Of a DNA stretch of 64,000 nt, positions 1 to 64,000 are shown in pieces. Under the pieces are notes generated by a model, which saw only the letters and a list, made by a program, of their open reading frames with translations, was not told where the DNA came from and made no database searches. Made by a program: the position numbers and the translations under genes. This DNA comes from Loktanella sp. (GTDB lineage Bacteria; Pseudomonadota; Alphaproteobacteria; Rhodobacterales; Rhodobacteraceae), in assembly GCA_017390475.1 (NCBI GenBank), contig JAFPBO010000051.1, positions 186,001 through 250,000 on the forward strand. The letters run 5' to 3'. How positions within the stretch are numbered: the stretch's first letter is position 1; the number at the start of each line of letters is the position of its first letter.

Positions 1-1043
1 GCACATCGCTGTCGCCAAACTCGTTCCCGGTTAAAGTATCTCAAGCAAGCCTCTGTTTTTCCGACATCGACGGTTTTCGGCCATGGCGTCCAGATGTTGA
101 AGTTGATCTGACCGAAGTTGAGACACGCCTCGATGCGGTAGAGGCTGAATTGGGCGTTTCGTCCGGCGATCCTGTTTTGCTTGGGTGGAAAATCCTGCCG
201 AATTTTCCACTTGATCGAAATGAAAACCAGTTCCCAGCCATTCCTGCACCAAGCGCGGGTTTTACTGTCACTGGTGCAGATGAGATTAAGACTGGTGTCT
301 ATAAAGGCTGTCCGTTGTTGGGCAATGATGGCCGTTTTAACGAGCAAAGCGGCGCGCCGGGTATGATCTATAATCCGCACGTGCATGTTGTTGATCGCAA
401 TCACGACCGCATCTTGAGATCGTTCCCTGTCGGCACGGGCGATCATTCGGTGCAGGGCGTTGCAACTGATACGTTGACGGCAGCGGAAACGTTCTGGGTT
501 GCGCTGGCCGGAAACAGGACGATCCGACACTACCACCTGTATGGTGCGTCTGCGGGAACAGAAATTTCTGCTGATGTGATCAACTTTGGCACTCTCGGGA
601 TCACTCCAAACCCGAACGGTCTTGCCTTTGATCCTGACGAGGGCAGCGGGAAAGGCGCATTGTGGGCGGGTGGCTTTACCGGCACGACTGTATGGTTGAT
701 CGACTGTGATCCAGCGGCATCTCCGCGCATCATTCGCACTATCACGCTGCCACATGCCAGCGCTGATCAGTTTCAACTCGTAAAGATCGGCGCGACAAGG
801 TTTTTGCTTTACTCTGTTGGGCCAAACGGAAGCAACGGCGCAATCCATTGGTATAACCCAGAGACCAATGCCACTGGCACGCTGGGCGCAGCTTTCGACC
901 AAAGCACGGCGATTGAAGGCATGATCTATAGGCACGTTACGCGAACGGTAGATGTATATAACGATGCTTACTTTCACAGCACGAATGCCAAGCCTCAATG
1001 CAACATGGTTGCATCGTACAAAGTGACGGGTTTGCCGGTGTAG
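1..1043 (+). CDS. Partial phage-associated propeller-like protein, 5' end outside window
   Basis: The reading frame is open from the left edge (first full codon at position 3) to the stop at 1041-1043, so the gene begins outside the window. A TTG at 150 is only an internal codon, because the 49 codons before it read as good protein with alternating acidic and hydrophobic residues. The visible part is about 346 residues. From about residue 110 it shows repeated short beta-strand phrases such as NPNGLAFDP, GALWAGG and TTVWLIDC, as in NHL/SMP-30-like beta-propellers. There are no catalytic motifs I recognise. It lies upstream of phage-type genes on the same strand, so a virion appendage or tail-fibre role is a guess from context. 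Coding status is secure; the function is unknown. Confidence 0.75.
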   Translation, partial: TSLSPNSFPVKVSQASLCFSDIDGFRPWRPDVEVDLTEVETRLDAVEAELGVSSGDPVLLGWKILPNFPLDRNENQFPAIPAPSAGFTVTGADEIKTGVYKGCPLLGNDGRFNEQSGAPGMIYNPHVHVVDRNHDRILRSFPVGTGDHSVQGVATDTLTAAETFWVALAGNRTIRHYHLYGASAGTEISADVINFGTLGITPNPNGLAFDPDEGSGKGALWAGGFTGTTVWLIDCDPAASPRIIRTITLPHASADQFQLVKIGATRFLLYSVGPNGSNGAIHWYNPETNATGTLGAAFDQSTAIEGMIYRHVTRTVDVYNDAYFHSTNAKPQCNMVASYKVTGLPV

Positions 1044-1122
1044 GAGATGATTCCTCGCCGCCGCCCTGCTTATCGCGACCAGCGCGGCGGGGCAACAATC
1101 CACAACATAGCGGGGTAATCCC

Positions 1123-1458
1123 ATGCAACGGAATTTCCTTGCGTTGGCCATAAGCAAAGCTTTCGCGTTGCTCTTCCTGGCAACACCGGCAATGGCGGAC
1201 TGCTACAACCGCGACCACCTCGAGGCGTTCCTAAAGTCGGAATACGGGATGTCCCTGCATTCGTGGGGCCTGACGGGCAGCGGGGATATGGCCGAGTTGT
1301 GGCTTGCTGAAAACGGCCACTTCGCAGCCGTCACGACCACACCTGCGGGCTGTGTCAGCGTCCTGATGATTGAGCACCTGCACGACAGGTTGCGACAGCC
1401 ACCAAGCCGCAACCGCGCCATTCCGCCGGGGCCGCTGGATCGAGGGGAACCAACCTGA
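1123..1458 (+). CDS. Small secreted protein of unknown function in the phage island
   Basis: This is a 111-residue protein with a clear N-terminal signal peptide: positive MQRN, a hydrophobic core and an Ala-x-Ala cleavage site after about residue 26 (ATPAMA, then DCYN). The mature part has two cysteines, one just after the cleavage site and one in the PAGCVSVL stretch, which could form a periplasmic disulfide. The stop TGA at 1456-1458 overlaps the next ATG (TGATG), so translation is probably coupled to the metallophosphoesterase. Its place between a tail-like gene and a phosphoesterase suggests a phage accessory function, possibly at the envelope. No family could be named from sequence alone. 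Confidence 0.65.
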   Translation: MQRNFLALAISKAFALLFLATPAMADCYNRDHLEAFLKSEYGMSLHSWGLTGSGDMAELWLAENGHFAAVTTTPAGCVSVLMIEHLHDRLRQPPSRNRAIPPGPLDRGEPT

Positions 1459-2609
1459 TGCCGACACCAACGATAGCCAACCGCGCCCTGACCGAATCGC
1501 AGGAACAGGCGTGGCAAGCCGTGCAAGAGCATGGCGGCATCCGCGCCGCTGCCCGTGCATTGGGCAAGAGCTACACCGCCGTTCACGGCACTTATACCAT
1601 CGCCAAGCGCAAGGTGGAACTGGACCCGGCTATCCAAGACAGCATGGAAGCGGTAGGCACAGGGCTTATCCCTGCGCTGGCGTGGGCGAAAACGAAATCG
1701 ACTGACGGCACCAGCTATTCAGTGCTGCTGAAACCACAGCAGGCCGGGCCCGACGATCTGCTAGACCGGATTCGCACCGCCTTTGACGACATCGAGCCTG
1801 CGCCACCAATCACGCCACCCGAAAACGTCATGGCCGACCTGTGCAGCGTGTTCCCCCTGATGGACGTGCACCTTGGCTTACATGCATGGGGCCGCGAAAC
1901 AGGTGGCGACGATTACGACCTAAAGCTGGCCCTGTCCGACATGCGCCACGCTTTCGCAAAGGTCATGGCGATCACACCGCCAAGCGATACGGCTGTTCTA
2001 ATCATCGGTGGTGACTTCTTCCACGCTGACAACAACAACGCCGAAACGCCAGCCAGTCGTCACAAGCTGGACGTTGACGGGCGCTTTGATAAGGTGGTTG
2101 ACGGCGGCATCACCATCTTGGTCGAAACCATTGACCGTCTGCTGACCCGCCACGCATCTGTGATTGTCAGGGCCCTGCGTGGGAACCATGACGAAAATGC
2201 TTTCCGCATCCTGCGCGTGGGGCTGGCCGCATGGTATCGCAATGAGCCGCGTGTCACGGTTGATGCAGGGCCCCGTGATCTGTTTATGTATCAATGGGGC
2301 CGTTGCGCCCTGTTTGCGCATCACGGCGACAAGGCCAAGCCGCAGCAGGCCGCGCTATATGTCAGCGATGTTTGCCCGTTCTGGTCAGAGACGCGCCACC
2401 GGCATTTCCTGACGGGCCATGTGCATCACGATCAGGCAAAGGACGTGGGGCCCCTGAGATGGGAAAGCCTGCGCGCCTTCTGCCCACCTGACGCATATGC
2501 GGCCAGCATGGGCTACGGTGCGCGTCGGGCCCTGCAATCCCTGACATTCCACAAGCAAGACGGGCTGGTGCTGCGCGCTATGGACCCGATAGAAAGACTG
2601 CCCGCATGA
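1458..2609 (+). CDS. Phage-type metallophosphoesterase with N-terminal helix-turn-helix
   Basis: A 383-residue calcineurin-like phosphoesterase. The metal-binding signatures occur in the expected order: DVHLGL at about residue 134, GGDFFH at about 183, GNHDEN at about 242, HHGDK at about 287 and TGHVHHD at about 319. Together they build a dinuclear metal site that cleaves phosphomono- or diesters. The first 50 residues form a homeodomain-like helix-turn-helix (IRAAARALGKSYTAVHGTY), an arrangement seen in phage and prophage copies rather than in housekeeping enzymes. It starts inside the stop of the preceding gene and its own stop overlaps the next ATG. The substrate is unknown; nucleic acid is plausible given the HTH. 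Confidence 0.85.
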   Translation: MPTPTIANRALTESQEQAWQAVQEHGGIRAAARALGKSYTAVHGTYTIAKRKVELDPAIQDSMEAVGTGLIPALAWAKTKSTDGTSYSVLLKPQQAGPDDLLDRIRTAFDDIEPAPPITPPENVMADLCSVFPLMDVHLGLHAWGRETGGDDYDLKLALSDMRHAFAKVMAITPPSDTAVLIIGGDFFHADNNNAETPASRHKLDVDGRFDKVVDGGITILVETIDRLLTRHASVIVRALRGNHDENAFRILRVGLAAWYRNEPRVTVDAGPRDLFMYQWGRCALFAHHGDKAKPQQAALYVSDVCPFWSETRHRHFLTGHVHHDQAKDVGPLRWESLRAFCPPDAYAASMGYGARRALQSLTFHKQDGLVLRAMDPIERLPA

Positions 2610-2872
2610 ACACACGCACCCAAGTCCTGGACACCGCGTCAGAGTTGATAAACGGTTCTAGACAAGCCGACTACGGCACACCGCAGGAAAACTTTACCCG
2701 CATCGCGGCCATATGGACAGTTATTCTAGGCCATACGGTCCGCGCCGATCAGGTGGCGCTATGCATGGCGGGCCTAAAGCTGGCGCGGCTGGCAAACGGG
2801 CCGCATCAGGACAGTTTTGTGGATGGCGCGGGCTATCTAGCGCTGGCGGCGGAACTGTCGGAAGATAGCTGA
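2606..2872 (+). CDS. DUF6378-type phage protein
   Basis: An 88-residue protein resembling the DUF6378 family found in phages and prophages. The recognisable pieces are an N-terminal helix with ELINGSRQADYG, a central aromatic helix, and the pair LKLARLANG and DSFVDGAGYLALA near the end. The family's function is not known to me; its helical layout and acidic positions recall small all-alpha nucleotide-handling proteins such as MazG, but this is only a resemblance. The ATG overlaps the stop of the phosphoesterase (ATGA), so the two are probably made together. It is the last gene of the rightward phage cluster. Confidence 0.75.
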   Translation: MNTRTQVLDTASELINGSRQADYGTPQENFTRIAAIWTVILGHTVRADQVALCMAGLKLARLANGPHQDSFVDGAGYLALAAELSEDS

Positions 2873-3176
2873 TACGCGATATTTAGACAATATAGCTTGC
2901 CCCATATATAGACCACATCGGCTGAATGTGCGCTGTTTTTGAAACGCGGGCATCGGCTGGTTAGACCGTATTCCGTGGCGTCTACTCTACGCAGCCCGCC
3001 GTGCCTTATTACCGCCCATTACCAGCGGGCGTTGTCCGCGTTTCTGCCGTGCACACCCAGCTTGCAAGGCTCCACGGGCTTCCCGTGGTGGATGCACACG
3101 CCACAAAGGCGGGATGAGAGCCGACCCGTGCGCTTTCGCGTAGAGGGATCGGCCATATCACCGCAACCATACCACC
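2873..3176. other. Gap in the phage island with no firm gene
   Basis: The first 45 bases are AT-rich (several TATA-like runs), unlike the surrounding DNA, and may hold a transcription stop or phage promoter. The forward frames here read as poor protein (Arg, Pro, Ser and Cys rich). The only plausible coding is a 45-codon frame on the minus strand, listed separately with low confidence. No repeat, tRNA or att-like duplication was found. Confidence 0.5.
3019..3156 (-). CDS. Possible 45-residue Cys-rich phage protein
   Basis: A short minus-strand frame begins 20 bases after the stop of the next gene upstream and would encode 45 residues. It contains CGVCIHHGKPVEPC, a Cys-x2-Cys...His-His...Cys arrangement that could bind zinc, and has a basic N-terminus. 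There is no convincing Shine-Dalgarno sequence; only GGTG lies close to the ATG. It may instead be chance. Its favour rests on gene order, strand and the metal-ligand-like spacing. Confidence 0.3.
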   Translation of the reverse strand: MADPSTRKRTGRLSSRLCGVCIHHGKPVEPCKLGVHGRNADNARW

Positions 3177-3479
3177 CTACGATTCACGGCGCAAGCGGGG
3201 GGATCGCAGGCGTACCACATTGTCAACTGCTTGATATCGGTCGGCCCAAAAGTTTACCACCTGTGGATGATAAACCCTGCCTAGTTCTTCACAGTGCAGG
3301 TGGACGCGGCGGCACAGCAATCTATCGTGCCGGATCGGGTCAAGGTCGATCACGCGGAACGTCAACCATTCGGTCATTCGCCCGGTCATAACATCCATGC
3401 TTTGTCGGCGGTATCTCGCGCCAATAATGAGATCACGCCCACAGCAACTTTCATCGTGAGCGAAAAATACCATCGTCAC
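3177..3479 (-). CDS. Small unknown protein of the phage island
   Basis: A 100-residue frame starting at GTG. The start is well supported: AAGGAGAG lies seven bases upstream on the minus strand, the best ribosome-binding site in the island. The product is basic and aromatic (for example RMTEWLTFRVIDLD and YHPQVVNFWADRYQAV), with three cysteines and four histidines, and looks like a compact soluble protein. I do not recognise a family. It is on the opposite strand from the structural-type genes and downstream of the DUF5131 gene, so it belongs to the accessory or early end of the element. Confidence 0.6.
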   Translation of the reverse strand: MTMVFFAHDESCCGRDLIIGARYRRQSMDVMTGRMTEWLTFRVIDLDPIRHDRLLCRRVHLHCEELGRVYHPQVVNFWADRYQAVDNVVRLRSPRLRRES

Positions 3480-3617
3480 AATTATCTCTCCTTTTCCTGA
3501 ACAATCCGTCCAGATTGTCCTTGCGTTTCAATGGTGCCGTTTCTGTTCAAAATCCGCCTAGCGCGTTGGTTTCTATGCGGTTCGGGAATTCCTCGTGGGA
3601 CTCCCAGTTAAGCGGGG

Positions 3618-4358
3618 TCATGCGGGATAACCGTCATGCACAACATCATCCAGCGCCCGCCCCTTGGCCTTAATTTCTTTCTGATTCCGGCCTTCCCACT
3701 GCTTAAAGAGGAACGGCACCCCAGCCCCCGCGCATTGATCGCGGATACTGCGAAACCAGTCTGGATCGGCGGGGCGATAATGCGTCCCGTTTTCACCGCC
3801 AGTGATAACCCAATGCAGATTTTGGATATGCGCAGACAGATCGACGGGTCCAACAAGAGGTTCCATTGACAAAAAACGGATGCGCGCCGGAACCTTGGTC
3901 AGATCATCAATGCGGTTAGCGGCGGCTTGGTTTTCGACTGTCGCGCCCAACCATACATTTGCATATCCGTTGCCCCAATCATCCGGCAGCATCTTTGCAA
4001 TGTTGGAAGGCCGCTTGGTCAGCAGCAACCAATCAAGGTTAGGCGTCTGACGGATCAGCGCCCATAATTCACGCCGCCATGTTGGTTCGATTGTCCGGTG
4101 GTTGTCGAATACATCGGCTAATGACGCGCAGAATACGCGCGGACGTTCGCCAGATATAGCAGCCTGTTTGTTCCACTTTATCGGGTTGCCCCATGTTTTT
4201 GTCCGCGTCCGTGGCGCGTGTGGCCCCCAGCGCTCGCCATTGAACCGTTTGTCCCACGCCTCCGCATAGCAATGGTCGCAGGCGGGGCTAACCTTTGTGC
4301 ATCCGATCCAAGGATTGAACGTGTGTGTCGTCCATTCAATGCCGCTATTCTCTGCCAT
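3618..4358 (-). CDS. Phage Gp37/Gp68 family protein (DUF5131)
   Basis: A 246-residue member of the phage Gp37/Gp68 (DUF5131) family. The N-terminus carries the family signature ending in CTKVSPACDHCYAE, with cysteines 20, 27 and 30 (C-x6-C-x2-C). This resembles a radical-SAM iron-sulfur loop, although the spacing is not the classical C-x3-C-x2-C. Further family blocks are WGPHAPRTRTKTW, VFCASLADVFDNH, LTKRPSNIAKMLP and the GGENGTHYRP region. AGGAG lies eight bases upstream of the ATG. In phages these genes sit among accessory genes; a role in nucleotide or RNA modification has been suspected but is unproven. It is the gene closest to the island's junction with ctrA. Confidence 0.85.
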   Translation of the reverse strand: MAENSGIEWTTHTFNPWIGCTKVSPACDHCYAEAWDKRFNGERWGPHAPRTRTKTWGNPIKWNKQAAISGERPRVFCASLADVFDNHRTIEPTWRRELWALIRQTPNLDWLLLTKRPSNIAKMLPDDWGNGYANVWLGATVENQAAANRIDDLTKVPARIRFLSMEPLVGPVDLSAHIQNLHWVITGGENGTHYRPADPDWFRSIRDQCAGAGVPFLFKQWEGRNQKEIKAKGRALDDVVHDGYPA

Positions 4359-4436
4359 TGCAATCTCCTAATTTGTCCGTTTCAACTTTCACGGTTTGTT
4401 TTGCCTATGTTCTGGTACTTCTGAAAAGCTAACCCG

Positions 4437-4655
4437 TTGAATCTGAACGGCGCTAACGTGTTCCTGAACCATCTTTATGGCGGCATGGATGAACCGGAAC
4501 TGAAGATTATCGATGTCTTTATCTGCAAATTACGTAAAAAATTGTCAGAGGCGGCGAATGGTGAAAACAATATCGAAACCGTCTGGGGCCGTGGTTACGT
4601 CTTGCGCGACCCTGAACCGGTGAAAGCCCCCGCCAGATTGGCGGTCGGCGCGTGA
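4437..4655 (+). pseudogene. ctrA: Displaced 3' fragment of ctrA (attachment-site remnant)
   Basis: About 67 codons encode the C-terminal part of the CtrA response regulator: [20 protein letters not shown], then KLRKKL, and the winged-helix end [15 protein letters not shown]. The receiver domain and the first half of the DNA-binding domain are missing. Upstream of about 4455 the frame no longer resembles CtrA and runs into a stop at 4422-4424. The TTG at 4437 is only the first possible start; expression is doubtful. The fragment directly abuts a phage-derived island and precedes ligA. The simplest reading is that the element integrated in ctrA, carrying a replacement 3' end that restores the gene at its far end, outside the window. 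Confidence 0.85.
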
Positions 4656-4724
4656 TCTTTTTCCGCCGGGGTGGTGCTGTCTCTGGACTGGACCTTGGCG
4701 TCCGGGCTGCCTAACACTATCTGA

Positions 4725-8995
<4,271 letters not shown>

Positions 8996-9012
8996 AAAAT
9001 TTCCCCCTCGAT

Positions 9013-9027
9013 GTTCCTAAAAAGTTC
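9013..9027 (+). promoter_or_regulatory. SOS (LexA) box, GTTC-N7-GTTC
   Basis: The sequence is GTTC, seven bases (CTAAAAA), then GTTC: an exact match to the direct-repeat LexA operator of Rhodobacter and other alphaproteobacteria. It lies 18 bases after the recG stop and 61 bases before the start of a small membrane-protein gene. This suggests DNA-damage control of that gene rather than of recG. Confidence 0.7.
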
Positions 9028-9087
9028 TTTACAGGTCATGTTTGATATGAGAACAAAGTAGCAACAGAACATTAAGGGAACATGAAC

Positions 9088-9210
9088 ATGGCGAAAGAAA
9101 TTACAACCATTCTGATCCGTTCGCGTCATACGCTGGTCGGGGACGCCTTGGGCGTGATCGCCTTGGTGGTTCTGTTATATGCCGGATTGGCCTTGCCCGG
9201 GCTGATCTGA
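9088..9210 (+). CDS. 40-residue single-pass membrane protein, probably SOS-induced
   Basis: A small gene of 40 codons plus stop. AAGGGA lies eight bases before ATG 9088; another ATG at 9082 is too close to that site. The protein has a basic N-terminus (MAKEITTILIRSRH), then one transmembrane helix from about residue 17 (LVGDALGVIALVVLLYAG) and a short tail LALPGLI. It is preceded by a perfect LexA box and followed by an intrinsic terminator, giving a complete one-gene transcription unit. Small SOS-induced inner-membrane proteins such as Caulobacter SidA block cell division; a similar role is an inference from size, topology and regulation, since no sequence match was possible here. Confidence 0.7.
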   Translation: MAKEITTILIRSRHTLVGDALGVIALVVLLYAGLALPGLI

Positions 9211-9329
9211 CCTGCCGCGCGGCTGTCTGATCCGCGCCATTGCCTGTCCCACCTTGCAATGCACCTACCGCCCGCTGTCACGGGGTTTTGCCTCTCCCTG
9301 ATGGTTGGATCAGATCGCTGCCAAACTCG

Positions 9330-9366
9330 CCGCCGCCATCCTGCCCAGGATGCGCGGCGGTTTTTT
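9330..9366 (+). terminator. Intrinsic terminator after the SOS small-protein gene
   Basis: A 12-pair stem (CCGCCGC + CATCC pairing with GGATG + GCGGCGG, one bulged C), a six-base loop and six T residues on the plus strand. It ends rightward transcripts and its T run touches the stop codon of the convergent IscU-like gene. Confidence 0.8.
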
Positions 9367-9811
9367 ATGTGCGGGCCTTGGCGGTTTGCAGCGCGTCCAA
9401 TGTCGCCTCGAACGCCAGCATGATGGATGCATGGCGGTTCTTGTAATCGCGCGCCGGTTCCAGCACTTCCAGCCCGTCGAACGGGGCGGCAGGCACTGGG
9501 CCACCCGATTTCAACATGGCGTAAAGCGCATCGCGCCCTTGCTGGACCTGATCCTCTGTCAACCCGACGACAGCGTCACCGATCACGGCAGCGGCGGCTT
9601 GTCCCAAGGCGCAGGCTTTCACATCCTGCCCGTAATCCGTGATCACGCCGTTATCGACCACCACATCCACCGTGACATTGGACCCGCAAAGTGGCGCACG
9701 TTTCTTTGCCGTCGCACTGGGCTGCGCCAGCCGCGCGGTGCGCGGCATATTGGCGGCCAGCGCCAGAATACGCGTCGAATAAAGCTTGATCATATCGGTT
9801 TCGGCTGACAT
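9365..9811 (-). CDS. IscU/NifU-like iron-sulfur scaffold protein, third cysteine absent
   Basis: A 148-residue member of the IscU/NifU N-terminal family, which holds nascent iron-sulfur clusters. Two of the three usual cluster cysteines are present, C42 in APLCGSN and C67 in VKACALGQ. At the third site the family's His-Cys-Ser reads H127-A128-S129, so the cysteine is replaced by alanine. The assembly function may therefore be altered or partial. AAAGGG lies eight bases before the ATG. It is transcribed away from hisI and is not near an isc or suf operon in this window. Confidence 0.85.
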
Positions 9812-9877
9812 CGCATTTGCCCTTTGGTGCTGTCCTGTTTAGGTAGGGTGCTGCACCCCGATTGGAAAGGGAAACCT

Positions 9878-10255
9878 ATGTCTTTTGACCCTACCACGCT
9901 CACCTATAACGACGCAGGCCTGATCCCGGCAATCGCCCAGGATGCCGCATCCGGCGATGTGTTGATGATGGCCTGGATGAATGCGGAATCCGTGGCGCGG
10001 ACGTTGGAGACGGGCCGTGTGACTTATTGGTCGCGGTCACGCCAGTCGTTCTGGGTGAAGGGTGATACTAGCGGCCATGTGCAGGAATTGGTGGATTTCC
10101 GGGTGGATTGCGACCGCGATTGTATTCTGGTGACGGTCAATCAGACGGGGCCTGCCTGCCATACTGGGCGGCGGTCGTGTTTTTACACGGCAGTGCGCGA
10201 TGATGCAGAGGTCGAATTGATGCAGCCTATGGCGCCAAACCCACCATCTGTCTGA
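9878..10255 (+). CDS. hisI: Phosphoribosyl-AMP cyclohydrolase HisI
   Basis: Opens the purine ring of phosphoribosyl-AMP, the third step of histidine synthesis. The active-site block DCDRDC (residues 77-82) and the zinc ligands C78, C94 (ACHTGRRS) and C101 are intact. I chose ATG 9878 because GGAAAGGG sits just upstream; a longer frame from 9824 has no such site. At 125 residues it is the stand-alone enzyme without HisE. Its 3' end overlaps the convergent gluQ gene by 29 bases. Confidence 0.95.
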
Positions 10256-11081
10256 TATCTGACGGGGTAGCGCCCTCATCCCGGAATTTGGCAATCGCCT
10301 TGGCATCGTGGCGCTTGGCAAGGCGTTTGCCGTTCTCATCGCGGATCAGCCTGTGGTGGTGATAGATCGGAGTCGGCAGGTCGAGCAGGCGTTGCAGGGC
10401 AACATGGATCTGCGTCGCCTCGGCCAGATCGGCACCGCGCACAACATCGGTGATGCCTTGGGCCGCATCATCCAGAACGACGCTGAGGTGATAGGACGTG
10501 CCGCTATCCTTGCGCCCGATGACGAAATCGCCGACGTCATGGCGCAGGTCATTGCGCGTCACTTCAATCTGTAAGTCATTGCTCTGAAACGATATCACGT
10601 CATCTACTAATGTATCAAGATCAAAGCGCAACACCGCATCACGGGGCGGCTTACTTTCGCTTTGTTCGAAATACTCCCGCCGGAGGCGGCGCTGCGGCTT
10701 GCAAATACCGGGATAGATCAGCCCATCAGGGCCAAGTGCAGCCCCTTCCTGTGGCGCGTTCAGAGCATCCTGAATATCGCGTCTTGTGCAAGTGCAGATA
10801 TAAAGATGCCCGCGCTGCCACAGATCGTCGACGACCTTGTGATAGCTGTCCATCCGGCCGGATTGCCGCCAGACCGGCCCGTCCCATGTCAGGCCGAGCC
10901 ATGCAAGATCATCATAGATCTGGCTTTCCCATTCCGGGCGGGCGCGGGTCTGGTCGATATCCTCGATCCGCAGCAGGAACTGCCCGCCAGCGGCGCGGGC
11001 CATGTCATGGGCGATGATCGCGGAATAGGCATGGCCCAGATGCAGCGGCCCCGTCGGCGACGGGGCGAAGCGCGTGATCAT
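10227..11081 (-). CDS. gluQ: Glutamyl-Q tRNA(Asp) synthetase GluQ
   Basis: Adds glutamate to the queuosine base at the wobble position of tRNA-Asp. It is a shortened glutamyl-tRNA synthetase with the catalytic core only (284 residues from ATG 11081). The HIGH motif is HLGH at residues 14-17 and the KMSKS equivalent is GKRLAKR near the C-terminus. The zinc-binding site typical of GluQ is seen as CTCTRRD and a later YPGICK. The start ATG overlaps the TGA of trmFO, so both tRNA-modifying enzymes are co-translated. A longer frame to 11111 lies inside trmFO and is not needed. Confidence 0.95.
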
Positions 11082-12433
11082 TCGGCGGCAAGCGCCTGTG
11101 GCGCAAGCCAATCCTGCCAGTCCAGCTTGGCGCGGTCGGTATAGGCCTTGTACCGGTCCTTGCGCCCGCGACGGCCACCTTTGACACCATCCAGCGGCGG
11201 GAACAGCCCGAAATTGACGTTCATCGGTTGGAAGGTTTTCGCCTCTGCACCGCCGGTGATATGGGTGACCAGCGCGCCCATGGCGGTGGTGTTTGGCACC
11301 GGGGGCAGGGTTTGACCCTGCAATTCCGCCGCTGCCATCCGGCCCGCCAGCAGGCCCATGGCCGCACTTTCGACGTAACCTTCGACGCCGGTGATCTGGC
11401 CTGCGAAACGGATATTGGGGCGCGAGCGCAGGCGCATCTGATCGTCGAGCAACGTCGGCGAGTTGATGAATGTGTTGCGGTGGATGCCGCCCAGACGGGC
11501 GAATTCGGCATCTTCCAGCCCCGGGATCATGGCGAAGACGCGTTTTTGCGCGCCGTATTTCATCTTGGTCTGAAAACCCACGATATTATAGAGCGTTCCC
11601 AATGCGTTATCACGCCGCAGTTGCACCACCGCATAGGCTTTGTTCTGCGGATCATGCGCATTGGTCAGGCCGACGGGTTTCATCGGGCCGAAACGCAGGG
11701 TTTCGCGGCCGCGTTCTGCCATGACCTCGATCGGCAGGCAGCCGTCGAAATAACCGGCGGTTTCGCCTTCTTTGAATTCGGTCTTTTCGGCGGCCAGCAG
11801 GGCGTCGATAAAGGCCTCGTACTGCTCTTTGTTCATCGGGCAGTTCAGATAGGCCGTCTGTTCCTCCACCGTTTCGCCCTTGTCATAGCGCGATTGCATC
11901 CAGGCGACGTCCATGTTGATCGTCTCATGGTAAACGATGGGGGCGATGGCGTCGAAAAAGGCCAGTGCTTCGGTCCCGGTCTCGGCGGCAATCGCCTCTG
12001 CCAAGGCACCGGATGTCAGCGGGCCGGTGGCGATGATCCAATGACCATCCTCGGGCAGGGCGGTGATTTCTTCGTAATCGACGGTGATATTCGGATGCGC
12101 CTTCAGCGCGGCTGTCACGCTTTCGGCGAAAGGGTCACGGTCCACGGCCAAGGCGCCACCCGCAGGCAGACGGTGCCGCGCGGCCATTTCCATGATCAAG
12201 CCGCCCGCCTGGCGCATTTCCCAATGCAGCAGGCCGACAGCGTTTTGTTCATGATCGTCAGAGCGGAAGGAATTGGAACAGACCATTTCTCCCAGATTGC
12301 CGGTGCGATGGGCGAAAGTGCCGACCTTGGGCCGCATTTCGTGAATGACGACGCGGATGCCCAGATTGGCGGCTTGCCATGCGGCCTCTGACCCGGCCAT
12401 GCCGCCACCGATGATATGAAGTGTGTTTTGCAT
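11078..12433 (-). CDS. trmFO: Folate/FAD-dependent tRNA (uracil-54-C5)-methyltransferase TrmFO
   Basis: Makes ribothymidine 54 in tRNA using methylenetetrahydrofolate as carbon donor and FAD as cofactor. The N-terminus carries the dinucleotide-binding loop [14 protein letters not shown], followed by the family blocks [16 protein letters not shown]-like [10 protein letters not shown] and [14 protein letters not shown]. The C-terminal FAD-domain segment [10 protein letters not shown] is also present. Length 451 is normal. It is the first gene of a trmFO-gluQ pair. Confidence 0.96.
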
Positions 12434-12467
12434 GGCTGGTATTTAGGGTGATCCGGGTTGAAAGGAA

Positions 12468-12492
12468 AGGCCCCGGATCAATTCCGGGGCCT
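12468..12492 (-). terminator. Intrinsic terminator of the beta-barrel gene
   Basis: A perfect nine-pair stem (GGCCCCGGA with TCCGGGGCC) and a five-base loop, followed on the minus strand by the T-rich run TTTCCTTTC. It lies just after the stop of the outer-membrane protein gene. Confidence 0.7.
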
Positions 12493-12497
12493 CGGCC

Positions 12498-13208
12498 TTA
12501 ATTCCCAGCGGCGCGAAACGCCTCGAAGAAACCACGCCGGTCAAAGGTCGTACCGCCCTGTAAACCCAGATCGATGCGCGCATTGACGCCGATGTAGAAT
12601 TCATCATTGCTGATGCCGTTTTCTTCCAGGGACACGCGCCCCAATACGCCGCTGAACACCGGCCCGTTTTCCAGTGCATATTCGCCGCCAAGTTCAAGAT
12701 TGAGGCCCTTGCCGCCGTCAAAACTGACCCGGTCAACCGCGCCAATCGCGCTGATCCCGCCGGCAAAGCCGTAATTGCCCGCAGCACCGACGATAAAGAT
12801 GTCGTCAAACGCACCGCCGCCCAGCCCGGCATAGGCCTGTGCCGTGCCAAAACCGTAATCATAGGCACCCTGCACGCCGTAAGTGTCGATCGAGTCGTCA
12901 TCGACCCAATCGCGCCCGAAATAAGCCCCGAGCGAGATATAAGGGTCCAGCGCATAGATCGCATGGCCGGTCAGGTTTTGCGCATCCGATCCGGCGATGG
13001 CAAAATCATAGGCGGTGACATCCAGCGCAAAGCTGACGCCTGCCATCGCCTCGAATTCGGCCTGACCGTAATAGGTGATGCCGCCCAGATCGTCTGTATC
13101 AAGCGTTTTGCTGTAATCAATGCCCAGCGTCGCTCCGGTGAACCCTTGTGCTGCCACATGGCCTGCGGTCAGCATCAAAGCCGTCGTAAAAGTCAGTGTC
13201 CTGATCAT
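12498..13208 (-). CDS. Outer-membrane beta-barrel protein with signal peptide
   Basis: A 236-residue exported protein. The signal peptide (MIRTLTFTTALMLTAGHVAA) is followed by QGF. The mature part alternates polar and hydrophobic residues with many Gly, Asp and Tyr (for example ISLGAYFGRDW and YDYGFGTAQAYAGLGGGAF), as expected for amphipathic beta strands, and resembles the porin-like proteins of Rhodobacterales. It does not end in the classical C-terminal Phe (the end is FEAFRAAGN), so barrel insertion is inferred. AAGAGG lies before the ATG. It follows gyrA after 43 bases and has its own terminator. Confidence 0.75.
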   Translation of the reverse strand: MIRTLTFTTALMLTAGHVAAQGFTGATLGIDYSKTLDTDDLGGITYYGQAEFEAMAGVSFALDVTAYDFAIAGSDAQNLTGHAIYALDPYISLGAYFGRDWVDDDSIDTYGVQGAYDYGFGTAQAYAGLGGGAFDDIFIVGAAGNYGFAGGISAIGAVDRVSFDGGKGLNLELGGEYALENGPVFSGVLGRVSLEENGISNDEFYIGVNARIDLGLQGGTTFDRRGFFEAFRAAGN

Positions 13209-13251
13209 TGTCTCTGCCTCTTGCTCGTGGCCCGGGTTGTCCCGGTGCCGG

Positions 13252-15984
13252 TTACGTATCTGCCTCGGTCTCGTCGTCTCCTTGGTCAGCGATCCAGGCC
13301 ACAGAGACCACGGTTTCGCCTTTGCCTGTGTTGAACACTTTCACGCCGCCAGCGCTGCGCGACCGGAAGGAAATCCCTTCCACCGGCACGCGGATCGACT
13401 GACCTGTCGAGGTCACCAGCATGATCTGATCCGACATATCGACCGGGAAGGATGTGACCAGCGGCCCGCCGCGCATCGCCTTGTCCATCGCCGTGACGCC
13501 CATGCCGCCGCGTCCGCGGACAGGGTAATCGTGGCTGGACGACAATTTGCCCGAGCCTTTGGCGCTGATCGTCAGGATCAGGTTTTCGGCGGCGGACATT
13601 TCGGCATAGCGTTCCGGGCTGATGGAACCGGGGGTCGCTTCTTCATCCTCTACTTCAGCATCATCCGCTAAACCTGCCATTGCACGGCGCATTTTGAGGT
13701 AAGCGGCGCGTTCTTCGGCATCAGCCTCGAAATGCCGGATTACGGACATGGAGACGACCTTGTCATCGCCCTGCAACCTGATCCCGCGCACCCCGGTACT
13801 GTCGCGGCCTTTGAAGACCCGGACATCGGTGGTGGGGAAACGGATCGCGCGGCCAGAATCCGTCACGAGCATGATATCATCGTCCGGTGAACAGATGCGG
13901 GCATTGACCAAAAGCGTATGTTCATCAGGTAGTTTCATGGCGATCTTGCCATTCGACTTGACGTTGGTGAAATCCGACAAAGCATTGCGGCGCACATCGC
14001 CTGCGGATGTTGCAAAGACGATTTGCAGCGCGTCCCATTCTGCCTCTGGCCTATCCACCGGCATGATTGCGGCAATCGACACGCCCTGCGGAATCGGCAG
14101 GATGTTGACGATGGCCTTGCCCTTGGCGGTGCGGCTGCCCAAGGGCAGACGCCATGTTTTCAGCTTATAGGCCATGCCATCGGTGGTGAAGAACAGCAAT
14201 TGCGTGTGGGTATTGGCGACGAACAGGGTGGTGACGACATCCTCGTCCTTGGTGCCCATCGACGACAGACCCTTGCCACCACGCCGCTGCGCGCGGAAAT
14301 CGGCCAAGGCGGTGCGTTTGATGTAACCACCGGATGTGACAGTGACGACCATATCTTCTTTCTCGATCAGATCCTCGTCATCCATATCGGCGGCCCAATC
14401 GGTGATCAGGGTCCGGCGCGGGACGGCGAACAGATCGCGCACTTCGGTCAGTTCGTCACGGATGATCTGCATGATCCGGTCGCGGCTACCCAGAATTTCC
14501 AGATATTCGCGGATCTTGCCGGCAAGTTCCTGCAATTCATCGGTGACTTCCTTGACGCCGATCTGGGTCAGGCGTTGCAGGCGCAATTCCAGGATCGCGC
14601 GCGCCTGTGCTTCGGACAGGTTGTAAGTGCCGTCCTCATTGGCAGTATGGGTCGGATCGTCGATCAGCCTGATATATTCAAGGATCGCCGCCGCGGGCCA
14701 AGGCCGCGTCATCAGCGTGTGCCGCGCATCGGCGGCATCGGCAGAGGCGCGGATGGTTGCGACCACCTCGTCAATATTGGTGACGGCGACGGCCAGACCG
14801 CACAGGATATGCGCCCGGTCCCGCGCCTTGCGTAGTTCAAAGGCAGTGCGGCGGGCGACGACCTCTTCGCGGAAATCGACAAAGGCGGTCAGGAAGGCGC
14901 GCAGTGTCAGTTGTTCCGGCTTGCCACCGTTCAAGGCCAGCATGTTGCAGCCGAAATAGGTCTGCATCGGGGTGAAACGGAAAAGCTGGTTCAGCACGAC
15001 CTCTGCCGTGGCATCGCGTTTCAGTTCGACCACCACGCGCACACCGTTGCGGTCGGATTCGTCCTGCACATGGGCGATGCCTTCGATGCGTTTGTCGCGC
15101 GCGGCCTCGGCGATGCGGTCGATCATCACGGATTTATTGACCTGATAGGGAATCTCATTGATTACAATGGCATAGCGGTCTTTGCGGATTTCCTCGATCA
15201 CCGTTTTGGCGCGCACGATGACAGAACCGCGCCCTTCAAGATACGCCTTGCGCGCACCGGACCGGCCCAGAATGATCCCGCCGGTGGGGAAATCGGGGGC
15301 GGGGATATATTCGATCATTTCCTCTGACGTCAGATCTGGATTGTCGATCAGCGCCAGCGTGGCATCGATGACTTCACCCAGATTATGCGGCGGAATATTC
15401 GTCGCCATGCCGACAGCGATACCGCCCGCGCCGTTGACCAGCATATTGGGGAAACGCGCGGGCAGGACGGTGGGTTCGCGGTCTTTGCCGTCGTAATTGT
15501 CTTGGAAATCAACGGTGTCTTTGTCGATATCGGCCAGCATATAGGCGGCGGGTTTGTCCATCCGCACTTCGGTATAGCGCATCGCGGCGGCGCGGTCGCC
15601 GTCCATGGACCCGAAATTGCCCTGACCGTCCAGCAGCGGCAGCGACATGGAAAAATCCTGCGCCATCCGTACCAAAGCGTCATAGATCGCGCTGTCGCCG
15701 TGGGGGTGGTATTTCCCCATCACGTCACCGACAGACCGGGCGGATTTGCGGTAGGATTTATCGTGTGTGTTTCCAGCCTCATACATCCCATACAGAATGC
15801 GGCGGTGAACAGGTTTCAGACCGTCGCGCAGATCGGGGATCGCGCGGGATACAATCACGCTCATCGCGTAATCCAGATAGCTGGTTTTCAGCTCATGTTC
15901 GATGGTGACAGTTGGCCCGGCATGGGCCATCCGGGTGACCGGCAATTCATCATCGTTTTCAGGGGTTTCAGGAGTATCGTTCAC
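13252..15984 (-). CDS. gyrA: DNA gyrase subunit A
   Basis: The breakage-reunion subunit that introduces negative supercoils with GyrB. The catalytic tyrosine is Y137 in [11 protein letters not shown]. The QRRGGKG box in the beta-pinwheel C-terminal domain distinguishes GyrA from ParC. The quinolone-determining region reads [10 protein letters not shown], with serine 98 and aspartate 102 at the positions of E. coli S83 and D87, so no classical resistance change is seen. The acidic tail DDETEADT is typical. Translation starts at GTG with GGCGG upstream. Length is 910 residues. Confidence 0.97.
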
Positions 15985-16025
15985 AAAGGCCGCCTGTCTG
16001 CTATCTGCTATATTTTGTTATGGCA

Positions 16026-16054
16026 TTCTAACAGACACCCTATCTGGGGTGCAA
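16026..16054 (-). promoter_or_regulatory. Probable gyrA promoter
   Basis: On the minus strand TTGCAC (16054-16049) and TTAGAA (16031-16026) are separated by exactly 17 bases, a good sigma-70 pair about 40 bases before the gyrA GTG. Confidence 0.5.
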
Positions 16055-16086
16055 TGCCGCATTGCAAAACATAGGTAAAACCGGCC

Positions 16087-17133
16087 CTATTTGGCCCGTT
16101 TCAGCATGCCAAACAGGTCGCGCGGATCATCTGGGTCGGCGATCAGGTCCAGATCGATGTAATAGGGTGTGTCTTTGATCTGTGCATGGACGTAACGCAG
16201 GGCGCTGAAATCCTCGATCGCGAAGCCGACACCGTCGAACAGGGTGACTTCATCAGCGGACTTGCGGCCCTTGGTCTGACCGGTGATGACTTGCCAGAGT
16301 TCGGTCACGGGATGGTCCGGTGGCATCTGCTGAATCTCGCCCTCCATCCTTGTCTGTGGCGGGTATTCGACAAAGGTGCTGGCGCGCGCCACGATATCGC
16401 GGTGCAGTTCGGTCTTGCCGGGGCAATCGCCGCCGATGGCATTGATGTGGACGCCTGCGCCGACCATGTTGTCGGTCAGGATGGTCTGCATATCTTTATC
16501 GGCGGTGGCCGTGGTGATGATCTGCGCGCCTTCGACGGCCTCTTCGGGTGAGGTGCAGGAGACCACGTTCAACCCCAGACCCGCCAGATTGCGCGCGCAT
16601 TTCGCGGTGGCGGCGGGGTCGATGTCGTAGAGGCGCACGGTTTTCACACCGCAGACCGCCTTGACCGCCAGACATTGAAATTCTGACTGTGCGCCGTTGC
16701 CGATCATCGCCATCGTATCGGCACCCGGGGCGGCCAGATGTTTCGTCGCCACCGCCGACATTGCCGCCGTGCGCAGGGCGGTCAGCAGGGTCATCTCGGT
16801 GAATAATTGCGGGTAGCCGGAATAGACATCCGACAGAACGCCAAAGGCCGTCACGGTCTGCAAACCTTCACCCATATTCTTTGGGTGGCCGTTGACGTAT
16901 TTGAAACCGTAAAGCACGCCGTCAGAGGTCGGCATCAATTCGATCACACCGACATCGGAATGCGACCCGACGCGTGGCGTTTTATCGAACTGGTCCCATT
17001 TGGCGAAATCTTCTTCGATGGCGGCGGCCAGATCGGCGATAAAGGTCTCAAGCCCGATATGATGCACCAGACGCATCATATTATCGACGCTGACAAAGGG
17101 GACCATGGCGCGGGGCGATGCTTTCAGGCTCAT
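16087..17133 (-). CDS. ocd: Ornithine cyclodeaminase
   Basis: Converts L-ornithine to L-proline with loss of ammonia, using bound NAD. It belongs to the OCD/mu-crystallin family. The nucleotide-binding segment is MAMIGNGAQSEFQCLA, followed by VRLYDIDPAAT; the substrate region has FKYVNGHPKNM and INAIGGDCPGKTEL. Length 348 is usual. Its ATG overlaps the arginase stop (ATGA), so the pair works as a route from arginine through ornithine to proline. The divergent Lrp-type regulator next door is a likely controller. Confidence 0.93.
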   Translation of the reverse strand: MSLKASPRAMVPFVSVDNMMRLVHHIGLETFIADLAAAIEEDFAKWDQFDKTPRVGSHSDVGVIELMPTSDGVLYGFKYVNGHPKNMGEGLQTVTAFGVLSDVYSGYPQLFTEMTLLTALRTAAMSAVATKHLAAPGADTMAMIGNGAQSEFQCLAVKAVCGVKTVRLYDIDPAATAKCARNLAGLGLNVVSCTSPEEAVEGAQIITTATADKDMQTILTDNMVGAGVHINAIGGDCPGKTELHRDIVARASTFVEYPPQTRMEGEIQQMPPDHPVTELWQVITGQTKGRKSADEVTLFDGVGFAIEDFSALRYVHAQIKDTPYYIDLDLIADPDDPRDLFGMLKRAK

Positions 17134-18059
17134 TTCATGCTCCGCGTGGGCCGGTCGAACACGCGACGGCCCAGCAAAGATGCTGTCAGATCGACCATCA
17201 GATTGGCGGTCTTGCCGCGCTCGTCCAGATAGGGGTTCAGTTCCACCAGATCGAGCGAGGTGACCAGACCGGAATCGGACAGCATTTCCATGACCAGATG
17301 CCCTTCGCGCACGGTCGCACCGCCTGGCACGGTGGTGCCGACAGCGGGGGCGACCGATGGGTCGAGGAAATCCACGTCCAGCGATACATGCAGCATCCCG
17401 TCAACGGCGGCGACGCGGTCGAGGAAGCCTTGCAAAGGCATCCTGATCCCTTCCTCATCAATGCGGCGCATATCGACCAGTTCGACATCACCATCGGCGA
17501 GGATTTCATGTTCCGCCACATCGACAGACCGCAGCCCGATCATGCAGATATTGGCGGGATCAACGCGGACGGGCAGGGGCGGAAAATCGTCGAACCCATC
17601 GCGGCCAGTCACGTAACCCACGGGCGTGCCGTGCAGATTACCACTGTCGGTCGTGTCGGGCGTGTGGATATCGCTATGCGCATCAAGCCAGAGCGCAAAG
17701 AACGGACGCCCGACCTTTTGTGCATGGGCGGCCATGCCGGATACCGTGCCCGCGGCCAGCGCATGATCACCGCCCATGAAGATCGGGAAACCATCGGGCG
17801 CGGCTTTCTGCGCGGCATCGGCCAAGGTCTTGGTCCAGCCGACATTTTCCGCCAGCTTATAGACCAAGGGGTTGCGGGGTTCACCCACCGTCACATCCGC
17901 CGGGGCGAGGTTGCCCCAATCGGTGCAGCTATGCCCCAGGGCCGTAATCGCTTCTGCGATACCTGCGGTGCGATAGGCGTCAGGCCCCATCAAACAGCCC
18001 CGGCGGCGTTTGCCACAATCCACGGGGGCGCCAATCAATATGCAATGTTTATGTGTCAT
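17130..18059 (-). CDS. Arginase
   Basis: Hydrolyses arginine to ornithine and urea. The dimanganese site is complete: MGGDHALA, LDAHSDIH and SLDVDFLDP, all in the usual order. It is 309 residues long, as in bacterial RocF/ArcA-type arginases; the gene symbol varies between genera so none is given. It is translationally coupled to ornithine cyclodeaminase and transcribed away from an Lrp/AsnC regulator, an arrangement common for arginine catabolism in alphaproteobacteria. Confidence 0.94.
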   Translation of the reverse strand: MTHKHCILIGAPVDCGKRRRGCLMGPDAYRTAGIAEAITALGHSCTDWGNLAPADVTVGEPRNPLVYKLAENVGWTKTLADAAQKAAPDGFPIFMGGDHALAAGTVSGMAAHAQKVGRPFFALWLDAHSDIHTPDTTDSGNLHGTPVGYVTGRDGFDDFPPLPVRVDPANICMIGLRSVDVAEHEILADGDVELVDMRRIDEEGIRMPLQGFLDRVAAVDGMLHVSLDVDFLDPSVAPAVGTTVPGGATVREGHLVMEMLSDSGLVTSLDLVELNPYLDERGKTANLMVDLTASLLGRRVFDRPTRSMK

Positions 18060-18102
18060 GGCGGCAGATTAGCCGGAAACGCAGATGGCGGAACCCTGCA
18101 AA

Positions 18103-18132
18103 TTGTGCAATCTGGGTGCGAATTGACCACAA
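18103..18132. promoter_or_regulatory. Candidate operator between arginase and the Lrp gene
   Basis: An inverted repeat TTGTG-N20-CACAA lies in the 85-base divergent spacer. Its position suits binding by the adjacent Lrp-type regulator and control of both directions. No binding consensus could be compared. Confidence 0.35.
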
Positions 18133-18144
18133 TGGACAGCACCA

Positions 18145-18564
18145 ATGGACGAAACGGACAGCGCCCTGATCCGCGCCTTGCGCAAGAATGCCCGTGCCTC
18201 GCTGTCGGACCTTGCCGCGACAATCGGGGTAACTCGGGCGACAGCGCGGGTCCGGCTCGACCGGTTGATCGCGGGGGGCGAGATTGCGGGGTTCACCGTG
18301 CTGACACGGTCCGACATCCGCCCGGATGCGGTGCGCGGGTTGATGATGCTGGAAATAGCCGGGCGCGGCGCGGAAAAGGTGATGAAACGCCTGACCGCCA
18401 TGCCTGCGGTGATCGTGGTGCATTCCACCAACGGCACCTGGGACCTGATCGCCGAGATCGGCACCAAAACGCTGGAAGATTTTGATCAGGCCCTGTTTGC
18501 GATCCGCCGGATGGAAGGCGTCACGCGGTCCGAGACGAGCCTGCTTTTATCATCACGGCGGTGA
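18145..18564 (+). CDS. Lrp/AsnC-family transcriptional regulator
   Basis: A 139-residue regulator with an N-terminal winged helix-turn-helix (LSDLAATIGVTRATARVRLD, about residues 20-40) and a C-terminal RAM ligand-binding domain (GLMMLEIAGRG, VVHSTNGTWDLIAEI). These proteins form octamers and respond to amino acids. It is divergent from the arginase-ornithine cyclodeaminase operon, so arginine or ornithine is the likely effector. Its last 44 bases overlap the convergent dsbB gene. Confidence 0.92.
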   Translation: MDETDSALIRALRKNARASLSDLAATIGVTRATARVRLDRLIAGGEIAGFTVLTRSDIRPDAVRGLMMLEIAGRGAEKVMKRLTAMPAVIVVHSTNGTWDLIAEIGTKTLEDFDQALFAIRRMEGVTRSETSLLLSSRR

Positions 18565-18997
18565 TCCAGATCGCCATCAGGCCAAAGGACAGCACCGCAT
18601 TCCAGCTGGCCATCGACAGGGTCAGGAATTCCCATGTCACCTGATCGCACATCACGACGCGCGGGCCATCCAATGCCAGCAGGTCGGAACCGGACAAACC
18701 TTCCATACCGCCACCGCCAGAACAGGAGGTCGGTCCTTCCCACCAGCCGCGTTCCACCCCGGTGTGGAACACACCGATGCCCCCGGTCGCCGCCGCTGCT
18801 GCAGCGCCCAACGCGGGCAGGATGCGCCCACCAAAGCGCAGCGCGACAGCCGCGATCAGGATCGCGGCCACATGCGGCCAGCGCTGCCAAAGGCACATTG
18901 CACAGGGCGGATAGCCCAGAACCTGAAACACAAAGGCCCCAGCGAGCAAAGCGAAAGACCCGGCACCGGCCAGCAAGATCAGCAGGTTGCGTGTCAT
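18521..18997 (-). CDS. dsbB: Disulfide bond formation protein DsbB
   Basis: A four-helix inner-membrane protein that reoxidises DsbA and passes electrons to quinone. The first cysteine pair is C32-A-M-C35 right after the first membrane helix. The second pair lies in the second periplasmic loop (PTSCSGGG and VVMCDQV). Length 158 fits. The ATG overlaps the stop of the YqaA-like gene, and the 3' end overlaps the convergent lrp gene. Confidence 0.92.
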   Translation of the reverse strand: MTRNLLILLAGAGSFALLAGAFVFQVLGYPPCAMCLWQRWPHVAAILIAAVALRFGGRILPALGAAAAAATGGIGVFHTGVERGWWEGPTSCSGGGGMEGLSGSDLLALDGPRVVMCDQVTWEFLTLSMASWNAVLSFGLMAIWITAVMIKAGSSRTA

Positions 18998-19572
18998 ATG
19001 ACCCCCAGTATCGCGAAACCGCCCAGCAACAAGACACAGAACAGAATGAACATCAGCCCCAACCGGCGCTCGATGAAATCACGGATCGGTTCGCCGAATT
19101 TCCACAGCAGCGCTGCCACCAGAAAGAATCGCAACGCACGCGCCGCGATCGAGGCGACGATAAACACCGGCAGCGACAATTGCGTCACGCCAGAGGCGAT
19201 CGTGATCACCTTGAAGGGGAATGGCGTCACCCCGGCAACCAGCACTGCCCAGGCCCCATAGGTGTTATAGGTGGCGGCGAAGTCGGTAAAGTAATCCTCT
19301 TTCCCGTAAAACTGCAAAATCTGGACGCCGACAGAATCATAAAGCGCGAAACCGATGAAATAGCCGAACAATCCGCCCAGAACCGACGCAATCGTTGCCA
19401 CAGCCGCAATAATAAAGGCGCGTGACGGGCGCGCGATGATCATCGGGATCATCAGCACATCGGGCGGGATCGGAAAGAAGGACGATTCGATAAAGGCCAC
19501 TGCCGCCAGCGCCCAAAGCGCATAGGGCGTACGTGCCAGAGATATCGTCCAGTCATAGAGTGCGCGCAGCAT
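18994..19572 (-). CDS. YqaA/DedA-like (VTT domain) membrane protein
   Basis: A 192-residue integral membrane protein of the YqaA branch of the DedA/VTT family. Family features are FIESSFFPIPPDVLMIP near the start, a reentrant glycine-rich segment (VLGGLFGYFIGFALYD) and VAGVTPFPFKVITIASG. DedA-family members are implicated in lipid translocation and membrane homeostasis; the specific substrate here is unknown. It is coupled to dsbB by an ATGA overlap. Confidence 0.85.
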   Translation of the reverse strand: MLRALYDWTISLARTPYALWALAAVAFIESSFFPIPPDVLMIPMIIARPSRAFIIAAVATIASVLGGLFGYFIGFALYDSVGVQILQFYGKEDYFTDFAATYNTYGAWAVLVAGVTPFPFKVITIASGVTQLSLPVFIVASIAARALRFFLVAALLWKFGEPIRDFIERRLGLMFILFCVLLLGGFAILGVI

Positions 19573-19681
19573 GGCAATGCCTTTGTTGGTCAGGCTGCTT
19601 AGGGCATGTCAAAGCGATCCCGTCAAGCCGGTGCAAATGCGATTGACGCCGTCCGCAGGCCGGATTAGGAAGCATCCCAGT

Positions 19682-19767
19682 GCCGATGTGGCGGAATGGT
19701 AGACGCAGGGGATTCAAAATCCCCCGGTGGTAACATCGTGTGGGTTCGAGTCCCTCCATCGGCACCA
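19682..19767 (+). tRNA. tRNA-Leu (anticodon CAA)
   Basis: The acceptor stem GCCGATG (19682-19688) pairs with CATCGGC (19757-19763), followed by A and an encoded CCA. The anticodon stem GGGGA/TCCCC closes the loop TTCAAAA, giving anticodon CAA (decodes UUG). A long variable arm and the GGTTCGAGTCC T-arm are present. This class II tRNA is intact, with no adjacent integrase. Confidence 0.97.
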
Positions 19768-19768
19768 A

Positions 19769-19792
19769 TAGCGTATTTTGATACGCAAATTT
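19769..19792 (+). terminator. Weak terminator after tRNA-Leu
   Basis: GCGTAT and ATACGC form a six-pair stem with a four-base loop right after the tRNA, followed by AAATTT. It is short and the T run is poor. Confidence 0.4.
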
Positions 19793-20015
19793 ACCAAAAT
19801 TACCATGATTGACGGGGACTGGCGTTTCACGCTGTCCTTTCGGTGCGCTGGCCAGGGATCGTTTTCCGGGCATGCCACTTGGGATAGGTCAAAAATTTCG
19901 GCTGGTCATAGATTTGCCTTAAATATCGTGTTTGGTCTTAATTTGTATCGGGCGGTTTGCCCGGATGTTTTGTAACCTGGCGCATGTTGCGCCACCTGGC
20001 TGGGACACTCAAACC

Positions 20016-20804
20016 ATGGAACAGCCCATTGGTAGGATGACGCATGATCATGCGTTGATGACCTCATTCGCTGACAGACTTGTTGAATTTGCCCCGCATG
20101 ATCTGCTGGATCTGAATGGTAAACATGTGCGCCGGATCACGCGCGATGCGGCACAACCGAACGCCAGTATCGTGACTTATCGGGATGACAGCGCGTTGTC
20201 CTTTGCGCAGATCGCGCGGATCATTCCGTGTTTTACCGCCCATACGCTGATCGCCACGCCGGATGGCGAACGCCCGGCACAGGCGCTGCGCCCCGGTGAC
20301 AAGGTATTGACCCGCGACAACGGGTTTCAGCCGATCACTTGGGCCGGTCGCAAGCAGATGACGATGCGAGGCCTGCCGCTGACCGCCGACATGCGCCCGA
20401 TCCGGATTCGCAAAGGCGCGTTTGGTGCAAATTGCCCCGAACGTGACATGGTCGTATCGCCCAATCACCGGATGCTGATCATCGATAAATCCATGTCGGC
20501 GACCGCAGGCGAGACTGAGGTTTTGCTGGCCGCCAAGCATATGACGCATCTGCCCGGGGTTGCGCCGCTGCGACTGCCGCAGGTGACCTATATCCATTTC
20601 ATGTGCGCGCAGCATGAAATTGTCTTTTCCGATGGCACCTGGACAGAGACATTCCAGCCCAATGACGATTCGTTGCACGGTATCGACGCGGCGCAGCGCG
20701 ATGAATTGCTGCGCCTGTTTCCTGAACTGGTCAGCAATAACGGACGAAAAACCTATGGCACAGCGCGCGCGACGGTGACGCAAGCACCGCTGGTCCCGGC
20801 CTAA
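20016..20804 (+). CDS. Hint-domain (Hedgehog/intein) protein
   Basis: A protein of about 262 residues with a Hint_2-type domain common in Rhodobacterales. The domain begins at IPCFTAHTLIATPDGERPAQ, with the self-cleavage nucleophile cysteine, and continues through ALRPGDKVLTRDNGFQPI. Later come VVSPNHRMLI (the TxxH-like block) and an FSDGTWTETF strand. These domains can autocleave the peptide bond before the Cys. I chose ATG 20016; the longer frame from 19932 covers leader hairpins and reads poorly. No secretion signal or RTX repeats are visible. The role of stand-alone members is unknown. Confidence 0.85.
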   Translation: MEQPIGRMTHDHALMTSFADRLVEFAPHDLLDLNGKHVRRITRDAAQPNASIVTYRDDSALSFAQIARIIPCFTAHTLIATPDGERPAQALRPGDKVLTRDNGFQPITWAGRKQMTMRGLPLTADMRPIRIRKGAFGANCPERDMVVSPNHRMLIIDKSMSATAGETEVLLAAKHMTHLPGVAPLRLPQVTYIHFMCAQHEIVFSDGTWTETFQPNDDSLHGIDAAQRDELLRLFPELVSNNGRKTYGTARATVTQAPLVPA

Positions 20805-21391
20805 GGCGTGGTACTACGCCAGTTTTCCCAGTCTTCCGGCGTGTCCAGATCCAGCCGGGCGCGCTGACCTGGCAGCGGAACAAGGCAGGTCTGCGCCTGA
20901 TGTGCCCGGATGATCACAGCACCGCCGTGATCGCCGGTCAGGTCGGCGAAACCGGGCCGCAGACTGGCGTCAAAGATGATCGGGTGACCGGGCTTGCCGT
21001 CTTCGGTCGCGCCGCGCCAGATCAGATGATCCGGCGCATGATCGCGGGCCTGCAACATGGTGCCCAGATCATCGCCGGTGATCGCGACGAGATCGGCCAG
21101 CAGGATCATGAAAGCCGGACATGCGGGCAGTTGTGCTACCGCAGCGCGCATGGTTGCCGATAAACCCTCTGCCGCCTCCGGCACGGTCAGCAGGGTCACA
21201 TCCAGATCGCTGATCACCGCCGCGCGGGGGTGATCCGGGCCGGGCAGGGCTGCGAACACGGGCTGACCGCTGGTCTGTGCCATCATCACCTGACGGCGCA
21301 ACAGCGGCATGCCATCGACCTGTTCCAGCAATTTATCCGCACCACGCATCCGGCGCGATGCCCCGGCAGCAAGGATCAGGACCGGAATCAT
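20801..21391 (-). CDS. MobA-like nucleotidyltransferase
   Basis: A protein of 196 residues with the NTP-transferase signature LILAAGASRRMRGADKLLE at its N-terminus and LADLVAITGDDL in the middle. The family (MobA/MocA-like) links CMP or GMP to molybdopterin or handles sugar nucleotides. In MocA-like members the metal-binding aspartate is in LxDxP; here it is LADLV, so activity needs care. ATG 21391 is preferred over a TTG at 21397. The gene follows the SYLF lipoprotein by nine bases and overlaps the convergent Hint gene by four. Confidence 0.82.
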   Translation of the reverse strand: MIPVLILAAGASRRMRGADKLLEQVDGMPLLRRQVMMAQTSGQPVFAALPGPDHPRAAVISDLDVTLLTVPEAAEGLSATMRAAVAQLPACPAFMILLADLVAITGDDLGTMLQARDHAPDHLIWRGATEDGKPGHPIIFDASLRPGFADLTGDHGGAVIIRAHQAQTCLVPLPGQRARLDLDTPEDWENWRSTTP

Positions 21392-21400
21392 CAGCAAAGG

Positions 21401-21958
21401 CTACGGAATGATCCGTGTATATTTGCTGCCTTCCAATGTCGCGCCAAGGCGCAGACCGGTCTGGCCGAATACCACCGCAATGACGGGCGACAAAGATGTG
21501 ATGGTTTCCGCGCGCAACATCTCGCTCTGGTTGCTGACGGCGTAATCAATATTGGCGCTGGCGGCCCATCCCGGCGATTGGCGGAAATCTAGCAATGCAT
21601 CGGGCGTCATGAAAAACAGCACATAGCTGTATTGCTGCGCGCCGATCTGCAGCCCGGCAGACCCTGCGGTGGCGGAATAATAATCGACCGTCGATGGCCC
21701 GACCCGCAAGGCACCGCGCCCGAAAGACCCGCCCAGACCTAGACCGGCATTGGTCACCAGCGGCATCACCAGCATGCCAGCCGCCCGCGAGGCCAGATCA
21801 CGGGTGCCGGGGAATTCACTATACATCTGATTAAGGGTCGCGTCAGCGCGCGCATCAATCATCGCTGAACCGCCACTGCCGACACCGTTGTCGCAGGCGG
21901 CCAAAGTCGCCACTGCGATAGCACCAAGCGCGAACCCGCGCCGTGAAAGACTGCTCAT
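21401..21958 (-). CDS. SYLF-domain (Ysc84-like) lipoprotein
   Basis: A 185-residue envelope protein. The N-terminus SSLSRRGFALGAIAVATLAAC has a twin-arginine-like pair, a hydrophobic core and a lipobox LAAC, so it is probably lipidated at that cysteine. The rest matches the SYLF/Ysc84 lipid-binding family: AAGMLVMPLVTNAGLGLGG, a GALRVG block and GLQIGAQQYSYVLFFMTPDA. ATG 21958 was chosen because GGCGGA lies seven bases upstream; a TTG at 21979 lacks support. Confidence 0.83.
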   Translation of the reverse strand: MSSLSRRGFALGAIAVATLAACDNGVGSGGSAMIDARADATLNQMYSEFPGTRDLASRAAGMLVMPLVTNAGLGLGGSFGRGALRVGPSTVDYYSATAGSAGLQIGAQQYSYVLFFMTPDALLDFRQSPGWAASANIDYAVSNQSEMLRAETITSLSPVIAVVFGQTGLRLGATLEGSKYTRIIP

Positions 21959-22110
21959 ATCATGTCCGCCTATGTTCAAACCGGGGCGTTAACCGCCCTC
22001 ATGGTTGTAAGAATACGCGATTGTGAACAGACTGTCACGCCTTTGGTCGATCGCAGGCGGGAATTGACACAAAGCCTTGGCTGTTCGTCAGGCCATGCAT
22101 GGCACGCCGC

Positions 22111-22136
22111 ATCGCCCGCATAGTCCAACGGGCGAT
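22111..22136. repeat. Inverted repeat downstream of the small lipoprotein gene
   Basis: ATCGCCCG and CGGGCGAT form a perfect eight-pair hairpin with a ten-base loop. It lies just past the small lipoprotein's stop and has no T run, so it may stabilise the mRNA 3' end rather than terminate. A separate 12-base palindrome GCCATGCATGGC is at 22092-22103. Confidence 0.5.
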
Positions 22137-22159
22137 ACGGCAGGGCCGGACGTGCAGGA

Positions 22160-22333
22160 TCAGTCGATCACTGTGCCCGCGACACCGCCGACGACTGCGC
22201 CGGGAGGTCCAGCGACGACAGCGCCACCAAGCGCACCGGTCGCCGCACGTTCGGTGGTATTGTCGCCACAAGCAGCAACGGCAAAGAGTGCCAGAAAGCC
22301 CATGATCACGCGGGAAGAATTCTTTGTCAGCAT
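22160..22333 (-). CDS. 57-residue glycine-zipper lipoprotein
   Basis: A short gene on the minus strand. AAGGA lies ten bases before the ATG. The N-terminus (MLTKNSSRVIMGFLALFAVAAC) is a lipoprotein signal with lipobox AVAAC. The mature part starts CGDNTTERAATGALGGAVV and continues GPPGAVVGGVAG, a Gly/Ala zipper that inserts in or packs against membranes, as in YmgG/OsmB-like lipoproteins. It is a stand-alone unit between hemB and the SYLF lipoprotein. The forward frame here is a shadow. Confidence 0.72.
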   Translation of the reverse strand: MLTKNSSRVIMGFLALFAVAACGDNTTERAATGALGGAVVAGPPGAVVGGVAGTVID

Positions 22334-22501
22334 CTGTTGAGGTCCTTATTTCAGATAGTTCAATGTATCTGTATAACCTCGATAAACTGCTTTTGTTCCC
22401 TCGTTGACCGACGCGTCCCCTGTGACAGCCTGGCTGTGTAAACGAAATAAGCCTGGTGCCTGCGCCAGGACCGGTTGCAGACGAAATCACCCCAGTTCCG
22501 T

Positions 22502-23500
22502 CTAGCGTTGCAGCACCTTTGCTGCTTCGATGGCGAAATAGGTCAGGATGCCGTCGCAGCCCGCGCGTTTGAAGCCAAGCAGGCTTTCCATCATCACCTT
22601 TTCGCCGTCCAGCCAGCCATTCTGGATCGCGGCCTGCATCATCGCATATTCGCCGCTGACCTGATATGCATAGGTCGGTACGCCAAATGTATCTTTCACC
22701 TGACGGCAGATATCCAGATAGGGCATGCCGGGTTTGACCATGACCATATCGGCCCCTTCGGCCAGATCGCGGGCGACCAGACGCAAAGCCTCATCCCGAT
22801 TGCCGGGGTCCATCTGATAGGTTTTCTTGTCGCCGGTCAGCGCGGCAGAGGCGCCGACCGCGTCGCGGAACGGGCCATAAAAGGCGGATGCATATTTCGC
22901 CGCATAGCTGAGGATCGTCACGTTGCTGTGGCCCGCGCTTTCCAGCGCGGCACGGATCGCGCCGATCCGCCCATCCATCATATCCGACGGCCCAAGGATA
23001 TCGGCCCCGGCATCAGCCTGCGCCAGCGCCATTTTGACCAAAGCCTCGACCGTGCGGTCATTCACGATCTCGCCGTTTTCGACGAAACCGTCATGGCCGT
23101 TGATGTTGTAGGGGTCCAGCGCGATATCGGTCATCACGGCGATATCGGGGGCGGCGTGCTTGATCGCGCGGATCGCCTGATTGGTCAGGTTGTCGGGGTC
23201 CCAGGCCATGGCGCAATCTTCGGTCCGCGCCTCCATCCCGGTATAGGGAAAGATGCAGATCGCGGGGATACCCAGCGCCTGTGCCTCGACCGCGGCCTTC
23301 GCTATCCGGTCCACGGTGCGGCGCATCACGCCGGGCATGGACGCGACCGGCGTTTCATCATCCTTGCCATCCATGACGAAGACCGGCCAGATCAGGTCAT
23401 CGACCGTCAGCGTGTTCTGGCGCGACAGCGCGCGCAGGGCGGGCGTCCGGCGCATCCGGCGCAGACGGGTGACGGGAAAGGCGGGGGTGATCGGGGTCAT
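22502..23500 (-). CDS. hemB: Delta-aminolevulinic acid dehydratase HemB
   Basis: Condenses two 5-aminolevulinate molecules to porphobilinogen for heme, bacteriochlorophyll and cobalamin. The two active-site lysines lie in SYAAKYASAFYGPF and MVMVKPGMPYLD. The metal loop reads DIALDPYNINGHDG, with Asp where zinc enzymes have cysteines, so this is the magnesium-dependent alphaproteobacterial type. ATG 23500 with AAAGG upstream gives 332 residues, the family length. A longer frame to 23749 only crosses the divergent gene. Confidence 0.96.
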   Translation of the reverse strand: MTPITPAFPVTRLRRMRRTPALRALSRQNTLTVDDLIWPVFVMDGKDDETPVASMPGVMRRTVDRIAKAAVEAQALGIPAICIFPYTGMEARTEDCAMAWDPDNLTNQAIRAIKHAAPDIAVMTDIALDPYNINGHDGFVENGEIVNDRTVEALVKMALAQADAGADILGPSDMMDGRIGAIRAALESAGHSNVTILSYAAKYASAFYGPFRDAVGASAALTGDKKTYQMDPGNRDEALRLVARDLAEGADMVMVKPGMPYLDICRQVKDTFGVPTYAYQVSGEYAMMQAAIQNGWLDGEKVMMESLLGFKRAGCDGILTYFAIEAAKVLQR

Positions 23501-23621
23501 GGCAGCGGCCTTTGTAACAGGGATGCCTGTTGGTCGCATGGTTTTTCCAGCACCACAAGTCTGGGCAATCGCCCGCGCGCGCACTAGGGTCACCGCATCC
23601 TTTACGCGAGCGAGCATTATC

Positions 23622-24146
23622 GTGACCCTTTCAGAAGTCATTTTCAGCCAGGTCGAATTCCGCACATTTTCAAATATCTGGTACTGGTTATCCGTCGCGG
23701 TGACCTGGGCCTGCGTTAGCCATTGGATCATCGGCGTGCCCTCTGACATGATCCACAGCGCGCGCCGTCATGGCGGGCAGGCGATGCAGGATCTTGATCA
23801 GATCACAGCGATCAATCTGCGCCGTCTGATGACGATTGCCGGCACGCCGGGGCTGGTGCTGGCCGGGTTCAGTGCGTTTTTTATCACCACAGCGGGGACT
23901 TTGGGCTTTGTCTACCGGGTGGAACTGGCACAGGGCCTGTTCTGTCTGGCCTTGCCGCTTGTGCTTGTCGCCGCGCTGACCTGGCGTAGCTGCCAGCGCC
24001 TGACCGCTGATCCACTGACCGGCGATGCGCTGGTCAAGGCGCTGTTGCATCTGCGGTTCTGGATACAGGTGATCGCGATGACGGCGATCTTTTTCACAGC
24101 CCTTTTCGGCATGTATGCCAACCTTGCCCGCATGGCAGTGTTTTGA
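23622..24146 (+). CDS. Conserved multi-pass membrane protein of Rhodobacterales
   Basis: A 174-residue protein starting at GTG, with about four membrane segments (IWYWLSVAVTWACVSHWI, TPGLVLAGFSAFFITTAGT, FCLALPLVLVAAL and IQVIAMTAIFFTALF). The segment GVPSDMIHSARRHGG after the first helix is a recognisable block. Similar proteins in this order are sometimes labelled a component of the SufBCD complex, which I consider unsupported. It lies between hemB (divergent) and mfd (same strand). The function is unknown. Confidence 0.7.
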   Translation: MTLSEVIFSQVEFRTFSNIWYWLSVAVTWACVSHWIIGVPSDMIHSARRHGGQAMQDLDQITAINLRRLMTIAGTPGLVLAGFSAFFITTAGTLGFVYRVELAQGLFCLALPLVLVAALTWRSCQRLTADPLTGDALVKALLHLRFWIQVIAMTAIFFTALFGMYANLARMAVF

Positions 24147-24150
24147 GCGG

Positions 24151-24178
24151 TTGACACGGCCCCGGTGCAGGATATCTC
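24151..24178 (+). promoter_or_regulatory. Probable mfd promoter
   Basis: A perfect -35 TTGACA (24151-24156) is followed after 16 bases by TATCTC (24173-24178). The predicted start of transcription lies at or next to the mfd ATG at 24185, and no Shine-Dalgarno sequence is present. Confidence 0.5.
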
Positions 24179-24184
24179 GGCGCA

Positions 24185-27100
24185 ATGTCTGATCGCAATC
24201 ATATCATCGTCAGCGGCGCGCCCGAAGGGTTTGATGCCAGATTGATTTTGGCCGAATTGGCCAAGGGTCAGCCGGTTCTGCATGTCGCGCGCGACGACAA
24301 GAGGCTGGCGGCGCTACAGGCGGCTTTGGCGTTTTTCGCGCCATCTGTGCCGGTCTTTGTCTTCCCGGCATGGGATTGCCTGCCCTATGACCGGGTGTCG
24401 CCCAATACCGATATTTCTGCCGCGCGGATGGCGACTTTGGCAGCCCTTGTTCACGGCATGCCCGGTCAGTTTATTCTGTTGACCACGTTGTCTGCTGCGA
24501 CGCAGCGGGTGCCTGCGCGGTCCGTGCTGCGCGAGGCGGCCTTTACCGCCACGGTTGGCAAACGGCTGGATGAAAGCGCCTTGCGCGCCTTTCTGGTGCG
24601 GATGGGCTTTACCCAAAGCCCCAATGTGATGGAACCGGGTGATTATGCCGTGCGCGGCGGGATCATCGATATCTTTCCGCCCGGCCAGTCCGGCCCGGTC
24701 CGGCTGGATCTGTTCGGCGATGTGCTGGACGCCGCGCGGCGGTTTGATCCGGCGACCCAGCGCACGGTTGAAAAACTGACCGAGGTGGAACTGGCCCCGG
24801 TATCCGAGGTGATCCTGGACGAGGCGGCGATCACGCGGTTCCGGCAGAATTACCGGATCGAATTCGGGGCGGCAGGGTCGGATGATCCGCTGTATGAGGC
24901 CGTCAGCGCCGGGCGCAAACATGCGGGCGTGGAACATTGGCTGGGGTTCTTTCAGGATAATCTGGAAACCCTGTTCGATTATCTACCAAAGGCGACGATC
25001 ACGCTGGACGACCAGATCGGCCCGCAGCGGCTGGCGCGATGGGACAGTATCGCCGATCAATATGGCACAAGGATGCATGCGCTGACGCAAAAGGGGCGGA
25101 TGGATTCGGTTTATAAACCTGCGCCGCCGCAATTGCTGTATCTTGATGATGCGGCATGGACAAAGGCCGTCGCCGACCATCGTGTCATGCAATTCTCGCC
25201 GCATAAACAATCTACCGGCCCCGGTGTGATTGATGCAGGCGGGCGCATGGGCCGCAGTTTCGCGCCTGAGCGCCAACAGGAAAACCTGAGCCTGTTCGGG
25301 GCCTTGGCGAGCCATATCAAAGCGCGCAGCGCTGTCGGTCCGGTGGTGGTCGCGTCCTATTCCGAAGGCGCGCGGGAACGGCTGGAAGGCTTGATCGAGG
25401 ATGAAGGGGTGGGGGAAACCATCCTTGTCACCGACTTTTCCCGCATTGGCAAAACCGGTGTCTATCTGGCGGTCTGGCCTTTGGACCAAGGGTTTGAAGC
25501 CCCCGGGCTGACCGTGATTTCCGAACAGGATGTGCTGGGCGACCGGTTGATCCGCAGCACCAAACGCAAACGCCGCGCGGATAATTTCCTGTCAGAGGCC
25601 AACAGCCTGACCCCCGGCGATCTGGTCGTCCATGTCGATCACGGCGTCGGGCGGTTTCAGGGGATGGAGGTGGTCACGGCGCTAGGGGCCGCGCATGAAT
25701 GCCTGCTGATTGAATATGCCGAAGACAGCAAGCTGTATCTGCCGGTCGAGAACATCGAGCTTTTGTCGAAATATGGCCATGAGACGGGCCTTCTCGATAA
25801 ACTCGGCGGCGGGGCATGGCAGGCGAAAAAGGCCAAGCTGAAGGAACGTATCCGCCAGATCGCCGAACGGCTGATCCGGGTTGCCGCCGAACGGGCCCTG
25901 CGCAAGGCACCAGTGCTGGAACCGGAAGCTGGGTTGTGGGATCAGTTTCTGGCACGCTTTCCCTATGCCGAAACTGATGACCAGCTATCCGCCATCGCCG
26001 ATGTGCTGAGCGATCTGGAATCCGGCCAGCCGATGGACAGGCTGATCTGCGGTGATGTCGGTTTCGGCAAGACCGAGGTGGCGATCCGCGCCGCATTCGT
26101 CGCCGCCATGGCCGGTGTGCAGGTGGCAATTGTGGCCCCGACGACCTTGCTCGCGCGGCAGCATTACCAGAGTTTCGCAGAACGGTTCCGGGGGTTCCCG
26201 GTGAACGTCCGGCCTCTGTCGCGGTTTGTGTCAACGAAAGATGCCGCCCTGACCCGCGACGGGATCACCAAAGGCACGGTCGATATCGTTATCGGCACCC
26301 ATGCTTTGCTGGCGAAATCGGTGCGGTTCAAGAACCTTGGCCTGTTGATCATCGATGAGGAACAGAAATTCGGTGTCCAGCACAAGGAACGGCTGAAAAG
26401 CCTGCGCACCGATGTGCATGTTCTAACCCTGACGGCGACGCCGATCCCGCGGACCTTGCAGTTGTCGCTGTCCGGTGTGCGCGATCTGTCGGTGATCGGG
26501 ACGCCGCCGATCGACCGTCTGGCGATCCGCACTTATGTCAGTGAATTCGACACGATCACCGTGCGCGAGGCGTTGTTGCGCGAACATTATCGCGGCGGGC
26601 AAAGTTTCATCGTCGTGCCCCGGATCACCGATATGGATGAGATGGAAGCGTTTCTGCGCGATGAAGTCCCCGAGGTCAGCTATATCAGCGCGACCGGGCA
26701 GATGGCGGCGGGCGAACTTGATGACCGGATGAACGCCTTTTACGACGGCAAATATGACGTGCTGCTGGCGACGACGATTGTGGAATCGGGGCTGGATATC
26801 CCGACCGCGAATACGATGATCGTCTGGCGCGCGGATATGTTCGGGCTGTCGCAGCTCTATCAAATCCGGGGCAGGGTGGGCCGGTCCAAGACGCGGGCCT
26901 ATGCCTATCTGACCACGAAACCACGCCAGAAACTGACCGATTCCGCGCAGAAACGGTTGCGCGTGCTGGGGTCGATTGACAGCCTTGGCGCGGGGTTCAC
27001 GCTGGCGTCACAAGACCTCGACATTCGTGGCGCGGGGAATTTGCTGGGTGAAGAACAATCCGGCCAGATGCGCGAAGTCGGCTATGAATTGTATCAGCAG

Positions 27101-27631
27101 ATGCTGGAAGATCAGATCAACGCGATCCGGTCGGGTCAGGCTGAAGGCATCATAGATGACGGACAATGGGCGCCGCAGATCAATCTGGGCGTGCCGGTGC
27201 TGATCCCCGAAGATTACGTGCCTGATCTGGACGTGCGGCTGGGCCTGTATCGTCGCCTGTCGAATCTGACCACCAAGGTGGAACTGGAAGGCTTTGCCGC
27301 CGAATTGATCGACCGTTTCGGCAAACTGCCGCGCGAGGTCAACACACTGTTGCTGGTGGTGCGGATCAAGGCGATGTGCAAACGCGCGGGCATCAGCCAG
27401 TTGGACGCCGGGCCGAAGGGCGCGACGATCCGGTTTCACAACGACAAATTCGCATCGCCTGCGGGGTTGGTGGATTTCATCAATGACCAGCGCGGGCAGG
27501 CTAAGGTCAAGGACAACAAGATCGTCGTACAGCGCGATTGGGCCAAGGAACGTGACAAGATCCAAGGTGCGTTCAATATCGCGCGGGATCTGGCAGGCAA
27601 GCTGGCGGAAGATACGAAAAAAGCAGGGTGA
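24185..27631 (+). CDS. mfd: Transcription-repair coupling factor Mfd
   Basis: Removes RNA polymerase stalled at DNA lesions and recruits UvrA. The order is: UvrB-homology region (WDCLPYDRVSPN), the polymerase-interacting domain (LVVHVDHGVGRFQGMEVV, about residues 480-540), then a RecG-like translocase with GDVGFGKTE, DEEQKFGV, TATPIPRTLQ and QIRGRVGRSKTRAYAYL. A C-terminal TRCF domain contains VPVLIPEDYVPD. Length 1148 is standard. The ATG probably sits at the very 5' end of the transcript. Confidence 0.97.
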   Translation: MSDRNHIIVSGAPEGFDARLILAELAKGQPVLHVARDDKRLAALQAALAFFAPSVPVFVFPAWDCLPYDRVSPNTDISAARMATLAALVHGMPGQFILLTTLSAATQRVPARSVLREAAFTATVGKRLDESALRAFLVRMGFTQSPNVMEPGDYAVRGGIIDIFPPGQSGPVRLDLFGDVLDAARRFDPATQRTVEKLTEVELAPVSEVILDEAAITRFRQNYRIEFGAAGSDDPLYEAVSAGRKHAGVEHWLGFFQDNLETLFDYLPKATITLDDQIGPQRLARWDSIADQYGTRMHALTQKGRMDSVYKPAPPQLLYLDDAAWTKAVADHRVMQFSPHKQSTGPGVIDAGGRMGRSFAPERQQENLSLFGALASHIKARSAVGPVVVASYSEGARERLEGLIEDEGVGETILVTDFSRIGKTGVYLAVWPLDQGFEAPGLTVISEQDVLGDRLIRSTKRKRRADNFLSEANSLTPGDLVVHVDHGVGRFQGMEVVTALGAAHECLLIEYAEDSKLYLPVENIELLSKYGHETGLLDKLGGGAWQAKKAKLKERIRQIAERLIRVAAERALRKAPVLEPEAGLWDQFLARFPYAETDDQLSAIADVLSDLESGQPMDRLICGDVGFGKTEVAIRAAFVAAMAGVQVAIVAPTTLLARQHYQSFAERFRGFPVNVRPLSRFVSTKDAALTRDGITKGTVDIVIGTHALLAKSVRFKNLGLLIIDEEQKFGVQHKERLKSLRTDVHVLTLTATPIPRTLQLSLSGVRDLSVIGTPPIDRLAIRTYVSEFDTITVREALLREHYRGGQSFIVVPRITDMDEMEAFLRDEVPEVSYISATGQMAAGELDDRMNAFYDGKYDVLLATTIVESGLDIPTANTMIVWRADMFGLSQLYQIRGRVGRSKTRAYAYLTTKPRQKLTDSAQKRLRVLGSIDSLGAGFTLASQDLDIRGAGNLLGEEQSGQMREVGYELYQQMLEDQINAIRSGQAEGIIDDGQWAPQINLGVPVLIPEDYVPDLDVRLGLYRRLSNLTTKVELEGFAAELIDRFGKLPREVNTLLLVVRIKAMCKRAGISQLDAGPKGATIRFHNDKFASPAGLVDFINDQRGQAKVKDNKIVVQRDWAKERDKIQGAFNIARDLAGKLAEDTKKAG

Positions 27632-27640
27632 ACCCTGCTT
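27621..27640 (+). terminator. Terminator hairpin spanning the mfd stop codon
   Basis: AAGCAGGG and CCCTGCTT pair perfectly over eight bases; the loop TGAA contains the mfd stop codon (27629-27631). Only CTTCTT-type pyrimidines follow, so the stop is moderate. Confidence 0.55.
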
Positions 27641-27707
27641 CTTCCGGTCTTCGACGGGGATTACATCAAATTGCGCCCTGCGCGAATTGACGTGCTTGGA
27701 AGATGTT

Positions 27708-28916
27708 TCAGGTCTCGCCTGGGCGTTTGATCTTGGTGGTCAGCCAAAGCGCGAGAGCCGCAGCAACCAGCGCGCCAATCGCCATCGGCATTGGGGTGCC
27801 ATCGAACATCAGCGCGACGGGGGCGGCAAGGATCACGGCCCCCACGGTCGAGATAGCGGCGATGATCGAGGCGGCGAGGCCCGCGATATGGCCCATTTCT
27901 TCCATAGCCAGCGCATTGAGGTTCCCGATGGTCAGACCGGCCTGAAAGAAATTGCCGGTGACCCAGATCACGTAAGTCCCAAATGCCAGCCAATAAGGGC
28001 CGTTTGCTGCCGTGATCACGATCATCGCCAGCGTCAGGCCGATCTGGACGGTCAGCACGGTCTTGATGATCGCGCGCATCCCCAGTTTCATCACCAGTTT
28101 CGCATTCAGCAGGCTGGCCGAGGCCGCAATAATCGCGATGCCGCCGAACCAATAGTGGAAATGCGCCCCCTGGCCAAAGGTCACGTCAAACACCTGCTGG
28201 GTCGAGGACAATACCACGAACAGCATCCCGAAGGTCAGTGTCTGGATGATGATCGACAGCCGCGCGGTGCGATGCGCGAACATCTGGGCGGTGGCATCGT
28301 AAAGCGCGGCAAAGCTGAGCGGGCGGCGGTTTTGCGGGGCCAATGTCTCGGGTTGGCGCACCAGCAGCCAGATCACGGTCACGGTTGAGAACAGCATGAA
28401 GGCAGCAAAGATCGCGCGCCAGCCGAAGCCCAGAATGATGAAATGGCCCAAAGTGGGGGCCAGGGCAGGGACCAGCGCGAAAACTGCCATGACAAAGGAC
28501 ATGATCCGCGCCATATCGCGGCCTTGGTACAGATCGCGCACCAGCGCCATCGCGACGACGCGCGGGCCAGCGGCGCCCAGACCCATCAACACGCGGGCGA
28601 AGAGCATCATTTCCAGTGATTGCGCTCTCCACGCGATCGCGCAGGCGATGACATAGACGATCGCGCCGCCGACCATCACCGGTTTGCGCCCGAATGCATC
28701 GGACATCGGCCCGGTAAACAGCGTGCCGACCCCCATGCCCAGCACGAAGCTGGTGATGATCAATTGCGCATGGTTCAGGTTGGTGGGGCTGAGCGTCGCG
28801 CCAATCTCTGGCAGGGCGGGCAGCATGGCGTCGATGGAAAACGCGACCGTGGCAACCAGCATCGCCATCATCGCGATGAACTCGGTCTGGCCGAGCCTTT
28901 GTGTGGGCGCGATCAT
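27708..28916 (-). CDS. Bcr/CflA-type MFS multidrug exporter
   Basis: A 402-residue twelve-helix transporter of the drug:H+ antiporter-1 group. The Bcr/CflA signature includes DAMLPALPEIG in helix 1, the motif A loop GPMSDAFGRKPV after helix 2, and ARVLMGLGAAGPRVVAMALVRD around helix 4. Such proteins export drugs such as bicyclomycin, or cysteine-related compounds. The start ATG 28916 overlaps the stop of the FrnE-type gene. A longer frame to 28964 lies inside that gene. Confidence 0.9.
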   Translation of the reverse strand: MIAPTQRLGQTEFIAMMAMLVATVAFSIDAMLPALPEIGATLSPTNLNHAQLIITSFVLGMGVGTLFTGPMSDAFGRKPVMVGGAIVYVIACAIAWRAQSLEMMLFARVLMGLGAAGPRVVAMALVRDLYQGRDMARIMSFVMAVFALVPALAPTLGHFIILGFGWRAIFAAFMLFSTVTVIWLLVRQPETLAPQNRRPLSFAALYDATAQMFAHRTARLSIIIQTLTFGMLFVVLSSTQQVFDVTFGQGAHFHYWFGGIAIIAASASLLNAKLVMKLGMRAIIKTVLTVQIGLTLAMIVITAANGPYWLAFGTYVIWVTGNFFQAGLTIGNLNALAMEEMGHIAGLAASIIAAISTVGAVILAAPVALMFDGTPMPMAIGALVAAALALWLTTKIKRPGET

Positions 28917-29557
28917 TCCGCGTCTCCGACCTGGGCGATGATATCGCTGATGACTTTGACCCAAAGATCGGGTGGCTGCGCGCCCGGGACCGCATGCTGA
29001 TTGGCCACGACAAAAGTCGGCACCGAAGTGATCCCCATTTCGCGGCTATGTGCGTCGCGCGCACGGATATCGGCCGTATCGGAATCAGACGCCAGCAGGC
29101 GGGTGATCAAAGCGGCATCCATATCGGCGGTATCGGCGATATCGGCCAGTACTTCATCGCTGCCGATGTCGCGGCCTTCGACGAAATAGGCCTTGAACAG
29201 AAGGTCAACGACAAAGGTCTGCCGCGCCTCGATGCCGGCCCAATGGATCAAACGATGGGCGTTGATCGTGTTGGGGACAATCTGCATCTTCTCGAAATTG
29301 ATCGTGACACCGGCCTTTTCGGCATGGTCGGCGACGGGCACATAGGCTTTGGCTGCGGCTTCCTTGCTGCCGAATTTGGTTTCCATGTAGATTTTCCGGT
29401 CCATGCCGCCTGCGGGCATGTCGGGGTTCAACTGGAACGGGTGCCATTCGATCGTGAATGGATGGTCAGGGAATTGCGTCAATGCGGCATCCAGATTGGC
29501 CTTGCCGATATAGCACCAGGGGCAGATCGGATCGGAAATGATGTCAAGCTTGACCAT
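28913..29557 (-). CDS. FrnE/DsbA-family thiol oxidoreductase
   Basis: A 214-residue cytosolic DsbA-like protein with the thioredoxin-fold active site C12-P-W-C15 in SDPICPWCYIGK and the cis-proline block SVPTFVV near residue 185. There is no signal peptide, as in FrnE-type proteins that act in polyketide maturation or in oxidative stress. ATGA coupling to an MFS exporter suggests joint handling of a redox-active or electrophilic small molecule; that link is inference. Confidence 0.9.
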   Translation of the reverse strand: MVKLDIISDPICPWCYIGKANLDAALTQFPDHPFTIEWHPFQLNPDMPAGGMDRKIYMETKFGSKEAAAKAYVPVADHAEKAGVTINFEKMQIVPNTINAHRLIHWAGIEARQTFVVDLLFKAYFVEGRDIGSDEVLADIADTADMDAALITRLLASDSDTADIRARDAHSREMGITSVPTFVVANQHAVPGAQPPDLWVKVISDIIAQVGDAE

Positions 29558-29656
29558 GTGATGGCCCCCTGTCAGTTGTGAAATGCAAAGATGCCGCAGG
29601 CCTATCCCCGGCCCGTGTCAGTTGCAAGATCGCGCGGCGCTGCTTAAAGAAATGTC

Positions 29657-30280
29657 ATGTCTGATTTTGATCCGCGCAACCTGATCCGCATTGCCCATGA
29701 AAATGGGGCGACCTCTGTGGCACAACCTCTCGACCTTGGCGCGCGGGTGCGTGAATTGCGCAAGGCGCGCGACTGGACGCTGGAACAGGCGGCACGGCAG
29801 GCCGGGCTGGCGCGGTCTACATTGTCAAAGATCGAAAACGGGCAGATGTCGCCGACCTATGATGCACTGAAAAAGCTTGCAGTCGGGCTGGGCATTTCGG
29901 TGCCGCAATTGTTTACCCCGCCGTCCAAAGGACAGGTCAATGGCCGTATGGCGGTGACCCGCGATGGCGATGAGACCACGCAGATCACCACGACCTATGA
30001 ACATGCGCTGCTGGCCGAGGCGCTGAGTACCAAGAAAATGCTGCCCTATCGCGCCCGTATCCGTGCCCGCAGCATGGAGGAATTCGACGGTTGGGTCCGC
30101 CATGACGGCGAGGAATTTCTTTATGTGCTGACTGGCCAGATCCGGCTGTATACCGAATTCTACGAGCCTATCGCGCTAAAGCGTGGCGACAGCGCCTATT
30201 ATGACGCGGCGATGGGGCATAATGTCGTGTCGTTGAGCGCGGAGGATGCGACGATCCTGTGGGTGACGTCGCTTTCCTGA
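29657..30280 (+). CDS. XRE-cupin transcriptional regulator
   Basis: A 207-residue regulator with an N-terminal Cro/CI-type helix-turn-helix (TLEQAARQAGLARSTLSKIE, residues about 40-60) and a C-terminal cupin domain (GWVRHDGEEFLYVLTGQIRL, then LKRGDSAYYDAAMGHNV). The cupin binds a small effector. Members commonly control amino-acid, polyamine or sulfur metabolism. It is monocistronic, convergent with the YejA-like gene, and followed by a strong shared terminator. Confidence 0.9.
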   Translation: MSDFDPRNLIRIAHENGATSVAQPLDLGARVRELRKARDWTLEQAARQAGLARSTLSKIENGQMSPTYDALKKLAVGLGISVPQLFTPPSKGQVNGRMAVTRDGDETTQITTTYEHALLAEALSTKKMLPYRARIRARSMEEFDGWVRHDGEEFLYVLTGQIRLYTEFYEPIALKRGDSAYYDAAMGHNVVSLSAEDATILWVTSLS

Positions 30281-30285
30281 CTTTT

Positions 30286-30324
30286 ATGCGCTCCGCGCAG
30301 GAGTATTTGCAGAAATAAGAAGCG
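30286..30324 (+). repeat. Rhodobacterales 3' intergenic motif, copy A
   Basis: Directly after the stop of the XRE-cupin gene, CTTTTATGCGCTCCGC is followed by GCAGGAGTATTTGCAGAAAT. It shares the core CTCCG-GG-TAT and the CTTTTATG lead with copy C at 55705 and matches copy B near 44510. Confidence 0.5.
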
Positions 30325-30351
30325 AAAGGCCCGGGGATGATCCGGGCCTTT
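30325..30351. terminator. Bidirectional terminator
   Basis: AAAGGCCCGG and CCGGGCCTTT form a ten-pair stem with a seven-base loop between two convergent genes. A and T runs flank it on both strands, so it can end both transcripts. Confidence 0.8.
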
Positions 30352-30357
30352 GTCGTT

Positions 30358-32172
30358 TCAGTCTTCGTACCACCAGGCATCGGGTTGCCAGCCGGGCCAG
30401 TCGCCGAAGATCGGCAATGTGGCGGGATAGCGCAATTCCTTTGCATGGGCGATGCGGCTGATGTTCCATTGATAGATCGGGATCACATAGCGCCCTGCGG
30501 TCAGGATGCGGTCCAGCGCCTGCACTGCGGCGATGAAATCGTCCTGGCTTTCGGATGTCAGCAAACGGTCGATCATCGCATCGACAGCGGGAGATTTGAT
30601 ACCCATCACATTGCGCCCGCCGGGTTCGTCAGCGGCGGCAGAGCCGAAGTAACTGTATTGTTCATTGCCCGGCGACAGCGACACCGCGACCCGGTAATAG
30701 GTCATGTCGAAATCATAGGCGTCGGTGCGTTCTTTATATTGCGCGCCATCCACTGTGGCGATCCGCGGGGTGATGCCGATCCGCCCCAGCGCCTGCATAT
30801 ACATGTCAATGATGGCGCGATTTTCCGAACTGCCTTGTTCCAGCAGGATTTCAAAGCTGAAGGCGGTGCCATCCGCATCACGCAACACGCCGTTCTGGAC
30901 GGTCCAGCCGGCCTGTTCCATCAGGTCAAGGGCGGCGGCGGTGCCCGCGCGGTTCCGCTCGGACCCGTCGCCCGTGGGCAGGCTGTAGCCTTCGATCGTG
31001 CCGGGGGTCAGATCAGCGGCGAAAGGTTCCAGAAATTCCAGAACGCGGCCGGTTGCGGGGCCATGATCCATCGCCAGTGGCGAGTTCGACCAATAGGATG
31101 TGATCCGCGGCTGCGCGCCGCCGGTCATCGCCTCATTGATGAAATCGAAATTGAACGCCTGGATCAGCGCATCGCGCACCCGCCAATCGGCAAATTGCGC
31201 GCGCCGTGTGTTCATCACGAAACCGGTCATACCCGATGGGCGTTCATGGCCCAGCACCGACATCACCACATCGCCGTCGCGGGCGGTGGGGAAATCATAC
31301 TGCGTTTCCCAGCGCGCGACGTTGAATTCACGGTTGCTGGTGACTTCCAGCGTTTTGAACGCCTCGAATGCGGCGGTTTCATCGCCGAAGAATTCGATCC
31401 GCACCTCGTCAAGATTATGCTGGCCGCGCTGGAACGGCACATCGGCGCCCCAGTAATCAGGATTGCGGCGCAGCGAGATATAGCGACCGGCTTCGAACCG
31501 GTCGATCACATAGGGCGAAGAGGTGATCGGTACGATATCCAGCGTGCTTTGCGCGAAATCGACGCCATCCCATTGCGCCTTTTTCAGAATCGGCCGCATC
31601 CCGGCCAGCAGCGCCAGTTCCCGGTCTTCGATGTTGAAGGTGAAGCGGACAGAACGCTCGCCGGTCTGTTCCATGCTTTCCACCCGGGTCCAGAATCCCA
31701 GATAGCGCGGATGGCCGATGGTGCCCAAAGTCTCATAAGACCACATCACATCTTCGATGGTGACCGGGCTGCCATCGGAAAACCGCGCCTCTGGCCGCAG
31801 GGTGAATTCGACCCATTCGCGGTTCGGTCCGGTTTCAATCGATTCGGCCAGAAGCCCGTAAAGGGTGAAAGGTTCATCCAGACTGCGCGCCATCAGACTT
31901 TCCCCGACAAAGTAACGTAATTGCCACGATACCGAGCCGCGCAGGATGAAGGGATTGAGGCTGTCGAATCCTCCGACCTCGGCCGTGACGATACGCCCGC
32001 CTTTGGGTGCATCGGCGTTCACATAGGGCAGGGACACAAAATCCGGTGGCAGGGCAGGGTCGCCATACATAGCTATGCCATGCTGGGGTTCTGCCTGCGC
32101 GAGACTGGCGGTCAGCAGGACCGCGACGACCGTGCGGCATAAAGCCACAAAGGTGCCGAATTGAGATGCCAT
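30358..32172 (-). CDS. YejA-like peptide ABC transporter substrate-binding protein
   Basis: A 604-residue periplasmic solute-binding protein of family 5. The signal peptide runs to about residue 27 (VVAVLLTASLAQA). The YejA-like N-terminus follows: GIAMYGDPALPPDF, then YVNADAPKGGRI and GFDSLNPFILRG. The long C-terminal lobe contains NFDFINEAMTGG and SRIAHAKELRYPA. Such proteins bind oligopeptides or microcin-like peptides. No permease or ATPase genes adjoin it here, so it is an orphan or shares a transporter. AGGGA lies before the ATG. Confidence 0.88.
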   Translation of the reverse strand: MASQFGTFVALCRTVVAVLLTASLAQAEPQHGIAMYGDPALPPDFVSLPYVNADAPKGGRIVTAEVGGFDSLNPFILRGSVSWQLRYFVGESLMARSLDEPFTLYGLLAESIETGPNREWVEFTLRPEARFSDGSPVTIEDVMWSYETLGTIGHPRYLGFWTRVESMEQTGERSVRFTFNIEDRELALLAGMRPILKKAQWDGVDFAQSTLDIVPITSSPYVIDRFEAGRYISLRRNPDYWGADVPFQRGQHNLDEVRIEFFGDETAAFEAFKTLEVTSNREFNVARWETQYDFPTARDGDVVMSVLGHERPSGMTGFVMNTRRAQFADWRVRDALIQAFNFDFINEAMTGGAQPRITSYWSNSPLAMDHGPATGRVLEFLEPFAADLTPGTIEGYSLPTGDGSERNRAGTAAALDLMEQAGWTVQNGVLRDADGTAFSFEILLEQGSSENRAIIDMYMQALGRIGITPRIATVDGAQYKERTDAYDFDMTYYRVAVSLSPGNEQYSYFGSAAADEPGGRNVMGIKSPAVDAMIDRLLTSESQDDFIAAVQALDRILTAGRYVIPIYQWNISRIAHAKELRYPATLPIFGDWPGWQPDAWWYED

Positions 32173-32251
32173 TTTTGTGATGTCCCTGTGTGAATTTTGA
32201 TTTGCTTGAGACCACCGTAAAGATGGTTTTGAGCCTTTTCAAACTTTTAGC

Positions 32252-32280
32252 TTGGAGCCGGGCAACAGATTGCTTATAAC
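32252..32280 (+). promoter_or_regulatory. Promoter of the intergenic sRNA
   Basis: TTGGAG (32252-32257), exactly 17 bases, then TATAAC (32275-32280): a strong sigma-70 pair inside an intergenic region, with no coding start in reach before the terminator at 32336. Confidence 0.6.
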
Positions 32281-32286
32281 AAGGGC

Positions 32287-32361
32287 ACTGCTCGATAGGT
32301 TTCTTGCCTGTATGAAACCTGCCTCAATAACTTTACGCCCGCCTTGTGCGGGCGTTTTTTT
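32287..32361 (+). ncRNA. Putative small RNA of about 75 nt
   Basis: Between the divergent YejA-like and bdhA genes lies a complete orphan transcription unit: a promoter (32252-32280), about 75 bases without a coding frame, and a strong intrinsic terminator. The RNA would fold as a first hairpin (AGGTTTC 32297-32303 with GAAACCT 32314-32320, a ten-base loop TTGCCTGTAT), a single-stranded AU-rich linker (CAATAACTTTA) and the terminator hairpin. The layout is that of an Hfq-dependent trans-acting sRNA, with the linker and U-tail as Hfq sites. I do not recognise the family. The 5' end is predicted seven bases after the -10 box. Confidence 0.6.
32336..32361 (+). terminator. Intrinsic terminator of the sRNA
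   Basis: A perfect seven-pair GC stem (CGCCCGC/GCGGGCG), a five-base loop and seven T residues. It only stops rightward transcription, and no rightward gene lies upstream within 2 kb except the sRNA unit. Confidence 0.85.
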
Positions 32362-32444
32362 ATGGGCGATGGTGCCGCATGGGTGACCTTTGCAAATGCA
32401 GCATATAGGGTGAGTCGCAAAGCAACCGCATCGGAGCGATCATC

Positions 32445-33218
32445 ATGACCCTGCAAGGAAAAACCGCCGTTATCACCGGATCGACCTCTGGTATCGGCCT
32501 TGGCATTGCGCGCGAACTGGCCAAGGCTGGCGCGAATGTGGTGCTGAATTCTTTTTCCGACACGAAAGAAGACCATGCCCGTGCCGCTGAAATCGCCGAC
32601 GTCACCGGGGTCGAGGCGAAATATGTCCAGGCCGATATGTCCGATGGTGATGATTGCCGCCGGTTGATCGTGGCTGCCGGGGGCTGTGACATTCTGGTGA
32701 ATAATGCGGGTATTCAGCATGTCGCCCCGATCCAGGATTTCGATCCCAAAAAATGGGATGCGATCATCGCGATCAACCTTTCATCGGCATTTCACACCAC
32801 CGCAGCTGCGGTCACCGGCATGCGTGAACGCGGCTGGGGACGAATCATCAATATCGCCTCGGCACATGGGCTGACCGCATCGCCGTATAAATCGGCCTAT
32901 GTGGCGGCGAAACATGGCATTCTGGGCCTGACCAAGACGGTGGGGCTGGAAACCGCCCGCGACCCGATCACCTGCAATGCGATCTGCCCCGGTTATGTCC
33001 TGACCCCGCTGGTCGAGGCGCAGATCCCCGATACGATGAAGGAATATAACATGTCGCGTGAGGCTGTGATCAACAAGGTCATGCTGGAACGTCAGCCATC
33101 GAAAGAATTCGCCACGGTCGAGGAATTGGGCGGCACCGCCGTGTTCCTGTGTTCTGACGCTGCAGCGCAGATCACCGGCACGTCGATTTCCGTCGATGGC
33201 GGCTGGACCGCGCAATGA
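32445..33218 (+). CDS. bdhA: 3-hydroxybutyrate dehydrogenase
   Basis: An NAD-dependent short-chain dehydrogenase that oxidises D-3-hydroxybutyrate to acetoacetate, used when polyhydroxybutyrate is mobilised. The cofactor motif is TGSTSGIG near residue 11, followed by NNAGIQH and the catalytic S-YxxxK block (SAHGLTASPYKSAYVAAKH). The C-terminus GTSISVDGGWTAQ is typical of bacterial BdhA. At 257 residues it is normal. GGAG precedes the ATG. The stop overlaps the start of a patatin-like lipase (ATGA), which fits a joint role in storage-polymer use. Confidence 0.93.
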   Translation: MTLQGKTAVITGSTSGIGLGIARELAKAGANVVLNSFSDTKEDHARAAEIADVTGVEAKYVQADMSDGDDCRRLIVAAGGCDILVNNAGIQHVAPIQDFDPKKWDAIIAINLSSAFHTTAAAVTGMRERGWGRIINIASAHGLTASPYKSAYVAAKHGILGLTKTVGLETARDPITCNAICPGYVLTPLVEAQIPDTMKEYNMSREAVINKVMLERQPSKEFATVEELGGTAVFLCSDAAAQITGTSISVDGGWTAQ

Positions 33219-34246
33219 AGCGGATCAACCTGGCCCTGCAAGGCGGCGGCGCGCATGGTGCGTTCACCTGGGGCGTATTGGATGTGCTGCTCGCCGATGA
33301 AGACATCGAGATTGCCGCGATTTCCGGCACCTCGGCAGGGGCGCTGAATGCGGCGGCGCTGAAATCCGGCTGGGTCCGCGATGGGCGCAACGGCGCGCGC
33401 GAAAACCTGGACTGGCTGTGGGAACAGGTCGGCGCTGTGCGCGACGAAGGCATGTCAGACTGGGTGTCGTCGCTGACACCCTCTGCTGCGGTGCTGGCCA
33501 AGGCGATGAAATATTCGCCCGCCTATGCGATGATGGATATGACGACGCGGATGCTGTCGCCCTATGTCTATGGCCCGATGATGCGTAATCCGTTGGAAAA
33601 TATCGTCAAGAAATTCCAATATGACGCAGTCTGCGCAAAAGCTGGGCCGGAATTGCATATCTGCGCCACGAATGTCCGGTCCGGCAAGATCCGGGTGTTC
33701 ACCGGAGATGAGATTTCATCTGATGTGATCATGGCCTCGGCCTGTCTGCCGACATTGTTTCAGGCTGTCGAATTCACCGACCCCAAGACCGGCAAGTCAG
33801 AGGCATTCTGGGATGGGGGCTATACCGGAAACCCTGCGCTTTATCCGTTGTTTGCCAAAGAGTTACCGGACGATATTCTGGTTGTGAATATCAATCCTCT
33901 CTACCGCGAGGAATTGCCGACAGATGTGCAGGCAATCCAGAACCGGATCAATGAGATCAGTTTCAATTCATCGCTGTTGCGTGAATTGCGCGCCATCGCC
34001 TTTGTCAAACGACTGATCGCGGATGGATCGCTGACAGCCGGCACGATGAAAGATGTGATCGTGCATATGATCGCCGATGATGTGTTGATGAATGAACTCA
34101 ATGTCGCGACCAAGACGATACCGCAGGCCATCGTACTCGCCCGGCTGAAAGAGGCGGGGCAGGCGGCAGCGACGGCTTTTCTGAAAAATCACCGGGCCGA
34201 TCTGAATGTCAAAAGCAGTATCGATATGGATATGATGTTCAAGTAA
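33215..34246 (+). CDS. Patatin-like phospholipase
   Basis: A 343-residue serine hydrolase of the patatin family. The oxyanion loop GGGAHGAF is at residues 10-17, the nucleophile serine lies in GTSAG (about residue 40) and the catalytic aspartate in WDGGYTGNP (about 205). There is no signal peptide or membrane helix. It is coupled to bdhA; in alphaproteobacteria this pair is recurrent, and a role in degrading polyhydroxybutyrate granules or their lipid coat has been proposed. That role is inference here. The 3' end overlaps the convergent LysE gene by eight bases. Confidence 0.9.
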   Translation: MKRINLALQGGGAHGAFTWGVLDVLLADEDIEIAAISGTSAGALNAAALKSGWVRDGRNGARENLDWLWEQVGAVRDEGMSDWVSSLTPSAAVLAKAMKYSPAYAMMDMTTRMLSPYVYGPMMRNPLENIVKKFQYDAVCAKAGPELHICATNVRSGKIRVFTGDEISSDVIMASACLPTLFQAVEFTDPKTGKSEAFWDGGYTGNPALYPLFAKELPDDILVVNINPLYREELPTDVQAIQNRINEISFNSSLLRELRAIAFVKRLIADGSLTAGTMKDVIVHMIADDVLMNELNVATKTIPQAIVLARLKEAGQAAATAFLKNHRADLNVKSSIDMDMMFK

Positions 34247-34841
34247 GCAGCTTGATCGCCAGTGCCCACATCACGATGCCGATCAGCAGGTCCAGCCGTC
34301 GCCATGCGCTGGCGGATTGCATGATCGGCGTCAACAACCGCGCGCCATAGCCAAGGCTGAAGAAGAACACATAGGACGCCAGCACAGCGCCGATACCGAA
34401 TGCGGTTTTCAGCCCGGTATCGGTGAATTGCGTCGAGACAGCGCCAACCAGACCCAGCGTATCCAGATAGACATGCGGGTTCAGCCAGGTAAAGGCGGCA
34501 CCCGTCGCCAACACCGACCACAGGCTGCCGGACTTTCCCGCCACCTGCATCGCATAATCACCCTTTGCCGCAGCAACGAACCGCAACGCCCCGTAAACAA
34601 ACAGGAATGCGGCACCGCCCCAGGCCATGATCTGCGGAAAGCTGGGGTAGAGCGTGACGATATAGCCAAAGCCAAGCACACCGGCCGTGATCAGCAGCGC
34701 ATCCGATGTGGCACAAAGCAGGCAGAGCCAGAACACATGTTGCCGCGCCAGCCCTTGGCGCAGGACAAAGGCGTTTTGCGCGCCAATCGCCAAAATCAGC
34801 GCGAATCCGGTGGCGAAACCGGTGACGCCAGCCGTCAGCAT
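34239..34841 (-). CDS. LysE/ArgO-family amino-acid exporter
   Basis: A 200-residue inner-membrane protein with six hydrophobic segments. The LysE/ArgO pattern is seen at the start (FALILAIGAQNAFVLRQGL), in CATSDALLITAGVLGFG and in TGAAFTWLNPHVYLDTL. The family exports basic amino acids such as lysine or arginine. It starts one base after the stop of the DUF502 gene, so the two are one operon. Substrate preference cannot be read from sequence; arginine or lysine is most likely. Confidence 0.9.
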   Translation of the reverse strand: MLTAGVTGFATGFALILAIGAQNAFVLRQGLARQHVFWLCLLCATSDALLITAGVLGFGYIVTLYPSFPQIMAWGGAAFLFVYGALRFVAAAKGDYAMQVAGKSGSLWSVLATGAAFTWLNPHVYLDTLGLVGAVSTQFTDTGLKTAFGIGAVLASYVFFFSLGYGARLLTPIMQSASAWRRLDLLIGIVMWALAIKLLT

Positions 34842-34842
34842 T

Positions 34843-35571
34843 CTATTCCGCCGCTGCCGGCAGGTCAGCCACGGCTTTGTTGTTGGGGTAAACCAACCCG
34901 GCAGAGATCACCAGTTTTGCTGCATCTTCGACACTCATTGACAACTCCTTGATATCACTACGCGGCAAAAACAGCAAAAAACCCGAGGTCGGGTTCGGCG
35001 TGGTTGGCAGGAACACGGTCACGAACGTTTCGCCATCCGACAATTGGGATGCAATCTCTCCCTTGGCATTGGTCGAGACAAAGGCGATGGCCCACAGCCC
35101 TTTGCGGGGGTATTCAACCAGACAGGCCTTGTCGAAAGAGGTTTCGCGTTGCGAAAAGACAGTTTCGGCGATCTGTTTGGCCGCATTATAGACTGACCGG
35201 ACCACTGGCATCCGGTCCACCATACGTTCGCCCATATGCAAAAAAGACCGCCCGATCAGACCTTTGCCCAGCCAGCCGACAAAAATGGTGAAGATGAAAA
35301 AGATCACCACACCCACACCGCGCACATTGACGGTGATTTCATTGCCCGGTGTGCGCCCCAACAGCCGGTTGATCAGCGGTTCGGGGTGGTAATAATTCGG
35401 CACAAAGGGCCAGACCCAGCTATCGACCCAGCCTACAACCGTCCAGATCAGCCAGAAGGTCAGACCGATGGGGGCAACGATCACCAGACCGGCCAGAAAA
35501 TTGCCGCGCAAGCGGGCAACCATACTGGGCCTGGACCGGCGTTTGAGGTCTTTCAGGACAGGATCAGACAT
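34843..35571 (-). CDS. DUF502 membrane protein
   Basis: A 242-residue protein of the DUF502 family. Two membrane helices occupy about residues 25-50 (FLAGLVIVAPIGLTFWLIW) and 85-105 (VGVVIFFIFTIFVGWLG). The soluble part holds the family blocks PVVRSVYNAAKQI and FVTVFLPTTPNPTSGFLLFLP. The function of the family is not established. It heads a two-gene unit with a LysE exporter. Confidence 0.9.
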   Translation of the reverse strand: MSDPVLKDLKRRSRPSMVARLRGNFLAGLVIVAPIGLTFWLIWTVVGWVDSWVWPFVPNYYHPEPLINRLLGRTPGNEITVNVRGVGVVIFFIFTIFVGWLGKGLIGRSFLHMGERMVDRMPVVRSVYNAAKQIAETVFSQRETSFDKACLVEYPRKGLWAIAFVSTNAKGEIASQLSDGETFVTVFLPTTPNPTSGFLLFLPRSDIKELSMSVEDAAKLVISAGLVYPNNKAVADLPAAAE

Positions 35572-35652
35572 GCGGGCATCCGGCTAAGGCAACACGCTAC
35601 AGGTAAGGTTGGGCGCGCGCAGCGGCAAGCAGCATTAACCCGTTGCGGTGCT

Positions 35653-36561
35653 TTATTTTAGCATCGCCAGCGCGATTTTTGCCGCCAGCCGCGCATTGTT
35701 GCGTACCAGCGCGATATTGGCGGTCAGGGACCGGCCTTCGGTCAGGGTGAAAATCCGGTCGAGCAGGAAAGGCGTCACGGCCTTGGCGCTGATTTTCTGT
35801 GCATCCGCCTCGGCCAAGGCTTGCGCGATGATCGGGGCGAGGGTTTCTGCCGCGATTTCATCACTGGCGGGAATCGGGTTGGTGACCAGTTGACCACCGG
35901 ACAGGCCCATGCTGGCCCGCATCCGGTGGCTGGCGGCGATCTGGGCGGCATCATCCATCCGCAACGGGGAAGGCATGTCGGATTTGGCAGACCAGAATGC
36001 GGGGATCGTGTCCTGCCCATAGGCAATAACGGGCACGCCCAAGGTTTCCAGCACTTCAAAGGTTTTCGGCAGATCAAGGATCGCCTTAGCCCCGGCGCAG
36101 ACCACGGTTACAGGCGTCACAGCCAGTTCCTGCAAATCGGCAGAAATGTCAAAACTGGTTTCCGCACCTTTATGCACGCCGCCGATCCCACCGGTGGCAA
36201 AGACATGGATACCCGCCAGATGCGCCGCGATCATCGTCGCCGCCACTGTTGTCGCCCCGGTGCCACCCGTCGCGATACACGCCGCCAGATCCGCGCGCGA
36301 CAGTTTTGCCACATTCTGCGCCTGACCCAACGCATCCAGCTCCGCCGATTCCAGCCCGATATGCAACTGTCCGTTCATCACCGCAATCGTCGCGGGCACG
36401 GCACCGGCATCGCGCAGATCCTGTTCGACCAGCCGCGCGGTTTCCACATTCTGCGGGAAGGGCATGCCATGGGTGATGATCGTGCTTTCCAGCGCGACAA
36501 TGGCAAGGCCCTTGGCGCGGGCCTCGGCGACTTCGGCGCTATAGACGATGGGAAGGCTCAT
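35653..36561 (-). CDS. psuG: Pseudouridine-5'-phosphate glycosidase PsuG
   Basis: Splits pseudouridine 5'-phosphate into uracil and ribose 5-phosphate. Family blocks are ALESTIITHGMPFPQN at the N-terminus, ATGGTGATTVAATM, FATGGIGGVHKG and the lysine-containing CAGAKAILDLP. Length 302 is standard. The ATG overlaps the psuK stop, and the ribosome site GGAG lies inside the psuK end. With psuK it forms the full pathway for reclaiming pseudouridine from RNA turnover. Confidence 0.95.
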   Translation of the reverse strand: MSLPIVYSAEVAEARAKGLAIVALESTIITHGMPFPQNVETARLVEQDLRDAGAVPATIAVMNGQLHIGLESAELDALGQAQNVAKLSRADLAACIATGGTGATTVAATMIAAHLAGIHVFATGGIGGVHKGAETSFDISADLQELAVTPVTVVCAGAKAILDLPKTFEVLETLGVPVIAYGQDTIPAFWSAKSDMPSPLRMDDAAQIAASHRMRASMGLSGGQLVTNPIPASDEIAAETLAPIIAQALAEADAQKISAKAVTPFLLDRIFTLTEGRSLTANIALVRNNARLAAKIALAMLK

Positions 36562-37448
36562 GGTATTTCTCCTGAAACATAGGTGGCGGCGGCCTGACAG
36601 GCGCGCTGCAAAGCATCGGCGCGACCCATGCCCTGCGCTTCGGACGCGATATGGGCGGCCATGAATGTATCGCCCGCGCCGGTCACGCGGGTGACCATGA
36701 CGGCAGGCGGTGTCTGGGTGATGATATCGCTGCCTGTGGCCTCTGACGCGGATTTGCCGCCATCGGTGACCAAGGCGCGCCTCGCGCCGCGCGCGATCAG
36801 GCCAGCGGCGGCATCCGCCGAAGAGGTGAATTCCGTCTGGCAGAGCAAGCCTGCCTCTTCAAGGTTAACATATAATGTCGCGGATGGATGCCCGAGCAAT
36901 GCCAGCAACCGTTCCGCCTTGCCCGGTGACGCTGGTGCGACACGCAGATCAGCATCGCGGAACAAAGGTGATGTTGCGATTTCGCGCAGCAAATCCACCG
37001 TCAGATTGCCATCCAGCGCCACGGCACCAGACCAGGGCCGATCTACTGACCCCAAGGCACCACTGGCCAAAGGGCGCAGGATCTTGTCGCCCGCCGCCTC
37101 CAGCGAATGGGCATCGGCGATGGCGGCGATCAGACCATTGGCACCTTCGATGGCCATATAGACATCGGTTGGCAAATCCTCGGACCGGTAAACATGATCA
37201 CAGACCAGCCCCATACCCGTTGCGGCGGCGATCAGTTCGTCGCCTTCACCGTCGCGGCCAACATTGGTCAACAGGGCAGGCGTCATGCCAAACCGGCGCA
37301 GGGTCATCGCGATATTCATCGCCACACCGCCGGGCAGGCGGGTGATACGCCCCGGCACGTCAGAGCCCACGCGCATATGGCTGGGCGCGCGCCCGATCAC
37401 GTCCCAAAGGACCGATCCGATGCAAAGAATATCCGGCTGATCTGTCAT
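36558..37448 (-). CDS. psuK: Pseudouridine kinase PsuK (PfkB family)
   Basis: A 296-residue sugar/nucleoside kinase of the PfkB family. The N-terminal GG signature is RLPGGVAMNIAMTLRRFG, and the C-terminal PfkB signature ends in RVTGAGDTFMAAHI with the catalytic Asp. Coupling to psuG identifies pseudouridine as the substrate. It is transcribed away from rpsB. Confidence 0.92.
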   Translation of the reverse strand: MTDQPDILCIGSVLWDVIGRAPSHMRVGSDVPGRITRLPGGVAMNIAMTLRRFGMTPALLTNVGRDGEGDELIAAATGMGLVCDHVYRSEDLPTDVYMAIEGANGLIAAIADAHSLEAAGDKILRPLASGALGSVDRPWSGAVALDGNLTVDLLREIATSPLFRDADLRVAPASPGKAERLLALLGHPSATLYVNLEEAGLLCQTEFTSSADAAAGLIARGARRALVTDGGKSASEATGSDIITQTPPAVMVTRVTGAGDTFMAAHIASEAQGMGRADALQRACQAAATYVSGEIP

Positions 37449-37642
37449 AACGCGCTTCTGCCGCGAAGCGCGCGCAAGAGCAAGAGAGCTTAAGCCCCTT
37501 GCGCCCCATGGCAGAGACGGTTAAGGGGGCGGCACTTAATCCCGCAGGCGGGGGCGGGTGTCTTGGGGAGAAATCCCAAACATCCACCGGTTGGCCAACA
37601 GGCTGATCCCCCGCTGAGGCTGAAACCGGAAAGGAAACGACC
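37449..37642 (+). other. rpsB upstream region and 5' leader
   Basis: A 194-base spacer between psuK (divergent) and rpsB. It contains G/C-rich complementary runs, for example CCCCTT near 37495 and AAGGGG near 37524, and a CCCGC/GCGGG pair around 37545. Ribosomal protein leaders often bind the protein product; a regulatory fold is possible but the consensus could not be tested. AAAGGA lies before the rpsB ATG. Confidence 0.3.
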
Positions 37643-38428
37643 ATGGCTCTTCCAGAGTTCTCCATGCGTCAGCTTTTGGAAGCTGGCGTTCACTTTGGCC
37701 ACCAGACTGCGCGCTGGAACCCCAAGATGGGTCAATACATCTATGGGTCGCGCAACGGCATCCATATCATGGACCTGACACAGACTGTTCCATTGCTGGA
37801 TCAGGCGCTGCAAGTCATCCGTGACACCGTCGCCAAAGGCGGCCGAGTTCTGTTCGTCGGCACCAAGCGTCAGGCACAGACACCGATCATGGAAGCTGCT
37901 GAAAAATCAGCACAATTCTACATGAACCACCGCTGGCTCGGTGGCACGCTGACCAACTGGCAGACCGTGTCGCAGTCGATCAACCGCCTGAAGGCGATTG
38001 ATGAGGCATCCGCCAACGGCTTCGCTGGCCTGACCAAGAAAGAACGTCTTGGCATGGAACGCGAGCAAGGCAAATTGCAGGCATCGCTTGGCGGTATCCG
38101 CGAAATGGGCGGCGTACCTGACCTGATGTTCGTCATCGACGTCAACAAAGAAGACCTCGCCATCGCCGAAGCCAACAAGCTGGGCATTCCCGTTGTCGCA
38201 GTGGTTGACACCAATTGTTCGCCTGCTGGCATTGATTATGTCATTCCCGGCAATGACGATGCGGCCCGTGCGATCGCGCTTTACACCGATCTGGCCGCCC
38301 GTGCTGCCCTTGACGGTATGACAGCGCAACTCGGCGCTGCTGGCGTTGATATGGGTGCGATGGAAAACTACGCCGAAGAAACGCTGGCACAAGAAGCAGC
38401 TGACGCTGCCGAAGCCGCCAACGCCTGA
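37643..38428 (+). CDS. rpsB: 30S ribosomal protein S2
   Basis: The start [20 protein letters not shown] is the S2 signature, followed by [20 protein letters not shown] and [13 protein letters not shown]. The product sits at the head-body junction of the small subunit. At 261 residues it has a short acidic C-terminal tail rich in Ala and Glu. It is followed by tsf after 69 bases, the usual bacterial order. Confidence 0.98.
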
Positions 38429-38449
38429 TAGCGTCACAAAACTTTAGGG

Positions 38450-38468
38450 CAGGGGCGTTATGCCCCGC
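38450..38468 (+). promoter_or_regulatory. Hairpin between rpsB and tsf
   Basis: GGGGC and GCCCC flank the loop GTTAT, with extra pairing possible outside (GGC/GCC). There is no T run, so it is likely an mRNA-stability or partial-attenuation element setting the S2 to EF-Ts ratio. Confidence 0.45.
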
Positions 38469-38497
38469 CTGACCCATTCCGTTATAGGAGAGATAAC

Positions 38498-39370
38498 ATG
38501 GCAATCACCGCTGCAATGGTGAAAGACCTGCGCGACAGCACAGGCGCAGGCATGATGGACGCCAAAAAGGCGCTGACCGAAACTGATGGCAACATGGAAG
38601 CCGCCGTTGACTGGCTGCGCACCAAGGGCCTTGCCAAAGCCGCCAAAAAGGCTGGCCGCACCGCCGCCGAAGGTCTGGTGGCTGTTGCTGTGAAAGACGG
38701 TAAAGGGATCGCTGTTGAAGTGAACTCTGAAACCGATTTCGTCGCGAAAAACAGCGATTTCCAGAAGATGGTGCAGAACATTGCAACCGTTGCTTTGACT
38801 GTTGATGATGTCGACGCGCTGAAAGCGGCTGATCTGAACGGCAAATCCGTCGAACAGACTGTGACCGATACGGTCGCCGTGATCGGTGAAAACATGTCCG
38901 TGCGCCGGATGGCCACTTTGTCGGGCGGGTCCGTTGTGACCTATGTCCACAATGCTGCAGCACCAAACATGGGCAACATCGGCGTTCTGGTCGCAATGAC
39001 CGGCGACAATGAAGGCTTTGGTCGTCAGGTCGCCATGCATATCGCCGCTGCCAACCCATCGGCTTTGTCCGAAGCTGACCTTGATCCAGCAATGGTTGAA
39101 AAGGAAAAGCAGGTTCAGATCGATATCGCCCGCGAATCCGGCAAGCCCGATGCGGTGATCGAAAAGATGATCGTCGGTCGCATGCAGAAATACATGGCCG
39201 AAGTCACCTTGCTGAACCAGCAATTCGTCGTGAACCCTGACCTGACCGTGGCCGCTGCTGCCGCTGAAGCTGGCGTGGAAATCACTGGCTACGTGCGTCT
39301 GGAAGTCGGCGACGGCATTGAAGTCGAAAAAGAAGATTTTGCCGCTGAAGTTGCCAAACTGAACGGTTAA
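38498..39370 (+). CDS. tsf: Elongation factor Ts
   Basis: The nucleotide-exchange factor that recycles EF-Tu. The N-terminal UBA-like domain and signature read [19 protein letters not shown], then the TDFVAKN block ([13 protein letters not shown]), which contacts EF-Tu. The coiled-coil insertion and repeated core subdomains follow to residue 290, a normal length. TAGGAGAG precedes the ATG and a strong terminator follows. Confidence 0.98.
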
Positions 39371-39386
39371 TTCCGCTGAAATGACC

Positions 39387-39419
39387 AAAGCGGCGCGCAG
39401 CAATGCGGGCCGCTTTTTT
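39387..39419 (+). terminator. Terminator of the rpsB-tsf operon
   Basis: AAAGCGGC pairs with GCCGCTTT (eight pairs), with an inner CGC/GCG stem, followed by a run of T residues. Confidence 0.85.
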
Positions 39420-39488
39420 GTTTTCGGGGGCTGGACGGCATCGCCCGGAAAGTTAGGGCAATGCCGCTATGATCCGGCCATAAAGCGC

Positions 39489-39935
39489 TTAATCGCCGGT
39501 CCCAAGATAAGTCACCAGCGCCTCCATCGCCAAAGGATAGCCCGCCGCGCCAAAGCCGCAGATCTGGCCGATCGCGACAGGGGCGATATAGGAATGTTGG
39601 CGAAACGCCTCGCGGGCATGGATGTTGGACAGATGCAATTCGATCACCGGCAACATGATCGACGATATCGCATCCATCAGCGCGACCGATGTATGGGTAT
39701 AAGCACCGGCATTCAGGATCACGCCATGCTGCACACCACGCGCGGCATGCAGCATGTCGATCAGCGCGCCTTCATGATTGCTTTGCGCAAAGGTCATGGT
39801 GACGCCCAGGTCATCAGCTTTGGCCGCACAGAGATTTTCAATATCTTGCAGCGTGGTAGGCCCATAAACTTCAGGCTGGCGGGTGCCCAGCAGGTTCAGG
39901 TTCGGGCCGTTCAGGATCAGGATGTGATGTTGCAT
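39489..39935 (-). CDS. aroQ: Type II 3-dehydroquinate dehydratase
   Basis: Third step of the shikimate pathway, removing water from 3-dehydroquinate. The type II signature ILNGPNLNLLGTRQPEVYG holds the catalytic Tyr24, and the later blocks are QSNHEGALID, LNAGAYTHTS and ELHLSNIHAREAFR. Length 148 is exact for the dodecameric enzyme. A good -10 element (TATAAT on the minus strand, 40022-40017) lies about 80 bases upstream. Confidence 0.96.
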   Translation of the reverse strand: MQHHILILNGPNLNLLGTRQPEVYGPTTLQDIENLCAAKADDLGVTMTFAQSNHEGALIDMLHAARGVQHGVILNAGAYTHTSVALMDAISSIMLPVIELHLSNIHAREAFRQHSYIAPVAIGQICGFGAAGYPLAMEALVTYLGTGD

Positions 39936-40016
39936 GCCAACCCTGTAGCATCATTCAGTTTCGCGGATAAAGTGAAATGATCACGGAGCGTATTGCAAAT
40001 AGTTAACATAATACTG

Positions 40017-40022
40017 ATTATA
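40017..40022 (-). promoter_or_regulatory. Likely -10 box of aroQ
   Basis: An exact TATAAT on the minus strand in the aroQ-phoU spacer. No clear -35 at the right distance was found, so the assignment rests on the -10 and position only. Confidence 0.35.
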
Positions 40023-40040
40023 CGCCAAAGGATGCAGGCA

Positions 40041-40058
40041 AAGCCCGCCCTAGGGCTT
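40041..40058 (-). terminator. Weak terminator overlapping the phoU stop
   Basis: On the minus strand AAGCCC pairs with GGGCTT across a six-base loop that contains the phoU TAG stop; a short TTTGCC follows. Confidence 0.4.
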
Positions 40059-40757
40059 GTCCGTGACAAAAGCTGTGCGGTCGCCCTTGGGCCGTGCTTC
40101 ATCGGGCATTTCGCCGGTGACCAGATAGATCACCTGTTCGGCCATGTTGGTGGTCAGATCGCCCATCCGTTCGATATTCTTGGCCATGAAATGCAGATGC
40201 ATACAGGCGGTGATATTGCGCGGGTCTTCCATCATGAAGGTCAGGAATTCGCGAAACAGCGCATTATACATCTGATCGACTTCGTGATCGCGCTGGCGCA
40301 CATCCTCGGCAAGTTCCGCATCGCCGCGCACATAGGCGTCCAGCGTATCTTTCAGCATCCCCTCGACCTCGCGCGCCATCCGGCGCAAGGCGGTGTCGGA
40401 TCCGCTGACCGGCTGCATTTCCACCAGAACAGAGGTGCGTTTCGCGATATTCTTGGCGTAGTCGCCGATCCTTTCCAGTGACGCGGCCAGTCGCAGCACG
40501 GTCAGGATCGCGCGCAGATCCTTGGACACCGGCGCACGCAAGGCAATGGTGCGCGCCGCTTCTTCGTTGATCTGTTCTTCCAGCGCGTCGATGGCGTGGT
40601 CCGCGTTGCGCACTTCTTCGGCCAGTTCGACATCGCGCTCGGCCAGCGACCGTGCGGCTTTCAGGATCGCATCTTCGACCAGCCCACCCATTTTCACGAT
40701 CAGCGTGGTGATTTGTTCCAGATCGCGGTCATAGGCGGATGAAATATGGTCGGACAT
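40050..40757 (-). CDS. phoU: Phosphate signalling protein PhoU
   Basis: A 235-residue all-helical protein with two PhoU repeats. The metal-binding motifs are seen as ERIGDYAKNIAKR (repeat 1) and ERMGDLTTNMAEQV (repeat 2). PhoU links the Pst transporter to PhoR and prevents Pho activation in phosphate excess. Here it follows phoR after 70 bases with no pst or phoB genes between or after, unlike the usual alphaproteobacterial order. AGGAG precedes the ATG. Confidence 0.95.
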   Translation of the reverse strand: MSDHISSAYDRDLEQITTLIVKMGGLVEDAILKAARSLAERDVELAEEVRNADHAIDALEEQINEEAARTIALRAPVSKDLRAILTVLRLAASLERIGDYAKNIAKRTSVLVEMQPVSGSDTALRRMAREVEGMLKDTLDAYVRGDAELAEDVRQRDHEVDQMYNALFREFLTFMMEDPRNITACMHLHFMAKNIERMGDLTTNMAEQVIYLVTGEMPDEARPKGDRTAFVTDKP

Positions 40758-40827
40758 TGCGGGCTCCTGTCGGGTCAGGTCGTTTAATATATTTCTTCAA
40801 ATTGCATGTGACACAGGCCTAAAGCTT

Positions 40828-41910
40828 TTATGACAACGATGCCACCGGCAAAAACACCGATACAATGGTGCCCTGCCCCAGCTCGCTCTCGATCAGCAGT
40901 CGGCCCCGATGGCGGTTGATGATATGTTTGACAATGGCCAGCCCCAGACCGGTGCCGCCCACCTGACGCGACCGATGGCTGTCGACCCGGTAAAACCGTT
41001 CTGTCAGCCGCGCGATATGATGCCCGGCAATACCGTCGCCCTGATCGGCAACCCGGATCTGCACACCCTGCCCGCGCAGCCGCAGATGGTTGACCGGCTC
41101 TTCCAATGTGACCAACACCTGTTTTCCGGATGCACCGTATTTGATGCCGTTTTCGATCAGATTGGAAAATACCTGGGTCAATTGCCCGGCATCACCTGGT
41201 ACATGCTGCACCGGGCATTTCAGATCCAAGCGTACCGCCACATCCGCCGCCGATGCCTGTGGTTCCAGCCCTTTGATCACCGAGGCCAGCAAGGCGCCCA
41301 GTTCGACCTGTTCGCGCGGGCGGACGCGTTCATCTTCTTCTACCCGGCTGAGCGACAGCAGATCATCGACCAGCCGGGTCATCCGGTTTGCCTCATGCGC
41401 CATGATGCCCAGAAACCGCGCCCGCGCCGCCGGATCATCACGCGCCGCCCCGCTGAGCGTTTCGATAAACCCCAAAAGCGCCGTCAGCGGCGTGCGCAAT
41501 TCGTGGCTGACATTGGCCACAAAATCGCGGCGCATCTTGCCGACATCTTCGGCGGCGCTCTGATCCTCAAAGGTCAGCACCACATCATCATCTGCCTTGG
41601 CGACCAGCACGCGAAATGGCGTATCCTTGTCGCGTTCGCGGGTCACAAAGCGCACACTTGTCTTGCTACCGCTTTGGCGCACCGCGGCAATCGCATCAAT
41701 CACCGCAGGCTGGCGCAACGCGGTAATGTGATGTTTGCCGATCAGATCCGTGCCTAAAAGCGCCTCCAGCGGTGTATTCGTCGCGCGAATCCGGTCATCG
41801 GGGCCGATCACCAGCACTGGCAAGGGAATGGCATCAATCAGGTTAAGAATACGTTCGGTCGACAAAATAATCCCTTTCAGCAAATGCAGCCGTATCAGTG
41901 ATGCGTTCAT
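40828..41910 (-). CDS. phoR: PhoR-type phosphate sensor histidine kinase
   Basis: A kinase of about 360 residues. A PAS domain occupies about 20-110 (LPVLVIGPDDRIRATN). The HisKA dimerisation helix has the phosphorylated His in FVANVSHELRTPLTAL, and the ATPase carries NLIENGIKYG, VADQGDGIAG and GGTGLGLAIVKHI. There is no strong N-terminal membrane helix. The ATG at 41910 lacks a ribosome site and abuts a Pho-box-like element; an in-frame TTG at 41865 has AAAGGGA five bases upstream and may be the true start. Together with phoU this is a Pho-regulon remnant without pst. Confidence 0.9.
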   Translation of the reverse strand: MNASLIRLHLLKGIILSTERILNLIDAIPLPVLVIGPDDRIRATNTPLEALLGTDLIGKHHITALRQPAVIDAIAAVRQSGSKTSVRFVTRERDKDTPFRVLVAKADDDVVLTFEDQSAAEDVGKMRRDFVANVSHELRTPLTALLGFIETLSGAARDDPAARARFLGIMAHEANRMTRLVDDLLSLSRVEEDERVRPREQVELGALLASVIKGLEPQASAADVAVRLDLKCPVQHVPGDAGQLTQVFSNLIENGIKYGASGKQVLVTLEEPVNHLRLRGQGVQIRVADQGDGIAGHHIARLTERFYRVDSHRSRQVGGTGLGLAIVKHIINRHRGRLLIESELGQGTIVSVFLPVASLS

Positions 41911-41928
41911 GTGTCACATTTATGACAG
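41911..41928 (-). promoter_or_regulatory. Pho-box-like element upstream of phoR
   Basis: On the minus strand CTGTCAT-AAAT-GTGACAC: the first seven bases match the Pho half-site CTGTCAT exactly, the second is degenerate, and the four-base spacer is right. It touches the annotated ATG, which favours the downstream TTG start. Confidence 0.4.
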
Positions 41929-41974
41929 AATGCCAGCCTGTTGACTAAGTCTTGCACGCCAGAGATGAACTGCA

Positions 41975-41982
41975 TTAACCAT
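41975..41982 (+). promoter_or_regulatory. CtrA half-site TTAACCAT
   Basis: An exact TTAACCAT lies 33 bases before the gene at 42015. This octamer is a known CtrA half-site form in alphaproteobacteria. A second copy lies upstream of the PAS_5 gene. Confidence 0.35.
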
Positions 41983-42014
41983 AATGCACCCTTAGTTAGT
42001 ATTGTGTTCACTAT

Positions 42015-42410
42015 ATGTCATTTCGTCCCGACCCGCTCTCCGCCACGGGGGTAACAGCGCCCAGACATGTCAAGATTCTGGTTGTCGGCGATATCGCCCG
42101 CTGGGCCACATTGGGCCGACCAGATGCTGATCTGGGGGCGCTTGCCTTTGTGGATCTGGACGAGCTGCATGATGAAAATATCACAGAAATCGCGCCTGAT
42201 GTGGTGCTGTCTCCCTTGGTTGCCACAGGTTTTGACGCGATTGATGTGGCTGAACGGCTGCAGAGTACAAGGTTCACCGGGCGCTATTGCGTCATGGCCA
42301 GTGGTGCCATTCCCGATACTGATCTGATCCGGCGGGAAATCAACGCCGTCGCGCCGCAGTTGGATGTTGATCTGCTGGTATTCGCTACAGCGGCCGCAGG
42401 TTCTGGCTGA
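42015..42410 (+). CDS. Unknown 131-residue Rossmann-like protein
   Basis: A soluble protein with alternating strand-helix pattern: [66 protein letters not shown] and a final VDLLVFAT. The layout resembles a receiver-like or Rossmann fold, but the usual phosphoacceptor and lysine positions are not evident. I do not recognise the family. There is no Shine-Dalgarno sequence before the ATG. The spacer upstream has a CtrA half-site. Its 3' end overlaps the convergent carbonic-anhydrase-like gene by 26 bases. Confidence 0.7.
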
Positions 42411-42906
42411 ACCGCAGCGCGTTTTTCTGGTAATGCAGCGCCGAGGCTTTCAGCCGTGCAACCGCCTGTTCATCCAGTGCGCGCACCACTTTGCCCGGCG
42501 CGCCCATGACCAGTGATCCGTCGGGGATATGCTTGCCTTCGGTTATCAGCGCCCCTGCCCCGATCAGGCAATTTTCGCCGATCACAGCGCCGTTCAGCAC
42601 AATCGCCCCCATCCCGATCAGTGAATTGGCCCCGATGGTGCAGCCATGCAGCATCACCTTATGGCCAATCGTGCAGCCCGCACCGATCGTCAGTGGAAAA
42701 CCCATATCAGTATGCAGCACGCAATTTTCCTGAATATTGCTGCCCGCGCCCACGTGGATCGTTTCATTGTCACCGCGCAGGGTGCTGCCGAACCAGATCG
42801 ATGCCTGCGCCGCGACCACCACACGTCCGATCACGTGACAGCCGGGGGCAACCCAAGCGTCAGCAGCGATTTCCGGTTCCAGATCACCAAGGGCGTAAAG
42901 GCTCAT
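42385..42906 (-). CDS. Gamma carbonic anhydrase-like hexapeptide protein
   Basis: A 173-residue left-handed beta-helix protein of the YrdA/PaaY/gamma-CA group. Hexapeptide repeats run from about residue 20 to 130. The metal-ligand histidines of the family are present in [21 protein letters not shown] and nearby. Proteins of this group bind zinc or iron and may act as carbonic anhydrases or thioesterase partners. The ATG overlaps the gmk stop, giving the order yicC-gmk-gamma-CA. Confidence 0.9.
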
Positions 42907-43541
42907 ATCAACTCTCCGAACTGCGTCTGCAGGGCGCGGACATGATCCACCAATTGCGGTTGCTGGCTGCGGCGCAGCCGTTCGGCGCTGATGATGGTTT
43001 TCAGCGCGGCTTCGGTCGCGTCGATATTGTCATTGATCAGCACATAATCATAGCCATCCCAATGGCTGATCTCGTCCCAGCTTTTCTGCATGCGTTTCTC
43101 GATCACCTCGGGTGCGTCCTGCCCCCGGCTGACCAGACGGCGGTGCAATTCGGGGATGGATGGCGGCAGGATGAAGATCGACAGCACATGCGGGCTCAGC
43201 GAGGAATTGCTGATCTGCTGCGCACCTTGCCAGTCGATATCGAACAAGACATCGCGCCCAGCCTCGATGGCGTGCTGCACCGGGGCTTTGGGCGATCCGT
43301 AGTAATTGCCAAAGACCAGCGCATGTTCCAGCATTTCGCCATCCGCAACCTGCGTCTGAAATTCCTCGGTGCTGACAAAATAATATTCGCGCCCGTCCTC
43401 TTCTCCGATGCGCGGCGCGCGTGTCGTGGCCGAAACGGAAAACCGCAGGCTGTCATCCCAGACCCGCAACCGCCCGGCCAGCGTGGATTTGCCCGCGCCC
43501 GATGGCGAGGACAGGATGATCAAAAGGCCGCGTCGTTGCAT
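42903..43541 (-). CDS. gmk: Guanylate kinase
   Basis: Phosphorylates GMP to GDP. P-loop [12 protein letters not shown] is at residues 11-22, followed by the GMP-binding [19 protein letters not shown] and [12 protein letters not shown], and the lid with [11 protein letters not shown]. Length 212 is standard. It begins three bases after the yicC stop. Confidence 0.97.
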
Positions 43542-43544
43542 GGT

Positions 43545-44435
43545 TTACTCCACATTCTGGATTTGTTCGCGCATCTGTTCGATCACAGCCTTCAGGTCAA
43601 GGCCGATTGCCGTCAGTGTGCTGGATTGCGCCTTGGCGCATAAGGTATTGGCTTCGCGGTTGAATTCCTGTGCCAGAAAATCCAGCTTGCGCCCGGCCGG
43701 ATTATCCTGCGCCAGCAGATCGCGCGCCGCTGCCACATGGGCGCGCAACCTGTCGATTTCCTCGGTCACGTCGGATTTGACAGCGATCAGCGCCAGTTCC
43801 TGCGCGATGCGGGCCGGATCAGCCTCTGCGACACTCTCCATCACCCGCGCCAAAGCGGCCTGCAATGTGGCGCGCTGCGCTGGCGCGCGTTCTGCTGCGG
43901 CTGTTGCGGATTGTTCGATCAGCTCAGCGATCCGTGACAACTGGCCAGTGATGACATCCAGCAACGCAGCACCTTCGCTGGCACGCATCGCGGTGAAATC
44001 CGCCAGCATAGCGGCGAAATCCTGCGTCAGCGCCGTGACCAGCGCCCCGTTATCTGCCTCCGCCACAGCACCGACCAGTACGCCGCGCTGCGCCAGCACA
44101 TCCGCCGCAGTCGGTTGGCCCAACGTCACCCCCATCGCAAAGGCGCGTTCCTGCACATTGTCCAGAGCCTGTAGCACGGCGGTCAGTGCCGCCTCGTCCA
44201 GCCGCATCCCGCCGCCGGCTTCATCCCGCGTTAACCGTAAGGTCACCGTCACATTGCCCCGCGTCAGGGCCGCTGTTATCTGCGCGCGCAAGGCCTGTTC
44301 CAACCCGTCCAGACCGTCGGGCAGCCGCAACCGCAGATCCAGCCCGCGCCCGTTGACGCCGCGCATGTCCCAGACCCAGGATACGGGGCCCAGATCACCG
44401 GTACGGCTGGCAAAAGCGGTCATGGAACGGATCAT
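43545..44435 (-). CDS. yicC: YicC-family endoribonuclease-like protein
   Basis: A 296-residue YicC family protein. The N-terminus MIRSMTAFASRTG and the segment VNGRGLDLRLRLPDGL are diagnostic; the C-terminal DUF1732 part has QEFNREANTLCAKAQS. E. coli YicC promotes degradation of the sRNA RyhB. ATG 44435 with TGAGG seven bases upstream was chosen over a longer frame from 44480. It leads the gmk operon, a common pairing. Confidence 0.93.
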   Translation of the reverse strand: MIRSMTAFASRTGDLGPVSWVWDMRGVNGRGLDLRLRLPDGLDGLEQALRAQITAALTRGNVTVTLRLTRDEAGGGMRLDEAALTAVLQALDNVQERAFAMGVTLGQPTAADVLAQRGVLVGAVAEADNGALVTALTQDFAAMLADFTAMRASEGAALLDVITGQLSRIAELIEQSATAAAERAPAQRATLQAALARVMESVAEADPARIAQELALIAVKSDVTEEIDRLRAHVAAARDLLAQDNPAGRKLDFLAQEFNREANTLCAKAQSSTLTAIGLDLKAVIEQMREQIQNVE

Positions 44436-44481
44436 CGCGGGCCTCATCATCATGCTGCGCGCAGCTAAAGGAAAATGCACC

Positions 44482-44498
44482 GCCGGGGCAACCCCGGC
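44482..44498. repeat. Short perfect hairpin upstream of yicC
   Basis: GCCGGGG and CCCCGGC with the loop CAA form a seven-pair hairpin in the yicC 5' region. Confidence 0.5.
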
Positions 44499-44501
44499 AC
44501 C

Positions 44502-44545
44502 ATCGCATCTTCCGAGTATAAATATCCCCGCCGGAGGCTCCGGCG
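44502..44545 (-). repeat. Rhodobacterales intergenic motif, copy B
   Basis: On the minus strand CCTCCGGCGGGGATATTTAT is followed by ACTCGGAAGATG. It shares the core CTCCGGCGGGGATAT with copy C (55705-55731) and a looser match with copy A (30286-30324). Confidence 0.55.
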
Positions 44546-44558
44546 CAGCCGGAACGTA

Positions 44559-44578
44559 GGGTGGATCTCAATCCACCC
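44559..44578. repeat. REP-like palindrome GGGTGGAT-CTCA-ATCCACCC
   Basis: A perfect eight-pair inverted repeat with a four-base loop, preceded by TA. Elements of the form TAGGGTGG...CCACCC are scattered in many proteobacterial intergenic regions. Confidence 0.5.
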
Positions 44579-44587
44579 CCAGCCAGA

Positions 44588-44595
44588 TTAACCAT
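44588..44595 (+). promoter_or_regulatory. CtrA half-site TTAACCAT upstream of the PAS_5 gene
   Basis: An exact TTAACCAT, 105 bases before the PAS_5 start codon and upstream of its terminator-like leader hairpin. Confidence 0.35.
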
Positions 44596-44657
44596 TTAGC
44601 ACTTTGTTAAGTGATCTTTCCGAAAATCTACGCTAGCTATTGCCGGGTAAATGGTTT

Positions 44658-44683
44658 GCCGTTCCGCCGTGAACGGCGTTTTT
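44658..44683 (+). terminator. Terminator-like leader hairpin before the PAS_5 gene
   Basis: GCCGTTC (44658-44664) pairs with GAACGGC (44671-44677); G and five T residues follow. It ends 16 bases before the start codon, so it can only act on this gene's own leader: a candidate transcription attenuator. Confidence 0.55.
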
Positions 44684-44699
44684 CAGTTCCGAGGTGCCG

Positions 44700-45317
44700 A
44701 TGTCCGCCCCCCTTGATCATTCCGAAACCGCCCGGCCCGGTGCCGATTGCCCTATCCTGCATAATCTGGAAAGCTATTGGCAATCCCTGCGCCACGCAAC
44801 GCACCTTCCCGCGCGCAGCGCGATTGCGCCCAACCGGATCGATGCCGCCCTGCCCTATGCTTTCATCCTGCAACGGGTCGCCCCCGGCGTCGCGCGGATG
44901 CGGGTCGCGGGCCAGCACATTCATGATCTGCTGCGGATGGATGCGCGGGGTATGCCGGTGTCGATCCTGTTCGCCCCTGACAGCCGCGACCGGCTGTGTG
45001 ATCTGGTCGAAACCGCCTTTACCCAGCCTGCCATCGTTGCGGCCAGCCTGATTTCACCGGCACAAACCTTTCGGCCTGCGCTGACAGGCACGATCCTGCT
45101 GCTGCCGATGCGCGACGATCGCGGCCAGATCAGCCGCGTCTTGGGCGCGCTGGTCACGGCAGAGCCCACAGGCCATCTGCCGCGCCGCTTTGATATGGCA
45201 AAAGTGCCGGTGCGGATCGACAATCTGGCGATCACGCTGGCCAGCAGCGGAACTGCCCCAATGCGAAAGCCGGACGCAGCACGCCCGGCTTTGCGGTTGA
45301 TCGTCAATAACGCCTGA
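44700..45317 (+). CDS. PAS_5-family protein
   Basis: A 205-residue protein of the alphaproteobacterial PAS_5 family. Family features are LHNLESYWQSLR near the N-terminus, then the PAS core (PYAFILQRVAPGVARMRVAG, HDLLRMDARGMPVSILF) and TGTILLLPMRDDRGQISRVLGALVT. It probably senses a small ligand, but no output domain is attached. GAGG lies five bases before ATG 44700; a GTG at 44694 is less good. Its TGA and the convergent DAHP synthase stop abut exactly (TGATCA). Confidence 0.82.
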   Translation: MSAPLDHSETARPGADCPILHNLESYWQSLRHATHLPARSAIAPNRIDAALPYAFILQRVAPGVARMRVAGQHIHDLLRMDARGMPVSILFAPDSRDRLCDLVETAFTQPAIVAASLISPAQTFRPALTGTILLLPMRDDRGQISRVLGALVTAEPTGHLPRRFDMAKVPVRIDNLAITLASSGTAPMRKPDAARPALRLIVNNA

Positions 45318-46688
45318 TCAGCTGGCCTTGGCCTGGCTGATCTTGTTGCGGCGTGATGACAGCTCTTCCGCTACCAGAAACGCCAGTTCCAGCGATTGCG
45401 ACGCATTCAGGCGCGGATCGCAAGCGGTGTGATAACGGTCTGACAGGTTCTCATCCGTCACCGCGCGCACGCCGCCGGTGCATTCGGTCACATCGGCGCC
45501 GGTCATCTCGAAATGGACACCGCCGGGGATCGTGCCTTCGGCATTGTGGATGGCAAAGAATTCCTTGACCTCGCGCAGCACGCTTTCAAATGGGCGTGTC
45601 TTGTACCCGGTCGAGGATTTGATCGTATTGCCGTGCATCGCGTCACAGGTCCAGACGACATTGGCACCTTCTTCCTCGACCGCGCGGATCAGCCGTGGCA
45701 GGTGATCACCCACCGCCCCTGCCCCGAAACGCGCGATCAGCGTCAGACGGCCCGGCTCATTGTCGGGGTTCAGCGAGGCCATCAGCGCCTTGAGGTGGCC
45801 TGACGTCATCGACGGACCACATTTCAGACCAATCGGGTTCAGCACACCTTTGCAGAATTCGACATGCGCGCCATCCGGCTGCCGGGTGCGGTCGCCGATC
45901 CAGATCATATGGCCAGACCCTGCCAGCATCTTGCCCGATGTGGAATCCAGACGGCACAACGCCTCTTCATATTCCAGCAACAAGGCTTCGTGGCTGGTGT
46001 AGAAATCCACCGTCTGCAATTCGTGATTGGTGTCGGTGGTCAGACCGGCAGCCTGCATGAAATCCAGCGTATCGGTGATCCGGCTGGCCATATCGGCGTA
46101 TTTCTTGACCTCGTTTCCGGCAGTGAAACCCAGCGTCCATTGATGCACCTGATGCACATTGGCAAAGCCGCCTGTCGAAAAGGCACGCAACAGGTTCAGC
46201 GTTGCGGCGGCCTGCAGATAGGCCTGCAACATGCGGTCAGGGTCGGGATTGCGCGCCTCTGGCGTGAAATCGAACCCGTTGATGATATCGCCACGGTAGC
46301 TGGGCAATTCCACGCCATCGATCACTTCGGTAGGTGCAGAACGTGGCTTGGCCATCTGGCCCGCCATCCGGCCGATTTTCACCACCGGCACTTTCGCGCC
46401 ATAGGTCAGCACCATCGCCATCTGCAACAGCACTTTGAACGTGTCACGGATGCCATTGGCGGAAAATTCCGCAAAACTTTCGGCGCAGTCGCCGCCTTGC
46501 AGCATGAATGCCTCACCCCGGCTGACGGCGGCCAGCGATTTGGTCAGTTTGCGGGCTTCACCTGCAAAAACAAGCGGAGGATAACTGGCAAGACGTGCCT
46601 CGACCGCGCCAAGGGCAGCAGCGTCGGTATAGTCGGGCATCTGGACCCGTGGCTTTTTGCGCCAGTCCGTTTTTTGCCAGTCAGTCAT
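45318..46688 (-). CDS. aroF: Class II DAHP synthase
   Basis: Condenses phosphoenolpyruvate and erythrose 4-phosphate, the first step of aromatic amino-acid synthesis. It is the plant/Mycobacterium-type enzyme, marked by [14 protein letters not shown] (metal-binding Cys), [30 protein letters not shown] and CDAMHGNT. I chose ATG 46688 with GGAG seven bases upstream, giving 456 residues; a longer frame to 46796 crosses the promoter. The symbol for class II enzymes varies. Confidence 0.95.
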
Positions 46689-46728
46689 GGTCTTGCTCCA
46701 GTCAACTATTTCGCATTTTTGCCCGCGT

Positions 46729-46757
46729 GGTATAGCGCGCCTGTCCGGCAGGGCCAA
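46729..46757 (-). promoter_or_regulatory. Promoter of the DAHP synthase gene
   Basis: On the minus strand TTGGCC (46757-46752), 17 bases, TATACC (46734-46729), about 40 bases before the ATG. Confidence 0.55.
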
Positions 46758-46844
46758 TGCCAATCTGCATTGCCGACATTTACCCTTGTCGCGCACGGTG
46801 AAAACTGATGATGTCCGGCGACAACCCAGCCAAAGTAATCAGCC

Positions 46845-47846
46845 ATGAGCCAAGCCCCCCAGATCATCGATGTCGGCCCCGTGGTCAAACCGCGCCGGTT
46901 TGTTTTCGTCCTGATGGATCAGTTCACCATGCTGTGCTTTGCCTGTGCCGTCGAAAGCCTGCGCATCGCCAACCGCACGGCAGGCAAGCAGATTTACGAT
47001 TGGGTAATCATCGGCGATGGCGGCGATATCGCCACCTGTTCCAATGGCTGCGCCTTCAAGCTGGAATCGGACCTGATCGAACTGGATCGCGATGATACGA
47101 TCATGCTTTGCGGCGGTCTTGACGTGCAAAAGGCCACTACCAAACGCATCCTGAACTGGCTGCGGCGCGAGGCACGGCGCGGTGTGCAGGTCGCGGGTCT
47201 GTGTACCGCGGGCTATGCAATGGCCAAAGCCGGGTTGCTCGACGGCAAGCGCGCGACGATCCATTGGGAGAATCAGGATAGTTTCGCCGAAGAATTCGAG
47301 GATGTGATCCTGACCAGATCGGTCTTTGTCGTTGACGGCAACCGGATCACCACCGCCGGTGGCACCGCGTCCATTGATCTGATGCTGAAACTGATCGCCG
47401 ACCATTTCAGCGAAGAACTGGCCAATGCGGTTGCCGATATTCTGATCTATTCGTCGATCCGCACAGATCAGGACACGCAACGCCTGTCGATCCCAACACG
47501 GATCGGTGTGCGGCACCCGAAACTGTCGCGCGTGATTCAGTTGATGGAAGGCAATATCGAAGAACCGATCAGCCCCGCCGTGCTGGCGCGCGATGTCGGC
47601 ATGTCGACGCGGCAGTTGGAACGGCTTTTCCGCCGCTACCTCGCCCGCTCGCCCAAACGCTATTACATGGAACTGCGCCTGCAAAAGGCGCGCAACTTGC
47701 TGATGCAGACAGATATGACAGTGATCAATGTGGCGCTGGCCTGCGGTTTTGCATCGCCATCACATTTTTCCAAATGCTACCGGTCGCATTACGACACCAC
47801 GCCCTATCGCGAACGCGGCAGCCATGCGGCGCGGCAGCCCGGCTGA
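46845..47846 (+). CDS. GlxA-family AraC-type transcriptional regulator
   Basis: A 333-residue regulator. The N-terminal DJ-1/PfpI-like domain (residues about 18-190) keeps the nucleophile-elbow cysteine in VAGLCTAGYAMA. The C-terminal AraC domain has two helix-turn-helices (VLARDVGMSTRQLERLFRRY and INVALACGFASPSHFSKCYR). Such regulators control quaternary amine or amino-acid use in Rhodobacterales. It lies upstream of the liv transporter on the same strand and may control it. Confidence 0.9.
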   Translation: MSQAPQIIDVGPVVKPRRFVFVLMDQFTMLCFACAVESLRIANRTAGKQIYDWVIIGDGGDIATCSNGCAFKLESDLIELDRDDTIMLCGGLDVQKATTKRILNWLRREARRGVQVAGLCTAGYAMAKAGLLDGKRATIHWENQDSFAEEFEDVILTRSVFVVDGNRITTAGGTASIDLMLKLIADHFSEELANAVADILIYSSIRTDQDTQRLSIPTRIGVRHPKLSRVIQLMEGNIEEPISPAVLARDVGMSTRQLERLFRRYLARSPKRYYMELRLQKARNLLMQTDMTVINVALACGFASPSHFSKCYRSHYDTTPYRERGSHAARQPG

Positions 47847-47868
47847 CGCAAGGGCAGCGGCCAATTCA

Positions 47869-47911
47869 CTGAAACCAAACCATTCTAAAGGCCAAATCAC
47901 TTTTGGTTCAG
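47869..47911. promoter_or_regulatory. Inverted repeat in the livK upstream region
   Basis: CTGAAACCAAA (47869-47879) and TTTTGGTTCAG (47901-47911) form an imperfect palindrome with a 21-base centre, about 70 bases before livK. It is a candidate operator for the upstream GlxA-type regulator. Confidence 0.35.
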
Positions 47912-47981
47912 CCTTTCCTTTTGGAAACAGCCTGCTAATCTGCGGCACAGGATAAAAAAGTCCGAACAAGGGAGACGACAA

Positions 47982-49166
47982 ATGAAAAAACTGATGATGG
48001 CGACAACCGCCATGACATTGATCGCTGGTGGCGCATTCGCAGAAGACGTCAAGATCGGTGTGGTTCTGGGTTTCACCGGCCCGCTGGAATCGATCACGCC
48101 CGCCATGGCTGCCGGTGCTGAACTGGCAATGGCAGAAGTCACCGAATCCGGCCTGCTGCTGGACGGTGCGACAGTATCATCCGTGCGCGCGGACAGCACA
48201 TGTATCGATGCTGGCGCGGCCACTGCTGCGGCAGAACGTGTTGTGACATCGGATGGCGTCAATGCCATCATGGGTGCCGATTGTTCCGGTGTGACCGGCG
48301 CGATCCTGCAGAACGTCGCCCGCCCCAATGGCATCGTGATGATTTCGCCATCCGCGACATCGCCCGGCTTTACCACAGTCGAAGATGACGGTCTGTTCTT
48401 CCGCACAGCCCCGTCTGACGCGCGTCAGGGTGTGATCATCACCAACATCCTGCAAGACCGCGGTTACAGCTCTGTCGCTGTCACCTATACCAACAATGAT
48501 TATGGCAAAGGTCTGGCCGACGCATTCCAGGCTGAGTTCGAGGCCGCTGGCGGCACCGTGACCATCTCTGCCGCGCATGAAGACGGCAAGGCAGATTATT
48601 CTGCTGAAGTCGGCGCATTGGCCGCTGCCGGTGGTGAAGTGCTGGTTGTTGCCGGTTACGTCGATCAGGGTGGGTCCGGTGTGATCCGGGCTGCGCTTGA
48701 CACAGGCGCATTCGACACATTCTATCTGCCCGACGGTATGGTCGGCGCAGCCCTGAATGATCGTTTCGGGTCTGAACTGGACGGTACATTCGGCGCCTAC
48801 CCCGGCACCGACAGCCCGGGTGCGACCCTGTTCGTCGACATGGCAGAGGCTGCTGGCTTTGATGGCACCGGTGCATTCGCACCTGAATCCTATGACGCTG
48901 CCGCGCTGATCATGCTCGCGATGGCCAAAGCCGGTTCCGCCGATTCCGCTGATTTCAAAGACCACGTCATGGACGTTGCCAATGAACCCGGCGAACTGAT
49001 CTACCCGGGCGAACTGGCCAAAGCGCTGGAACTGATCGCCGCTGGTGAAGACATCAACTACGAAGGTGCCTCTGCCGTTGAACTGATCGGGCCCGGTGAA
49101 TCTGCTGGTAACTATCAGGAAATCGAATTCGTCGATGGCGTCTATTCCACCATCGGTTATCGTTAA
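47982..49166 (+). CDS. livK: Branched-chain amino-acid ABC transporter, substrate-binding protein
   Basis: A 394-residue periplasmic binding protein of the Leu/Ile/Val family. The signal peptide (MKKLMMATTAMTLIAGGAFA) precedes EDVKIGVVLGFTGPLE, the family start. Conserved pocket blocks are MGADCSGVTGA, MISPSATSPGF, FFRTAPSDARQG and YTNNDYGKGLADAF. AAGGGAG precedes the ATG. A hairpin terminator separates it from the ATPase gene, so it is expected in molar excess. The ligand may be another amino acid or amide. Confidence 0.92.
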   Translation: MKKLMMATTAMTLIAGGAFAEDVKIGVVLGFTGPLESITPAMAAGAELAMAEVTESGLLLDGATVSSVRADSTCIDAGAATAAAERVVTSDGVNAIMGADCSGVTGAILQNVARPNGIVMISPSATSPGFTTVEDDGLFFRTAPSDARQGVIITNILQDRGYSSVAVTYTNNDYGKGLADAFQAEFEAAGGTVTISAAHEDGKADYSAEVGALAAAGGEVLVVAGYVDQGGSGVIRAALDTGAFDTFYLPDGMVGAALNDRFGSELDGTFGAYPGTDSPGATLFVDMAEAAGFDGTGAFAPESYDAAALIMLAMAKAGSADSADFKDHVMDVANEPGELIYPGELAKALELIAAGEDINYEGASAVELIGPGESAGNYQEIEFVDGVYSTIGYR

Positions 49167-49187
49167 TCTGATCTGACAGGATCATAG

Positions 49188-49219
49188 GCGGCGCGGGGCA
49201 ACCCCCCGCGCCGCTTTTT
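49188..49219 (+). terminator. Terminator/attenuator between livK and livG
   Basis: A perfect 11-pair stem (GCGGCGCGGGG with CCCCGCGCCGC), a five-base loop and five T residues. Partial read-through would give more binding protein than transporter. Confidence 0.85.
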
Positions 49220-49261
49220 CAAAGCAAGACGGGCGATAACGTCCGCGCGCGGGGAGCAAAA

Positions 49262-50044
49262 ATGATTGTCGTTGAAAATCTGGTGAAAACCTTTGGTGGT
49301 TTTCACGCTGTCGATGGTGCATCCTTGCGCATCGAACAAGGGTCCATTACCGGACTCATTGGTCCAAATGGGGCCGGAAAAACCACGCTTTTCAATGTGA
49401 TCGCGGGCGTTCTGAAACCAACCTCCGGTCGCGTCACGATGATGGGCGAAGACATCACAGGTTTGGAACCGCATCAGTTATTTCACAAAGGGTTACTGCG
49501 CACCTTTCAGATCGCGCATGAATTTTCATCTATGTCTGTCCGCGAAAACCTGATGATGGTCCCCGCCGCGCAATCGGGTGAAACTTTGTGGAACGCGTGG
49601 TTCGGACGCAAGCGGATCGCCGATGAAGAACGCGCCCTGCGCGCCAAAGCCGATGAAGTCATCGAATTTCTGACCATTGATCACCTGAAGGACGAACGCG
49701 CGGGCAATCTGTCCGGCGGGCAGAAAAAACTGCTCGAACTGGGGCGCACGATGATGGTCGATGCGAAAATCGTCTTTCTGGACGAGGTCGGCGCAGGCGT
49801 GAACCGCACCCTGCTGAACACCATCGGCGATGCCATCATCCGTCTGAACAAGGAACGTAATTACACCTTTGTCGTGATCGAACATGACATGGATTTCATC
49901 GAACGGCTTTGCGATCCGGTGATCTGCATGGCCGAAGGCCGCGTGCTGGCCGAAGGCACGCTGGCAGAGATCAAGGCCAATGAACAAGTGATCGAGGCCT
50001 ATCTGGGCACCGGTCTGAAGAACAAGGATATGGTGGCCACATGA
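49262..50044 (+). CDS. livG: Branched-chain amino-acid ABC transporter ATPase LivG
   Basis: A 260-residue ABC ATPase. Walker A is IGPNGAGKTTLFN, the LivG-type D-loop region has EPHQLFHKGLLRTFQIAHEF, and the signature is NLSGGQKKLLELGR. Walker B reads KIVFLDEVGAGVN, with Val where most relatives have Pro after Asp-Glu. The switch histidine is in VVIEHDMDF. GGGGAG precedes the ATG, and the stop overlaps livF. Confidence 0.93.
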   Translation: MIVVENLVKTFGGFHAVDGASLRIEQGSITGLIGPNGAGKTTLFNVIAGVLKPTSGRVTMMGEDITGLEPHQLFHKGLLRTFQIAHEFSSMSVRENLMMVPAAQSGETLWNAWFGRKRIADEERALRAKADEVIEFLTIDHLKDERAGNLSGGQKKLLELGRTMMVDAKIVFLDEVGAGVNRTLLNTIGDAIIRLNKERNYTFVVIEHDMDFIERLCDPVICMAEGRVLAEGTLAEIKANEQVIEAYLGTGLKNKDMVAT

Positions 50045-50865
50045 CCAATGCCTATCAGGACAGTCGCGGCAACAAGGACCGGTCCATCACCAACCCTGCC
50101 GGTCAGGGCAGCGAGATGCCACGTAACAAAAGTGGCAAGGTCACAGCCGCCCCAAGCACGGCCTTTCTGATCGGCGAGGCGATGACCGGCGGCTATGGCA
50201 AGGGCCCCGACATCCTGCACGACTGCACCATTGCCGTGGACCCCGGCGAAATCGCCGTGATCGTCGGCCCCAATGGCGCGGGCAAATCCACCGCGATGAA
50301 GGCCGTGTTCGGCATGCTGAATGTGCATTCGGGCCGCGTCTTGCTGGATGGCGAGGATATCACCGCGCTGACGCCCCAGGACCGGGTGGTCAAAGGCATG
50401 GGGTTCGTGCCGCAAACATCCAACATCTTCACGTCGATGACAGTCGAAGAGAACCTCGAAATGGGTGCCTTCATCCGCCGCGACGATTTCCGCGATACGA
50501 TGGCGCAGATCTATGACCTGTTCCCGATCCTCAAGGAAAAGCGCTATCAGGCCGCAGGCGAATTGTCCGGCGGGCAGCGCCAGCAGGTCGCAGTTGGTCG
50601 CGCGCTGATGACCAAGCCCAAGGTGCTGATGCTGGACGAACCGACCGCCGGGGTCAGCCCGATCGTCATGGATGAACTTTTTGACCGGATCATCGAGGTC
50701 GCGCGCACCGGCATCCCCATTCTGATGGTCGAACAGAACGCGCGGCAAGCGCTTGAAATCGCAGATAAAGCCTATGTGCTGGTACAGGGCCGCAACGCCC
50801 ATACCGGCACCGGCAAAGAATTGCTGGCAAACCCCGAAGTGCGCCGCAGCTTTCTTGGGGGATAA
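50041..50865 (+). CDS. livF: Branched-chain amino-acid ABC transporter ATPase LivF
   Basis: A 274-residue ABC ATPase with Walker A VGPNGAGKSTAMK, the LivF Q-loop GMGFVPQTSNIF, signature ELSGGQRQQVAVGR and Walker B VLMLDEPTAGVSP. It carries an extra polar N-terminal stretch of about 40 residues (to about APSTAFL) before the ABC core. Start overlaps livG (ATGA); livH follows after five bases. Confidence 0.93.
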   Translation: MTNAYQDSRGNKDRSITNPAGQGSEMPRNKSGKVTAAPSTAFLIGEAMTGGYGKGPDILHDCTIAVDPGEIAVIVGPNGAGKSTAMKAVFGMLNVHSGRVLLDGEDITALTPQDRVVKGMGFVPQTSNIFTSMTVEENLEMGAFIRRDDFRDTMAQIYDLFPILKEKRYQAAGELSGGQRQQVAVGRALMTKPKVLMLDEPTAGVSPIVMDELFDRIIEVARTGIPILMVEQNARQALEIADKAYVLVQGRNAHTGTGKELLANPEVRRSFLGG

Positions 50866-50870
50866 GAGAT

Positions 50871-51881
50871 ATGGATTTTCTCAACGCAATCGTCGTGCTG
50901 GCCAATTTCGTGATTGTGCCGGGGCTGGCCTACGGCGCGCAGCTTGCCCTTGGGGCGCTGGGGGTCACGCTGATCTATGGCATCCTGCGGTTCTCGAATT
51001 TTGCCCATGGCGATACCATGGCTTTTGGTACCGCGATCACCATTCTGGGCACCAATGCGCTATTGGCGCTTGGCATCACCTTTGGCCCCTTGCCTACCGC
51101 ACTGCTGGCGCTGCCAATCGGGATCGCGGGAACCTGTCTGTTGCTGCTGGGCACCGATTGGCTGGTCTATAAATTCTACCGTGTGAAAAAGGCTGCACCG
51201 GTCATTCTGGTGATTGTGTCCATGGGGGTGATGTTCGTGATGAACGGCATCGTGCGTTTCATCATCGGCGTCGGTGATGTCAATTTCGCCGATGGCGAAC
51301 GTTTCGTCGTGACCGCACGTGGGTTCCGTGATGCCACCGGACTGGCCGAAGGGCTGGCGATCCGCACGACGCAGGTCATTACTGTCGTCGTCGCGCTGAT
51401 CGCGATGGCGCTGCTGTTCTGGTTCCTGAACAAGACCCGCACCGGCAAATCCATGCGGGCTTTCTCTGATAACGAGGATCTGGCGCTGCTGTCGGGGATC
51501 AACCCTGACTGGGTGGTCAAGGTGACATGGATGATCGTGGCCGCACTGGCCACCACGGCGGGGGTACTTTACGGGCTGGATAAATCCTTCAAAGCCTTCA
51601 CCTATTTCCAGCTCTTGCTGCCGATCTTTGCGGCCGCCATCGTGGGTGGCTTGGGCAACCCTCTGGGCGCTATCGCCGGTGGGTTCGTGATCGCTTTCAG
51701 CGAAGTCACCGTGACCTATGCCTGGCGCCGTGTCGTGGCCTATCTGGTGCCAGAGGACATGGCACCAGATGGTCTGCTGCAACTTATGTCGACTGATTAT
51801 AAATTTGCCGTCAGCTTTGCGATCCTGATCGTGGTATTGCTGTTCAAGCCGACCGGCCTGTTCAAAGGGCAATCCGTATGA
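50871..51881 (+). CDS. livH: Branched-chain amino-acid ABC transporter permease LivH
   Basis: A 336-residue inner-membrane permease with about eight hydrophobic segments. The LivH signature is GALGVTLIYGILRFSNFAHG near the N-terminus, and the ATPase-contact region includes GKSMRAFSDNEDLALLSGI. The C-terminal AAIVGGLGNPLGAIAGGF block is typical. The stop overlaps the livM start. Confidence 0.93.
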   Translation: MDFLNAIVVLANFVIVPGLAYGAQLALGALGVTLIYGILRFSNFAHGDTMAFGTAITILGTNALLALGITFGPLPTALLALPIGIAGTCLLLLGTDWLVYKFYRVKKAAPVILVIVSMGVMFVMNGIVRFIIGVGDVNFADGERFVVTARGFRDATGLAEGLAIRTTQVITVVVALIAMALLFWFLNKTRTGKSMRAFSDNEDLALLSGINPDWVVKVTWMIVAALATTAGVLYGLDKSFKAFTYFQLLLPIFAAAIVGGLGNPLGAIAGGFVIAFSEVTVTYAWRRVVAYLVPEDMAPDGLLQLMSTDYKFAVSFAILIVVLLFKPTGLFKGQSV

Positions 51882-53182
51882 ACCCCGCTATCCGCACACC
51901 GCTGCTGTTTGGTTTTGTCGCTGTTCTGATGATCGGGACCGGCATTGTGCAAGGCTGGAATTCGGCCTTGCTGATCCTCAACATGGGGCTGATTTCGGCG
52001 ATCATGGCGCTGGGGGTTAATCTGCAATGGGGCTTTGCCGGGCTGTTCAACATCGGGGTCATGGGCTTTGTCGCACTGGGCGGTCTGGCCGCCGTGCTGG
52101 TCGCCAGCCCGCCGACACCGGGGGCATGGCAGGCGGGTGGCTGGAATATCCTGATCGGGCTGGTGCTGGGCGCTGCCACTGTCGTGGGCGCAGTGCTGGC
52201 ACAAAGCCGGATGCAAAAGGGCCGCTTGCGTACAATAACGACATTGGCGATCCTGATCGTGGGTTTCGTGGTCTATCGCGCGGTCTTTGATCCTGGCGTG
52301 AACGCGGTCGAGGCGATCAACCCATCGGTCAGCGGCCATCTGGGCGGTCTGAACCTGCCGATCCTGCTGTCATGGCCGGTGGGCGGTTTGCTGGCTGCGG
52401 GGGCCGCATGGATCATCGGCAAAACCGCGTTGGGTCTGCGGTCCGATTATCTGGCGATTGCGACATTGGGCATCGCGGAAATCATCATTGCCGTCCTGAA
52501 AAACGAAGACTGGCTGTCGCGCGGCGTCAAAAACGTCATCGGCCTGCCCCGCCCTGTCCCGTTCGAGATCGAATTGCAGCAAGACCCCGCCTTTGTCGAA
52601 CGCGCGCTCAGCTTTGGCATGAACCCGGTCACTGCATCGGGGATCTATACCAAACTGGCCTATGCCGGCCTCTTCGTCATCGTGTTGCTGATCCTGCTGT
52701 GGATGGCCGAAAAGGCGCTGAATTCACCATGGGGCCGGATGATGCGCGCGATCCGCGACAATGAAACCGCCGCCCGCGCAATGGGCAAGGATGTCACCGC
52801 ACGGCATTTGCAGATCTTCATCCTCGGCTCGGCGATCTGTGGTATTGCAGGCGCGATGATGACCACGCTCGACGGGCAATTGACGCCCGGCAGCTATCAG
52901 CCTTTGCGCTTTACCTTTCTGGTCTGGGTGATGGTGATTGTTGGCGGTTCCGGCAATAACTGGGGTGCTGTGCTCGGCGGGCTGCTGATCTGGTGGCTTT
53001 GGGTGCAGGTGGAACCGATGGGGCTGGCGCTGATGCAACTGCTGTCCAGCGGCCTGACCGATGGCAGCGCCTTGCAGACACGGATGGTCGATGCGGCGGC
53101 GCATATGCGGCTGCTGACGATGGGCGTGCTGATGCTGATCGTGCTGCGGTTCAGCCCGCGAGGGTTGATTCCCGAACGGTGA
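51878..53182 (+). CDS. livM: Branched-chain amino-acid ABC transporter permease LivM
   Basis: A 434-residue partner permease. LivM blocks are MALGVNLQWGFAGLFNIGVM, LRSDYLAIATLGIAEII, the coupling region MMRAIRDNETAARAMG and the C-terminal VVGGSGNNWG-like IVGGSGNNWGAVLGG. It is longer than E. coli LivM because of extra membrane segments around residues 85-130. It ends the transporter operon; an acylase gene follows after 54 bases. Confidence 0.93.
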   Translation: MNPAIRTPLLFGFVAVLMIGTGIVQGWNSALLILNMGLISAIMALGVNLQWGFAGLFNIGVMGFVALGGLAAVLVASPPTPGAWQAGGWNILIGLVLGAATVVGAVLAQSRMQKGRLRTITTLAILIVGFVVYRAVFDPGVNAVEAINPSVSGHLGGLNLPILLSWPVGGLLAAGAAWIIGKTALGLRSDYLAIATLGIAEIIIAVLKNEDWLSRGVKNVIGLPRPVPFEIELQQDPAFVERALSFGMNPVTASGIYTKLAYAGLFVIVLLILLWMAEKALNSPWGRMMRAIRDNETAARAMGKDVTARHLQIFILGSAICGIAGAMMTTLDGQLTPGSYQPLRFTFLVWVMVIVGGSGNNWGAVLGGLLIWWLWVQVEPMGLALMQLLSSGLTDGSALQTRMVDAAAHMRLLTMGVLMLIVLRFSPRGLIPER

Positions 53183-53236
53183 CTTGTTCTTCACCTGTGC
53201 CCTGCTAGAAAGGGCGCAGGTGGCAATGAGGGCAGC

Positions 53237-55699
53237 ATGATCTTGATTTTCCGGTGGCTGGTCAGGCTGACCACGGCCCTTATTGTGCTGGTCGTGGCAG
53301 TCGTGGCGCTGGCCTATTATTTCGCCACACGCTCTCTGCCCGATTACAACGGCACCGCCGATGTGCGCGGCATTTCCGCCCCGGTGGAAATCGTGCGCGA
53401 CAATGCCAATGTGCCGCATATCTTTGGCGCGACCGACCCCGATGTGTTCTTTGGTCTTGGCTATGCCCATGCGCAGGACAGGCTGTGGCAGATGACCATG
53501 CTGCGCCGCACCGTACAGGGGCGGCTGTCAGAATTGTTTGGCGACCGCACCCTGGGCATTGATGAAGTCATGCGGCGCTATGATCTTTATACCGCCGCCA
53601 CAGCCTCGGTCGGCGCGCAGGACGCACAGACCGCCCAGGCGTTAGAAGCCTATGCCGCAGGCGTCAACGCCTGGCTGGACGAGGTGAATGACGGTGCCCG
53701 TGGCCGAGGTGCCCCCGAAATGTGGCTGTTCAATCACCCGATTGCACCTTGGCAACCGGCAGATTCGATCGCGATTCTGAAACTGATGGCGCTGCAACTG
53801 ACATCTTCGCTGGAAAATGAGGTTCTGCGCGCCCGCGTGTCTCTGGTGGTCAGCCCTGACAGGCTGCGCGATATCCTGCCCGATGATCCCACCAGTGGTG
53901 TGGCGGCTTTGCCTTCCTATGCCGCATTGGTGCCGGATGTGCCACCGGGCCAGCCCAACAGCCGCATGGCCTATGACCCGTTGATGCCGGTGCCGCCGCG
54001 CGCGCTGGCCGGGGCGTCGAATGCCTGGGCAGCCGATGCGCGGCGCTCTGCCACGGGATCAACCCTGATGGCCAATGACCCGCATCTGGGGCTGACCGCG
54101 CCCTCGATCTGGTTTCTGGCAAGGCTGGAATTACAGGACGGTGGCGTGATCGGCGGCACCATCCCCGGCGTGCCGGTGATCCTGTCGGGGCGCAGCGCCA
54201 ATCTGGGCTGGGGGCTGACCACGGCCAATGTCGATGATCAGGATATCTTTCTGGAACAGGTCAACCCTGCCAACCCTGATGAATATCGCGGGCTGGACGG
54301 CTGGCAACGCTTTCGCGCCCGCGATTCCATCATCAATGTCAAAGACCAGCCCGCCGTCACCATCCGCCTGCGCTGGACCGAAAACGGGCCGGTGATGCCG
54401 CCGGATCAGTTCGACCTGCGCAGCATCACCCCGCCCGGCCATGTCACCGCGATTGGCTGGACGGCCTTGTCGCAGCAAGACACGTCGATGACCGCCGCGA
54501 TGGCATTGATGCGCGCGCGTTCTGTCGGTCAGGCGATGGCGGCGGGTGAATTGCATATCGCACCGGCGCAAAACATCACCCTGGCCGACCGTAACCGGGT
54601 GGCGATGCAGACCATCGGCGCGATGCCGATCCGTGATCCCGGCCATCAAAGCCAGGGCCGCTATCCCAGTTTCGGTTACCTGCCGGAAAACCGCTGGCAG
54701 GGCATGTTTCCCTATGACAACAATCCCCGTTTCGTGAACCCCGAGGGTGGGATCGTCGGCAATACCAACAACAAGATGATCGACAGGCCCTTCCCGGATC
54801 ACGTCTCTTTCGATTGGGGCGACACGCAACGGGTGATCCGCTGGCGCAACCTGATGCAAGCGCGCGAGGTGCATACCCGCGACAGTTTCATCGAGGCACA
54901 GCTGGATACCGTCAGCGTCACCGCGCGCACCTTGCTGACCTTCATGGGCGCTGATCTGTGGTTCACCGGCGATGCCGCCCCCGATGGCACGCCGGAACGC
55001 CGCCGCCAGATCGCGTTGGAATTGCTGGCCGCCTGGAATGGCGAGATGAACGAACATCTGCCCGAACCGCTGATCTATGCCGCCTGGGCGCGGGCGTTTC
55101 AGGCACGGGTGATCCGTGACGAGCTGGGGCCATTGGCGGCAGAATTCACCCATCTGGACCCGGTGTTTCTGGAACGGGTCTGGCGCGATATCGACGGGGC
55201 CGCGGTCTGGTGCGATGTGATCCAGTCGTCAGAGGTGGAAACCTGCGCCGATATCGCCAGTCAGGCACTGGATGACGCGCTGATCTGGATCACCGAAAAC
55301 CATGGCCCCGCGATCGAGGCTGTGCGCTGGGGCGACGCGCATGAAGCGACCCATGATCATCCGGTGCTGGGCTCCACGCCGATTCTGGGCTGGATCGTCA
55401 ATATCCGCCAATCCACCAGCGGTGGGGATAACACGCTGATGCGCGGACGCACCCGTGGCACCGGGCCTGCCCCGTTCCAGAACGTCCATGCGGCGGGCTA
55501 TCGCGGGGTTTATGATTTCGCCGATCCTGATTCATCGGTGTTCATCTCGTCCACCGGGCAATCAGGGCATCCCCTGTCGCGCTATTACGACAATCTGGGC
55601 GATCTGTGGCGGCGCGGCGAATATATCCCGATGTCACTGGACCCGGATCTGGCGCGCGCGGCAGCCGTGGGGGTGACCGTTCTGGAGCCGGCGGAATAA
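53237..55699 (+). CDS. Penicillin/AHL acylase family protein (Ntn hydrolase)
   Basis: An 820-residue N-terminal-nucleophile amidohydrolase made as a precursor. A hydrophobic N-terminal helix (residues 10-30) exports or anchors it. The alpha-chain block VPHIFGATDPDVFFGLGYAHAQDRLWQM and the new N-terminal serine in AGASNAWAAD (about residue 258) are diagnostic; later come NDPHLGL, WGLTTANVDDQD, GNTNNK and the C-terminal LGSTPILGW-like region. Substrates may be beta-lactams, acyl-homoserine lactones or other amides. It follows livM closely. Confidence 0.92.
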   Translation: MILIFRWLVRLTTALIVLVVAVVALAYYFATRSLPDYNGTADVRGISAPVEIVRDNANVPHIFGATDPDVFFGLGYAHAQDRLWQMTMLRRTVQGRLSELFGDRTLGIDEVMRRYDLYTAATASVGAQDAQTAQALEAYAAGVNAWLDEVNDGARGRGAPEMWLFNHPIAPWQPADSIAILKLMALQLTSSLENEVLRARVSLVVSPDRLRDILPDDPTSGVAALPSYAALVPDVPPGQPNSRMAYDPLMPVPPRALAGASNAWAADARRSATGSTLMANDPHLGLTAPSIWFLARLELQDGGVIGGTIPGVPVILSGRSANLGWGLTTANVDDQDIFLEQVNPANPDEYRGLDGWQRFRARDSIINVKDQPAVTIRLRWTENGPVMPPDQFDLRSITPPGHVTAIGWTALSQQDTSMTAAMALMRARSVGQAMAAGELHIAPAQNITLADRNRVAMQTIGAMPIRDPGHQSQGRYPSFGYLPENRWQGMFPYDNNPRFVNPEGGIVGNTNNKMIDRPFPDHVSFDWGDTQRVIRWRNLMQAREVHTRDSFIEAQLDTVSVTARTLLTFMGADLWFTGDAAPDGTPERRRQIALELLAAWNGEMNEHLPEPLIYAAWARAFQARVIRDELGPLAAEFTHLDPVFLERVWRDIDGAAVWCDVIQSSEVETCADIASQALDDALIWITENHGPAIEAVRWGDAHEATHDHPVLGSTPILGWIVNIRQSTSGGDNTLMRGRTRGTGPAPFQNVHAAGYRGVYDFADPDSSVFISSTGQSGHPLSRYYDNLGDLWRRGEYIPMSLDPDLARAAAVGVTVLEPAE

Positions 55700-55704
55700 A
55701 AACT

Positions 55705-55731
55705 TTTATGTCTCCGGCGGGGATATGTAGG
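55705..55731 (+). repeat. Rhodobacterales 3' intergenic motif, copy C
   Basis: Right after the acylase stop, CTTTTATGTCTCCGGCGGGG is followed by ATATGTAGG. It shares the CTTTTATG lead with copy A and the CTCCGGCGGGGATAT core with copy B. Confidence 0.55.
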
Positions 55732-55758
55732 TGAATTCGCGCATTGCGCGATTTCACC
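55730..55758. repeat. Inverted repeat between convergent genes
   Basis: GGTGAA-T-TCGCGC, loop ATT, GCGCGA-T-TTCACC: 12 pairs with one T-T mismatch. No T run follows, so it may act as an mRNA 3'-end stabiliser or weak bidirectional stop. Confidence 0.55.
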
Positions 55759-55775
55759 AGCTCGGACGATGAGGA

Positions 55776-57050
55776 TCAGAGGCGGCTGAAACGCTCTTCC
55801 TGCAAGGCTGTCCAGAAAACCGTCATCTTGTAGCCGTCTTCGATCTGTTCATCCGAAGTGACAATCCCAGCCTCAAACAACCACGCGCGTTTGCGGCCCT
55901 CGGCAAAACCAAGCGTCAGCACCGCCTCGGTCCGGGGATCTTTCAGCTTTTCCGGGATCGCGGCGAGCAGGGCATCCATCCCCTCGCCCGTAACGGCGGA
56001 AACTGCGAACAGGTCTTCGGTGCGGCTGGCCTGATTGACGCGGGCCTCGCGCGGCTCGCCCTCTAACAGGTCGATCTTGTTCCAGACCTCGATCAATGGC
56101 GCGCCTTCGGCGACACCCAGCTTTTGCAGGATCGCCATGACGTCGCGGGATTGTTCCTCGGTCTGGTCATGGCTGATGTCGCGGACATGCAGGATCAGAT
56201 CGGCGTCCAGCACTTCTTCCAATGTGGCGCGAAACGCCGCGACCAGTTCTGTTGGCAGGTCAGAGATGAAACCCACCGTATCGGACATGATAATCTCATC
56301 GCCCGTCGGCAGAGTGATCTTGCGCATCGTCGGGTCGAGCGTGGCAAACAGCATATCCTTGGCGAAAACATCCGCGCCGGTCAGGCTGTTGAACAGTGTG
56401 GATTTCCCTGCGTTTGTATAACCGACCAGCGCCACAATCGGGAACGGCACCTTGGCGCGGGACGCGCGGTGCAGGGCACGGGTGCGACCGACCTTGTCCA
56501 ACTGCCGGCGCAGCCGAACCAATTGGTCGTCAATGGCACGCCTGTCGGCCTCGATCTGTGTTTCGCCGGGTCCACCGACGAACCCAAGTCCGCCGCGCTG
56601 CCGTTCAAGGTGGGTCCAGGCCCGCACCAGACGCGTACGTTGATAGGACAAAGCCGCCATTTCGACCTGCAACACACCTTCGGATGTGCGGGCACGGTCG
56701 CTGAAAATCTCTAGAATAAGCCCGGTGCGGTCCAGCAATTTGACCCCCCAGGCCTTTTCCAGATTGCGCTGCTGCACCGGGGTGACCGGCCCATCGACCA
56801 GCACAAGTTCAACCTCGGCGTCATGCAGGGTGGCTTTCAATTCCTCGATCTTGCCTTTTCCGAACAACTTGCCGGCATGCATCTTGGGCAGGCGCACGAT
56901 ATCAGCCCCCACCACATCAAGATCGGGCAAGGCGGCAGCGAGCGCCACAGCCTCTGCCAACGCAGGCACTGGGGCGCGGCGGGTATGGTCGGATTTCAAT
57001 TCGGGGTGCAGCACCCAGGCCCGTGTGACGGGCTTGTCGTGTTCAAGCAA
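55776..57050 (-). CDS. hflX: Ribosome-splitting GTPase HflX
   Basis: A 424-residue GTPase that splits stalled ribosomes. The N-terminal HflX domain ends in GGLGFVGGPGETQIEADRR. The G domain has G1 GYTNAGKSTLFN, G3 DTVGF and G4 NKID. Translation appears to start at TTG, two bases after the hfq stop, the only start consistent with the family N-terminus. The order hfq-hflX is conserved across proteobacteria. Confidence 0.94.
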   Translation of the reverse strand: MLEHDKPVTRAWVLHPELKSDHTRRAPVPALAEAVALAAALPDLDVVGADIVRLPKMHAGKLFGKGKIEELKATLHDAEVELVLVDGPVTPVQQRNLEKAWGVKLLDRTGLILEIFSDRARTSEGVLQVEMAALSYQRTRLVRAWTHLERQRGGLGFVGGPGETQIEADRRAIDDQLVRLRRQLDKVGRTRALHRASRAKVPFPIVALVGYTNAGKSTLFNSLTGADVFAKDMLFATLDPTMRKITLPTGDEIIMSDTVGFISDLPTELVAAFRATLEEVLDADLILHVRDISHDQTEEQSRDVMAILQKLGVAEGAPLIEVWNKIDLLEGEPREARVNQASRTEDLFAVSAVTGEGMDALLAAIPEKLKDPRTEAVLTLGFAEGRKRAWLFEAGIVTSDEQIEDGYKMTVFWTALQEERFSRL

Positions 57051-57052
57051 TG

Positions 57053-57286
57053 TTATTCTTCGCCTTCATACAGGCTGATCGGTTGTGCGGGCATAATTGT
57101 GGAAATCGCACTTTTGTAGACAAGCTGTGATTGACCATCGCGGCGCAGCAACACGCAAAAGCTGTCAAACCATGTGATCACGCCCTGCAGTTTCACACCA
57201 TTGACCAGAAAGATCGTCACTGGCACCTTGGTCTTGCGGACGTGGTTCAGAAATGCATCTTGCAGATTTGCTTTATCGGCGGCCAT
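57053..57286 (-). CDS. hfq: RNA chaperone Hfq
   Basis: A 77-residue Sm-like protein that pairs small RNAs with their targets. Sm1 is [20 protein letters not shown] and Sm2 has [12 protein letters not shown] (the YKHA-type motif reads YKSA). ATG 57286 with AAAGGG upstream was chosen over a frame extending to 57508 that has no family similarity. The C-terminal tail is very short, as in alphaproteobacteria. It is the natural partner for the sRNA candidate at 32287. Confidence 0.96.
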
Positions 57287-57395
57287 GACGACACCCTTTT
57301 TTTGTTCTTGTGACCGTTGACCGGCCCCCCATTCCACCCCAGTATGTCGTGCCGGTTGCAGAGTTTCCAGCCCCAAAACACAAGCGACCCACCGC

Positions 57396-58916
57396 TTAGC
57401 GTTGCCAGATCTCTGGGTTGAACAAAGCGATGATCGCCAAAGTTTCCAACCGCCCCAAGACCATGGCCCCCGCAAGAACCATCTTGGCCGCATCCGGCAA
57501 TTGCGCATATAGGATCGGCGTCTCGGCCGCGACCGTCGCCAAAGGCCCGGTGGTGGACAAAGCCGCTACTGTCAGCACCATGCCGGTTTCAAATGTCACC
57601 CCGGTCAGCGACAACAGCACCATCACACCCGCGATGCTAAGCGCGAAAAGCATGAAGAAAACCCATGAAATATAGGCACCTTGTTTGCGGATGCGCCGCG
57701 CTTCGCGCCCGCCACCACCGACAGATGAGGGCGACAGCAGCCGTTCCTGTTCGCGTTCCAGATGCCGGAACAACGCATAAATCCGCAGTAGTTTCACCCC
57801 GCCTGCGGTAGTCGCCACCCCACCGCCGATCAGCGCCAGCCCGATCAGGAACAGGCCGGGCGTGCTGAGCCGTGACCAATCTGTCGCCCCGTCCCAGGCG
57901 CGCGATTCAAAGCCCGTCGTCGTCAGGAAAGACGTCACGGTGAACAAAGCGCCCCAGAATGATGTGAAAACATTGCGCAGGCTGGTCCAGCCGCTGCTGT
58001 CCGGTGTCCCGGTATAATGGCGCGCAAACAGCAGCAGCGTCACCAGAACAATCAACACGATTGCGGTGATGAATTCAGGATCGCGCCACAGAACCTGATT
58101 TCTTTCACCGGTGATTCCGCGCGAAAACGTCAATCGCGACAGGGCAAATGCGAAAAAAACAAAGATCAGCAATTCGCCCAGAAATCCCGAGGCGGCAAAA
58201 TTCAGCCCGCCAATCGGCGTGATGCCAGAGGTGGACAGCACCGCCATCGCATGGGCAAGTGCGACATATGGCCGCTCACCCAGCATCAGCAGGCCGACCC
58301 ACAGCACCAGTGTCAGCCCCATATAGACTGGTGTCAGCGCCAGCGTGTACCGCACCAGCCGTTCCGACGGGTCAACCACAGCGCCGATCTGGCTGAATGT
58401 GCCGGTGGTGCCCTTGCCGACAGCGGCGGTGGCGCGCACCTCGAACCCACCCAGATTCATCGGCGCAAAGATCGACACCGCCGTGATCCAGACCAAAAGC
58501 CCGCCCAGCCAGCCGACAGTGGACCGCCACAGATGTTGCGATGGTGTCAGCGCGCTGATCCGGTCATAGGTACTGGCCCCGGTGGTGGTAAAGCTGGACA
58601 CCATCTCAAACCAGGCATCCAGAAATGTGGTATTGCGAACTGCCTCATAGAACGGCAGCGCGAACATCAGCGGCAATACCGAAAACGCAGCCAGCAGCCC
58701 GATCAGCTGACTGCGGGCCACGTTGCTGGGCGCATAATTCGACATGGTCAGCCCGATCAGCAGCGTCAGCACCGAAAACAGGATGAACCCATAGAAAAAC
58801 ACCCGCATCGTGGTGAAATCTTCGACGATGGCGGCATGAAAGGCAGGTACCAGCATCGCGATGGCGCCCAGCCCCATCAGGATCACAAAAAACGGAAGGC
58901 GGATGATCCACTGCAT
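57396..58916 (-). CDS. trkH: Potassium uptake channel TrkH
   Basis: A 506-residue membrane protein with four M1-P-M2 repeats. The selectivity filters are visible as [10 protein letters not shown] (repeat 1), [10 protein letters not shown] (repeat 2), [10 protein letters not shown] (repeat 3) and [10 protein letters not shown] (repeat 4). It works with TrkA, whose stop overlaps its start (TGATG). It lies 109 bases upstream of hfq. Confidence 0.95.
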
Positions 58917-60292
58917 CAGAAAAAGTCGATACTGACCTGCAACAGCCGTTCCACCTCTGGCACATCGGGGGTCATGGCGAAAATCGCGATCACATCGCCT
59001 TCTTCGATCCGTGTTTCCGATGTGGGGCGGATGACCTTGCCTTCCTTCATCATGCCGCCGATCAGCACGCCTTCGGGGAAATCGACATCCTTGATCTTCT
59101 GCCCTGAGATGGGCGAGGTGCCCAGCACCTGCGCCTCGATCACTTCGGCCTCGGCATCGCCGATGGAATAAACCCCGCGCACACGGCCATGCCGGATATG
59201 GCGCAGGATCGAACTGACCGTGGTGGCGCGCGGGTTGATATAGGCGTCAATGTCCAGCGGGCCCATCAGAGGCACCAACGTCGGGTCATTGACCAGACAG
59301 ATCGCCATCTTGCAGCCCATCTCCTTGGCCCGGACCGAGGCAAGCAGATTGGTCTTGTCGTCATCGGTCACTGCCAGCACTGCATCGGCACTGGCAATCC
59401 CCGCCTCGTCCAGCAAGGCGGTATCAAGCCCGTCGCCATGCAGCACGATGGTCCGGTCCAGCGTGTCGGCGGCGCGTTCTGCTGCGATCCGGTCTTTTTC
59501 TATCACCTTGACCCGGACCCGGTCGGTGCGCGATTCCAGCGCCAGCGCGACCCCCAGCCCGACATTACCACCACCGATGACCACAATCCGTTCCTGTTTC
59601 GCCTGGGTCTTGCCGAAAATCTCTAAAGTGCGGTTCAGGTCTTCGGTATGGGTAAAGACATAACAGGCGTCGCCAGCGAAAATCTGATCCCCGGCAGAAG
59701 GGACGAACAAGGTGCCGTCACGCCGCAGCCCGACAACAATGGCGCGCAGGGTGGAAAACAGATCGGTCAATTGCCGCAGCGGCGTGTTGATGACGGGGCA
59801 ATCTTCTTCAATCGTGATGCCCAGCAACTGGGCGCGGCCATCCAGAAAACTTTCGGTGTCAAAGGCCGCCGGGGCCGCCAGCCGTTGCAGGGCCGCCTCG
59901 GCCACTTCGCGCTCGGGCGAGATCACGACATCAATGGGAAGATGGTCCTTGCGGTACAGATCGCCGTAAGCCGGGTCCAGATAGGTCTGCGCGCGCAGCC
60001 GGGCGATCTTGCGCTGAACCGAAAACACCGAATGCGCGACCTGACAGGTGACCATATTCACCTCGTCCGAATAGGTCGCGGCGATGATCATATCGGCATC
60101 ACGCGCCCCTGCCCGTTCCAGCACATCGGGGTGGCTGGCATAGCCTGCGACACCCTGCACATCCAGCGTATCGGTGGCGCGGCGCACCAGTTCGGGATTG
60201 TTATCCACCACGGTGACGTCGTTCTTTTCACCCGACAGATGGCGCGCGATCTGCCAGCCGACCTGCCCCGCGCCACAGATGATGACTTTCAT
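58916..60292 (-). CDS. trkA: Trk potassium regulator TrkA
   Basis: A 458-residue peripheral protein that gates TrkH in response to NAD(H)/ATP. It has two RCK units, each a Rossmann fold and a TrkA-C domain. The first nucleotide loop is ICGAGQVGWQIARHL; the second is VIGGGNVGLGVALAL. The D-at-strand-2 residue in TVVDNNPE supports NAD binding. It is coupled to ntrX upstream and trkH downstream by overlapping codons. Confidence 0.96.
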   Translation of the reverse strand: MKVIICGAGQVGWQIARHLSGEKNDVTVVDNNPELVRRATDTLDVQGVAGYASHPDVLERAGARDADMIIAATYSDEVNMVTCQVAHSVFSVQRKIARLRAQTYLDPAYGDLYRKDHLPIDVVISPEREVAEAALQRLAAPAAFDTESFLDGRAQLLGITIEEDCPVINTPLRQLTDLFSTLRAIVVGLRRDGTLFVPSAGDQIFAGDACYVFTHTEDLNRTLEIFGKTQAKQERIVVIGGGNVGLGVALALESRTDRVRVKVIEKDRIAAERAADTLDRTIVLHGDGLDTALLDEAGIASADAVLAVTDDDKTNLLASVRAKEMGCKMAICLVNDPTLVPLMGPLDIDAYINPRATTVSSILRHIRHGRVRGVYSIGDAEAEVIEAQVLGTSPISGQKIKDVDFPEGVLIGGMMKEGKVIRPTSETRIEEGDVIAIFAMTPDVPEVERLLQVSIDFF

Positions 60293-61692
60293 TCCTCGAT
60301 ACCTTCGATATAGGCGACACGCCCGCCGGATTTCGAGGTGGTCACCACACCCAAAGATTTCAGTTTACGGTGCAGCGCCGACCGTTCCATGCCGACGAAT
60401 GATGCGGTGCGGCTGATATTGCCGCCGAACCGGTTGATCTGGGTCAGCAGATATTCGCGTTCGAACAATTCCCGCGCCTCGCGCAATGGCAAGGTGGCCA
60501 GCCCACCGGCCAGCACGATCCGGCTGTCATCATCAGTATGATCCTCGGTCGATGGCAGTTCACGCGCAGATATGTCACCGCGACTTTCACCAAGGATCAG
60601 AACACGTTCCATCACATTCTTCAACTGCCGCACATTGCCCGGCCAATGCATCGTCTGCAAAAGCGCGCGGGCATCATCGGCCAGTTTGCGCAACGGCAGG
60701 CCCTGCGCCGTGTTGAACTGCGCGATGAAATGTTCCGCCAGCAACGGGATATCCTCGCGCCGCTCTTCCAGCGCAGGCACGGCGATCGGCACGACATTCA
60801 GCCGGTGATACAATTCCTCGCGGAACACACCGGCAGCGATGGCGGCAGACAGATCGCGGTTAGTGCTGGAAATCACCCGCAGATCGACCTGCACCTTGTC
60901 ATTGCCGCCGACCCGGTGAAACCGCTGATCCACCAGCACCCGCAGGATTTTTGACTGCGTGCCCAAGGGCATATCGGCCACTTCGTCAAAATAGATCACA
61001 CCGCCATTGGCCTCTTCCAACAACCCCGGTTCAATCCCGCGCCCTGCATCTTCACGGCCGAACAAAACCTCTTCCATCCGGTCCGGCGCGATAGAGGCGG
61101 AACTGACCGTGATAAACGGGCTGCTGGCACGGGCCGAATGGGCATGGATGTAACGCGCGGCGATTTCCTTGCCCGCCCCGGCAGGGCCGGTCAGCATCAC
61201 TCTGCCGTTGGATTTGGTCACCTTGTCCAACTGCGATTTCATCGTGCGAAAGGCGGCACTTTCCCCGATCAGCTCTGCATTGACGCTTTCGCCGCGTCGG
61301 AGCTCATTATTTTCCCGGCGCAGGCGCGATGTTTCCATTGCCCGACGAATAACGACCAGCAACTGATCGATATTGAACGGTTTTTCAATGAAATCATAAG
61401 CACCCTGTTTGATCGCGGCGACCGCAATCTCGATATTGCCATGGCCCGAGATGATGACAATCGGCACCTCTGGGTGGTCGCGTTTCACCGCCTTGAGAAT
61501 GTCGATCCCATCCATGCTGCTGTCTTTCAGCCAGATATCAAGGATCATCAGCGCCGGGGTCGCCGTGGCGATCTGCGCCATGCATTCATCCGATGTGCCC
61601 GCCAGCCGTGTGGTAAAGCCTTCGTCGCGCAGAATGTCAGAAATCAGTTCGCGGATATCGCGTTCGTCATCGGTAATCAGGATATCGCCCAT
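60289..61692 (-). CDS. ntrX: NtrX response regulator lacking the GAFTGA loop
   Basis: A 467-residue NtrC-family regulator. The receiver domain has D52 as phosphoacceptor (LMILDIWL) and K in FIEKPFN. The AAA+ domain has an altered Walker A (GPAGAGKE) and Walker B GVIYFDEVADMP. Between them the usual FGHEKGAFTGA reads FGREDAGRGIEPG, so the sigma-54-contact loop is absent. A Fis-type DNA-binding end (NISRTASFVGMERSALHRKL) is intact. It probably acts with sigma-70, as Rhodobacter NtrC does. GAGGA precedes the ATG. Confidence 0.95.
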   Translation of the reverse strand: MGDILITDDERDIRELISDILRDEGFTTRLAGTSDECMAQIATATPALMILDIWLKDSSMDGIDILKAVKRDHPEVPIVIISGHGNIEIAVAAIKQGAYDFIEKPFNIDQLLVVIRRAMETSRLRRENNELRRGESVNAELIGESAAFRTMKSQLDKVTKSNGRVMLTGPAGAGKEIAARYIHAHSARASSPFITVSSASIAPDRMEEVLFGREDAGRGIEPGLLEEANGGVIYFDEVADMPLGTQSKILRVLVDQRFHRVGGNDKVQVDLRVISSTNRDLSAAIAAGVFREELYHRLNVVPIAVPALEERREDIPLLAEHFIAQFNTAQGLPLRKLADDARALLQTMHWPGNVRQLKNVMERVLILGESRGDISARELPSTEDHTDDDSRIVLAGGLATLPLREARELFEREYLLTQINRFGGNISRTASFVGMERSALHRKLKSLGVVTTSKSGGRVAYIEGIEE

Positions 61693-61699
61693 ATTGTCC

Positions 61700-63964
61700 T
61701 CACGCTGGTATTTTGGTTTTGAGCGACGCTGCCAAGGCCGCCGGAAGCTGGATCACCACCATCGCACCGCGATGCGTCTGGTCGTCGAAAATCTCGGCAT
61801 CGGTCAGGGTCAGGCTGCCGCCATGTTCCTCGATGATCTTTTTGACAATCGGCAGGCCCAGCCCGGTGCCCTTGTCACGGGTGGTGACATAGGGTTCAAA
61901 CAGCCGCACCCTGTCTTCGGGCAGGCCGATACCATTGTCAGAAATCGAGATTGTGACACGGGTATCTTCGCGCTGCATCGCAATCCGGATTTCCGGCTTA
62001 TAGCCGTCAGACCCGTGTTTTTCTATATAGCTTTCAGTGGCTTCACCTGCGTTCTTGATCAGGTTCAGCAAGGCCTGACTGATCATTGTCGCATCCATAT
62101 CCGCCAGTACCGGATCAGCCGGCAGATCACAGCTGATCCGCACCTGCGGCTGGCCCGCCCGTTGCAGGGTGACAGCATCGGCCACCACCTTGGTCAGATC
62201 GTTCAGCACCAGCACCGGTTCCGGCATCCGGGCGAATTTGGAAAATTCATCAACAATGCGGCGCAAGTCATTGGTCTGGCGAATAATCACATCGGTCATC
62301 TGATCCAGCGCATCACCATCAGCGCCGACCTGAGACCGGAATTTACGCTTGATCCGTTCGGCAGATAGCTGGATCGGGGTCAGCGGGTTCTTGATTTCAT
62401 GCGCGATACGGCGGGCGACATCGCCCCAGGCCGCCATCCTTTGTGCGCTGACCAGATCGGTGACATCGTCAAAGGCCACAACATAGCCTTCCAGCGCGCC
62501 ACCTTCGGTGCGGCGCGGCGACATCCGCACCAGCAGGCTTTCCTGCGTGCCTTTGCGGATCAGATTGATCTGATCCTGCACTGAATCGTGCCCGGACTGG
62601 CGGACCTCATCAAACAATGCTCCGAATTCCGGCACAGCGACCGACAAAGACGCATCCGCTGCGGCATCGCCGACCGACAATAACCGCCCGGCCGAAGGGT
62701 TCACAAAGGTCACCCGCCCGTCAGCATCAAGGCCGACAACGCCCGACGTGACCGAACTCAGCACGGAATCAAACAGCCGCCTGCGCCGTTCGGACATCCG
62801 GTTGCTTTCCAGCAGCGCCTCGCGCTGGCCTTTCAACTGGCCGGTCATCTGGTTGAAATAATGGCCCAATTGCGAAATTTCATCGTCGCCGTCATCCTCG
62901 ATCACGCGCACATCCAGATCGCCTGAACCAACCCTTTGCGATGCGGTCACCATGCGCCCGATGGGCCGGGACAGCCGTTCGGCAAACCACAGCCCGCCCC
63001 AGATCGCGCCCAGGATCAGGATCAGCGCAAAGCCAAGGTAAAGCAGGCCGAACTGGAACAGCATCCGCCCCCGGTCGCTGGCCAATTGTTCGTATTGCTG
63101 CACCGTTTCAGTGGTCTCATCCAGCAAGGCCAGCACATTGCCATCAACCGCACGGGTGACGTAAAGGAACCGATCAGGAAAGGTCTCCAATGGCAGCAGC
63201 GCGCGGAATTCATTGGATGCCGCATCCTCTATGATCAGCAGGCGTTCGGCGCGGGCGCGGGCAAAATCATCCGCGCTGGGTTGTTCATAGTGGAAATCAT
63301 AGGAACCCACGGCGCGCGCCGCGATCGTGCCTGCGCTGTCGATGACAAAAGCCTCGCTCAGGCCCCGGTCGATCTGCCCCTGCACCTCGGCCAGCGCAAG
63401 GCGCAGATCACCGTCATCCATAAACAGATCGCGCTGACGTTCGCGGTTCAGATAGGACGCAAGGCCCTGCGCATCGCGGGTCAGGTCCTGAATATGCTCT
63501 TCTTCATAGGCCTGCGCCGTGGTCAGCGAGGTCCGCAGCACATTGCCGACAGGTTCCGAAAACAGCCCGTCCAGCGCGACCGACAGCAACAGCACCGAAA
63601 ACACCGCCACCAGCACCGTGGGAATCAGAGCCGAGACGGCAAAGACGCTGGTCAGCCGCAGATGCAGCCGCGATCCGGCCGATTTGGCGCGCCTGGCCGC
63701 GATCATCTTGGCCACCAGCCGCATCACCAGCGCCATCACGATCAGCACATAGACAAGGTCGATCAGCAGCACCAGTTGCAGCATCGGCGATGCCGCACCC
63801 TGCCCCAAAGGCCCGACCACGACATAGGTCAGCCCGGCCAGCATGGGCGCGCAGATCACCAGCGTCATGGTCAATGCGTTCTGCACATGGCGCTGGCGGA
63901 ACCAGCGACCCAGACGGGCAAAATCGACTGTCAGAAGTGACCGCTGCACGCTGCGCCTTGTCAT
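61700..63964 (-). CDS. ntrY: Nitrogen-regulation sensor kinase NtrY
   Basis: A 754-residue membrane histidine kinase. Three or four N-terminal helices flank a periplasmic domain (residues about 130-300). HAMP follows (RLSRPIGRMVTASQRVGSGD), then PAS (GVVGLDADGRVTFVNPSAGR), HisKA with the His in RRIAHEIKNPLTPIQ, and the ATPase (LLNLIKNAGEAT, DNGIGLP, GTGLGLPIVKKI). It pairs with NtrX seven bases downstream. Its ATG overlaps a TGA at 63961-63963 on the same strand, possibly the end of an upstream gene cut by the window. Confidence 0.96.
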   Translation of the reverse strand: MTRRSVQRSLLTVDFARLGRWFRQRHVQNALTMTLVICAPMLAGLTYVVVGPLGQGAASPMLQLVLLIDLVYVLIVMALVMRLVAKMIAARRAKSAGSRLHLRLTSVFAVSALIPTVLVAVFSVLLLSVALDGLFSEPVGNVLRTSLTTAQAYEEEHIQDLTRDAQGLASYLNRERQRDLFMDDGDLRLALAEVQGQIDRGLSEAFVIDSAGTIAARAVGSYDFHYEQPSADDFARARAERLLIIEDAASNEFRALLPLETFPDRFLYVTRAVDGNVLALLDETTETVQQYEQLASDRGRMLFQFGLLYLGFALILILGAIWGGLWFAERLSRPIGRMVTASQRVGSGDLDVRVIEDDGDDEISQLGHYFNQMTGQLKGQREALLESNRMSERRRRLFDSVLSSVTSGVVGLDADGRVTFVNPSAGRLLSVGDAAADASLSVAVPEFGALFDEVRQSGHDSVQDQINLIRKGTQESLLVRMSPRRTEGGALEGYVVAFDDVTDLVSAQRMAAWGDVARRIAHEIKNPLTPIQLSAERIKRKFRSQVGADGDALDQMTDVIIRQTNDLRRIVDEFSKFARMPEPVLVLNDLTKVVADAVTLQRAGQPQVRISCDLPADPVLADMDATMISQALLNLIKNAGEATESYIEKHGSDGYKPEIRIAMQREDTRVTISISDNGIGLPEDRVRLFEPYVTTRDKGTGLGLPIVKKIIEEHGGSLTLTDAEIFDDQTHRGAMVVIQLPAALAASLKTKIPA

Positions 63965-64000
63965 TGATCCGGGGTTGCCCCCGGGTTACCGCTGTTCGCA

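Follow-up and report, generated by a model that had tools for sequence, protein, structure and literature searches.

A predicted SOS-controlled membrane microprotein encoded directly after recG in most sampled Rhodobacteraceae

Directly 3' of recG in the 64-kb stretch of DNA analysed here (the window), the region 9013-9210 carries a LexA-type promoter followed by an open reading frame (ORF) of 40 codons at 9088-9210 (Table 1). The recG stop at 8995 lies 17 bases 5' of the first LexA box. The original prediction had named a perfect LexA box (GTTC-N7-GTTC), a 40-codon gene with a ribosome site and a single transmembrane helix, and each of these was recovered: the box is exact at 9013-9027 and is separated from the ATG at 9088 by 60 bases; AAGGGA stands at 9074-9079; the ORF at 9088-9210 has 40 codons plus a stop; and the encoded sequence has one hydrophobic stretch. 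That prediction had not listed two further sites: at 9067-9081 the minus strand carries another exact box, which overlaps the ribosome site, and 9051-9065 matches the box with one mismatch.

Table 1. Features around the 3' end of recG, with positions counted in the window
Feature	Position	Strand	Evidence
recG, ATP-dependent DNA helicase	6905..8995	+	NCBIfam NF008164, 1094.9 bits vs cut-off 785
LexA operator 1, GTTCCTAAAAAGTTC, just 5' of the -35-like element	9013..9027	+	exact match
Putative -35-like element TTTACA	9028..9033	+	TTTAC 98-100%, last A 69%, in 188 same-length promoters
TG-A-GAACAA, 17 bases past TTTACA; putative, possibly an extended -10 merged with a LexA half-site	9048..9056	+	
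Degenerate LexA operator 2, GAAC-N7-CAAC on the + strand	9051..9065	-	one mismatch
LexA operator 3, exact GTTC-N7-GTTC, overlapping the ribosome site; not family-wide	9067..9081	-	exact match
Ribosome binding site AAGGGA	9074..9079	+	sequence
Predicted 40-residue single-helix membrane protein MAKEITTILIRSRHTLVGDALGVIALVVLLYAGLALPGLI, with stop	9088..9210	+	conservation, codon pattern, hydrophobicity
Terminator-like hairpin then T6, common to the end of the convergent gene	~9329..9366	+	fold
Convergent SufU/NifU-like Fe-S scaffold gene, kept as downstream neighbour	9365..9811	-	TIGR01994 49 bits, cut-off 92.5

Starting at another in-frame ATG, at 9082, would lengthen the protein by two residues; the start at 9088 is the one that all 30 genus loci read have in common. 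Counted from this second Met, every protein in the 30 loci (the window included) is exactly 40 residues long, and 89-114 bases separate each gene from a preceding frame with a RecG-like end. Among the 30 genus sequences the variability at codon positions 1, 2 and 3 was 0.185, 0.049 and 0.317, and the median dN/dS over 395 unsaturated pairs was 0.14. Judged by this codon pattern, the ORF is a real gene whose protein is under purifying selection.

The window contains only two exact GTTC-N7-GTTC sites, which face each other at 9013-9027 (plus strand) and 9067-9081 (minus strand). The chance expectation for an exact box in 64 kb is 1.4, two or more were found in 39 of 100 shuffles, and the genome as a whole has 112 sites against 125 for a reversed-pattern control. 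Because the motif is enriched neither in the window nor in the genome, the number of boxes was rejected as evidence for LexA. What does exceed chance is the arrangement, since both exact sites flank one promoter and this arrangement is conserved in relatives; in all 30 genus loci read, an exact GTTC-N7-GTTC stands at the same place or one register upstream. The same box occurs in this genome about 28 bases before the start of lexA (the single match over the cut-off) and about 50 bases before recA. It was also found about 63 bases before uvrA and about 30 bases before an imuA-like gene, two sites taken from 20 AT-rich ones among the matches listed (112 genome-wide). The imuA-like gene scores 30.4 bits, under the curated cut-off of 150, and the next gene matches the impB/mucB/samB polymerase family. 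The boxes before uvrA and the imuA-imuB-like pair, which lie on C18 and C19 of genome G000 (L149, 1480-1494, and L150, 1528-1542), trace out part of this genome's core SOS regulon. With an exact alphaproteobacterial box at the promoter, kept in relatives, and the same box before lexA and recA, LexA (SOS) control of the 40-residue gene is well supported; we infer LexA binding and, by analogy with SidA and YneA (see below), induction.

The anatomy of the promoter was read from 188 distinct promoters of the same length, out of 201. TG precedes GAACAA in 99-100% of them and the CAAC that closes the second operator is present in 172, neither being required by the search patterns; a further upstream GTTC at -10, which the first search pattern did not require and the window promoter does not have, occurs in 154. 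The conservation of TTTAC is partly built in, because one search pattern required it. An exact site in the region of operator 3 is present in 20 of the 188. GAACAA is a poor -10 hexamer rather than a recognisable consensus and a sigma-70 scan reported no promoter at this site; hence, the promoter elements are given in Table 1 as putative.

A search for the box and the small gene after recG in relatives had been proposed as a check on the original prediction, and both turned out to be conserved in the genus and family samples. When 60 relatives were searched, all 36 sampled genus genomes matched the protein, its own genome included, and of the 24 relatives from other families a single one matched, weakly (E 0.75, inside a 258-residue frame). 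A 12-row profile matched 334 of 394 family genomes at E up to 0.1, some of them weakly, and a 33-row profile, at E up to 0.01, matched 94 of 101 genomes of an order-level draw, covering 54 of 54 genera. Among 385 genomes drawn at class level, seven matched the family profile; five of these belong to the family of the window, and the other two matches are weak and partial, inside frames of 495 and 353 residues. Searched without the protein, the promoter pattern GTTC-N7-GTTCTT-NN-C-N15-20-GAACAA was present in 213 of 295 family genomes, at most once in each, and a reversed control pattern gave no matches in the same 295 genomes. A stricter form was found in at least 117 stretches of a named-genome collection, and the matches listed come from genera that we take to be Rhodobacteraceae or from unplaced alphaproteobacterial or proteobacterial bins. 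In a pool of 228 loci, drawn partly by protein and partly by promoter and in some cases from the same genome, the strict promoter is present in 216, and in 213 of these a short one-helix ORF follows it.

Two genera, represented by nine genomes, are informative about the relation between promoter and protein. The pattern that located their promoters was a looser one, with chance matches among its results, and all nine promoters fit the strict pattern; in seven of these genomes the 33-row profile has no protein match, and the other two match it weakly. The promoter can thus persist beyond recognisable similarity of the protein, which favours a reading in which the frame is incidental and the unit is a small RNA or a conserved promoter only. 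However, a diverged one-helix ORF of 31-43 residues still follows the promoter in all nine genomes, and the third codon positions vary most and the second least, at a dN/dS of about 0.14, which makes a unit without a protein very improbable.

Comparison of the protein and promoter match lists left 42 of the 295 genomes with neither a protein match nor the strict promoter, 40 protein-negative genomes being inferred from their absence among the listed matches. The promoter at fixed spacing, with up to 3 mismatches allowed, did not occur in the 42 genomes. The end of recG was found in 33 of them, and 29 loci were read. A small one-helix ORF follows recG in 22 of the 29, accompanied by an exact box in 17 and by one-mismatch boxes only in five (L283, L289, L293, L297 and L310); such one-mismatch boxes also arise by chance, as L286 and L306 have one each and no ORF. 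L288 has a box at the contig end, and six loci (L286, L292, L294, L305, L306 and L308) have neither an ORF nor an exact box. The chance of meeting a small one-helix ORF was 4.2% (29 of 694) after other long frames with family members masked, an earlier unmasked control (53 of 729 frame ends) having been contaminated by real family members, and 7.8% at 4000 random window positions. All 22 ORFs score at least 3.6 bits against the family profile, compared with 2.4 bits for the best of 68 control ORFs; those at L299, L307, L309 and L310 are under 8 bits and are the least certain of the 22. Hence, of the 295 genomes, protein matches (weak ones among them) or the promoter show the unit in 253 and the recG route shows it in another 22; one has the box only, while six are without the unit after recG and 13 are unreadable. 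On these counts the unit is nearly family-wide, present in most sampled Rhodobacteraceae and not universal.

A LexA match is present in 37 of the 42 genomes, one of these being partial and below the cut-off, and in all 20 unit-positive genomes checked alongside. All three LexA-less genomes in which the recG end could be read (G067, G226 and G254) are without the unit, compared with 3 of 26 genomes with LexA; here L288 is counted as unit-positive, and two further LexA-less genomes have no recG locus to read. The unit is thus missing after recG in some genomes that do have LexA, and it is not universal. The one-sided Fisher p for absence of the unit versus absence of LexA is 0.0055, from a test chosen after seeing the data; since, in addition, G067 is an incomplete bin (82%), we take the co-absence as supporting and not decisive. 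The three genomes without a detectable LexA gene and without the unit, whose loci are L286, L292 and L306, may be lineages in which the SOS response was lost, or their assemblies may be incomplete.

The surroundings of the unit are also kept. Among 214 promoter loci with at least 300 bases upstream, recG lies on the same strand and within 400 bases upstream in 207; of the other seven, three have no recG match and four have recG upstream, farther off or only partly aligned, at 545 to 963 bases from the aligned end. The SufU/NifU-like neighbour was found in 176 of 216 promoter loci, in convergent orientation in 175; the gene in the window scores under the curated SufU cut-off. The unit had also been credited with its own terminator. 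The fold does contain a hairpin with T6, but two pattern scans reported no terminator at ~9329-9366. Because the hairpin lies about 120 bases past the ORF stop and overlaps the end of the convergent gene, a terminator belonging to the unit is only plausible. Terminators were found at 34 of 206 loci in relatives versus 4 of 206 random stretches, counts that are too weak for the claim of a family-wide terminator.

In the window protein the most hydrophobic 19 residues are residues 22-40, with a Kyte-Doolittle mean of 2.4. Asp19 is invariant in the 196 aligned proteins, and Gly22 (98%), Leu34 and Pro37 (both 97%), Leu26 (93%) and Leu36 (90%) are highly conserved, with Gly33 at 58%. The periodicity of conservation peaks at 100 degrees per residue (permutation p 0.009 for residues 11-37 and 0.018 for residues 15-37), over residues 19-36 the 180-degree moment of 0.392 is slightly larger than the 100-degree moment of 0.374 (p 0.035), and residues 4-18 give no helical conservation signal (p 0.25). 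The helical signal in the alignment is thus modest, and it is not uniform: Leu36 lies off the proposed conserved face in spite of its 90%, and Gly33 lies on the face at 58%. Ahead of the most hydrophobic 19 residues the proteins have a mean of 2.7 Lys or Arg, and in 196 of 196 rows neither residue occurs behind them, from which the N-terminus is predicted to lie inside; the absence after the stretch is partly trivial, because in the window protein the stretch reaches the C-terminus. In one genus (L134-L138), the protein is 31 residues long in four of the five genomes read, with most of the N-terminal basic segment missing and the Asp, Gly and Leu-Pro positions kept.

The window protein has no Pfam or NCBIfam match up to E 10, and among 33 family members the best Pfam E is 0.024, in one member. 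A weak match (E 0.015) was found between the protein at 9088-9207 and phrog_9768, a phage family of 42 positions with unknown function, which a second member of the alignment also matches; the matches to PHROG are weak only, and identity with a known family was rejected. Titles and abstract openings of the openly licensed papers searched gave no description of the 40-residue gene. A study of LexA in Dinoroseobacter predicts LexA sites at several named genes, and in the text covered the present gene is not named and recG is absent from the main text (PMC6473078). We regard the protein as a new family within the known kind of small SOS membrane proteins.

Within that kind, the first comparison is with SidA of Caulobacter crescentus, described as a 29-residue inner-membrane SOS division inhibitor that acts on FtsW (PMC4211646). 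SidA is a tiny inner-membrane protein of a LexA-repressed GTTC-N7-GTTC regulon (PMC4211646, PMC12700426); the present protein is likewise alphaproteobacterial and is predicted from sequence to be a tiny single-helix inner-membrane protein under LexA. SidA has 29 residues versus about 40 here, the two being compared by description. About 97% of Caulobacter SOS promoters are reported to carry a single LexA box (PMC12700426), whereas here operators flank the promoter, which is unusual by that measure. Of the idea of a roseobacter SidA-like SOS effector, SOS control and a tiny membrane protein are well supported by sequence comparison: relatives keep both box and frame, the box stands before lexA, recA, uvrA and the imuA-like gene as well, and none of the three readable LexA-less relatives has the unit. 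By analogy, a functional counterpart of SidA in roseobacters is plausible.

A second group of small DNA-damage-induced membrane proteins comprises YneA, SosA and ChiZ. The helix of YneA from Bacillus subtilis, which is induced by DNA damage, is reported to bind TM7 of FtsW, and AlphaFold 3 models put SidA, SosA and ChiZ on FtsW, not at high confidence (PMC13396833); the contact of helix and FtsW is hence shown for YneA and modelled for SosA and ChiZ (PMC13396833). In contrast to YneA and ChiZ, which have a LysM domain, and SosA, which has an extended helix, the present protein would have at most a few residues outside. The helix of YneA alone is described as localising without blocking division (PMC13396833), so the tiny outside tail counts against a division block. 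The protein could instead be an SOS-induced regulator of another membrane complex, for example a signalling kinase, a protease, a DNA-uptake or gene-transfer-agent release apparatus, or a respiratory complex. The conserved side and the nearly fixed length fit any helix-helix partner, and predicted LexA sites in Dinoroseobacter are reported to reach gene-transfer-agent, recombination and motility genes (PMC6473078). However, no genomic link to such systems was seen, the neighbours being recG and the SufU-like gene, and division arrest is the known role of several comparable SOS membrane proteins; we consider such a regulator doubtful.

TisB of Escherichia coli is an SOS-controlled single-helix peptide and a type I toxin with an antisense RNA. 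DinQ from the same species is described in the same terms (PMC3567139). A membrane-depolarising peptide of this kind, driving dormancy after damage, would agree with the similar size, the one helix and a LexA-type promoter with operators on both sides, as fits a gene that must stay off. For the present gene Rfam gave no sign of an antisense RNA, neither strand of 8990-9400 having a match at E up to 1; a novel antisense RNA would escape this search. In addition, the promoter occurs at most once per genome and nearly always after recG, Asp19 is invariant, and one consensus protein query had no match in 72,556 plasmid or 50,697 phage records, all of which speak against a toxin and leave it, in our judgement, unlikely. 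A mobile origin and an RNA element were rejected by the same plasmid, phage and Rfam searches.

We return to a division inhibitor. The gene, the promoter, their conservation and the LexA box before core SOS genes are results of the computation; from them we infer, with about even confidence, that the microprotein is induced in the SOS response, sits in the inner membrane and delays division by docking on a membrane complex, for which FtsW/FtsI/FtsN is the most likely candidate. LexA bound at the operators flanking the promoter on either side would block RNA polymerase and hold the gene silent. RecA on single-stranded DNA would trigger self-cleavage of LexA, a short transcript would be made, and the 40-residue protein would insert into the inner membrane as one helix, with its positively charged N-terminus on the inside and no more than a few residues exposed outside. 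An enzyme of this length is not to be expected, and a specific membrane contact would leave such a pattern, a conserved helix side with an invariant Asp at the inner edge. The conserved side (Asp19, Gly22, Leu26, Leu30, Gly33 and Pro37) probably packs on a fixed partner helix. This partner would most likely belong to the septal wall machine FtsW/FtsI/FtsN, so that division would wait for repair. FtsW is the first candidate because SidA and YneA both act on it; the sequence carries no direct sign of FtsW binding.

More tentatively, and with less than even confidence, we propose that this new microprotein family, with its invariant Asp at the membrane edge, is a checkpoint protein of roseobacters, Rhodobacter and Paracoccus, one that blocks a membrane machine by a contact unlike that of SidA or YneA and whose promoter is closed by LexA from both sides. 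In the openly licensed papers searched we found no description of how these abundant marine and phototrophic bacteria halt division during DNA damage. A gene with a fixed LexA promoter, present once per genome in most sampled genera, makes the proposal readily testable. In addition, the two-sided LexA promoter of the locus is unusually well conserved, and the locus suggests one small gene model for the annotation of the family.
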